A stretch of DNA of 35,515 nt from an uncultured bacterium (lineage in GTDB: Bacteria; Vulcanimicrobiota; Vulcanimicrobiia; Vulcanimicrobiales; Vulcanimicrobiaceae): contig CAIKPM010000026.1 of the NCBI GenBank assembly GCA_903829325.1, positions 1 to 35,515 on the forward strand, read 5' to 3'. The position numbers were made by a program, and so were the translations under genes. Below the pieces are notes generated by a model. The model searched no databases. It worked only from the letters and a program-made list of their open reading frames with translations, and was not told where the DNA came from. Numbering within the stretch: the first letter of the stretch is position 1; every line of letters starts with the position of its first letter. Positions 1-35,515 of the stretch are shown piece after piece.

Positions 1-122
1 ATTGCGAGTACGACTGCTGCGTCTTGGTTTATGAATTGCTGATTCTAATACGGACATACCAACCTCGAGACGAATAGGGATATGCCAATATTATCGCGAG
101 CTACGTTAGATCCAGCAAGACG

Positions 123-845
123 GTGTGCGACCGACGCTTACGAAATACAGACACAATTCCACTCATAATAGCACCGAACGGCAACATCTGGTTTGGAAGT
201 ACAGCAATCGACGTTCGCACCCCGTCTGGAACTTTCATACAATATCCACTGGGCTACAGTGCAGGAAGCCTTTGCATAGGCAATGATGAGAGCATATGGG
301 TGCCCAACTTATATGCAAACGCCCTATATCGCATCACTCCTAGCGGTCAGATCCTTTTCGTCGGCTCTGTGGGCGGTACGAATGATTGCACAGCCGGGGC
401 AGATGGAAACATGTATCTGACAGGCTGGGCTAACAATAGAATCGTTCGCATTAGCAATGCAAACAAAATTGCATACTTCTCAACTCCAACCGCTGGGAGC
501 AGCCCTACGGGCATCACAGCGGGCCCTGATGGAAATGTGTGGTTCGTAGAAAATGGTGTAAATCAGATTGGACGAATTACACCTCAAGGCACAATCACAG
601 AATATAGCACAGGCATTTCAAGCGGTTCTGGCCCCTCCGGAATCACCATTGGCCCAGACGGAAAGATCTGGTTTAGCGAACATCTCAATGGAAAGATTGC
701 CTCGATCACAATGAGTGGCACCATAACTGAATATAGCACGAGTTTAACCGCAAGCTCAGGACTTGGGTTCATCGGACTAGGACCCGATAAAAACATATGG
801 CTATGTTTCACTAATCAAAGCAACATCGGCAAGTTCGTGCTCTGA
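123..845 (+). CDS. Vgb-like (virginiamycin B lyase family) beta-propeller protein, N-terminus uncertain
   Basis: The protein consists of about six repeats of roughly 40 residues built on the pattern GPDGNxWFxE...IgRIT, for example GITAGPDGNVWFVENGVN and GITIGPDGKIWFSEHLNGK. These are the blades of the Vgb/NHL-type beta-propeller. Streptogramin lyases share this fold, but I could not confirm their catalytic His/Glu set, so only the fold is claimed. No signal peptide is visible. The start given is a GTG with no obvious ribosome binding site. The same frame is open back to a TAG at 75-77 and again from there to the window edge, so the gene may be N-terminally damaged or start elsewhere. The region is more A+T-rich than its neighbours. 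It converges with the next gene, which is 13 bases away. Confidence 0.6.
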   Translation: MCDRRLRNTDTIPLIIAPNGNIWFGSTAIDVRTPSGTFIQYPLGYSAGSLCIGNDESIWVPNLYANALYRITPSGQILFVGSVGGTNDCTAGADGNMYLTGWANNRIVRISNANKIAYFSTPTAGSSPTGITAGPDGNVWFVENGVNQIGRITPQGTITEYSTGISSGSGPSGITIGPDGKIWFSEHLNGKIASITMSGTITEYSTSLTASSGLGFIGLGPDKNIWLCFTNQSNIGKFVL

Positions 846-858
846 CTTGCCGACCTGC

Positions 859-1488
859 TTACAATCCACCAAACGTTGCAGCAGGAAGGGTTTGTGGGAA
901 ATGATAGTTCGTGAACGAAAAATGCTCACGAATGGTTTTTGTCACATGCGCTGGAGCAGTAAAAGTTGCAGTCGCAGTAATGTCGTGCACCACCCAAACC
1001 CCATCAATATTCCCGTACGTTAATTGTCCTTTCCCCATCAATCCCGCAATATTATTCGCCACCTGAATCGTTAGCGGCAACCCGTTTTGCCCGTCAATTA
1101 AGACCCCCGTCACCAATGCACCATGCACGTGATTGAGCGGAGTCGTGCGATACCAATACCCCACGTGATTTTCGACCTTCACCGAATTCATATAAGCAAA
1201 GGAATAGGTAGCCTTGCGCGGGGCAATCGCCTCAACCGCGTATGTATTTGGTCGATTACGATAAATCCGTATTTTTGGTTTAATTTTTATCTCACCTAAC
1301 GCAAGAATCTCATCGCGCTCTAACAACGTAGTACGATAAATGCGATGCGTTTGCGTAACACTGTGATCACCCACTTGCTCGAGCCTATACTCAAAAGTCA
1401 TCACCGCCGGTGTGTGATAATGAGCCATCCGCATTTCGTAACGATCGAGCGAAAACAACGGCATCACAGCCAACGCCAGGAGCATCAT
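859..1488 (-). CDS. Secreted protein of unknown function, downstream of alaS
   Basis: This 209-residue protein starts with a short hydrophobic stretch (MMLLALAVMPLFSL) that could act as a signal peptide or anchor. The rest is rich in beta-forming residues and has no cysteine and no motif I recognise. A middle segment around residues 120-165 (GVLIDGQNGLPL, GKGQLTYGNIDGVWVVHDI) resembles the small beta-sandwich repeats of periplasmic carrier or lipoprotein-sorting-like proteins, but the likeness is weak. The ATG overlaps the alaS stop as ATGA, so the two are translationally coupled and co-transcribed. The product is therefore probably expressed constitutively with alaS. Confidence 0.6.
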   Translation of the reverse strand: MMLLALAVMPLFSLDRYEMRMAHYHTPAVMTFEYRLEQVGDHSVTQTHRIYRTTLLERDEILALGEIKIKPKIRIYRNRPNTYAVEAIAPRKATYSFAYMNSVKVENHVGYWYRTTPLNHVHGALVTGVLIDGQNGLPLTIQVANNIAGLMGKGQLTYGNIDGVWVVHDITATATFTAPAHVTKTIREHFSFTNYHFPQTLPAATFGGL

Positions 1489-4103
1489 ACCGACAACCCA
1501 GCACGCACCGCAGCAAAAGCCGCGGGTATCTCGCTCACCCGGGTTCCGGCACCCTGCGCCTGCCCAGCACCCCCCCCGCCCTTCCCATCAAGGTGCACTA
1601 AGGCTGCTTTGAGCACATTCCCGGCATGCACGCCCCGCTTGACCGCTTCGTCGCTCGCCAACACGAGCAAAGTCACGCGTCCGGCTTCAACGCCAGCTAC
1701 GGCAATAACCGCTGCGCCCTGCACCCGGCTGCGCAAGGCCTGACCCAATTGCTTGACCCCAGCGACGTCGCGCTCAATCTGCACTGGCACAAACGTGCAG
1801 CCGCCGATCACTTCGGCACGAGCGAGAAAACCTTGCGCTTCCTGACCCGCGAGCTCTTGACGGAGGTCTGCTAACTCGCGCTCTAAGCCGCGCAGATCCC
1901 CCTGAAGGCGCTGCACGCGTTCAGGCACTTCCTCAGGACGCACCGTTAAGCTTGCACCAAGTTGCTGCAGTAAGCCCAGTTGCTTTGCGACATACTCTTC
2001 CGCCGCCAATGAAACCAAGGCTTCGATCCGACGCACCCCACTGCCAATCGAGGCTTCGCTCAACAACACAAACTGCCCCAATTCACCGGTCGCGTGCGCG
2101 TGCGTTCCGCCACAAAACTCAACTGAGGGTCCAGCGCGCAAAACACGGACTTTCTCGCCATAGGCCTCGCCAGCCAAAAATAACGCACCTGATTTGCGTG
2201 CTTCTTCGAGTGAAAGCTCCTCGGTGACCACCGGAAAATTCTCGCGAATTAACTGATTGACGCAGGAGCTCACTTGCTGTTTTTGTTCTGCGCTCAGCGC
2301 GCCGTTGGGAGCACGGAAATCGAAACGCATCCGCTGTGGTCCCACCCATGACCCAGCCTGCACCACTTCATCGCCGAGCACCGATCGAAGCGCGTATTGC
2401 AAAAGATGCGCAGAGGTATGATGGCGACGGATCTCGGCGCGCCAAAGGGGATCAACCTGGGTTTCAAGCTGCTCACCAACGCACAGAGTGCCCCGAATTA
2501 CAAGCCCTGAATGCACAATCGCCTCGCCCAAATATTGGGTGTCGTCGACCAGCATTGCGCCGCTTGGCCCCAGCAAGCGCCCGTGATCCCCGATCTGACC
2601 ACCTTTTTCTGGATAGAACGACGTCTTGTCGAGGAGAACACGCACGCGCTCGCCTGCCTGAGCCTCTTGCAAGACAGCCCCATCGGCGTTGAGCAGCTCT
2701 AGCACAAGACCACTGGCATCGAGCGCGTCGTAACCGCAAAACATGCTCTGATGATGCATCCGTTCGGCTTCACCCACAGCCACTACCCCGCGCTTCGCCG
2801 CAGCATCACTGCGCGCGCGCACGCGTTGCTCTTCCATCGCTCGTTCAAAACCACCGGACTCTAAACCAAAGCCCTCTTCGGCCAACATTTCCCGCGTCAA
2901 TTCAATCGGAAAGCCAAACGTATCGTGCAATAAAAATGCGTCGCTACCCGATAATTCGCGCAAACCTTGACCCCGTAATTGCTCGAGTTTGCCCGCGAGT
3001 AATTGTTCACCGCGTGCCAAGGTGCGCTCAAATACACCTTCCTCGCGCGCTAGCACGCTACCAACGCGTTCTTGCGCTGCGGCTAATTCAGGGAAGCCAC
3101 TCTGCAGCGACCTCACGACCGCAGGAACTAATGCGGCCAAAAAGCCAGCGGGGTAACCGAGTAAACGCCCGTTGCGAATCGCACGGCGGATCAAAAAGCG
3201 CAGGACATAGCCACGATCGACATTAGAAGGATGCACGCCGTCGGCAATCAGCGCGGTGGCCGCACGAGCGTGATCGGCGATAATACGCTGACGCACCAAT
3301 TGCTCGGCTGGCGCAAGCAGCGTCGTGCCAACCGGTGGCTGCGCCTTAACCAGATCAGTGAAAAGGTCGGTCTCGTACATCGAGGCTTGGCCATTCACCA
3401 CGGCTAGCACGCGCTCTAAACCAGCGCCGGTATCGATATTCAGCGCCGACAATGGACGCAAACTGCCATCAGCTTCGCGATTATATTGCTGGAAAACCAA
3501 GTTCCAAATCTCGACATACCGCTGTCCCAGATTTGGTCCGGTGTCATGCTCATCGGCTGCGTACGCAGCGCCGGTATCGTAGAAGATCTCCGAACACGGG
3601 CCGCACGGGCCGGTCGGACCCATCGTCCAGAAATTATCTTCGTCGAAGCGCGTAATCCGCGCGGGGGGGATGCCGATCACGGTTTCCCAGATCTGTTGCG
3701 CTTCGTCATCAGACGTGTGAACCGTAATGTACAATTTCGTGGGATCAAGCGCCAAGCGCTGCGTCAGAAACTCCCAAGCCCACGTGATCGCTTCGATTTT
3801 GCCATAATCCGCAAAGCCAAAATTCCCGAGCATCTCCAAGTACGTGCCGTGGCGACCGGTACGCCCGACATTTTCGATATCGCTTTTCGCTCCAGCAACC
3901 CGCAGACAACGTTGCACGCTGACCGCGCGCTTAGCCGGCGCGGGTTCCTCGCCCAGAAAAATCGGCACGAACGGCTCCATCCCAGCGATGGTAAAGAGCG
4001 TGGTCGACATCTGCGACGGAACCAAGGAGGCAGAGGCAACCCGACGATGGCCTCGCTCGGCAAAAAAATCAACAAAGGCTGAACGGAGAGCAGCGCTGGT
4101 CAT
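1485..4103 (-). CDS. alaS: Alanine--tRNA ligase
   Basis: This class II synthetase charges tRNA-Ala with alanine in the cytoplasm. The protein from the chosen start is about 872 residues, normal for a full-length bacterial AlaRS. Motif 1/2 regions are readable near the N-terminus (LVPSQMSTTLFTIAGMEPF, then GTYLEMLGNFGFADYGK), as is the family's GPTGPCGPCSEIFYDTG. The editing domain carries the zinc-binding HHTSAHLL and CGGTHAHATGELG motifs. A C-terminal coiled segment and C-Ala domain with a Gly-rich end follow. The frame is open upstream to a GTG at 4190, but the family normally begins M-T-x-x-x-LR-x-x-F, which supports ATG 4103 (ATG 4115 is the alternative). No T-box is visible upstream. Confidence 0.95.
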   Translation of the reverse strand: MTSAALRSAFVDFFAERGHRRVASASLVPSQMSTTLFTIAGMEPFVPIFLGEEPAPAKRAVSVQRCLRVAGAKSDIENVGRTGRHGTYLEMLGNFGFADYGKIEAITWAWEFLTQRLALDPTKLYITVHTSDDEAQQIWETVIGIPPARITRFDEDNFWTMGPTGPCGPCSEIFYDTGAAYAADEHDTGPNLGQRYVEIWNLVFQQYNREADGSLRPLSALNIDTGAGLERVLAVVNGQASMYETDLFTDLVKAQPPVGTTLLAPAEQLVRQRIIADHARAATALIADGVHPSNVDRGYVLRFLIRRAIRNGRLLGYPAGFLAALVPAVVRSLQSGFPELAAAQERVGSVLAREEGVFERTLARGEQLLAGKLEQLRGQGLRELSGSDAFLLHDTFGFPIELTREMLAEEGFGLESGGFERAMEEQRVRARSDAAAKRGVVAVGEAERMHHQSMFCGYDALDASGLVLELLNADGAVLQEAQAGERVRVLLDKTSFYPEKGGQIGDHGRLLGPSGAMLVDDTQYLGEAIVHSGLVIRGTLCVGEQLETQVDPLWRAEIRRHHTSAHLLQYALRSVLGDEVVQAGSWVGPQRMRFDFRAPNGALSAEQKQQVSSCVNQLIRENFPVVTEELSLEEARKSGALFLAGEAYGEKVRVLRAGPSVEFCGGTHAHATGELGQFVLLSEASIGSGVRRIEALVSLAAEEYVAKQLGLLQQLGASLTVRPEEVPERVQRLQGDLRGLERELADLRQELAGQEAQGFLARAEVIGGCTFVPVQIERDVAGVKQLGQALRSRVQGAAVIAVAGVEAGRVTLLVLASDEAVKRGVHAGNVLKAALVHLDGKGGGGAGQAQGAGTRVSEIPAAFAAVRAGLSV

Positions 4104-4206
4104 GACTTGCGACATAGCCGGGTTCTTCGCGGCCCAGCGGCCCCGGTGCCTGTCTAGCAGGCGCTCGTAGCCAGAGTGGGTTCTAAACACAGATCTGGAG
4201 ATTCGA

Positions 4207-4252
4207 TTGCCAGCTTCAGGCGAAAGAGTTATACTTACATATAACTAGGGGG
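4207..4252 (+). promoter_or_regulatory. Promoter, operator-like palindrome and RBS of the mazEF-type operon
   Basis: TTGCCA (4207-4212) and TATACT (4230-4235) are separated by 17 bases, a good sigma-70-type promoter. A perfect inverted repeat, AGTTATA at 4227-4233 and TATAACT at 4240-4246 with a 6-base spacer, covers the -10 element. This is where an AbrB/MazE-type antitoxin would be expected to autorepress. AGGGGG at 4247-4252 is the ribosome binding site for the ATG at 4257. The elements are seen directly; their use is inferred. Confidence 0.65.
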
Positions 4253-4256
4253 TTCT

Positions 4257-4514
4257 ATGAAGACTGCTAAGCTTCGTGCGCTCGGTGGCTCCGTGATTGT
4301 CACGTTGCCTCAACAACTGCTGCGCTTGCTGAACTTGAGTGTGAGCGATCTGGTCGATATATCTCTGTCGAATCAAAACATCATCATAAAACCACATACG
4401 CGCCCGAATTACCGGCTCGCAGATTTAATCGCTCAATGCGATTTCACGGGTCAACGCAGCGCCGAAGAAATGGCCTGGCTCAATGATCAACCCCGCGGCA
4501 CCGAGATCCTATGA
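4257..4514 (+). CDS. mazE: MazE/ChpS-type antitoxin (AbrB-like DNA-binding)
   Basis: This 85-residue protein opens with an AbrB/MazE swapped-hairpin DNA-binding fold: a basic strand, then LGGSVIVTLPQQLLRLLNLS and VSDLVDISLSNQNIIIKP. The C-terminal part (about residues 50-85) is the acidic, flexible tail that wraps the toxin in MazE/PemI/ChpS proteins. A promoter and palindrome lie immediately upstream. The stop overlaps the toxin start as ATGA, the usual order with antitoxin first. It should neutralise the neighbouring MazF-type ribonuclease and repress its own operon. Whether it is closer to ChpS/PemI than to MazE proper cannot be settled here. Confidence 0.82.
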   Translation: MKTAKLRALGGSVIVTLPQQLLRLLNLSVSDLVDISLSNQNIIIKPHTRPNYRLADLIAQCDFTGQRSAEEMAWLNDQPRGTEIL

Positions 4515-4861
4515 CAAAACAACAAGTTCGACGTGTCCCCGAGCGTGGTGATATCTATTACGTTGATCTTGACCCCATCTCTGGACATGAACAAAGCGGT
4601 TTCCGCCCAGTACTCGTTGTAACGCAGCGGTTATTTAATACCTGCGGTACACCCATTGTCTGCCCAATCACGAATGCGGGTACGTATGCACGCAATCGTG
4701 GTTTTGCGGTGACATTACATAACACAAAAACGACCGGTGTTGTCCTCTGCCACCAGCTTCGTGCGTTAGACGTAGATAGCCGCAGCGGGCGTTATATCGA
4801 GCAACTCGCCACCGAGCTCATGGACGAAGTACTAGCACGCATCGCCGCAGTGCTTGAATAG
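4511..4861 (+). CDS. mazF: MazF/ChpB-type mRNA interferase toxin
   Basis: This 116-residue protein shows the PemK/MazF family signature: GDIYYVDLDPISGHEQSGFRP near the N-terminus, RPVLVVTQRLFN, CPITN, and VLCHQLRALDVDSR in the middle. The family cleaves single-stranded mRNA at short sequence motifs, with the conserved Arg after the GHEQxxxRP loop and the later Thr/Ser positions forming the active site. It lies downstream of its antitoxin with an ATGA overlap and appears intact. It converges with the sigma-factor gene, only 11 bases away and without an obvious terminator. Confidence 0.88.
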   Translation: MTKQQVRRVPERGDIYYVDLDPISGHEQSGFRPVLVVTQRLFNTCGTPIVCPITNAGTYARNRGFAVTLHNTKTTGVVLCHQLRALDVDSRSGRYIEQLATELMDEVLARIAAVLE

Positions 4862-4872
4862 GATCTGGCGCC

Positions 4873-5682
4873 CTACGGTTCGCGTAGAACGCCTTTGAGT
4901 TTTTCGAGTGCCTTTGACTGGATTCGTGAAACGTGCATTTGGGATACGTTGAGGCGACGCGCGATTTCGGTTTGACTCACGGCCTCGTAATAACGCAGAT
5001 ACAGAATCACGCGCTCGCGTGGACTCAGGATCGCAAACGCTCGTTCGAGATTTGCGCGATCTTCTAGCAGAGCTAAGGCTGCATCGTCTTGGCCCAGGTA
5101 ATCAGCCAACGTCTGGGTTTTATCGCCGTCGTCAGATAACTCGGTATCGAACGACAAAACGTTATACACTTGACCCAGCTCTTGCGCCTCGAGTATATCT
5201 TCTTCGCTAACCCCAAGCGCCTGAGCCAGTTCCGCAACGGTCGGGCTATGCCCCGACTGCAGATGCAACCGCTCGAGCATACGATTCACCGACAGGTGTA
5301 ATTCTTGCAAGCGACGCGGGACTTTGAGCGCCCAGCCTTTATCACGAAAGTGACGCTTGATCTCACCAACAATCGTCGGCGTAGCATACGTGGTAAACTC
5401 CACCCCGCGTTCAAGATCAAAACGGTCCACCGCCTTGATCAAGCCAATGGTGCCAACCTGCATGAGATCATCCAACGACTCGCCCCGATTGGCAAATTTG
5501 ACCGCAAGAAATCGCACGAGGTTCAAATGCGCAACCACGAGAGTATCGCGCAAGGCCTCATATGCATCGCCAGGACTAGCCGTTGCGCCCTGCTGCTGCC
5601 GTTCCGCACGCGCCTGCGCAAATTGCAAGAAATAATCTCGCATTTGCTGGCGTTCCCAACGTCCTGTTGACTGCGGCGACAA
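4873..5682 (-). CDS. sigB: RNA polymerase sigma factor, SigB/SigF/SigG family
   Basis: This 269-residue alternative sigma-70-family factor lacks region 1.1. Region 2 includes HLNLVRFLAVKFANRGESL, DLMQVGTIGLIKAVDRFD and TYATPTIVGEIKRHFRDKGW. Region 3 follows (VPRRLQELHLSVNRMLERL), and region 4 ends with a helix-turn-helix (LSPRERVILYLRYYEAVSQT, then EIARRLNVSQMHVSRIQSKA). This is the layout of the general-stress or sporulation group B/F/G. The TTG start at 5682 is supported by GGAG at 5688-5691, five bases upstream; ATG 5643 is an alternative. It directly follows genes for its likely anti-sigma kinase and antagonist, so it is probably held inactive by partner switching and released by stress. 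Confidence 0.93.
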   Translation of the reverse strand: MSPQSTGRWERQQMRDYFLQFAQARAERQQQGATASPGDAYEALRDTLVVAHLNLVRFLAVKFANRGESLDDLMQVGTIGLIKAVDRFDLERGVEFTTYATPTIVGEIKRHFRDKGWALKVPRRLQELHLSVNRMLERLHLQSGHSPTVAELAQALGVSEEDILEAQELGQVYNVLSFDTELSDDGDKTQTLADYLGQDDAALALLEDRANLERAFAILSPRERVILYLRYYEAVSQTEIARRLNVSQMHVSRIQSKALEKLKGVLREP

Positions 5683-5696
5683 CGTTACTCCGCCAC

Positions 5697-6128
5697 TCAG
5701 TGGGCAACCCTCTTAACCATCACCAGGCTCGTACCCGTTTCAGGATCATGTGTATACTCAACTTCGTCCATCAACGAGCGAATCAAGAAAACGCCAAGAT
5801 TGCTCGGCGTTTCGGGAGTCTCAAAGCTCGAGACACTGAGTGAAGCCGCCGGCAGCGCGTGACCAGCATCGCGCACGGTCAAACGCAGCGCCTCAGCTGA
5901 TGCGTCACAAATAATTTCAATCGACGAGGCTCCGACCGCGTGCTGAATCGCGTTCGTACACGCTTCAGCCACCGCAAGCTTGAGGTCTTCGATTTCTTCG
6001 ATCGTAAATGGTAAACGATGCGCGACCGCGGCTACGGCTAAACGCGCGACCGCAACCCATTCCGCCTTGTTTGGGATGCGCAATTCCACAATACCAACAG
6101 CGCCAACCGCTTGCACAGGGGCTCGCAT
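5697..6128 (-). CDS. rsbW: Anti-sigma factor, serine-protein kinase RsbW/SpoIIAB-like
   Basis: This 143-residue protein has a GHKL (HATPase_c) fold. The N-box is LKLAVAEACTNAIQHA with the Mg-binding Asn, the G1 box is VRDAGHAL, and the G2-like segment is NLGVFLIRSLMDEV, followed by the strand GTSLVMVK. Family members bind and silence a B/F-type sigma factor and phosphorylate the STAS antagonist on a serine. Its position between the STAS gene (3 bases away) and the sigma gene (14 bases away) fits exactly. Confidence 0.9.
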   Translation of the reverse strand: MRAPVQAVGAVGIVELRIPNKAEWVAVARLAVAAVAHRLPFTIEEIEDLKLAVAEACTNAIQHAVGASSIEIICDASAEALRLTVRDAGHALPAASLSVSSFETPETPSNLGVFLIRSLMDEVEYTHDPETGTSLVMVKRVAH

Positions 6129-6131
6129 CGC

Positions 6132-6476
6132 TCAGGCCAGCTCCTTCATGGCACTCGGTTCGGAATCAAAGATCCCAAAAATTTTCACGAGTCCAGTGAT
6201 GTCAAAGATTTTCTTAATTTGTGGATTGGTACAAACCAAGCTGACCGACCCACCGAATTCACGCACCCGCTTGAGCGCGCTGATCAAAACACCCAAACCA
6301 GTAGAATCGATGTATCGGACTTTTTCGAGGTTCATAATGAAATGATAATGCCCCTGATCGATTAACTCGGTCATGGCTTCTTTCACTTTGGGCGACGTGT
6401 AGACATCAATTTCTCCGGCCAATTCTACAACATAAGCATCGCCGTCCGATTTACGGACATGCACTTTGATATCCAC
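6132..6476 (-). CDS. rsbV: Anti-anti-sigma factor (STAS domain), RsbV/SpoIIAA-like
   Basis: This 114-residue single STAS domain has the diagnostic phospho-acceptor motif YIDSTGLGVLI, with Ser58 as the expected target of the neighbouring kinase. The N-terminal ELAGEIDVYTSPKVKEA strand-helix unit is typical. When unphosphorylated, such proteins bind the kinase and free the sigma factor. The start is GTG at 6476, supported by AGGAG six bases upstream. A SigB-like promoter lies about 40 bases upstream, so this is probably the first gene of an autoregulated rsbV-rsbW-sigB unit. Confidence 0.92.
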   Translation of the reverse strand: MDIKVHVRKSDGDAYVVELAGEIDVYTSPKVKEAMTELIDQGHYHFIMNLEKVRYIDSTGLGVLISALKRVREFGGSVSLVCTNPQIKKIFDITGLVKIFGIFDSEPSAMKELA

Positions 6477-6515
6477 GCGTTCTCCTTACTCAGAATCTAG
6501 AGCGACTGGATAGAC

Positions 6516-6540
6516 ATACCCACTCGAAGCCGTTTTATAC
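6516..6540 (-). promoter_or_regulatory. SigB-type promoter before rsbV
   Basis: Read on the minus strand, GTATAA (6540-6535), a 13-base spacer and GGGTAT (6521-6516) match the published SigB consensus GTTTAA-N12-14-GGGTAT at 11 of 12 positions. The -35 element is formed by the last codon and stop codon (GTA TAA) of the DUF948-like gene. The first codon of rsbV is about 40 bases downstream of the -10. Use by the sigma factor of the same operon is inferred. Confidence 0.6.
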
Positions 6541-6939
6541 ATCAGAACGAGCACCAACGAAACTCCGCAAGCGTGCGCTGAGCGTCGTCAACACTGCACC
6601 CAAGTTGGTAACCGCAGGATTTACGGCGTCTTGAGCAGCGTTCGCAGTCTTTACTACCCCACCAGCAAGCCCCTCAACCGCTTCAACCACACTTGTTAGG
6701 CGAGTCAAGGTAGAGTCAGCGGTGCTCGCGATCCCGCCCAAATGGGCCAAGGTCTCGCCAACCGCCGGCGTCAGCGTGGCAACTTGCTGCTCCAGCGCAG
6801 CGAGTGTGGCGGTAGCCTGGGTAACGGCTTTCGCGACCCGTACACAAAGCCAAAAAATCCCAACGCCCATCAGAAATACCCCCAGTCCAACACCAACGTT
6901 GAGGACCAGGGACCAATCAGCAAAACTCGTCGTGTTCAT
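6535..6939 (-). CDS. DUF948-like single-pass membrane protein
   Basis: This 134-residue protein has one strong transmembrane segment at about residues 9-33 (LVLNVGVGLGVFLMGVGIFW). A long Ala/Thr/Val-rich helical region follows, with repeated heptad-like spacing (TQATATLAALEQQVATLTPA), and then a short basic end. This is the layout of DUF948, found in many bacteria near stress-sigma genes and cell-envelope genes. The function is unknown. It sits 10 bases after the cysteine desulfurase, and its stop codon forms part of the rsbV promoter. Confidence 0.65.
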   Translation of the reverse strand: MNTTSFADWSLVLNVGVGLGVFLMGVGIFWLCVRVAKAVTQATATLAALEQQVATLTPAVGETLAHLGGIASTADSTLTRLTSVVEAVEGLAGGVVKTANAAQDAVNPAVTNLGAVLTTLSARLRSFVGARSDV

Positions 6940-6949
6940 TCATCACTCC

Positions 6950-8116
6950 CTATTCTTCGAGGTAAGCTGTAGTACGGTTTGGAGCCTGAGCCGCCTGCAC
7001 TGCTGCGATAAAGCGCTCTGCGGCCTGCCGTGTGGCATCAGCGCTAACCGCTGCTCCCCAGGAAAAGCGTAGCGCAGCTCCCTGATGATACCCAATTGCT
7101 TGGAGGACGTGCGAGCGTTTCAGCGCGCCCGAAGCACAAGCACTCCCCACCGACACCGCAACCCCAGCCAGATCAAGCGCAACCGGCAAAACCTCAAGCT
7201 CGAGCTCGGGAATCGCGATCAGGCTGATGCCGGGCGCTCGGACGGCGTGTTGCGCGTGCACAAAAGCCGTCGGGAGTGCTTCGCACACCTGCGCTTCGAA
7301 ACTCGCCCGCAAGCTCGCTACCGTGGCCGCATCTTGGGCACGCTGGGCCTCAACTTCACGAAAAGCAGCCGCTGCGCCAACAACCGCGGCGAGATTTTCG
7401 GTACCAGCCCGCCGACCGAACTCTTGCCCGCCACCAAAAATCAGCGGCGTCAAGGGCCACGTTTCGCGCGCGATCAAAACGCCGCACCCGAGCGGACCAC
7501 CAAATTTATGGGCAGCCAACGAAAGGCTATCGACCAACGCGGCGATCGGGGCTACTGCAACCAAAGCGCCAGCCCCGATCGCGTCGCAATGCACTAAGGC
7601 TCCGAAGCGCCGCGCCAGGGTGACAACCGCTGGAAGGTCGGTCAAGGTGCCAAGCTCGTTGTTGACCAGCATCAGTGAGACCAGCTGAGCTTCGCCCGGG
7701 CGGGCTGTCGATAATGCCTCCTCAAGCTCAGCCAAATCAATCCGTCCAGCCGAATCGATTCCAAGCAAGACACTCTTCCAGCCGCATTCCTCGATAGCGG
7801 CGACCGTCGCCAGCACCGCACGATGCTCGGTCTTCGCAGAGATAATCCGTCCGGTGGGACCAAGCGCGCGTTGTGCACCCAATAAGGCCCAAGAAACCGC
7901 TTCGGAGCCGCTCGCGCAAAAGAACACCTCGCGCGCGCGCACACCTAAGGCACGCGCAAAAACCTCGCGCGCGACATCAAGCGCTTCACGCGCCTGACGA
8001 CCTTCGGTATGAATCGAGCTGGGATTATGCGCTCCGCCGAGCCACGGTAGCATCGCCAACTTCGCGCTTTCTCGTAAGGGCGCGCTCGCTGCGTAATCGA
8101 GATAAATCCGCTTCAT
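6950..8116 (-). CDS. Cysteine desulfurase (NifS/IscS-like, class V aminotransferase)
   Basis: This PLP enzyme of about 388 residues is expected to release sulfur from L-cysteine for Fe-S clusters or thio-modified tRNA. The start IYLDYAASAPL, the NPSSIHTEGR segment, the PLP lysine K204 in LAAHKFGG and the Arg-rich GGGQEFGRRAGTEN loop are all family features. The sulfur-carrying cysteine is C327 in VSVGSACASG. The spacing is that of group I (IscS/NifS) enzymes. No scaffold or thiolase gene (iscU, mnmA) lies nearby, so the acceptor is open. The ATG overlaps the rarA stop by four bases. Confidence 0.9.
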   Translation of the reverse strand: MKRIYLDYAASAPLRESAKLAMLPWLGGAHNPSSIHTEGRQAREALDVAREVFARALGVRAREVFFCASGSEAVSWALLGAQRALGPTGRIISAKTEHRAVLATVAAIEECGWKSVLLGIDSAGRIDLAELEEALSTARPGEAQLVSLMLVNNELGTLTDLPAVVTLARRFGALVHCDAIGAGALVAVAPIAALVDSLSLAAHKFGGPLGCGVLIARETWPLTPLIFGGGQEFGRRAGTENLAAVVGAAAAFREVEAQRAQDAATVASLRASFEAQVCEALPTAFVHAQHAVRAPGISLIAIPELELEVLPVALDLAGVAVSVGSACASGALKRSHVLQAIGYHQGAALRFSWGAAVSADATRQAAERFIAAVQAAQAPNRTTAYLEE

Positions 8117-9225
8117 CGATTGCGTAAATGCGGCGGAACGGGTTCGTTGCGTTGTTCACGCACCCCAGTCAGCGCGGCGTCATACAAATCGCCGACCTCG
8201 CGTGATTTGGGCGCGCGAGCGAGATACAGCGTCGCGTGAGCGAGCGCGTAATGCCCCTCGGGCATGCCCACCACGTGCACGGTCTGCTGTGCAGCAACCG
8301 CGATGCTCAAGGCGTGGGGATCCGCCAGGCCAACATCTTCCGAGGCGAAAATCAGGCAGCGCCGGGCGATAAAGAGCGGATCTTCGCCACCTTCGATCAT
8401 CCGCGCGAGCCAACCGAGCGCACCCGTTGCATCGCTCGCCCGCATACTTTTGATGAAGGCACTAATCGCATCGTAATGCGCCTCACCCCGTTTATCATGA
8501 TACGCTGCCCGCCGTGCCTGAGCCGCCACGACGAGCTCAACCGTGATAAGCCCCGCTGATTCACCGTGTTTTGCGGCTTGCGCTGCAAACTCCAAGGTGT
8601 TCAGAGCCGAACGAGCATCGCCATTGGCATAATTGACCAAATACTGCTCCGCTTCAGGGGTTAAGCTCACCGCCTCGCGGCCCAGCCCTCGTTCGGCATC
8701 AGCTAAAGCGCGAGCAATAATCGTGCTGATATCGGCATCACTGAGCAAATCCAGCACGAAAACCCGCGCCCGCGAGAGCAATGCGCGATTGACTTCGAAC
8801 GCTGGATTTTCCGTGGTCGCGCCAATCAAGGTGAGGGTTCCATCCTCGACATACGGCAAAATTGCGTCTTGTTGCCCCCGATTGAAACGATGAATCTCGT
8901 CGATAAAGACGACGGTCGGGCGGCCAACCGCGCGCAGCCCCTGCGCTTCGGTGACAACCCGGCGCAAATCCGCCACGCCGGCGCTCACCGCAGAAAGCGC
9001 GATAAAATGCGCTTGACTCGCTTTGGCAATCAATTCGGCAAGTGTTGTTTTGCCGGTGCCGGGAGGCCCCCAGAAAATCATCGAGGGTAAACTATCGTGC
9101 TCGATCGCCAGGCGCAACGGCCGCCCAGGACCGATGAGCTGCTCTTGACCGACGTATTCGGCCAAATTCTGCGGCCGCATGCGCACCGCAAGCGGGCGAC
9201 GAGGCTCGCCGAATAGCGAAATCAC
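8113..9225 (-). CDS. rarA: RarA/MgsA family replication-associated AAA+ ATPase, C-terminally short
   Basis: This protein belongs to the RarA/Mgs1/WRNIP1 group, which act at stalled replication forks. The N-terminus [18 protein letters not shown] is typical. Walker A is GPPGTGKT at residues 53-60 and Walker B is [10 protein letters not shown]; sensor 1 ([14 protein letters not shown]) and the sensor-2 helix are present. The MgsA C-terminal domain follows but ends at PVPPHLRNR. Known homologues go on for about 50-60 residues with a YKYPHD...QQYLP-type tail, and nothing here supplies it. At 370 residues it is shorter than the usual 420-450. The GTG start overlaps the stop of the lptA-like gene (GTGA). 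Confidence 0.88.
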
Positions 9226-9821
9226 CGCTGCACAGGCACCGTAATACGGACGTTATCGTGAGCGGTGATATCTTCGGTGCGAGTATTGTAATCGACCGTA
9301 TCGGCCGCAACCGATTGACCCGCATCGAGAATTTGCACGTGACCAGTCAAATGCAAATCATGCGTTGCATCGTGCAACACACCATGATCGGCAGTGACCG
9401 TGCGCAAGCCTTGAGTGAAATGCACCTGACCATCGGCGGTATACACTTTCGCAGCAAGATCAACACTCAGGCGATTCGTCGTGAGCGTAGAAGCCGCTTG
9501 CGCATGACCACCCGGATTCGGCGCTGGGTGAGCATCTTGGTGCACCACTACGTGACCCTCAATAATGAAGAGACGCTTCTTGCCATTGCCGCTGGCGTGA
9601 TCTCCCGTAATCTGCATGCCGGGGCGCTGCGCCAAAATATGGTGGGGCATGGTAAAATCACCGGTGGTGATGTGATAGTCGGTCGCATCTGTTTGGATCT
9701 GCAAATCACCGGTTTGCAGGCCCATCAGGTCGGCCTGCGCGCAAGCGACCAGAGGCAAACTCAGGCCCAACAACGGCCCGCCAACGATCGCCGCGACTCG
9801 ATGCCAAAATCGAAGTTTCAT
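9222..9821 (-). CDS. lptA: LptA/OstA-like periplasmic LPS-transport protein
   Basis: This 199-residue protein begins with a signal peptide (MKLRFWHRVAAIVGGPLLGL, ending near VACAQA). The mature part is a series of short beta repeats typical of the OstA/LptA jellyroll: LQIQTDATDYHITTGDF, RLFIIEGHVVVHQD, VYTADGQVHFTQGLRTV, DLHLTGHVQILDAGQ, and EDITAHDNVRI. Family members bridge lipopolysaccharide from the inner to the outer membrane. The frame is open well upstream, but ATG 9821 with AGGAG just before it and the signal peptide fixes the start. Other lpt genes are not in the window. Assignment rests on fold pattern, not on close identity. Confidence 0.75.
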   Translation of the reverse strand: MKLRFWHRVAAIVGGPLLGLSLPLVACAQADLMGLQTGDLQIQTDATDYHITTGDFTMPHHILAQRPGMQITGDHASGNGKKRLFIIEGHVVVHQDAHPAPNPGGHAQAASTLTTNRLSVDLAAKVYTADGQVHFTQGLRTVTADHGVLHDATHDLHLTGHVQILDAGQSVAADTVDYNTRTEDITAHDNVRITVPVQR

Positions 9822-9828
9822 CTGCTCC

Positions 9829-10473
9829 TCATACCACACCGAAGTCGCGGAGCCATGTAGCCAGCTGCGATTTCGCCAAGGCGCCCTCGCGTAGCATCTG
9901 CGGCGGAGCCAGCGTAAAATCGACCACACTCGACTCACGGCGCTGCTGAGTCGGGCCAGCGTCCACAAAAAGATCCGCCTCGGGCAAGGCGGCTTCCTCA
10001 ACAGCGGTGCCAGCATACGCCTCGGCGCCACTGAGGTTGGCGCTGGTCGAGGCCAAGGGCCCAGTCTGCTCCAAGAGTTGCTGCAGCCACGGATGCGCGG
10101 GCACGCGTAAGCCCAACGTAGCCGCGCCAGCCGTCACTTCCGGCGCAATCGCAGCCGGGCGAGGCACGATCAGAGTTAAAGGGCCCGGCAAGAAGCACCG
10201 TGCAGCGGCAGACGCCAACGAACTCTTCACCTCACCGACGCGCAACAGCTCAGGCACCGAGGCGCACACAAGACTCAATGGCTTATGCGCGGGCCGTCCT
10301 TTACTCGCGTAAATCCGAGCAAGCGCCTCAAGCCGATTCGGCAAGCACACCAATCCATACACCGTGTCAGTGGGAACAATCACCGTTCCACCACGAGCGA
10401 GCACGGCCGACACCGCTGCGATAATGGGTGCTTGCGGAGTCAACCGAGCGTCAAGAAATTCCACGATCAGCAA
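9829..10473 (-). CDS. tsaC: L-threonylcarbamoyladenylate synthase (Sua5/YwlC/TsaC family)
   Basis: This 214-residue protein has the YrdC-domain signature: GGTVIVPTDTVYGLVCLP, the basic motif YASKGRPAHKPLSLV, CFLPGPLTLIVPR, LGLRVPAHPWL and TSANLSGAEA. The enzyme makes threonylcarbamoyl-AMP for the universal tRNA t6A37 modification. The length is that of the short TsaC/YrdC form, without the Sua5 C-terminal domain. The start is probably TTG 10473 with no clear ribosome binding site; a GTG lies at 10464. It follows murA by 11 bases. Confidence 0.9.
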   Translation of the reverse strand: MLIVEFLDARLTPQAPIIAAVSAVLARGGTVIVPTDTVYGLVCLPNRLEALARIYASKGRPAHKPLSLVCASVPELLRVGEVKSSLASAAARCFLPGPLTLIVPRPAAIAPEVTAGAATLGLRVPAHPWLQQLLEQTGPLASTSANLSGAEAYAGTAVEEAALPEADLFVDAGPTQQRRESSVVDFTLAPPQMLREGALAKSQLATWLRDFGVV

Positions 10474-10484
10474 CGGAGCGCCAG

Positions 10485-11846
10485 CTAAGATGTAGTCGGC
10501 GTAATTTTCGGATACATACTCGTCTCGAACGCACCGACTGGCTCCATCACCGAGGTGATCCCACTCGTGCGTTGCACCTGCGCACCAAGGCTAGAGAGCA
10601 TTTCTTCTAAGCGTTCGTAGCCGCGATCAAGATATTGCAATTCAAGAATCTCAGTGACGCCTTCCGCAACCAAAGCGGCCAGTACCAAACCCGCACCAGC
10701 ACGGATATCCGGCACTTCGACCGGAGCGCCGCTCAAAGGCAAACCGCCACGCACAAGGGCGGTGTTATTATCCATGCCAACCCGAATATCGGCTCCCATA
10801 CGCGTCAATTCATTGATATAAGAAAAGCGCGCATTAAAAATGTTTTCTTGTACGACACTCGTACCAGGGGTCGTACATAAAAACGTCAGCATTTGTGGTT
10901 GTAAATCAGTCGGAAAGCCAGGATAGGGCGCAGTGACGATGTCTGTCCCGGCATGAATGTGCTCAGCTTGTATGCGCAGCCAATCGTCTCCATGAGTGAT
11001 TTTCGCGCCACATTCCTCAAGCTTCTGCGTCAGAATATCGAGGTGACCAGGGACGCAATTCGTCACCGTGACATCGCCGCGAGTCGCAGCACCAAACAAT
11101 AAGAAGCTCCCCGCAACAATCCGATCGGGGATCACGGTATATTCAATGCCGCGCAATTCACGAACGCCATCGATCACCAGTTCGAGACCACCGATTCCTT
11201 GAATCCGCGCGCCCATCTGCACTAGCATGTTGGCCAAATCGGTCACTTCCGGCTCGATCGCAACATTACGAATGGTGGTGGTGCCACGAGCAAGGACAGC
11301 CGCCAGCATCGCATTTTTGCTCGCACCGACGCTTGGCATCCGCAGATTGATCACGCCGCCCTCAAGCATACCGCCACGTGCGCGCGCTACAAAAAACCCA
11401 TGTTCGTGCGAGACATCCGCACCTAAAGCACGTAGCGCATCCTCGTGCATATCGGTAGCTCGCGTCCCCAATACGCATCCCCCCGGCAAGGGGACTTCCG
11501 CGAGACCAAAGCGCGCAAGTAAGGGACCGACGATATCGAAGGAAGCAGCCAGCTTGCGCACCAGCGTGTAGGGCGCGCGGGTCGTGTTAACCCCGCTGGG
11601 GTCGATGATCAACGTATCATCGTCTTCACGGCGCACTTTGGCCCCTAAGGCCTCGAGCAATGACCACATCACCGAGACGTCGGTGATGCGAGGAACGCCA
11701 TGCAAAATCGTCGGCCCGTGGGCGAGCAGAGCTGCGGCCATAATAGGGAGGGCGGCATTCTTGGCCCCGTGGATCGGCACCGAACCATGCAGCCGATAGC
11801 CGCCGCGCACGCGCAGGGTTGTTTCCAAACGATCAAGCGGATTCAT
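10485..11846 (-). CDS. murA: UDP-N-acetylglucosamine 1-carboxyvinyltransferase
   Basis: This enzyme adds enolpyruvate to UDP-GlcNAc, the first committed step of peptidoglycan synthesis. The protein is about 453 residues from ATG 11846. The conserved KN pair (K29-N30, in HGAKNAALPIMAA) and the active-site cysteine C124 in PLPGGCVLGTRATDMH are present. Because the Cys is kept rather than Asp, the family's usual fosfomycin target residue is intact. Later motifs include PSVGASKNAMLAA and YPGFPTDLQPQM. The frame is open to a TTG at 11894, but the family start context favours 11846. It is the first gene of a nine-gene minus-strand run. Confidence 0.95.
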   Translation of the reverse strand: MNPLDRLETTLRVRGGYRLHGSVPIHGAKNAALPIMAAALLAHGPTILHGVPRITDVSVMWSLLEALGAKVRREDDDTLIIDPSGVNTTRAPYTLVRKLAASFDIVGPLLARFGLAEVPLPGGCVLGTRATDMHEDALRALGADVSHEHGFFVARARGGMLEGGVINLRMPSVGASKNAMLAAVLARGTTTIRNVAIEPEVTDLANMLVQMGARIQGIGGLELVIDGVRELRGIEYTVIPDRIVAGSFLLFGAATRGDVTVTNCVPGHLDILTQKLEECGAKITHGDDWLRIQAEHIHAGTDIVTAPYPGFPTDLQPQMLTFLCTTPGTSVVQENIFNARFSYINELTRMGADIRVGMDNNTALVRGGLPLSGAPVEVPDIRAGAGLVLAALVAEGVTEILELQYLDRGYERLEEMLSSLGAQVQRTSGITSVMEPVGAFETSMYPKITPTTS

Positions 11847-12035
11847 CACGCCGAACGTTCTGCATCGCCCGCAGCTCTGCCTCGCTAGGACCAAAGCCTC
11901 AGACGAGTCCTCTTTCCAAAGTAGCTGCTCATGACGTTAAATAGGAATATCTCTTTATATCATGGTCCATCCCTCGAAAATTCATATTTTTTATAGCGTC
12001 TGATAATTTTATACTTCTTTTGTGCGTTGGTGGTT

Positions 12036-12995
12036 ATGTCAAATAATACAATTGGAAATGCGGGAGTCGTCAATGCCGAAGTGGCTTTGTACCAACAACA
12101 GCTACAACAACAACAACTCAACGAGTACGCAGCAGCAATTGCAAACGAAGCAGCCAGTGTAAATCAACAATTCATCCAGTCTGAGGCTGCACTGCAGAAC
12201 GCTGGGACACTCGACGACGACGATGACGACGCCTTAGATTCTGCATTGACTGGTCTGAGCGGACCATCCAGTGCACAATCTTCGCCAGCGCTCGGCTTGA
12301 ATAACAGTTCGCTTGGCAATTCCGTCGATCAAATGTTGCAAGTCCAACAACTCTTAGCGCTATTTCAACAAATTTCTCAAGCGGAAGCGAATCCAACTAG
12401 CTCGACAAATAATACGGGCGCGGTTCAAGCTACAAACGCATCGACCAGTCCGGGGACTGATTTCGCCAAGTCATTTGATATCAAATCTTGGGGCGATCCA
12501 CATATTACCACCACCGTCGATGGCCAGTCGACCCCGCAAGCAAACAATATGCAGAGTCAAAATGATCTGGTCAATCTTGGACAATCGATCGCGGGTGGTT
12601 ACCGAGTTTCGACGGTGGTCAGTCAGCCTGACGCGAACGGCATCACGCTCAATCAAGCCGTGAGTGTTCATCTCGATAACGGTGCTAAACTCACCGACAC
12701 GTTTGATCCAAGCACAAAAACAATTTCCGCATCGCTCGTAACCGGGAATGTCACCTCGCAGCTAGCGCCTGGCTCGAAAATTTCCTTAGGCAACAACGAC
12801 ACCGCAGTCGTCAACGCTGATGGTTCGTTAACGATCAACGCCAGTAACTCACAAACCGGCGCAACCGTGCAAACGGCCATCACGGGCAACGGCAAAGGCC
12901 TCGACGTCGATACCAGTGGCACCAATGTCCATTTTGGCGGCTATGCGGCGTTGGAAGTCAACACGCAAAACTTTTTAAAGAACACAACGGTCTAG
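12036..12995 (+). CDS. Secreted/surface protein with GDPH (DUF1521/VWD-like) autocleavage motif
   Basis: This 319-residue protein has no signal peptide. The N-terminal third is rich in Gln, Asn and Ala (LYQQQLQQQQLNEYAAA) and contains a run of acidic residues (LDDDDDDALD). The C-terminal half starts with SFDIKSWGDPHITTTVDG and continues as a low-complexity beta-rich domain (SVHLDNGAKLTDTF, GSLTINASNSQTG). The GD-PH core matches DUF1521, the metal-ion-inducible autocleavage domain of rhizobial NopE effectors, and also VWD domains; both cleave between Asp and Pro. Asp154-Pro155 would be the bond here. The start is ATG 12036; a TTG nine bases upstream is less likely. A TATACT at 12010-12015 is a possible -10. 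Confidence 0.6.
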   Translation: MSNNTIGNAGVVNAEVALYQQQLQQQQLNEYAAAIANEAASVNQQFIQSEAALQNAGTLDDDDDDALDSALTGLSGPSSAQSSPALGLNNSSLGNSVDQMLQVQQLLALFQQISQAEANPTSSTNNTGAVQATNASTSPGTDFAKSFDIKSWGDPHITTTVDGQSTPQANNMQSQNDLVNLGQSIAGGYRVSTVVSQPDANGITLNQAVSVHLDNGAKLTDTFDPSTKTISASLVTGNVTSQLAPGSKISLGNNDTAVVNADGSLTINASNSQTGATVQTAITGNGKGLDVDTSGTNVHFGGYAALEVNTQNFLKNTTV

Positions 12996-13660
12996 CCAGG
13001 CGCAAGGACGTTCTGGGTCATCATAATCCCCAGCCCAGCTTCAAAACCAACGACCAAATACGGAGCGAACGCCATGGGCTCATGGCTTCGCTTCGTTATT
13101 TTGGCATAGACAATCATTGCAATGCACGAAAGCGTGGTAGTAAAAAACGCGAGAGGCCCCAGGAACGCCCCGCCGAGCGCGACCAGTTTCACATCGCCCC
13201 AGCCCATGCCGAGTCCTTTGGAACGATAGGCTTGTAAGGCGAATGGCGCGGTCAACAACAACGCGCCGATCAGCACGAACCATTCACGCCCCAAGAGGCT
13301 CATCAACAAGAGCAATAGCGTCGCTGGAACGGTGCACCAATCGGGGACGATGCCACAACGCGCATCGCAATACCATGCGGAAATCAAGCACGCGCTCAAT
13401 AATCCCAGCGCAACGGTTTTTAAGAAGGGCTCGACCAGAAGCGGAAGATTGGGGTGGTCGCCAATGCTTAACATGTGCCTTGCCGACAAAACCGAGATAA
13501 GCAATGTGGTTGCGTACATCCACATGATCGGCGGTTGCCCCGGTGCCGGGCCGTCGGCAAAGGGTTCGACCTTAGCGCAAACCCGCTGACTGAAGCGAAT
13601 GGCCAAATACGCGGTCCCACCAAAAATCATGATGCTCAAAAGCGCAAAAAGATACTGCAC
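12992..13660 (-). CDS. Prepilin peptidase, A24 family (TadV/CpaA-like)
   Basis: This 222-residue polytopic membrane aspartyl protease lacks the PilD methylase domain. The two catalytic aspartates are D99 in SAWYCDARCGIVPDWC and D156 in the GxGD-type motif GMGWGDVKLVALGGAFLG. Such enzymes remove the leader of Flp pilin and TadE/TadF pseudopilins on the inner face of the inner membrane. No pilin gene is adjacent, but TadE-like substrates with the correct Gly/Glu signature occur 17 kb away in this window. Its stop and that of the GDPH-protein gene share the tetranucleotide CTAG at 12992-12995. Confidence 0.85.
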   Translation of the reverse strand: MQYLFALLSIMIFGGTAYLAIRFSQRVCAKVEPFADGPAPGQPPIMWMYATTLLISVLSARHMLSIGDHPNLPLLVEPFLKTVALGLLSACLISAWYCDARCGIVPDWCTVPATLLLLLMSLLGREWFVLIGALLLTAPFALQAYRSKGLGMGWGDVKLVALGGAFLGPLAFFTTTLSCIAMIVYAKITKRSHEPMAFAPYLVVGFEAGLGIMMTQNVLAPG

Positions 13661-13742
13661 GCATGCCTCCTAGCCCGTGTTACCTTAGCTCAGCTTCGGC
13701 AAAAATTCGCAAAACCAGTACAATCCGCAGCGACCCGAGCGA

Positions 13743-13772
13743 TTGACTAGGTTCTCATCCTTCTGTTAAGAT
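13743..13772 (+). promoter_or_regulatory. Putative promoter of the phd/vapC-type operon
   Basis: TTGACT (13743-13748) and TAAGAT (13767-13772) are separated by 18 bases, a reasonable sigma-70-type match upstream of the antitoxin gene. Usage is inferred. Confidence 0.45.
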
Positions 13773-13783
13773 GAAGCGAAATG

Positions 13784-13799
13784 AGCTAGATTAGCTAGA
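13784..13799 (+). repeat. Direct repeat AGCTAGA-TT-AGCTAGA, possible antitoxin operator
   Basis: Two exact seven-base copies (13784-13790 and 13793-13799), nine bases apart, lie between the putative promoter and the antitoxin start. Their position suits a repressor site in the untranslated leader. Phd operators are often palindromic, so this is only a candidate. Confidence 0.35.
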
Positions 13800-13819
13800 C
13801 ACGAACGGGACGCACGACA

Positions 13820-14062
13820 ATGATGGAATGGCAACTTGCAGACGCGAAAAACCGCTTTAGCGACGTCGTCACGAAAGCTCTGACGCTTGGGCCTCAGCGC
13901 GTCCGCCGACGTGGCCAGAGCGTGGTCATTCTCTCGGAACACGAATACCAACGTTTAACTGGTGCGCGGCCAAATTTCATCGATTTTTTATTGGCCTTTC
14001 CCGATATTACCGATCTCGATCTCACTCGCGACACTTCAGCATCTCGCGACATAAAGCTGTGA
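13820..14062 (+). CDS. Phd/YefM-type antitoxin
   Basis: This 80-residue protein has the Phd/YefM N-terminus: WQLADAKNRFSDVVTKAL, then GPQRVRRRGQSVVILSEHEYQRL. That is the usual beta-alpha DNA-binding core. The C-terminal tail (about residues 50-80) is acidic and would occupy the toxin. Two start codons stand in tandem (13820 and 13823); MEWQ is the more usual start. Its stop overlaps the PIN-toxin GTG as GTGA. The pair is a type II toxin-antitoxin module of the Phd-VapC/FitB combination. Confidence 0.85.
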   Translation: MMEWQLADAKNRFSDVVTKALTLGPQRVRRRGQSVVILSEHEYQRLTGARPNFIDFLLAFPDITDLDLTRDTSASRDIKL

Positions 14063-14487
14063 AGATTTTACTCGACACTTGTGCTTTGAGTGAAATCATT
14101 TCGCCAAAAGGCTCTGATTCACTCAAGCATTACGTTGCGAGGTGCGCTCCTGATGACGTGTTTCTGAGCGTGGTCACCCTTGGCGAAATCATGAAGGGAG
14201 TCGAGCTCTTACCGAGCGGCAAGCGCAAGCTTGATCTGCAGTTTAGCCTCAACGCACTTCAAGTTGAATTCGATAATCGAATTGTGCCAGTCACTCCTGA
14301 CATTGCAATACTTTGGGGGAAAATACTCGCCCGCGAAAAGAAACGTGGGCACAATTTGCCTGCAATCGATGTTTTGTTAGCGGCAACGGCAATCGCGAAC
14401 GGGCTTGTCCTCGTGACACGAAATACCAAAGATTTCGAGCAAACGGGAGCACAGCTGATCAATCCGTGGATACCGGGTAAAGAATAG
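14059..14487 (+). CDS. PIN-domain ribonuclease toxin, VapC/FitB-like
   Basis: This 142-residue protein has the acidic PIN active site in order: D6 in LLDTCALSEII, E43 in VTLGEIMKGVEL, D104 in LPAIDVLLAATAIANG and D125 in TRNTKDFEQTGAQLINPW. VapC-type toxins cut tRNA or rRNA. The SEII and LPAIDxLLAATA patterns are those of the FitB-like branch. The GTG start is coupled to the antitoxin stop. All catalytic acids are present, so the toxin looks functional. Confidence 0.88.
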   Translation: MKILLDTCALSEIISPKGSDSLKHYVARCAPDDVFLSVVTLGEIMKGVELLPSGKRKLDLQFSLNALQVEFDNRIVPVTPDIAILWGKILAREKKRGHNLPAIDVLLAATAIANGLVLVTRNTKDFEQTGAQLINPWIPGKE

Positions 14488-14509
14488 TTCGCAGTATAAG
14501 CAGCCGGGA

Positions 14510-15826
14510 ATGAATCAACCGACGCTCAGCCGTGCGCTGTCATTTTTTGATGTTTCCATGTTGTCGGCCGCGTCGATGGGCCCGGCGTATAGCCTCGCCT
14601 CGACGATGGGGCCGATGGTCGCAATCGCCGGCGCTGGAGCACCGCTCTCACTCGTGCTTGTGACCTTGTGTATGGGGTGTATCGCTTGCTCGTATAACGC
14701 ACTTTCACATCGCTTCCCAGCGGCAGGTTCGGCCTACTCCTGGAGCTATCGAGCATTCGGACGCTATGCCGGTGCATTTATTGCCTGGGTATTAATGGTA
14801 GCAAATGTGTTTGCAATTCTTGCGACAGCGATTCCAGCGGGGACATACACGCTTGATTTACTTGCTCCAAGCCATGCCGATTCGATCATGTGGGTGGCGC
14901 TCGTCTCCGTCTTGTGGGTGATTATTAGCGGAGTATTGCTGGCCGCTGGCGTGCGCCCAACCGCTGGGGTAACGGCGTATTTACTAATTGCCGAGGTGGT
15001 TGTGCTGGGGCTCAGTGCCTTATTTGCTCGGTTGCAGCACCCGATTGCGACGATTGCCTCACAGGGGTCGATTCACGTTGGCGCCGTTGGCGTGCTCGGA
15101 GCAATGATCTTAGGTCTGTGGATGATCGATGGCTGGGAATTATCAGCTGCGACCTCCGAAGAAGCCACGCACGAGCGAGCGGCAGGTCACGGTGGTATCG
15201 TAGCGTTGGTATTCATGAGCGTGACGCTCTTCGTGTGCATGTCAGGCTATCTTCATTTGTTGGGACCAGGAGCGTTTTCCGGGCGTGAGGCCGACGCAAT
15301 GACCGTAGTGGGCACGGGTTTAGGTGGCTGGTGGCGCATACTTATCGTTGTCACGGTACTCATCTCGACATCTGCTTCTCTCTGGACGACGATGCTCTAT
15401 CTCACGCGAAGCCTGTATGCGATGGGGCGCGATGGTATTATTTGGCCGATTTTAGCGGTATTGCATACAGATGCGACTCCACGCCGTGCATTATTGTTCG
15501 TGACCATCGTCAGTGCTCTTTTGACGGCGCTTTCCGGCATTTCTCCATCGGTGAGCGATGCATTAACGCTAGCACTGTCGGGGTCCGGAGTTTTTCTCGG
15601 GTTATTATTTGTCAGCTCAGCAGCTGCGGCGATAAAATTAATCGCGCATCGGGCGGTACGTCTTGTTTCGATGATCGGACTCCTAGGCATCGCCTGCGCA
15701 ATCATCGCCGAGCTAGCGATGCCGGCCAACACAGCGCTGCGCTGGTCGAGCCTCCTCGGCCTCGCGCTGGGATGTGGGTTTGCATATTGGCGCGGGCGTG
15801 AGGGCAACGCTTGTCAGCACTGGTGA
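14510..15826 (+). CDS. APC-superfamily amino acid permease
   Basis: This 438-residue protein is almost entirely hydrophobic, with about 12 predicted membrane segments. The N-terminal helix MLSAASMGPAYSLASTMGPM and the FPAAGSAYSWSYRAFGRYAG segment match the first transmembrane helix and following loop of APC transporters. A later motif, YLTRSLYAMGRDGIIWPILA with the following AtPRRALL, matches the conserved helix 8 region. The substrate is probably an amino acid or polyamine but cannot be named. It starts 22 bases after the PIN toxin and shows no other link to it. Confidence 0.82.
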   Translation: MNQPTLSRALSFFDVSMLSAASMGPAYSLASTMGPMVAIAGAGAPLSLVLVTLCMGCIACSYNALSHRFPAAGSAYSWSYRAFGRYAGAFIAWVLMVANVFAILATAIPAGTYTLDLLAPSHADSIMWVALVSVLWVIISGVLLAAGVRPTAGVTAYLLIAEVVVLGLSALFARLQHPIATIASQGSIHVGAVGVLGAMILGLWMIDGWELSAATSEEATHERAAGHGGIVALVFMSVTLFVCMSGYLHLLGPGAFSGREADAMTVVGTGLGGWWRILIVVTVLISTSASLWTTMLYLTRSLYAMGRDGIIWPILAVLHTDATPRRALLFVTIVSALLTALSGISPSVSDALTLALSGSGVFLGLLFVSSAAAAIKLIAHRAVRLVSMIGLLGIACAIIAELAMPANTALRWSSLLGLALGCGFAYWRGREGNACQHW

Positions 15827-15874
15827 AATGCGTGAATAGGCACTACGCCTTCTTCTTTACCGGAGATCAGCCAC

Positions 15875-16351
15875 ATGATCGCTTCATTCACGCTTGCAGA
15901 TCCGTTTGAGCAGAAATTACGCCTTTTGGGCGATGCATTCGAACACGCCGAAACCAACTCCATTCCCCTGAAAAATCTTGCCGGCACAGTGCTTCCCAAA
16001 GTCTTATCGGTCGTACGCAAGACAATGCTGCCAGCGACAGTCGGCATCGACACCCTGCGTTGTCTCTCGAGCTTTATGGCGGATGGACTCAAAATCGGAG
16101 AACACCTTGAGCGTACCGGTGCAGATATTTTAGGCGAATTTGCCGGCAGCTTCGCGGGCCGAGCAGCGGGCGCAGCGGTTGGTGAAGCGATTGGTAGCGG
16201 TATCGGCACCGTCTTGGGAGGTCCGCTCGGATGTGTACCCGGTACCGCAATCGGAGAAGCTGTGGGCAGCGTGCTCGGCAGTATCGAGGGTTCCTGGGCA
16301 GGAGCAAAGGGCAGCGAATATCTCTTTAGGCGCCTCGACTCAGCAGCTTAA
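15875..16351 (+). CDS. Glycine-zipper protein of unknown function
   Basis: This is a 158-residue protein. Residues about 1-85 are a mixed helical domain; residues about 88-145 are a Gly/Ala-rich hydrophobic stretch with repeated GxxxG spacing (FAGSFAGRAAGAAVGEAIGS, GIGTVLGGPLGCVPGTAIGE, AVGSVLGSIEGSWAGAKG). Such glycine zippers usually pack against each other in membranes. No signal peptide is evident. A GGAG ribosome binding site lies upstream at a longer than usual distance. I do not recognise the family. Confidence 0.55.
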   Translation: MIASFTLADPFEQKLRLLGDAFEHAETNSIPLKNLAGTVLPKVLSVVRKTMLPATVGIDTLRCLSSFMADGLKIGEHLERTGADILGEFAGSFAGRAAGAAVGEAIGSGIGTVLGGPLGCVPGTAIGEAVGSVLGSIEGSWAGAKGSEYLFRRLDSAA

Positions 16352-16404
16352 CAGGGCACCGAAGCAAAGCTAGCCATAGCTCGATCCCGTTTCGCCTCAG
16401 CCCC

Positions 16405-16435
16405 AAATAACAACAAAGACGCCATCGCTAGCGTC
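16405..16435 (-). terminator. Probable intrinsic terminator of tRNA-Ala
   Basis: Read on the minus strand, GACGC (16435-16431) pairs with GCGTC (16422-16418) around an 8-base loop and is followed by a U-rich tail, TTTGTTGTTATTT. It begins 12 bases past the tRNA 3' end. The stem is short, so confidence is moderate. Confidence 0.45.
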
Positions 16436-16447
16436 GTGTTGAAGTCG

Positions 16448-16523
16448 TGGTGGAGATGTGCGGATTCGAACCGCAGACCCCTTACATGCGAAGCAAGTGC
16501 TCTACCAACTGAGCTACACCCCC
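16448..16523 (-). tRNA. tRNA-Ala (anticodon CGC)
   Basis: The minus-strand sequence folds into a 76-base cloverleaf: acceptor stem GGGGGTG with CATCTCC, D-arm GCTCAGTTGGTAGAGC, anticodon stem CTTGC/GTAAG with loop TTCGCAT, T-arm TGCGG-TTCGAAT-CCGCA, and an encoded CCA end. The anticodon CGC reads GCG alanine codons. The acceptor stem has the G3-U70 wobble pair, the main identity element read by AlaRS. Confidence 0.96.
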
Positions 16524-16575
16524 ACGCCGAGCGAATCGATTCGCCCGATTTTGCGCAATAGCCTTCGCCTAGCTC

Positions 16576-17130
16576 CTACTGGGGATTCGCTAAGTAAGGG
16601 AACGCGCCACTTGCACTCGCCGTTAAGGCCGCACTCGGATGCAGGTTGTCACTCACCATACACGGCTGAGTGACCGTTTCGCCAGCAAATTCATTGCCGT
16701 ACGCCGCATTCAAATCAGCGGACATCGCGTCGTCGGTGAGCGCTCTGCCACCAAACGTACTGCTCCCAGTCTCGAGACCGAGGTACTGAGCGGGAGCTGA
16801 GCTAGACGGATTTAGGGCCAGCTCGTCGAGCGCAAGAGGGGACACGGCAGTCGTCGACATCTGCTCTGCAGCCGCTAGAAAACTCGTGATGTCTTGCCGC
16901 AAGACAGGATCATTCGAGGGGATCGCACGATTAGAGCTGCTGTGGTCAGCAAACGTCTCAAAGAGCTCCTTGACTCCGGGCCGTCCAACGCGATCGACTT
17001 GTAAATAAATGTTGGCCTGGGGCGATGTCGGCACGTTGTTCGACTGGCTGGAACACCCAGCGACGAACATGAGCGTTGCAGCCACAAGAAAAGCACGCAT
17101 CGTACGTGACTGCTGATTCAAGCGTTGCAT
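16576..17130 (-). CDS. Lipoprotein resembling the C-terminal part of DUF4331
   Basis: This 184-residue protein has a lipoprotein signal: a basic start (MQRLNQQSRTMR), a hydrophobic core and the lipobox FVAGC. ATG 17130 with GGAG six bases upstream sets the start. The mature region contains YLQVDRVGRPGVKELFETF, NDPVLRQDITSFL and FGGRALTDDAMSADLNAA. This is the order of motifs seen at the C-terminal end of longer DUF4331 proteins (QVDRMGRPxVN ... GRxLTDDVxDxxL). It starts one base after the stop of the DUF4331 gene upstream, so the two products probably act together. Function unknown. Confidence 0.65.
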   Translation of the reverse strand: MQRLNQQSRTMRAFLVAATLMFVAGCSSQSNNVPTSPQANIYLQVDRVGRPGVKELFETFADHSSSNRAIPSNDPVLRQDITSFLAAAEQMSTTAVSPLALDELALNPSSSAPAQYLGLETGSSTFGGRALTDDAMSADLNAAYGNEFAGETVTQPCMVSDNLHPSAALTASASGAFPYLANPQ

Positions 17131-17131
17131 C

Positions 17132-17962
17132 CTATACTCCACTCACCGTGCTGGTTGTCGCCCAAATATGCACCGAAGAATCTACGGTAGCCGTGAAGCC
17201 CGTCGGTACCTGCGCGAGGGCGGATTTAGGCAATTCCACCACCAGCGATAAAACATTGTATTTTCCTGAAGAGAAAAAATCCACTGCGGGCGTCGTGTCA
17301 CACGCATTCGCAGCAGTCGCAAAACCCCGGAACGTCGCCGGAACCGGCGCGGGAACAGGCACGAGCGAATCTACTTGGTGGTTCTGATAATTACGGTCAG
17401 GAAACAACGTGTAGAAACGCGCGAGATCAAAATAATCGGGGTCAGCCCGCGGCCCAGCAAACACCTTCACGGGCACACCCGGATTACCAGCAGCATCAGC
17501 CACCGTCAAAGTCGTCACTTTATTGTAGGGCACAACCGCTGACGCCGTACTCACAACCACGGTAGAAACCGTGGGCTGATTCGCGTTCGGAGCACTCGGA
17601 CCATACATCGTTAAGGTTTGGCCAGTCCCGCTGGTATTAGCGGCAAACTGAATCACCGTATCCGCGGGACCACTGGCAGTATGAGCAATCTGGAATTGGT
17701 AGAGCACCGTAGGATCAAATGCCGTGCTCGGCCCTTGGCCCGAAGGAATCAGCGGATTTGTATTCATGACCAACACGACGTTATTCGCATTATCGGGCGC
17801 CGGGAAGGCGTAAACATCGGTGATGTCCGCAGCTGGGTGGTTGACCAACACTTGCGTATCCTGCAAATCAGTACTGCGCGCCGCATGCGGCGTGGTCAAC
17901 AACAAAGCGGTCGCAAAAAGCGAACAGGAAACAACGGTACCTAAGGCGCGGGTCAACTGCAT
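17132..17962 (-). CDS. DUF4331 protein, N-terminal part, secreted
   Basis: This 276-residue protein has a signal peptide (VVSCSLFATALLLTTPHAA). The mature part carries DUF4331 motifs: PAADITDVYAFPAPDNANNV, VLVMNTNPLIPSGQGP, VKVFAGPRADPDYFDLARF and YNVLSLVVELPKSAL. The family is of unknown function, secreted and common in several diderm phyla. Full-length members are longer and continue with motifs that here sit in the next gene. AGGAG upstream of ATG 17962 is at a slightly long distance. Only two cysteines are visible, one in the signal region. Confidence 0.75.
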   Translation of the reverse strand: MQLTRALGTVVSCSLFATALLLTTPHAARSTDLQDTQVLVNHPAADITDVYAFPAPDNANNVVLVMNTNPLIPSGQGPSTAFDPTVLYQFQIAHTASGPADTVIQFAANTSGTGQTLTMYGPSAPNANQPTVSTVVVSTASAVVPYNKVTTLTVADAAGNPGVPVKVFAGPRADPDYFDLARFYTLFPDRNYQNHQVDSLVPVPAPVPATFRGFATAANACDTTPAVDFFSSGKYNVLSLVVELPKSALAQVPTGFTATVDSSVHIWATTSTVSGV

Positions 17963-18042
17963 AGAGCTCGGACTCTCCTCAAAGATGTATCGGCCGGCTG
18001 CGTTCGGCCTCTCGAATCAAGAGACCCTCTCCCGTGTTTGGG

Positions 18043-18645
18043 TCAAGGATTCTCAAACGTATCGCTTTGCGCAGCATGCGCTGGATTCACCACGCTCGAG
18101 ATGACATGGTCGCGCCAACATCCATTGACGAAAAGATAATCCTTAGCGTAGCCCTCAACGGTGAAGCCCAAGCGCCGCATCAAACGCATACTGCGAAGAT
18201 TGCTCGGCATATAGGTTGCGTTGATCCGATGCACCTGAAGCTCACCGAAGAGATACTCCATCATCGCGCGCGCGGCTTCGGTCATATAGCCTTTGCCCTC
18301 GGCAGCAGCATCGAGATTACACCCAAACGAGCACGACATTAACGCCCCACCGATCATCTGTGTGTAATGAATAAAGCCAATAATCGGCCCCCTGAGATCA
18401 TCCTTGCGGCGTAAAACAACCCGCACCGCCTGACCTCGCTCGAACTCCTCACGGTACGAAGGCAAAACCGTCTGCCAAAATTCTCGTGTATAAATATGTT
18501 CGCCGTGATCCGGCTCCCAAAAATGAAAAAAATCCCGATTACGCTCGTAAAACGAACGCACGCGCTCAGCATCAGGCAATGTGGGCATTTCGATCAGCAG
18601 ACGCGCCGACTCAAGCCGAGGGATCGGCGGAAGAGGCGCGTTCAT
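18043..18645 (-). CDS. GNAT-family N-acetyltransferase, RimJ/RimL-like
   Basis: This 200-residue protein has the RimJ/RimL pattern: an opening ESARLLIEMPTLPDAERVRS, a strand PIIGFIHYTQ, the acetyl-CoA-binding segment DAAAEGKGYMTEAARAMMEY (motif A, with the GKGYMTEA turn), HRINATYMPSNLRSMRLMRR and LGFTVEGYAKDYLFVNG. The substrate is unknown; family members acetylate ribosomal proteins or small molecules. The ATG overlaps the stop of the preceding gene, so it is the last of a three-gene operon. Confidence 0.88.
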   Translation of the reverse strand: MNAPLPPIPRLESARLLIEMPTLPDAERVRSFYERNRDFFHFWEPDHGEHIYTREFWQTVLPSYREEFERGQAVRVVLRRKDDLRGPIIGFIHYTQMIGGALMSCSFGCNLDAAAEGKGYMTEAARAMMEYLFGELQVHRINATYMPSNLRSMRLMRRLGFTVEGYAKDYLFVNGCWRDHVISSVVNPAHAAQSDTFENP

Positions 18646-19607
18646 CGCCGCCGCAACCGGACGAAGAATTCACGTGCGATTTCCACCGCGGCTCGCTTCG
18701 TATCCGCGTAAATTTCAGCAACCTGTCCACTACTCATGTGGCGGCCTGTACGATAGTAAAAAGCAACTCCCTCGCCAACAACCACCGTCCCGGCATACGC
18801 GATCGCCGCTTTAATAGCCAAGCCCGCCATTGGCACAAAGCCAGAGAGTTCGCGCGAAAGTGCGCGCCAACCGAACCCACCGCCGACAATCGGCAACAAT
18901 TCCCACACCGTGGCCAACTCGGGATCACGCCGGTACGCTCCACCAATTTTCAACGCGAGATTCATCTGGATCGCACTGATTGCTACTAAATCGCTCGCCG
19001 ACGAAACCAAGAAGCCCAGAATGGGGACTTGATCAACCAATGCACTCGCGGCAGAGACCTTCATTGCCGAACGCGCCGCATCACGCGTAAGTAATGCGCA
19101 AATAGCCTCGCGCAACACCGGGTAGCGCTGCGCAACCGGCACCGCAACGGCTTTTACGGCCTCAGCGACATACGGGAAAGCACGCACTTTGAGGGCGTCT
19201 AACTCAAGGTTCGGGACAATAAGCCGCTCAACCCGACCGGCCGCCGGCGTAGCAAGCGGAGCCGGCGCAGCTTGGTTCTCAGGATCAACCACCAAAGCTA
19301 AAATTGGCACCCGAAAATGGGTGAGCTCCGTGAGTGGCAGCTGTTCATCCCCACGGCGTCCCAAGAACACAATCAGCTTGATGTCATCGCCCGCCCACGT
19401 TTCCCGGCGGTGCGGCGCAATCGTTTCGAGGAGCGCTGCTGCATCATCGCTAGGTTCGTGACCCTGTTCAGCGCGCAGCAAAAGCGCGCGCATTTCCACG
19501 ATCAGAGCAGGATCACCGCACAGCAGCAAGCGGAACGGGCGCTTGAGATCACTCCGCAAAGTGGCGATGTGCGTCGTGAGCATCGTTTGCGTGCTGAACA
19601 TTGTCAC
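18642..19607 (-). CDS. DUF697-like membrane protein
   Basis: This 321-residue protein has an N-terminal domain (about residues 20-150) with a GTPase-like alternating pattern (FRLLLCGDPALIVEMRALLL, DDIKLIVFLGRR, VPILALVVDPEN) but no intact P-loop. The C-terminal half is helical and hydrophobic (VPILGFLVSSASDLVAISAI, then QMNLALKIGGAY). This is the DUF697/YcjF-type pattern. The GTG start overlaps the protease stop (GTGA); ATG 19601 is an alternative. The degenerate P-loop suggests a pseudo-GTPase or GTPase partner rather than an enzyme. Confidence 0.65.
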   Translation of the reverse strand: MTMFSTQTMLTTHIATLRSDLKRPFRLLLCGDPALIVEMRALLLRAEQGHEPSDDAAALLETIAPHRRETWAGDDIKLIVFLGRRGDEQLPLTELTHFRVPILALVVDPENQAAPAPLATPAAGRVERLIVPNLELDALKVRAFPYVAEAVKAVAVPVAQRYPVLREAICALLTRDAARSAMKVSAASALVDQVPILGFLVSSASDLVAISAIQMNLALKIGGAYRRDPELATVWELLPIVGGGFGWRALSRELSGFVPMAGLAIKAAIAYAGTVVVGEGVAFYYRTGRHMSSGQVAEIYADTKRAAVEIAREFFVRLRRR

Positions 19608-21511
19608 TCTGCTTTCGGCAATGTATCGGTATAGTCCAGGTAGATGAGGCCGAGAAAAATCTCCAGCGTCAAGGGATCAGGCGAGCGTTTATCCGCGGCC
19701 ACAATCGTTGCCGCCGCCAACGCACCCGCCGTCAAGGACTGTTGCCCTGAATGCAGGGCGGGAGGCTCGATTCCGCAACGCAAGGCCAACGCGTGTCGAA
19801 AAGCTGCTGCACTCGCCGGCGTCGCATCGACCCCAAGCAGCGTCAGTTTCGTTTCGAGCACAAGCGCCCGCGCCTGATTATAGGCATCGGCGGCGGCCTG
19901 GGCGCGGGCGAAGGCCGCGTCGAGTTCTGCCAATGCCACGCGCTGCTCCCGACGCGTCGTTTGACCCATTTTGGCACGTTGCAAGAGACTGCTCAACACA
20001 TCTAGCCCGTGATTCAAGACTGGCACCGCGACGCTGACTTGGTTCACCGCCGCCTGCAACGAGGTATCCGCTTGTGTGAGGGTCGCGAGCAGGGTCGGAA
20101 TAGGCGGTAACGCCACCAGTGCGGCACGCTGGGTCATGTTGCCGGATAGGTCGTCAGCAATTTCTTGCATGCTCCCGCCTATATCATCGAAGACACCGCT
20201 CTCGTGACCAGGCGCCAAACTACCGACGCCATCAACCACGGTGGCCAGGCGCTCGACGCTCGCATTCACGCGCCGGCCCAACTGCTCTAGCGCTCGAGCA
20301 AACGAGTCGTTGGCATCCTCGGCTTGCGATGCGTCTGGCAAGCCGGCGGTCACTTGCGATAACTCGTTCAGACGCGCCGTGAGCGAAGCCAAGCGCAGTC
20401 GATCGGTCTGCAATCCCACAAGCGTTTGATCGGCGCTCTTTTGCAACGAACGCCGCCCTCGCACAACCTGCCCCCGCCAATCGGCCAGCGTAGCAGGCGA
20501 AGCCACGGAGCGCGGCAGCGGTGCAAAGGGCAGCACGCGTAGCTGGGCGCTAGCCTCGAGCTGGGTCGCACGGTCGCCATCCCGCTCTGCCGCAGCAAAG
20601 CTCTGACGCGCACGGTTCGGCAAGCCTAAAGCCAACTGCATTTCTCCCAAGCCAAGCCAGGCACTGCCAGCGTGCGGCAAGGCGAGCAGCACCCGTTGGA
20701 ATTGCGCGGCGGCTACCGCATAACGAGCGGTTTGCGCATCGTGCCAGGCATCGGCCAGCAGTCGCGCCGGATCACGTTTCTGCGCATCGAGTTCCGGATA
20801 AGTCGCTAAGCGTCGCAAGCGCTGCGGGACGCCTGGGTGATCGGCAAGGTACCCCGCGACCTCGCTATCATTCCCAGCGTTGCCCAGACGTTGGAGAAAT
20901 GAAAGCATCGCATCCGGGTCATACCCTGCTCGCTTCATTATATTCAAGCCGTATTGATCGGCCTGGTATTCGTCGGTGCGAGATGCGTGAGCCATCAGGC
21001 TCTCTTGCGCAAAACTTCCCGCACCCAAGGTAGCGGGCACGAGCAGCGCCGCCACGCCAAAAAGCAAGGAGAGAATCTCACTGCGCTGCCGCAAGGCCAA
21101 GGGGTGACGATGCTCGTTATGACCGATTTCATGCCCGAGGATACCAGCGAGCTCGTCATCAGAGCTCACAAAATCAAGCGCACCTTCATTGATGTAGACA
21201 GCGCCGCCCCCAATCGTGAACGCGTTGACCGCGTTCTCATCGAGAATTTTGACCGTATAAGGGAGATCTTTGCGAGCAACCAAGGGCCATTCGCGGGCCG
21301 CAACACGCTGCACCCAGGCATTGAGCAAAGGATCATCAACCGTGCCTTGCTCTGCGACGATTTCGCGGTCAACTGCGCGCGCTTGAGCTACTTCGGCAGC
21401 GGTTGAACGCGCCGACACAGGTCCGCTGGCCAAGAGCACGAGACTCACACACACGAGGGCGACGAGTGCGCGCACTCCACATCGAGAAAAAAACATCGCT
21501 CCTTTATCCAT
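19604..21511 (-). CDS. M48-family metalloprotease with TPR-like region and long helical C-terminus
   Basis: This 635-residue exported protein has a signal peptide (ALVALVCVSLVLLASGPVSA). The catalytic domain has NAFTIGGGAVYINEGAL, the zinc motif H127-E128-x-x-H131 (HEIGHNEHRH) and the third ligand in TDEYQADQYGLNIMK. This is the BepA/YfgC type of periplasmic protease, which handles outer-membrane proteins. After it come TPR-like repeats (YAVAAAQFQRVLLALP, SAWLGLGEMQLALGLP) and about 280 residues of helical sequence without known motifs. That helical tail makes it longer than BepA (about 490). ATG 21511 has no clear ribosome binding site; ATG 21496 is possible. Divergent from minC. Confidence 0.85.
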   Translation of the reverse strand: MDKGAMFFSRCGVRALVALVCVSLVLLASGPVSARSTAAEVAQARAVDREIVAEQGTVDDPLLNAWVQRVAAREWPLVARKDLPYTVKILDENAVNAFTIGGGAVYINEGALDFVSSDDELAGILGHEIGHNEHRHPLALRQRSEILSLLFGVAALLVPATLGAGSFAQESLMAHASRTDEYQADQYGLNIMKRAGYDPDAMLSFLQRLGNAGNDSEVAGYLADHPGVPQRLRRLATYPELDAQKRDPARLLADAWHDAQTARYAVAAAQFQRVLLALPHAGSAWLGLGEMQLALGLPNRARQSFAAAERDGDRATQLEASAQLRVLPFAPLPRSVASPATLADWRGQVVRGRRSLQKSADQTLVGLQTDRLRLASLTARLNELSQVTAGLPDASQAEDANDSFARALEQLGRRVNASVERLATVVDGVGSLAPGHESGVFDDIGGSMQEIADDLSGNMTQRAALVALPPIPTLLATLTQADTSLQAAVNQVSVAVPVLNHGLDVLSSLLQRAKMGQTTRREQRVALAELDAAFARAQAAADAYNQARALVLETKLTLLGVDATPASAAAFRHALALRCGIEPPALHSGQQSLTAGALAAATIVAADKRSPDPLTLEIFLGLIYLDYTDTLPKAE

Positions 21512-21577
21512 CTGTCATTGTGAAAGCAGACAAATTGGCAGGGAGCTTGCCGAAGCATGTTGCAAGGGCCTCCGCAT

Positions 21578-22363
21578 ATGACTTTGCTCCGTGGTACGTC
21601 ACAAGGACTCCAGATCACGATGGCAGCCGGTGAGTTCAGCGATTCGCTCGCCGAGCTAACCGCCACCCTGCAAGCGCAACCCGATTTTTATCGGGGTAGC
21701 GTTGCACGTCTCATCTTCCGCTCAACGGCGCCTGATCAGGAAGGGTTCCAAAAAATCAACGAAGCGCTACAAGATGCGGGAATTTCGCTTGAAGGCATGC
21801 TTGGAGATCAGTCTGTCGAACAGCTAGCCCGGGAACTCGACATGGACTATCTGGGCGCTGCGCCACCGGTCAATATTGAGGACCTGCAAAAACGACGCGG
21901 GACGCGCCTTGAACGCACGGAGCTTTCAGATAGCGCTCGCTCGCTTACTGCTGATTTTGCCGGAGCTCGCTCCGATCTCGCAGCCCGGAGAACCACCGCC
22001 GTTTCACCTCCCACACAAACTGCAACCCTGTACTACCGCGGCACCGTACGTAGTGGACAAGTCTTACGCCAACTCGGAAATATCGTCGTCGTCGGTGATG
22101 TCAATCCTGGCGCCGAGCTGATTGCCAGTGGCGATATCGTCGTCGTCGGCACGTTGCGTGGTCAAGCCCACGCCGGGGCCCAGGGCGATACGACTGCACG
22201 AGTCATCGCCCTTGATCTCTCTCCTACCCAACTCCGCATCGCAACCTTCATTGCCGCAGGCGAACACAAAACGATGCGCACCAAATCCTGCGACGGCGGC
22301 GAAGAAGCCCGAATCGAAGAAAATCGAATTATTGTTGTGCCCATAGTAAGGGGAGGATCATGA
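21578..22363 (+). CDS. minC: Septum site-determining protein MinC
   Basis: MinC inhibits FtsZ assembly away from midcell and is recruited to the membrane by MinD. The N-terminal domain (about residues 1-95) carries the FtsZ-facing fold. A variable linker rich in Ala, Ser and Arg follows. The C-terminal right-handed beta-helix (about residues 140-245) has the characteristic YRGTVRSGQVLRQLGNIVV, VGDVNPGAELIASGDIVVVG and LRGQAHAGAQGD turns. ATG 21557 also lies in frame; I prefer 21578 because homologues start at the RGTSQGLQI strand. Its stop overlaps minD as ATGA. Confidence 0.93.
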   Translation: MTLLRGTSQGLQITMAAGEFSDSLAELTATLQAQPDFYRGSVARLIFRSTAPDQEGFQKINEALQDAGISLEGMLGDQSVEQLARELDMDYLGAAPPVNIEDLQKRRGTRLERTELSDSARSLTADFAGARSDLAARRTTAVSPPTQTATLYYRGTVRSGQVLRQLGNIVVVGDVNPGAELIASGDIVVVGTLRGQAHAGAQGDTTARVIALDLSPTQLRIATFIAAGEHKTMRTKSCDGGEEARIEENRIIVVPIVRGGS

Positions 22364-23148
22364 GCGGTCGACGCATCGTCGTCACATCAGGCAAAGGCGG
22401 CGTTGGAAAAACAACGACCACCGCAAATCTTGGCGCGGCTCTGGCCAAACGAGGCCGAAAAGTCGCCTTGGTCGATGCCGATATCGGGTTGCGAAACCTT
22501 GATCTCGTGCTCGGCGTTGAAAAGCGCATTGTTTTCGACCTGATCGAAGTAGTCGAAGGTCGCTGCCAGTTGCGGCAAGCATTGATCCGCGACAAGCGCA
22601 TCGAGAATCTGTGGATTCTCCCGGCAGCGCAAACCCGCGATAAAGACTCGATTACGGAGGCCCAGTTTTTACGCCTCACAACCGACCTAGCTGAATTTCA
22701 CGATTTTGTCATCATCGATTGCCCAGCCGGCATCGAGCATGGTTTTCGCAACGCCGTAGCCGGCAGCCAAGAAGCAATCGTTGTCACCACCCCGGAAGTC
22801 AGCGCGATTCGCGATGCCGATCGAGTCATCGGCAAAATCCATGAGCGGAAATTACCGATGCGACTGGTCATCAACCGCATCCGTCCCGACATGGTTAAGT
22901 CCGGCGAAATGATGTCAGTCGAAGACGTCTGCGAGATTCTCTCGGCTGAATTGCTCGGCATTGTCCCCGACGACGAGGAAGTTATCGATACAACCAATCG
23001 CGGCGAGCCAATAGTGCTCGACTCCACGAAGCGACTCGCAGCCATTTATGACAAGATGGCCCGTCGCCTCGAAGGTGAAATCGTCGAATTCACCCGATTA
23101 GATGAACCCAGCTTACTCAATCGGCTTCTCGCTGGTTGGAGAGGATAG
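22360..23148 (+). CDS. minD: Septum site-determining ATPase MinD (first copy)
   Basis: This 262-residue deviant-Walker-A ATPase binds the membrane as an ATP dimer and recruits MinC. The P-loop is TSGKGGVGKTTTTANLG. The switch motifs are VALVDADIGLRNLDLVLG and FVIIDCPAGIEHGFRNAV. The region VTTPEVSAIRDADRVIG and the LVINRIRPDM strand are family features. The C-terminus RLDEPSLLNRLLAGWRG is a short amphipathic membrane-targeting helix. A strong AGGGGAGG ribosome binding site precedes ATG 22360. It is the shorter of the two MinD proteins encoded in tandem. Confidence 0.94.
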   Translation: MSGRRIVVTSGKGGVGKTTTTANLGAALAKRGRKVALVDADIGLRNLDLVLGVEKRIVFDLIEVVEGRCQLRQALIRDKRIENLWILPAAQTRDKDSITEAQFLRLTTDLAEFHDFVIIDCPAGIEHGFRNAVAGSQEAIVVTTPEVSAIRDADRVIGKIHERKLPMRLVINRIRPDMVKSGEMMSVEDVCEILSAELLGIVPDDEEVIDTTNRGEPIVLDSTKRLAAIYDKMARRLEGEIVEFTRLDEPSLLNRLLAGWRG

Positions 23149-23150
23149 CG

Positions 23151-23999
23151 ATGTACGACGCACAGCCAGAACCGCAACCAGCCGCCGCTCAGCCACCGCC
23201 AAAACCTGCCACCCATCGCGGTCATGCGATCGTCATTACCTCAGGAAAAGGTGGCGTTGGCAAAACCACGACGACCGCTAATGTTGGCGCCGCACTGGCC
23301 GCCCGTGGTGCGAAAGTCGCGCTAGTTGACGCCGATGTTGGCTTACGCAATCTTGACATCGTGCTCGGACTCGAAAGCCGCGTGCGCTATCATTTGCTGG
23401 ATGTGATTGAAGGCAAAGTTAGCCTTGAAGATGCGCTCATTCGCGACAAACGCTCGCCCACGATGAGCTTGCTCGCAGCCTCGCAGACCCGCGAAAAAGA
23501 CGACGTCGACACCGAAAAAATGCGTGCCCTAATCGAGCAGCTGCGCGATCATTTCGACTGGGTCCTGATCGATTGCCCCGCCGGAATCGAAGCCGGCTTT
23601 CGCAATGCCGTGGTCGGTGCCCAATCAGCGATTGTCGTGTGTACCCCCGAAGTGTCGTCGGTACGCGATGCTGACCGCGTTGTCGGACTTCTTCCTCACT
23701 CGTTAGAGCCAAAATTGATCGTCAATCGCCTACGGCCGCACCTCGTCCGTCGCGGCAAGATGCTCTCGGTCGAAGATGTGAACGCGATTCTGCGGCTTCC
23801 CCTCCTTGGGATCGTCGCGGACGAGCCCGAAGTCGTCATGGCAACCAACCGTGGTGAACCAATCGCCCTCGACCCACGCTCGCAAACCGGTGCCTCGTAT
23901 CGCTCAATAGCGGCGCGCATCGTCGGCGAAAATGTGCCGGTTGAACGGCCCAAAACTGGCTTTTTTGCGCGGCTTAGCGCGCTTTTTGGAGGACGATAA
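23151..23999 (+). CDS. Second MinD paralogue with proline-rich N-terminal extension
   Basis: This 282-residue protein is clearly MinD-family: SGKGGVGKTTTTANVGAALA, VALVDADVGLRNLDIVLGLE, WVLIDCPAGIEAGFRNAV and an amphipathic end (KTGFFARLSALFGG). Compared with the first copy it has about 25 extra N-terminal residues rich in Pro, Gln and Ala (DAQPEPQPAAAQPPPKPATH). All ATPase residues are present. The two differ at many positions, so the duplication is old. ATG 23151 is preceded by GGAGAGG and lies two bases after the first copy's stop; a TTG at 23136 is in frame but less likely. It could pair with the first MinD or have a separate role. Confidence 0.9.
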   Translation: MYDAQPEPQPAAAQPPPKPATHRGHAIVITSGKGGVGKTTTTANVGAALAARGAKVALVDADVGLRNLDIVLGLESRVRYHLLDVIEGKVSLEDALIRDKRSPTMSLLAASQTREKDDVDTEKMRALIEQLRDHFDWVLIDCPAGIEAGFRNAVVGAQSAIVVCTPEVSSVRDADRVVGLLPHSLEPKLIVNRLRPHLVRRGKMLSVEDVNAILRLPLLGIVADEPEVVMATNRGEPIALDPRSQTGASYRSIAARIVGENVPVERPKTGFFARLSALFGGR

Positions 24000-24490
24000 T
24001 GTTCGATCTTTTCTCTCGCCTCTTTAAACGTGACGGCTCAAGCGCAACCGCAAAAGAGCGTCTCCGCCTCGTCTTACTCTCCGACCATCTCTCCCTCTCA
24101 CCAGACACCGTTGAGGCCCTCAAGCGGGATCTCATCGCCGTCATTTCTCGCTACGTGAAGGTCGATGTCGGTTTATGCGATGTCAGCTTCGAGCAACAAG
24201 CTGCCACCGTTGCGATGCATGCCAATATTCCGATTCTCGGCATGCAGAATGAGCGTCCAGCGGTTGCTCCGCCAACCTACGCCAAGGGGGAACCACGGCG
24301 CAATCAAGCGAGCATCCACAGCTCCACCGGCGAGCGACCCTACCTTGACGATTTGAAAGTCACCACCCCAGCTGCGACGATGACTGAGGCGGACGTCGCT
24401 CATGTCGATGCGGCTACGAATGAAGCCTTGAATTCGTCTGAACACAGCGCACCGATCACCAAGCCAAACGCGCCTAGCAGCGCAAATTAG
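23999..24490 (+). CDS. minE: Cell-division topological specificity factor MinE with long C-terminal tail
   Basis: The first about 80 residues match MinE: MFDLFSRLFKRDGSSATAKE, RLRLVLLSDHLSLSPDTVEA and RDLIAVISRYVKVDVGL. MinE stimulates MinD ATPase and drives its movement on the membrane. The start overlaps the previous stop by one base (TAATG) with GGAGG just upstream. The protein is 163 residues, almost twice the usual length. The extra part (about 85 onwards) is rich in Ala, Thr, Ser, Pro and acidic residues and probably disordered. Its stop codon lies inside the loop of the hairpin at 24472-24503. Confidence 0.9.
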   Translation: MFDLFSRLFKRDGSSATAKERLRLVLLSDHLSLSPDTVEALKRDLIAVISRYVKVDVGLCDVSFEQQAATVAMHANIPILGMQNERPAVAPPTYAKGEPRRNQASIHSSTGERPYLDDLKVTTPAATMTEADVAHVDAATNEALNSSEHSAPITKPNAPSSAN

Positions 24491-24503
24491 ACCGCTGCTA
24501 GGC
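24472..24503 (+). terminator. Hairpin at the end of minE
   Basis: GCCTAGCAGCG (24472-24482) pairs perfectly with CGCTGCTAGGC (24493-24503) around a 10-base loop that holds the minE stop. There is no T-run after it, so it could be a processing or stability element rather than a classical terminator. Confidence 0.5.
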
Positions 24504-24576
24504 CCCTCGACCTAGGGTAGCGCCAAAGGAGCGCCACTGCGATTAAGGGAAGAGCGCCCTCCAGCCGATGGATGAA

Positions 24577-24656
24577 GCAGATCCTTACGTGTGAGGCCAT
24601 ACAGGCCCGCCGTTGATCTGCTGCCAAGTGGCAAAATTTTTTTGTAACCGTTTTTT
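24577..24656 (+). promoter_or_regulatory. Structured U-rich leader of the RNase E/G gene
   Basis: GCAGATC (24577-24583) can pair with GATCTGC (24615-24621), enclosing two smaller stems (CTTAC/GTGAG and GGCC/GGCC). This gives a three-way-junction shape. A weak TGCCA/TGGCA hairpin (24622-24633) and T-runs at 24637-24643 and 24651-24656 follow. RNase E messages in E. coli and cyanobacteria are autoregulated through structured or U-rich leaders; a similar role here is inferred. Confidence 0.4.
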
Positions 24657-24735
24657 GCACGTACATTGCGTGTGGCCCGGTGGACCTTCCGTCCCGGCCC
24701 CCGTCGAAAAACGGATTTTCGGGAAAGGTAGCCCG

Positions 24736-27465
24736 TTGTCAACTGATATCCTCATATCGAGCGACCCGTGGGAGAATCGCGTCGCGATTCTCGAAGATGG
24801 CTCGCTCGCCGAAATCTATATTGAGCGCGAAGAAAAAGTCATCGGCTCGATTTACAAAGGCCGTGTGCAAAATGTTCTGCCCGGCATGGGCGCGAGCTTC
24901 GTTGATATCGGCCTCGGCCGCAACGCGTTTCTCTATGTTGATGATATTCACAAGGCGCCGCTCAATATTGGTGATGTAGAAATCACTCAAGGCCGCTCCG
25001 GTTGGACAATTAACGATAAAGTTAACCGCGGCGATGATGTGCTCGTGCAAATCGTCAAGGAGCCTCGCGGACTCAAGGGCGCCCGCATCAGCACCAACAT
25101 TACCTTACCGGGGCGTTATTTAATCCTGATGCCAACCGGTAAATATAGCGGGGTTTCCCGCAAGATTGAAAGCGCGGAAGAGCGCACCCGCCTCAAAAAC
25201 GTCATGAAACGCATCCGCCCGGATGGCATGGCTACGGTAGTCCGCACCGCAGCAACCGGTGTGAGCGATGCCGAGCTCATTGCAGATTTGGGCGTGCTGA
25301 TCCGGATGTGGCATGGGATTCTGGAAAATTTCAAGACGGCGAACACTCCCGCCCTCATCCACAAAGACATGAACCTCGTGTTCAAGGCGGCCCGCGATTT
25401 CATCACGCCACAAGTGGAACGCGTCTTAGTGGATACGCCAGAAGAATGCGAACGGCTCCGGGATTTTATGCGTTTACTCGGACCACAGTACGTGGATCGC
25501 ATCAGCGCTTACCCCCAAGGCCGTGCCCTTTTCCATGATTTTAAGGTAGATGCAGAGATCGCCCGCTTAATGCGGCCCAAGGTCAACCTCCCCTCAGGAG
25601 GCTCACTCGTTATTGAAACCACCGAAGCACTGACAGTTATCGATGTCAATAGCGGTAAGTTCACCGGGAAAACGCAAGAAGATACAATTATCCGCACCAA
25701 CCTTGAAGCGGCGGCGGAGATAGCGCGCCAGGTCCGCCTGCGTGATATTGGCGGCATTATTGTCTGCGATTTTATCGACATGCAGCTTGAAGGTAGCCGC
25801 ACGAAGGTGCTCCAGACCCTCGAACAGGGCCTGCGCCGCGACCGCACTAGAACGACGTTGCAGTCGTTCTCAGCGCTGGGCTTGCTCGAATTCACGCGCA
25901 AACGAGTCGGGAAAGATCTCGGTGGGCAACTGCAAGCTCCGTGCCCGACCTGTCATGGCTTGGGCGATGTGCTCTCGCCGGATAGCGTGGCCATCGAGGC
26001 GTTCCGTCAGCTCCGCGCCGCCTCTGCTCATAAGCATGCGCATGGTGGACTCTCGCTGATCGCGCCACCAACCGTAGCCGCTCAACTCCGTTTTTGGTAC
26101 GACGACGAAATCCAAGCGTTTGAGCAAGAGCTCAATGAAAAAATCCAGGTCGTCATTGATCCCCAACTGCATCCAGAGCACACTCGAGTCGTTCATGGCC
26201 TCAAGCCAACGATCGAACATCATCATAATAGCAATGCAGTGCCACTGCGAGTGGGTGATGAGTACGAAGTTGAAGTGCTCAGTGCTCGGATGCCCAACCC
26301 TACTTCTTCTGCAGCGTTGCTTTGCGGGCAAATCGTGGAAATCGAGAACGCCCAGGTCACCGCTGGCAGTACGGTCAGTATTCGCATCATCGACATCGAT
26401 GGCGACGATGTATTGGCAGAACTGCGCAACCAACCAGCAGCTCTAGCCGCAAACCGCAAGCGGCGCCGCCCGGCGCGTGGCCGCAAGCTCACGCCGCTCG
26501 AACAGACCGAGGAATTGCGCGAACTCGCCGAAGAGGCCGCCCGCCTCTTGGGCAGCCGCACCGCGGTCCCCGTGGAACCAGCGACACCCGAGGCGGTCGC
26601 ACCCATTGCGCCAGCACCCGAAACCGGTGCAGAGTCCGAAGAGCTCAAACGCCGCCGTCGTCGCCGACGGAGACGCGGTGGCAGTGGAAGTGGCGTCGGC
26701 GCAGCTCAACCGCTCATCGCCCCGGTCGAACAAGACCTTGCCGAAGAGACCGACGAAGAGTCGGAACTGGAACCAGAAACGAACGCCCCTGGGCAGGATC
26801 CTAGCTCACCTCAAGATCCGCTGCGCAAGCGGCGGCGCAGACGGCGGCGGCGGCGCAGTAATGGCGCTTTCACCCCGCTGGAAAATGCTGTTTCCGCAAG
26901 CGAAGGCAGCGAAATTCCCGCCGTACCTGATCGGCATATTTTCCGCGTCGATGCCAATGGCACAACCGAAGTCACCGGAGTGATTGCGCCACCCGAACCA
27001 TCGCGAGCATTGACCAAGTGGAATCGCCGACCGGGTCATGTCGCCGTCGAGCCACCACCCCCATCGCTGGCCGCGCCGGCGCCAGTAGCAGCGCGGATAG
27101 CCCGACCCACGCGTCGGCACGCAAGCCCGCCGCCACAACCCAGCGCACCCGTTGGTGAGCTGACGGCAACACCGCCCATTACCGCACTCCCGCCTTCAGG
27201 GGCGAGCGAAGCAGCTCCGGCTGCGCCTCGGAAGCGAGGACGGCCGCCCAAGGCTGCTGCCGTAGCTGCCACGCCGATCGTCGTACCTGCTCAAGCCCAA
27301 TCGAGTGAGCCATTGGCAGCACCTGCTCCACGTAAACGTGGGCGTCCACCGAAAGCCGCAACCGCAGCACCTGTACCAACCGCTTCAACGCCCGCCGTAC
27401 CGGCGAAAGCCAAGCCAGCCGCAGCGCCAGCGAAGCGTACGACAACCCGCAAGAAAACGACTTAA
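24736..27465 (+). CDS. rne: Ribonuclease E/G family endoribonuclease with basic AT-hook-like tail
   Basis: This is the main endonuclease of mRNA decay and rRNA/tRNA processing. From TTG 24736 (AAAGG upstream) the protein is about 909 residues. The N-terminal S1 domain opens with ILISSDPWENRVAILEDG. The catalytic aspartates are D303 in VIDVNSGKFTG and D348 in DFIDM, and the zinc-link is C403-x-x-C406 in CPTCHG; these positions nearly equal those of E. coli RNase E. The tail after about residue 520 is disordered: Arg clusters at 639-647 and 699-707 and two RKRGRPPK motifs at about 832 and 866, like AT-hooks. The frame is open to 24613 but that extension has no family likeness. Confidence 0.93.
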   Translation: MSTDILISSDPWENRVAILEDGSLAEIYIEREEKVIGSIYKGRVQNVLPGMGASFVDIGLGRNAFLYVDDIHKAPLNIGDVEITQGRSGWTINDKVNRGDDVLVQIVKEPRGLKGARISTNITLPGRYLILMPTGKYSGVSRKIESAEERTRLKNVMKRIRPDGMATVVRTAATGVSDAELIADLGVLIRMWHGILENFKTANTPALIHKDMNLVFKAARDFITPQVERVLVDTPEECERLRDFMRLLGPQYVDRISAYPQGRALFHDFKVDAEIARLMRPKVNLPSGGSLVIETTEALTVIDVNSGKFTGKTQEDTIIRTNLEAAAEIARQVRLRDIGGIIVCDFIDMQLEGSRTKVLQTLEQGLRRDRTRTTLQSFSALGLLEFTRKRVGKDLGGQLQAPCPTCHGLGDVLSPDSVAIEAFRQLRAASAHKHAHGGLSLIAPPTVAAQLRFWYDDEIQAFEQELNEKIQVVIDPQLHPEHTRVVHGLKPTIEHHHNSNAVPLRVGDEYEVEVLSARMPNPTSSAALLCGQIVEIENAQVTAGSTVSIRIIDIDGDDVLAELRNQPAALAANRKRRRPARGRKLTPLEQTEELRELAEEAARLLGSRTAVPVEPATPEAVAPIAPAPETGAESEELKRRRRRRRRRGGSGSGVGAAQPLIAPVEQDLAEETDEESELEPETNAPGQDPSSPQDPLRKRRRRRRRRRSNGAFTPLENAVSASEGSEIPAVPDRHIFRVDANGTTEVTGVIAPPEPSRALTKWNRRPGHVAVEPPPPSLAAPAPVAARIARPTRRHASPPPQPSAPVGELTATPPITALPPSGASEAAPAAPRKRGRPPKAAAVAATPIVVPAQAQSSEPLAAPAPRKRGRPPKAATAAPVPTASTPAVPAKAKPAAAPAKRTTTRKKTT

Positions 27466-27474
27466 AGCGGTTTG

Positions 27475-28839
27475 TTACGGCGCATCGCTGCTGGATACAG
27501 CGGCGATGCGCCCACGAAGATAATCGAGTGCTTGCCGCAATTGATTATCATGCGCTGGGTCACCGAGTTTGACGTTTTTGGCAAGCGCGACGTTCACATC
27601 GGGCTGGATTCCGACACTATTAATATCGCGACCATGGGGCGTAAAATAACGCGCGGTCGTTACTTTTATCGCTGCGCCATCAGGTAAGGGAAAAATGGTC
27701 TGCACGACACCCTTACCAAACGTTCGCGTTCCCATCAGCGTGCCGACCCCGTTATCCTGGATTGCACCTGAGGTAATTTCGGACGCCGAAGCAGTAAAAC
27801 GATTCACCAATACCACCAAAGGCCGTGGCGTAATAGCGGTATCCTCTGCGTTGTACTGGGTGTTGCTACCACCGCGCTCTTTGACGGAAACAATCGGGCC
27901 GCTTGGCACGAATTTTGAGGCGACGTCTACGGCAGCGGTAAGATACCCGCCGCCGTTATCGCGTAGATCAAGCACGTAGGCACGGGCGTTTTGCGCATCG
28001 AGCTTCGATAACGCAGCATCAAGCTCGGTGCCCGTCGTTGCGCCAAAAACGGTGAGGTGAACGTACCCGACCTGATCTGGCAACATTTTTGCAACCACGC
28101 TGGGTTGATGGATGAGCGCACGCGTAATGCTCACGAAACCAGGCACGTGCCGCCCGCCGCGAAGCACGTCAAGCCGGACAATAGTGCCGGCCTTGCCGCG
28201 TAGCCGACGAGAATCGACATCTGTAGGCACGTTTTTGGTTGTTTGACCATCGATCGCTAGAATAAGATCATCAGCTTGCATGCCCATTTTTTCAGCCGGG
28301 CCGCCCGAAATCACCTGATCGACATGCAAATAATGGGTTTTCGGATCGACATTAATCGAAAGTCCTACACCGCTGAAATTGCCACCGTCTAGGTCTTCGT
28401 TTAATGAAGTGTACTCTTGGGGCGTTAAAAACAGCGTGTAGCGATCGCGCACCGAGGCAGCAAGCCCGACCATTTCGGCGTACAGTAAATTCTTGGGCGC
28501 GACCTTATTGCCGTACTGGCCATACGCGCTCTGGAGCTCGGCACGTAAAGCGCGCAGGTTGGCGGTATCATCGCCGACCGCACGCGGATCAGGCAGCGAG
28601 GGATTAGAAACGCCACTCGCTTTCAAACACGTGACTAAGCTCGTATGTGCACCAGTCAGCAGTACTTGCGGATTGATCTGCTTATAGTAATCATCTTCGA
28701 GATGATGATACACCGTGGCGAGCTCATCTTGATTTGCGTCGGTTACCTGCGGGGTTGCGGCATGGCCGACAGCGACACCCGTAGCAACGAGCATGGCGCA
28801 GAGACTAGTAACGAGGAACGGTTTATGGTTTTGCTTCAC
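27475..28839 (-). CDS. S41 C-terminal processing peptidase (second of tandem pair)
   Basis: From GTG 28839 the protein is about 454 residues with a signal anchor (FLVTSLCAMLVATGVAVGHA). A PDZ domain (GVGLSINVDPKTHYLHVDQV, GMQADDLILAIDGQ) is followed by the peptidase core: YVLDLRDNGGGYL, the Ser motif NRFTASASEITSGAIQD and the lysine of TRTFGKGVVQTIFPLP. Such enzymes trim C-termini of periplasmic proteins. It overlaps the upstream paralogue by 17 bases. The start is uncertain because no ribosome binding site is clear; the frame is open to 28905. Confidence 0.88.
   Translation of the reverse strand: MKQNHKPFLVTSLCAMLVATGVAVGHAATPQVTDANQDELATVYHHLEDDYYKQINPQVLLTGAHTSLVTCLKASGVSNPSLPDPRAVGDDTANLRALRAELQSAYGQYGNKVAPKNLLYAEMVGLAASVRDRYTLFLTPQEYTSLNEDLDGGNFSGVGLSINVDPKTHYLHVDQVISGGPAEKMGMQADDLILAIDGQTTKNVPTDVDSRRLRGKAGTIVRLDVLRGGRHVPGFVSITRALIHQPSVVAKMLPDQVGYVHLTVFGATTGTELDAALSKLDAQNARAYVLDLRDNGGGYLTAAVDVASKFVPSGPIVSVKERGGSNTQYNAEDTAITPRPLVVLVNRFTASASEITSGAIQDNGVGTLMGTRTFGKGVVQTIFPLPDGAAIKVTTARYFTPHGRDINSVGIQPDVNVALAKNVKLGDPAHDNQLRQALDYLRGRIAAVSSSDAP
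27479..27512. terminator. Strong hairpin between convergent rne and ctp genes
   Basis: GGCGCATCGC (27479-27488) and GCGATGCGCC (27503-27512) pair perfectly. A T-G wobble and an inner stem GCTG/CAGC close on a GATA loop, giving a near-continuous 15-pair stem. It lies in the last codons of the S41 gene, 14 bases past the rne stop. No strong T-run follows on either strand, so it may act as an RNA end-protection or bidirectional stop element. Confidence 0.5.
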
Positions 28840-30172
28840 GGTGTAACAATGCTTTCGCGGCTGCAAGTTGACGATCGCGCGGAGAGTCGATGTAACGGAA
28901 GTCATCCGGCTGATCGATGATTATATTCGGCAGAATTCCCTTATGCTGAATATCGCGGCCGGCCGGAGTGATGTATCGCGCAGTCGTCACCTTGAGTGCG
29001 CCCTTATTCGAAAGGCTGAAGATCGATTGGACCACGCCCTTCCCATAGGTCTTGGTGCCGATCAGCGTGCCGAGATGATAATCTTGGATCGCGCCTGCGG
29101 TGATCTCAGACGCACTAGCGGAAAAGCGATTCACCAAAACAACGAGTGGCTTCACATTTAAGGATGTTCCCAAAGCCGAACTCGTATCACGGTCGCCGAA
29201 GCGATCGAGGATCGAAACAATCGGTCCACGCGGAATGACGAGGCTCGATACCGCTACAGCCGCGTCGACCAAGCCACCGCCGTTATAGCGTAGATCGAGG
29301 ACGTAGCCACGTACGTGGTGGCGTTGTCCTTCGAGCAGCGCTTTGCGGACCTCGTCACCAGATGTCTCGCCGAAATCGTTCAAGCGAATATAATCAATGT
29401 CGCCTTCGATTTTTGCGTGGACCGAGGGGACATGAATCTGTTCTCGCACGACGCGGATTTGACGCGTGGTACGGGCCTTGGCGTCGCTTTTGACCGTCAG
29501 CAGAACGCTGGTGCCAACTTTGCCGCGAATGAGGTGCTCAACGCTATCAAGCTTCATGCCGTGAACGGGGCGAGAATCGACCGCGACAATAAGGTCCCCC
29601 GGCTTCATCCCAGCGCGCGCGGCCGGGGCGCCATCGATCGGGGCGACGAGCACATTGCCGTGAGCATCCTCGCCGATATAAACACCGATACCGCCGAAAT
29701 CACCGCCTTTGAGCATTTCTTCCAGGCTCGTAAATTCGTGGGGGTCCATGTACGTGCTGTAAGGATCGTGCAAAGACGCCAACAGCCCGCGGATCGCGCC
29801 TTCGGTCAACGACTGCGCGCTAATCTTTGCTTGGTACGAGTTCATCGCCGAGCTGAGCAGTTGCGCCATCGCAACATTATCGCTCTCGGTTTGGCCGCTC
29901 GCTCGCGGGGTCGGGAGCGCATTCGGCGAGGCATGCTGGGCTTTGATGACGCCGATCAACCCGGTACGTTCACCGGCGAGCAGCTCACCGGTCTGAACTG
30001 GCTTGTAGTACGTCGTCTCGACTCGAGTGACAATATCATTGAACAAGTCGAGGTGCGTTTCAGAGACGACAGCCGCCTTGACTCCTCTGCTTTGCAGCGA
30101 AATCAGCGAACCCAAGAGCGCGGCGAGCGCAAGCCCGACGACTGGAACAATTTTCACAACACGTAAACCCAC
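28823..30172 (-). CDS. S41 C-terminal processing peptidase (first of tandem pair)
   Basis: From GTG 30172 (AAAGG six bases upstream) the protein is about 449 residues. An N-terminal anchor (VVKIVPVVGLALAALLGSL) leads to a helical region and a PDZ domain (FGGIGVYIGEDAHGNVLVAP, GMKPGDLIVAVDSRP). The catalytic domain contains YVLDLRYNGGGLVDAA, the Ser motif NRFSASASEITAGAIQD and the lysine of TKTYGKGVVQSIFSL. It resembles the following gene throughout, so the pair arose by duplication. A TTG at 30223 is in frame, but its extra residues are basic and unlike a signal peptide. Confidence 0.9.
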   Translation of the reverse strand: MGLRVVKIVPVVGLALAALLGSLISLQSRGVKAAVVSETHLDLFNDIVTRVETTYYKPVQTGELLAGERTGLIGVIKAQHASPNALPTPRASGQTESDNVAMAQLLSSAMNSYQAKISAQSLTEGAIRGLLASLHDPYSTYMDPHEFTSLEEMLKGGDFGGIGVYIGEDAHGNVLVAPIDGAPAARAGMKPGDLIVAVDSRPVHGMKLDSVEHLIRGKVGTSVLLTVKSDAKARTTRQIRVVREQIHVPSVHAKIEGDIDYIRLNDFGETSGDEVRKALLEGQRHHVRGYVLDLRYNGGGLVDAAVAVSSLVIPRGPIVSILDRFGDRDTSSALGTSLNVKPLVVLVNRFSASASEITAGAIQDYHLGTLIGTKTYGKGVVQSIFSLSNKGALKVTTARYITPAGRDIQHKGILPNIIIDQPDDFRYIDSPRDRQLAAAKALLHREAKP

Positions 30173-30231
30173 GCGGGGCCTTTCGACGCCTCTTCTCAGT
30201 TTCGCTGCCCGAACGGCCCGCAAGCGTCAAG

Positions 30232-30252
30232 TTTGGGCTAAGCAGACCCAAA
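30232..30252. promoter_or_regulatory. Inverted repeat TTTGGG-N9-CCCAAA in the divergent region
   Basis: The repeat (30232-30237 and 30247-30252) lies between the divergent S41 peptidase gene and the pilus-like gene, where a regulator of either could bind. No clear sigma-70-type promoter was recognised on either strand here. Confidence 0.3.
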
Positions 30253-30276
30253 TATCGCCAGAAAACCGCTGTGGGC

Positions 30277-30286
30277 ATGCTAGCAT
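30277..30286. promoter_or_regulatory. Palindrome ATGCTAGCAT in leader of first TadE-like gene
   Basis: This perfect 10-base palindrome is found again, identical, at 33890-33899 before the paralogous gene. TGCTAATA follows in both leaders (30346 and 33942). The shared order suggests a duplicated regulatory region. Confidence 0.4.
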
Positions 30287-30354
30287 TTCTGGTGGCGACT
30301 TTGCGGCTTACACCAGCGACGGAAATCCAGCTCTGAAGAATGGACTGCTAATAA

Positions 30355-30374
30355 ATTCGGCCTATTCGCCGAAT
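30355..30374 (+). promoter_or_regulatory. Hairpin in leader of first TadE-like gene
   Basis: ATTCGGC (30355-30361) and GCCGAAT (30368-30374) form a seven-pair stem with a CTATTC loop, about 30 bases before the ATG. The paralogous leader keeps the TGCTAATA and CGCCGAA parts but not a clean stem. Confidence 0.35.
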
Positions 30375-30404
30375 CCCTGAAGTAGGGCGAGCCTGAGGAT
30401 GGAT

Positions 30405-31697
30405 ATGGCAAAAGACATGAGATCCAATCAACATCTGCGTGGATCGGCGTTAGTAGAAAGCGCGCTTGTGCTGCCGCTGTATTTCATGATTTTCTTTGCG
30501 CAGCTAACAATTGCGATTATGGGCATGCAACAAATATGTTTAATTGGAGCAAGCTTTGATTATTTACACACGATGATATTTGCCAACGAATCAGATCCCA
30601 CAAATGATGCAAAAAATATGGTTAAGAGTTGGCCTTTTATTCCTCATGAGTTGATATCTTATCAGACAACAAAATCCACAGCGGTCATTCCAAGCGATTC
30701 GCACCCTGCTGATTTCCCTCCACAGTTGGGTGCAGTTCGAGTTCCAATAATCGAAAGTGCAACCTTATCACTGCCCATAAACTATGGGATTCCTTTTTTC
30801 GGCGGAATAACAGGAACGCTGTCAAATACTGCACGCGATAATTATGTCGTATATAACGACGCACAGTATGCGTTACCGTTAATGAGCACTCAAGCCGGCA
30901 CCGAGCAAATGATCTATGGAGGTTACACAACTACATTTTATCCATCAATTTCCGGAGCGAGCAATATGTTCAGTTGCGATTATGAGTTTCCACCTAATGG
31001 TGGAATCGCAGGCGGACCTCCACAGAACGATCAAGCTCCAACAGGCAAAGAGCCAAAATTTTCTACAGGAGCATATTATAGTAACGCAGCGTGGGATACT
31101 TGCCCGCCGTTCACCATTACCAAGCCACCAACGGGCTATGTCACGACACCCGATCCAACAGACACAAACAACGAAGTGACGTATTCATTTAAACCTTTAA
31201 ACTTGAGCTTCAAACTCGCTACCGAGGAACTCGAACAAAAAAATCCGGGTGTCAGCACCCCTGTAAACTTATCTTTTATCACTGCCGATGAATGCAATAC
31301 AAACCCAATACGAACATATTGCGAAGCTCCAAAACCGGATGAAACACCCCAGGCAACTCCGCTATACTCAAACACAGGAACAACTTTTGGGAATGCAGCC
31401 ATCATGCAAGAGTTCTACGAAAGCATCGCACTGTTCCTAGGCGGAATAGCTGATGATAAACCTATAAGATCAGAACTCAAGCTCGTATCGTCAACAGACG
31501 CAAACGTGGCCTCAACCGCGAGAGATAAGCTTTTAGGCAGGTACGAGAATGGAACAAACATCTACTCCTTTCATAGCTTTGATTCGTATTTAACGGGCAC
31601 ATATGGCGAAATGATCAAAATCGACCCATTCACACAGATCGAGGATAAGGATAGCAACTTTAGCTTAGCACCCGGTCCGGCACGTATACCCTATTAA
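30405..31697 (+). CDS. TadE-like pseudopilin protein (copy A)
   Basis: This 430-residue protein starts at ATG 30405, with TGAGG six bases upstream. A short basic leader ends in RG, then SALVESALVLPLYFMIFFAQ forms the single membrane helix. Gly13 as -1 and Glu18 as +5 fit class III prepilin signals cleaved by prepilin peptidases. The large C-terminal region is exposed and carries conserved cysteine motifs (CDYEF, DTCPPF, ADECNTNP, YCEAPKPDETPQ). Such proteins assist Tad/Flp pilus or secreted structures. It is much longer than classic TadE (about 150-200 residues). A paralogue follows 3.6 kb downstream. The region is visibly A+T-rich. Confidence 0.7.
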   Translation: MAKDMRSNQHLRGSALVESALVLPLYFMIFFAQLTIAIMGMQQICLIGASFDYLHTMIFANESDPTNDAKNMVKSWPFIPHELISYQTTKSTAVIPSDSHPADFPPQLGAVRVPIIESATLSLPINYGIPFFGGITGTLSNTARDNYVVYNDAQYALPLMSTQAGTEQMIYGGYTTTFYPSISGASNMFSCDYEFPPNGGIAGGPPQNDQAPTGKEPKFSTGAYYSNAAWDTCPPFTITKPPTGYVTTPDPTDTNNEVTYSFKPLNLSFKLATEELEQKNPGVSTPVNLSFITADECNTNPIRTYCEAPKPDETPQATPLYSNTGTTFGNAAIMQEFYESIALFLGGIADDKPIRSELKLVSSTDANVASTARDKLLGRYENGTNIYSFHSFDSYLTGTYGEMIKIDPFTQIEDKDSNFSLAPGPARIPY

Positions 31698-31796
31698 GAC
31701 CTACTAACGCACAGTCCATTTGCAAGTTACGATAACTTCTGCTTCATTTCATTGCACGGCATAGCAGTTTACAACAGGATAGAATGCGAGAAAATC

Positions 31797-32981
31797 ATGG
31801 CAATCAATCTCAATCTGATGAGATATCACACTAGGCGAAAACCTGCGAGGTGCAATCCAGTCAAGGGCGGGAAAGACACGCTAATTAGGCAGAAGCAACG
31901 AAATGCGCGGGGACAGACGGCGCCAATACTGGCGATCATGTTACCAGTCCAAATTATACTGATGGGGGCAACAAGCGCGGTTGGGAGCTATGCGTGGCAT
32001 CATATAGCACTTCAAACTGCTGTTGATAATGCAGCAAAAACGCTTGCCAGCGTTCAAGCGTTCCAATTCAACCGCATCGAAATGATCACCCTCGCTGGAT
32101 CTGTGGAAGAATATCGCATCAGATCATTGATAGATGGTGCATTCATCGCAGGTCAAGGGAACGGTGGCTGCGCGCTATCCACTAGTTGCCGAGACGATTT
32201 CCAAGCATTAAGTAAAGCCCTGGTCGAATCTGTCAACCGCTATACCAAGCTCCTTAATTTGGCGAATCAAGCAATGTATGGCATGGATCTGCCCTCACTC
32301 AAGTCAAATATATCATCAGTCCTTACCGTCATGAGCGATCCAACATTTAGCATTACATACAATCAACCAGGCCTACAAAGGCCATATCTATATTATGCTT
32401 TACATATGGACACAACACAGAATCCGTTGCGGGGCTATGTCGGGACTGCGCAAGCTTGTGACATACTTGGTCAAACTTTACCACAATGCTTCGTAGCCGT
32501 CGGCCCAAGAATGAAATTATTTTCATTAGGAGACATTGGCCTGACCCCACCGTACTCCCAATATTCGACATTCGCCCCTAGCCTACGGACAAATACCACA
32601 TTCTCGCCAATCATCGCAGATTTTTGGAATCCACTTAAAGTCGAAATAAGCGCTTGTGACGACGTACAGCTAGGCCCTTTACTACCACAAATGATTATTA
32701 CCGCGCATGCGGCAGCCGAGCCTGAAGCCAGCGTCTTTATGGCGCGCAATAATTCAGCATTCGACAACTTTAATTGCGGGTCAAGCTGCATTGACTATTT
32801 CCCCAAAGAAAGCTGGGCCAAAGGTCGAGATCAACAGTGGGACTGGTACGACCCAAATTGGCAAACGCCGGTTGGCATGTGGACTACTGGCGATCTTATG
32901 GTATGGTTTTCGCCAATATTAGTGCAACCAACCTACAATCCCATAACGCGTCCTCGTGCAGGAGCCAAGTGTGATAGCTAA
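31797..32981 (+). CDS. TadG-like membrane-anchored protein
   Basis: This 394-residue protein has a basic N-terminus and RGQTAPILAIMLPVQIILMG as membrane helix, then YAWHHIALQTAVDNAAKTLA. That is the pattern of TadG-like proteins (RGxxA...LQxAvDaAALAAA). It lacks Glu at +5, so it is probably not processed by the prepilin peptidase. The rest is exposed and contains paired cysteines (GGCALSTSCRDD, CDILGQTLPQC, CGSSCIDYF). No vWA domain is visible. ATG 31797 is chosen over a TTG at 31752. It overlaps the next gene. Confidence 0.6.
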   Translation: MAINLNLMRYHTRRKPARCNPVKGGKDTLIRQKQRNARGQTAPILAIMLPVQIILMGATSAVGSYAWHHIALQTAVDNAAKTLASVQAFQFNRIEMITLAGSVEEYRIRSLIDGAFIAGQGNGGCALSTSCRDDFQALSKALVESVNRYTKLLNLANQAMYGMDLPSLKSNISSVLTVMSDPTFSITYNQPGLQRPYLYYALHMDTTQNPLRGYVGTAQACDILGQTLPQCFVAVGPRMKLFSLGDIGLTPPYSQYSTFAPSLRTNTTFSPIIADFWNPLKVEISACDDVQLGPLLPQMIITAHAAAEPEASVFMARNNSAFDNFNCGSSCIDYFPKESWAKGRDQQWDWYDPNWQTPVGMWTTGDLMVWFSPILVQPTYNPITRPRAGAKCDS

Positions 32982-33825
32982 GACCGCGAGCGAACAAGGC
33001 GTTTTCAAAGCATTGTGCACCAGACTCGGCAGACTGAAGCGTCTGCTTGTAGATCGCCAGTATACTTCACGGGGTCAAGCGATTGTCGAATTTAGTATCT
33101 TGGCGCCATTTATGTTGTTTGTGCTGATACTGACAGTGGGAAGATTAGCAATTGGCCTATATTCCTTGCAGCTACAAATGACAGAGCACACACTAAACAA
33201 CATCCTCAACGATCCAAATCCCGCTGCTGACTTTAATACGAGCCTGATCCAATATAATATTGGCAAATTACAAAACGGTTCATTAAGCCTAACAAGTAAA
33301 GCATACGATCAGAAAAACCTGCTCGATATGCTTAATGGCACTGCAGATGATGGAACAACCACACAATTTTCACTAGCACAATTAAAGTTCAGCAACTGGT
33401 ATGCAGCCAATAAACACAACGTTTCTGTGATGACTCCCCAAACGCTAGTCTTGCAATTTCCACCACCAGGATCATCAATACCAAGCTGGATAGGGTCTCC
33501 AATCTTTTTCACCACCACCACCACCACAATTGAGACCAATCTGCAAAGTAATCATCCGATCATTAGTAAGATGTTTTTCAATCTGGTAGGCATCAATCTC
33601 ATCAGCTCTGTGTCAAACACAAGTTTTCGACCGGCAGGCATTCAGACCATGATGCATTGTTATAGGGATATTCACGACACAATAACCAACACACTCAAGC
33701 CGGACGCTGATACAATTGACGACACGAACATGACTCAACTCGGCGTCGCCGGCAGTACCGTCACGGCTGGAAACGTTCCGCTCGTCACACTACCGATTGG
33801 AAGCGATAATCTCTGCAAAAATTAG
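32971..33825 (+). CDS. TadE-like pseudopilin protein (shorter type)
   Basis: From GTG 32971 (GGAG six bases upstream) the protein is 284 residues. A basic leader of about 35 residues ends in SRG, followed by QAIVEFSILAPFMLFVLILT. Gly35 at -1 and Glu40 at +5 give the prepilin signature. The exposed part is polar with few cysteines (HCYRD, LCKN). It overlaps the stop of the TadG-like gene by 11 bases, so the two are co-translated. It is unrelated in sequence to copies A and A' apart from the leader and helix. Confidence 0.65.
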   Translation: MIAKTASEQGVFKALCTRLGRLKRLLVDRQYTSRGQAIVEFSILAPFMLFVLILTVGRLAIGLYSLQLQMTEHTLNNILNDPNPAADFNTSLIQYNIGKLQNGSLSLTSKAYDQKNLLDMLNGTADDGTTTQFSLAQLKFSNWYAANKHNVSVMTPQTLVLQFPPPGSSIPSWIGSPIFFTTTTTTIETNLQSNHPIISKMFFNLVGINLISSVSNTSFRPAGIQTMMHCYRDIHDTITNTLKPDADTIDDTNMTQLGVAGSTVTAGNVPLVTLPIGSDNLCKN

Positions 33826-33889
33826 ACCGAGCACTCATTGTCAATTTTCGGCAAAGCACGCTACAGCCTCAGCTGCAACAGAGAGGCCT

Positions 33890-33899
33890 ATGCTAGCAT
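33890..33899. promoter_or_regulatory. Palindrome ATGCTAGCAT in leader of second TadE-like copy
   Basis: Identical to the palindrome at 30277-30286, again followed by TGCTAATA (33942-33949) and a CGCCGAA stretch before the start codon. The leader is duplicated together with the gene. Confidence 0.4.
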
Positions 33900-33986
33900 T
33901 GCCGTAGTGCCTGTCGCGTACTATCAAGCCCAAAAGCGGGGTGCTAATAGATTTTTCCTGATGCGCCGAAAACCGAAGATGAGGGT

Positions 33987-35396
33987 ATGGATGGCAAAGC
34001 AGATGAACGCAACTCGACACCCCGTGGATCGGCTTTAGTCGAAAGCGCAATTGTGTTGCCGCTGTATTTCATGATTTTCTTTTCTCAGCTACTAATTTCA
34101 CTATTCATTACCCAACAGATTTCGTTAATTGGCGCAAGCTTCGATTATTTACATACAGTCCTTTTCTCAAATGAAAGTGTCGTCAAAGCCCAAAAAGAGG
34201 CTAAGCATACAATCGATGCTTGGCCCTTGATCTCCGCGAAGTCGGTTACCATCACTCCTCACACCCCGGAGCCAATCGTCCTCCCCAAAACACCGGCTGC
34301 TCCAGCAAGTGTGCCAGCGTCAGCACCAAATCCCCAAGCGTTTCCAGCCATCGGGGCAATACGTTTACCAATATTACAAGATGTGACATTATCGATGAGT
34401 TTCAAATATAATATTCCTTTTTTTGGAGAAATCAAAGGAGCAATAGAAAATACTGCCAGTGATAATTACATCGTATATAATACTGCACAATATGCATTAC
34501 CCCTCATGACGACAATCAGCGCAACGACCACAGATACAGAGCAAATGATCTACGGTGGCTACACAACCGCATTCTATCCCTTCATTGCCGGAACCAACAA
34601 CCTCTTCACCTGTGATTACCAGACACAGAATCCCGTGAATCTTTCAAGTGTCGTCACCTTGAGCACGGCTAATAATTTAGCAGGGCATATCTCCGGCGGA
34701 CCTCCATGGAATGATGCAATGCCACAAACGGGCGAACCGGCGTTTCAGGCAAAATTCTACGATTATAAAATGGTAACAAGAAAAGGTTATGATGATGCTG
34801 GGAACATTATCACCTATGATACTTATCCATTTTTTGGACCAGCTGGAGCCGGAGGCGGCATCGGCGGGTACTATTATAATGCGAAATGGGATACGTGCCC
34901 GCCCATTCCGGTAAAAAAACCTCCTGCAGACTACGTCACAACACCAGACACAACAGTACCCAACGCGGTATTTAATGGGCTACCAGCACAGGCAGGTGCG
35001 ACACAGGAAACCTACTCGCTGCAACCCATCAATTTAGGGTTTAAGCTTGCAACTGAAGAGCTCGAACAGCTAACGCCAGGTGCAAATAAATATCCGGGCA
35101 ATCCCAATTACAAAACGAAATTTGTTTCTGCAGATCTATGTGATCCCATTAACAATACATGGACAAAGAATGCAAGCTGCGAAGCGCCCACTCCGGATCA
35201 AACGCCGCAGCCACAGCCATTATACCCTAACCAAGGTGCCACACTTGGTGGAGCAGCACAGATACAAGTCTATTACGCAGGGATAGCAAAATATTTGGGC
35301 GGCAGCGCAGGCTGGTGGGGCGATACTCTTTTGATGAGTGCCCTTGCGGATGCATCTTCCTCAAACGCCATCACCGGAATATGTCAACCTGTATGA
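33987..35396 (+). CDS. TadE-like pseudopilin protein (copy A'), start region shifted
   Basis: This 469-residue paralogue of copy A has RGSALVESAIVLPLYFMIFF at the helix, with Gly14 at -1 and Glu19 at +5. It shares with copy A the segments LIGASFDYLHT, YGGYTT, WDTCPP, YVTTPD, LATEELEQ and CEAP-PD-TPQ, with insertions such as a Pro/Ala-rich stretch near residue 100 and a Gly-rich loop near residue 290. The in-frame ATG at 33987 stands only one base from GAGGG. The ATG at 33991, which is equivalent to copy A's start and ideally spaced, is out of frame and meets a stop after 15 codons. The gene may therefore be poorly expressed or decaying. Confidence 0.65.
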   Translation: MDGKADERNSTPRGSALVESAIVLPLYFMIFFSQLLISLFITQQISLIGASFDYLHTVLFSNESVVKAQKEAKHTIDAWPLISAKSVTITPHTPEPIVLPKTPAAPASVPASAPNPQAFPAIGAIRLPILQDVTLSMSFKYNIPFFGEIKGAIENTASDNYIVYNTAQYALPLMTTISATTTDTEQMIYGGYTTAFYPFIAGTNNLFTCDYQTQNPVNLSSVVTLSTANNLAGHISGGPPWNDAMPQTGEPAFQAKFYDYKMVTRKGYDDAGNIITYDTYPFFGPAGAGGGIGGYYYNAKWDTCPPIPVKKPPADYVTTPDTTVPNAVFNGLPAQAGATQETYSLQPINLGFKLATEELEQLTPGANKYPGNPNYKTKFVSADLCDPINNTWTKNASCEAPTPDQTPQPQPLYPNQGATLGGAAQIQVYYAGIAKYLGGSAGWWGDTLLMSALADASSSNAITGICQPV

Positions 35397-35515
35397 GGCC
35401 ACGGTAGCTTAAAAATACATGGACCGCCTCGACTAAGCCGCCATCGATATTGCTTCCTCTCCTAGCACCACCGGACGATTAATATACGATGCCGATGCGA
35501 GCTGAAGCGGACGCG
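35397..35515. other. Trailing stretch after copy A'
   Basis: No gene start, palindrome ATGCTAGCAT or clear terminator is visible in these 119 bases. If the A-B-C cassette repeats, a TadG-like gene would be expected shortly after the window edge. Confidence 0.3.

Follow-up and report, generated by a model that had tools for sequence, protein, structure and literature searches.

The window analysed here is a complete contig (C26) of 35,515 nt from a 1.89 Mb MAG that comprises 70 contigs and is 96% complete. The closest matches to the alanyl-tRNA synthetase, mostly with 57–65% identity, are from MAGs of Candidatus Eremiobacterota. At its right end lie a TadE-like gene (A1), a TadG-like gene (B1), a short TadE-like gene (C1) and a paralogue of A1 (A2), which is the order proposed in a preliminary description of this DNA, and all four genes were found where it had placed them (Table 1). 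To the left of A1, and divergent from it, are two S41 (CtpA-type) peptidase genes and an RNase E gene. The proteins A1 and A2 share 55% identity over the protein, with A2 keeping four of the five cysteines of A1, and for B1 a start at the ATG at 31797, giving 394 aa, is more likely than the longer frame.

Table 1. Features of the array and its surroundings; positions refer to the window unless another contig is named.
Feature	Position	Strand	Properties	Basis
Second S41 peptidase	27475..28905	-	same flank as the S41 peptidase below
S41 (CtpA-type) peptidase	28823..30223	-	left border of array; adjoins envC in relatives
Palindrome ATGCTAGCAT	30277..30286		A1 leader; possible operator	1 of 2 genome occurrences
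TGCTAATA ... CGCCGAA stretch	30346..30373	+	A1 leader; also in A2 leader
A1, TadE-like minor pilin	30399..31697	+	432 aa; prepilin site RG|SALVE	ORF, TadE profile, tree
B1, TadG-like large minor pilin	31752..32981	+	409 aa; 9 Cys; RGQ without Glu at +5	ORF, alignment with relatives
C1 (gene), short TadE-like minor pilin	32956..33825	+	289 aa; prepilin site RG|QAIVE	ORF, tree
Palindrome ATGCTAGCAT	33890..33899		A2 leader	other genome occurrence
A2 ORF	33987..35396	+	469 aa; site RG|SALVE; A sequence only to 35374	ORF, repeat comparison
Repeat start; contig stops within	35375..35515		right end of window	common to contigs C27, C70
C2, second C gene	contig C1:10446-11408	-	RG|QALVE	39% identity to gene C1

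The description of A2 as a paralogue of A holds up to position 35374, but the final part of the ORF is repeat DNA and not A sequence. The window and contig C27 end in the same 141 nt, of which 72 nt also match the start of contig C70, so the A2 tail GICQPV* derives from this repeat, which takes over from A sequence after residue 462 or 463. A different natural C-terminus for A2, which had been considered, was dropped once this identity was found. The repeat itself gave no plasmid match and no credible Rfam match.

The leaders of both A genes share the palindrome, TGCTAATA and the CGCCGAA stretch, as previously described, and a search of the whole 1.89 Mb genome found ATGCTAGCAT exactly twice, in these two leaders, so that it is not a word common elsewhere. 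The longest word shared by the leaders is ATGCTAGCATT (11 nt), a length equalled in 2 of 300 shuffles, and since the leaders are duplicates, part of this sharing is explicable by descent alone. A one-mismatch copy of the palindrome, ATACTAGCAT, is found in the cpaC–flp interval of contig C62; a palindrome regulon that includes the Tad locus was nevertheless rejected as weak, near matches there occurring at the number expected by chance. A structured RNA leader was also rejected, with no Rfam match and folding no better than that of shuffled sequences.

Similarity of A, B and C to Tad minor pilins

A1, A2, C1 and C2 each begin with a short leader and a G|xxxxE prepilin site (Glu at +5), followed by a hydrophobic helix. 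Against the Pfam TadE profile, A1 (20.3 bits), A2 (20.2 bits) and C1 (17.3 bits) score below the cut-off of 22.9; in the scan of the genome A1 reached 24.3 bits, with A1, A2 and C2 at 24–25 bits, and one relative of A scored 26.1 bits. B1 itself has no meaningful family match in the profile search. All of the B relatives tested, however, exceed the cut-off for PF13400 Tad (TadE/G-like), and B1 aligns with its relatives, which share RGQ..P.W, IRAQNAADSAA, GGC...C, DCAF, VDVVAC and a C-terminal cysteine. As A1, A2 and C1 fall under the cut-off and B1 lacks a match of its own, the link to TadE and TadG rests on iterative profiles, and these connect all three proteins with triads of at least 10 relatives. 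The N-terminus of TadG proteins is characterized by RGQ without Glu at +5, and some of these proteins possess a vWA domain. No vWA domain was found in B1 or in the B relatives tested, but this absence is not taken as defining, because TadG homologues of the KilN type bear other distal domains (PMC12075869).

Neither structure nor curated naming added to this picture: AlphaFold models of A1 (from an alignment of A1 and A2; mean pLDDT 30) and of B1 alone (32) were useless, a sequence search of the PDB with the B alignment found nothing meaningful (best E 0.3), NCBIfam holds no name for A, B or C, and the genome contig search returned no named relatives of A. Judged from their sequences, A and C are nonetheless TadE-like, and B is a TadG-like, minor pilin of a Tad system.

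The Tad locus and distribution of the triad

That pilin, ATPase and secretin genes are missing, as the preliminary description had it, is true of the window but not of the genome, as a complete Tad locus is present on contig C62 (106.7 kb). This locus encodes the CpaC secretin, Flp pilin, TadV, CpaB/RcpC, a fused TadZ-TadA ATPase, TadB and TadC, all as intact open frames; Flp and TadV were judged from sequence, and a relative of TadV in L136 matches Peptidase_A24. The position after cpaC on this contig holds no A-B-C triad and is occupied instead by the gene of a membrane protein on the opposite strand.

In relatives, the order is TadC-TadB-TadZA-CpaB-TadV-Flp, divergent from CpaC-A-B-C, and the triad is found across Eremiobacterota, usually right behind the secretin gene. 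Among 121 genomes of the phylum that were surveyed, TadZA is present in 36 of the 38 with a strong B match (E below 1e-40) vs 20 of the 83 without one (Fisher p = 8e-14), and the distance between B and TadZA is 4.0–5.8 kb for 26 of the 28 B copies that were listed on one contig with it. Displaced triads with no adjoining secretin also occur in G014, G016 and G046. These similarities and associations mark the triad as a Tad minor-pilin module found throughout the phylum.

Second cassette and probable contig join

The expectation that further B and C copies would follow downstream was borne out, although on another contig. Searching the genome with A1 gave A2 as the sole match, whilst B1 found a second B (B2) at the very end of contig C1 (residues 279–407, 57% identity), the last 117 aa of which are 61.5% identical to B1; the second C gene, C2, lies on the same contig. 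Past C2, and convergent with it, are genes which we take from their position to encode an M23 peptidase (EnvC type), FtsX and FtsE; the conservation of their order was computed. Of 29 family relatives, 26 have an S41 gene on the same strand within the 1.5 kb flank behind the M23 gene, and the other three comprise G007, in which the S41 gene follows after about 1.3 kb, one case cut by a contig end, and G017, which is without the S41 gene. Contig C1 reads FtsE+, FtsX+, M23+, C2-, B2-, and the reversed window A2-, C1-, B1-, A1-, S41+. Since the ftsEX-envC-ctpA order is conserved in relatives and the strands fit a join, contigs C1 and C26 are placed together, and from this synteny we infer that envC and ctpA are separated by an A1-B1-C1-A2-B2-C2 array, which is on the strand opposite to theirs.

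Mobile DNA also marks the other side of the gap. The outermost ~136 nt of contig C1 are repeated at five further sites, for the most part at contig ends, and match the 5′ portion of a group II intron (RF01999, 50.9 bits, gathering 36, C1:11632-11694), which starts with GTGCGCC at C1:11559 and after which B2 resumes as WNPLNIEV.... Rhizobial plasmid DNA is 81–89% identical to this intron end over about 80–100 nt. The intron is presumably RmInt1-like (Sinorhizobium), resembling that group in its RF01999 match and in its near rhizobial plasmid copies, but contig C1 shows only the first ~136 nt, with no intron-encoded protein recovered. Being antisense to B2, it could not be removed by splicing from B2 mRNA. 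Searches with A1 and B1 found neither the remainder of A2 nor the beginning of B2 in the assembly. With a repeat ending A2 and an antisense intron interrupting B2, the second cassette is probably inactive in the sequenced population.

Duplication and displacement of the cassette

A maximum-likelihood tree of the TadE-like proteins separates A and C into two clans (99/98), within which A1 pairs with A2 (100/100) and C1 with C2 (99/96), so the whole cassette was duplicated in the source lineage. Together with the existence of B2 and C2, these pairings bear out the earlier suggestion that an A-B-C cassette encoding pseudopilin-type proteins has expanded in tandem. Given that the Tad locus on contig C62 has no triad of its own, and that the triad of relatives stands behind the secretin gene, the triad was displaced first and duplicated as a unit afterwards. 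The source genome thus has two triads, one of them interrupted, and one TadZA, and further cassettes could be missing from the assembly, the MAG being 96% complete.

Multiple cassettes are also present elsewhere in the phylum, and those within one genome are often on different branches of the tree (G016, G046, G081). G016 possesses four triads, consisting of its own tandem pair (A/A′ 71%, B/B′ 72% and C/C′ 65%) and two more distant triads, for two TadZA loci, in a genome that is only 75% complete, whilst G046 has two orphan cassettes. The second triad of G081 may serve a second machine, as its own secretin, pilin and TadV stand beside it before the contig ends, and it was for this reason discarded as an example of triads in excess over machines.

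Discussion

Few bacterial filaments are as common as Tad pili. The array described here is a further case of a known Tad minor-pilin type, tandemly duplicated and displaced from the tad locus. It is likely, in our judgement, that it provides the minor-pilin (tip) complex of the single Tad (Flp) pilus of the cell, in the form of two paralogous cassettes, A1-B1-C1 and A2-B2-C2. It agrees with TadE/TadF/TadG of Tad (Flp, type IVc) pili in the RG|xxxxE TadE-like N-terminus of A and C, the RGQ-type TadG-like N-terminus of B, the three adjoining genes, the position of the triad beside the secretin gene (cpaC/rcpA) in relatives and the presence of a Tad machine in the same genome. It differs in that the order here is E-G-E, A is long (432–469 aa), the array is duplicated and not part of the tad locus, and its sequences score no higher than the curated family cut-offs.

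The array could instead be a decaying relic, with both cassettes being lost and the Tad pilus either working without a triad or itself unused. The low G+C content of the array (43–49% vs 55% for the window), the interruptions of A2 and B2 and the strong divergence of the array proteins from all relatives would be consistent with such decay, but the frames of A1, B1 and C1 are open over their full length and retain the conserved prepilin sites and cysteines, the leader motifs are kept in both copies and the Tad genes on contig C62 are intact, which makes loss of the entire array improbable. As the triad of relatives stands directly behind the Tad secretin gene and co-occurs with TadZ-TadA, and as A, B and C resemble TadE/TadG profiles with no other pilin family matched, it is very unlikely that the cassettes belong to the cell's type IVa pilus rather than to its Tad pilus, even though the genome has PilB- and PilT-like ATPases (contig C46), the pili of Vulcanimicrobium, a cultivated member of Eremiobacterota, have been ascribed to type IV pili (PMC9758169), and prepilin peptidases can be promiscuous (PMC12075869). 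An error in the contig join, with B2 and C2 forming a separate locus and A2 standing alone, is the least probable of these alternatives: because both contig ends lie in repeats the join has no overlap to prove it, but the gene order and strands of both contigs match the conserved ftsEX-envC-ctpA order exactly.

For an array that forms the tip complex of the Tad pilus, TadV encoded on contig C62 would cleave the TadE/TadF-like prepilins A and C at RG|xxxxE, and A, B and C, in one copy each, would come together in the inner membrane by way of their N-terminal helices. This complex would start the polymerization of Flp pilin by the TadZ-TadA/TadB/TadC motor, pass the CpaC secretin and cap the end of the filament, with the large domains of A and B, probably disulfide-bonded, facing surfaces or partner cells. 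In the source lineage the triad, originally behind cpaC as in relatives, moved between envC and ctpA and underwent duplication as a unit, which would give a second, diverging tip. The cell now probably runs on A1-B1-C1, with the second copy broken.

A role for TadE/F/G was proposed only recently, as exchangeable tips, with genetic evidence in Myxococcus (PMC12075869). The Kil (Tad-like) pilus of Myxococcus xanthus has four paralogous TadE/F/G-like triads, tips 1–4 (kilL-kilM-kilN), any one of which suffices for pilus formation whilst deletion of all four abolishes polymerization, and models put the minor-pilin trimer at the filament tip (PMC12075869). As described, the Kil tips resemble the array in being paralogous triads that serve one pilus machine, and also in their separate gene clusters, extended C-terminal domains and predicted disulfides. 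In the source genome, however, the two copies lie head to tail, and Myxococcus is a predator, whereas Eremiobacterota are not known as predators. The Kil tip genes have been found by sequence in Myxococcota only (PMC12075869), and no pilus-tip repertoire in Eremiobacterota is described in the literature searched. By analogy with Kil, the paralogous triads would be alternative tips.

Duplication of a whole cassette together with its relocation to a site apart from the machine genes, seen here and independently in G016, is the expected look of alternative-tip evolution, in a phylum far from the myxobacteria, and the array points to a pilus-tip repertoire in Eremiobacterota. More tentatively, and with some doubt on our part, these bacteria may carry interchangeable Tad tip repertoires as mobile, tandemly duplicating three-gene cassettes, of which mobile elements switch single tips off. 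Families A, B and C offer sequences for testing the tip idea outside predators, and the findings suggest that swappable pilus tips, so far shown in predatory myxobacteria, may also exist in Eremiobacterota.

Repeated Elements in the Genome

The putative pilin gene array at the right end of the window (30399-35374) has a G+C content of 42-49%, against 55% for the window. Its second A gene, A2, is interrupted by a genomic repeat of at least 141 nt that occurs in three places in the genome, and for which comparisons of the window copy with Rfam and with plasmids were both without match. A single RmInt1-like group II intron is represented by at least six 5' ends across the genome, each preceded by the same short exon motif, CCAA/T/C. 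Several of these copies lie in IWFT-type repeat genes, which, judged by eye, appear virginiamycin B lyase-like.

Coordinates of the repeat, intron and Tad features
Feature	Location	Remark
Repeat copy	window 35375-35515	cuts A2
Repeat copy	G000:C27:11457-11597	
Repeat copy	C70:1-72	
Intron 5' end	L129:11559-11694	contig C1
Further intron 5' ends	L239-L243	
Intron 3' end	L129:16-91	start of contig C1; RF00029 match
ATACTAGCAT	L128:5280-5289	one mismatch from the palindrome of the A leaders; between cpaC and flp
TadZ-TadA fusion	L128:7626-9731	G000:C62

Tad Genes in the Genome and Its Relatives

In the relative G016 (C41:28000-47900, L131), there are three A-B-C triads, two of them tandem, plus a TadG-TadE-TadE set within 12 kb; no other Tad genes were found in the portions of this contig read. 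At the Tad locus of the window's own genome, ATACTAGCAT lies between the divergent cpaC and flp, which may be a chance occurrence. The same locus encodes TadZ (ParA type) and TadA fused as a single 701-aa protein, most of whose length is matched in around half of the phylum genomes searched.
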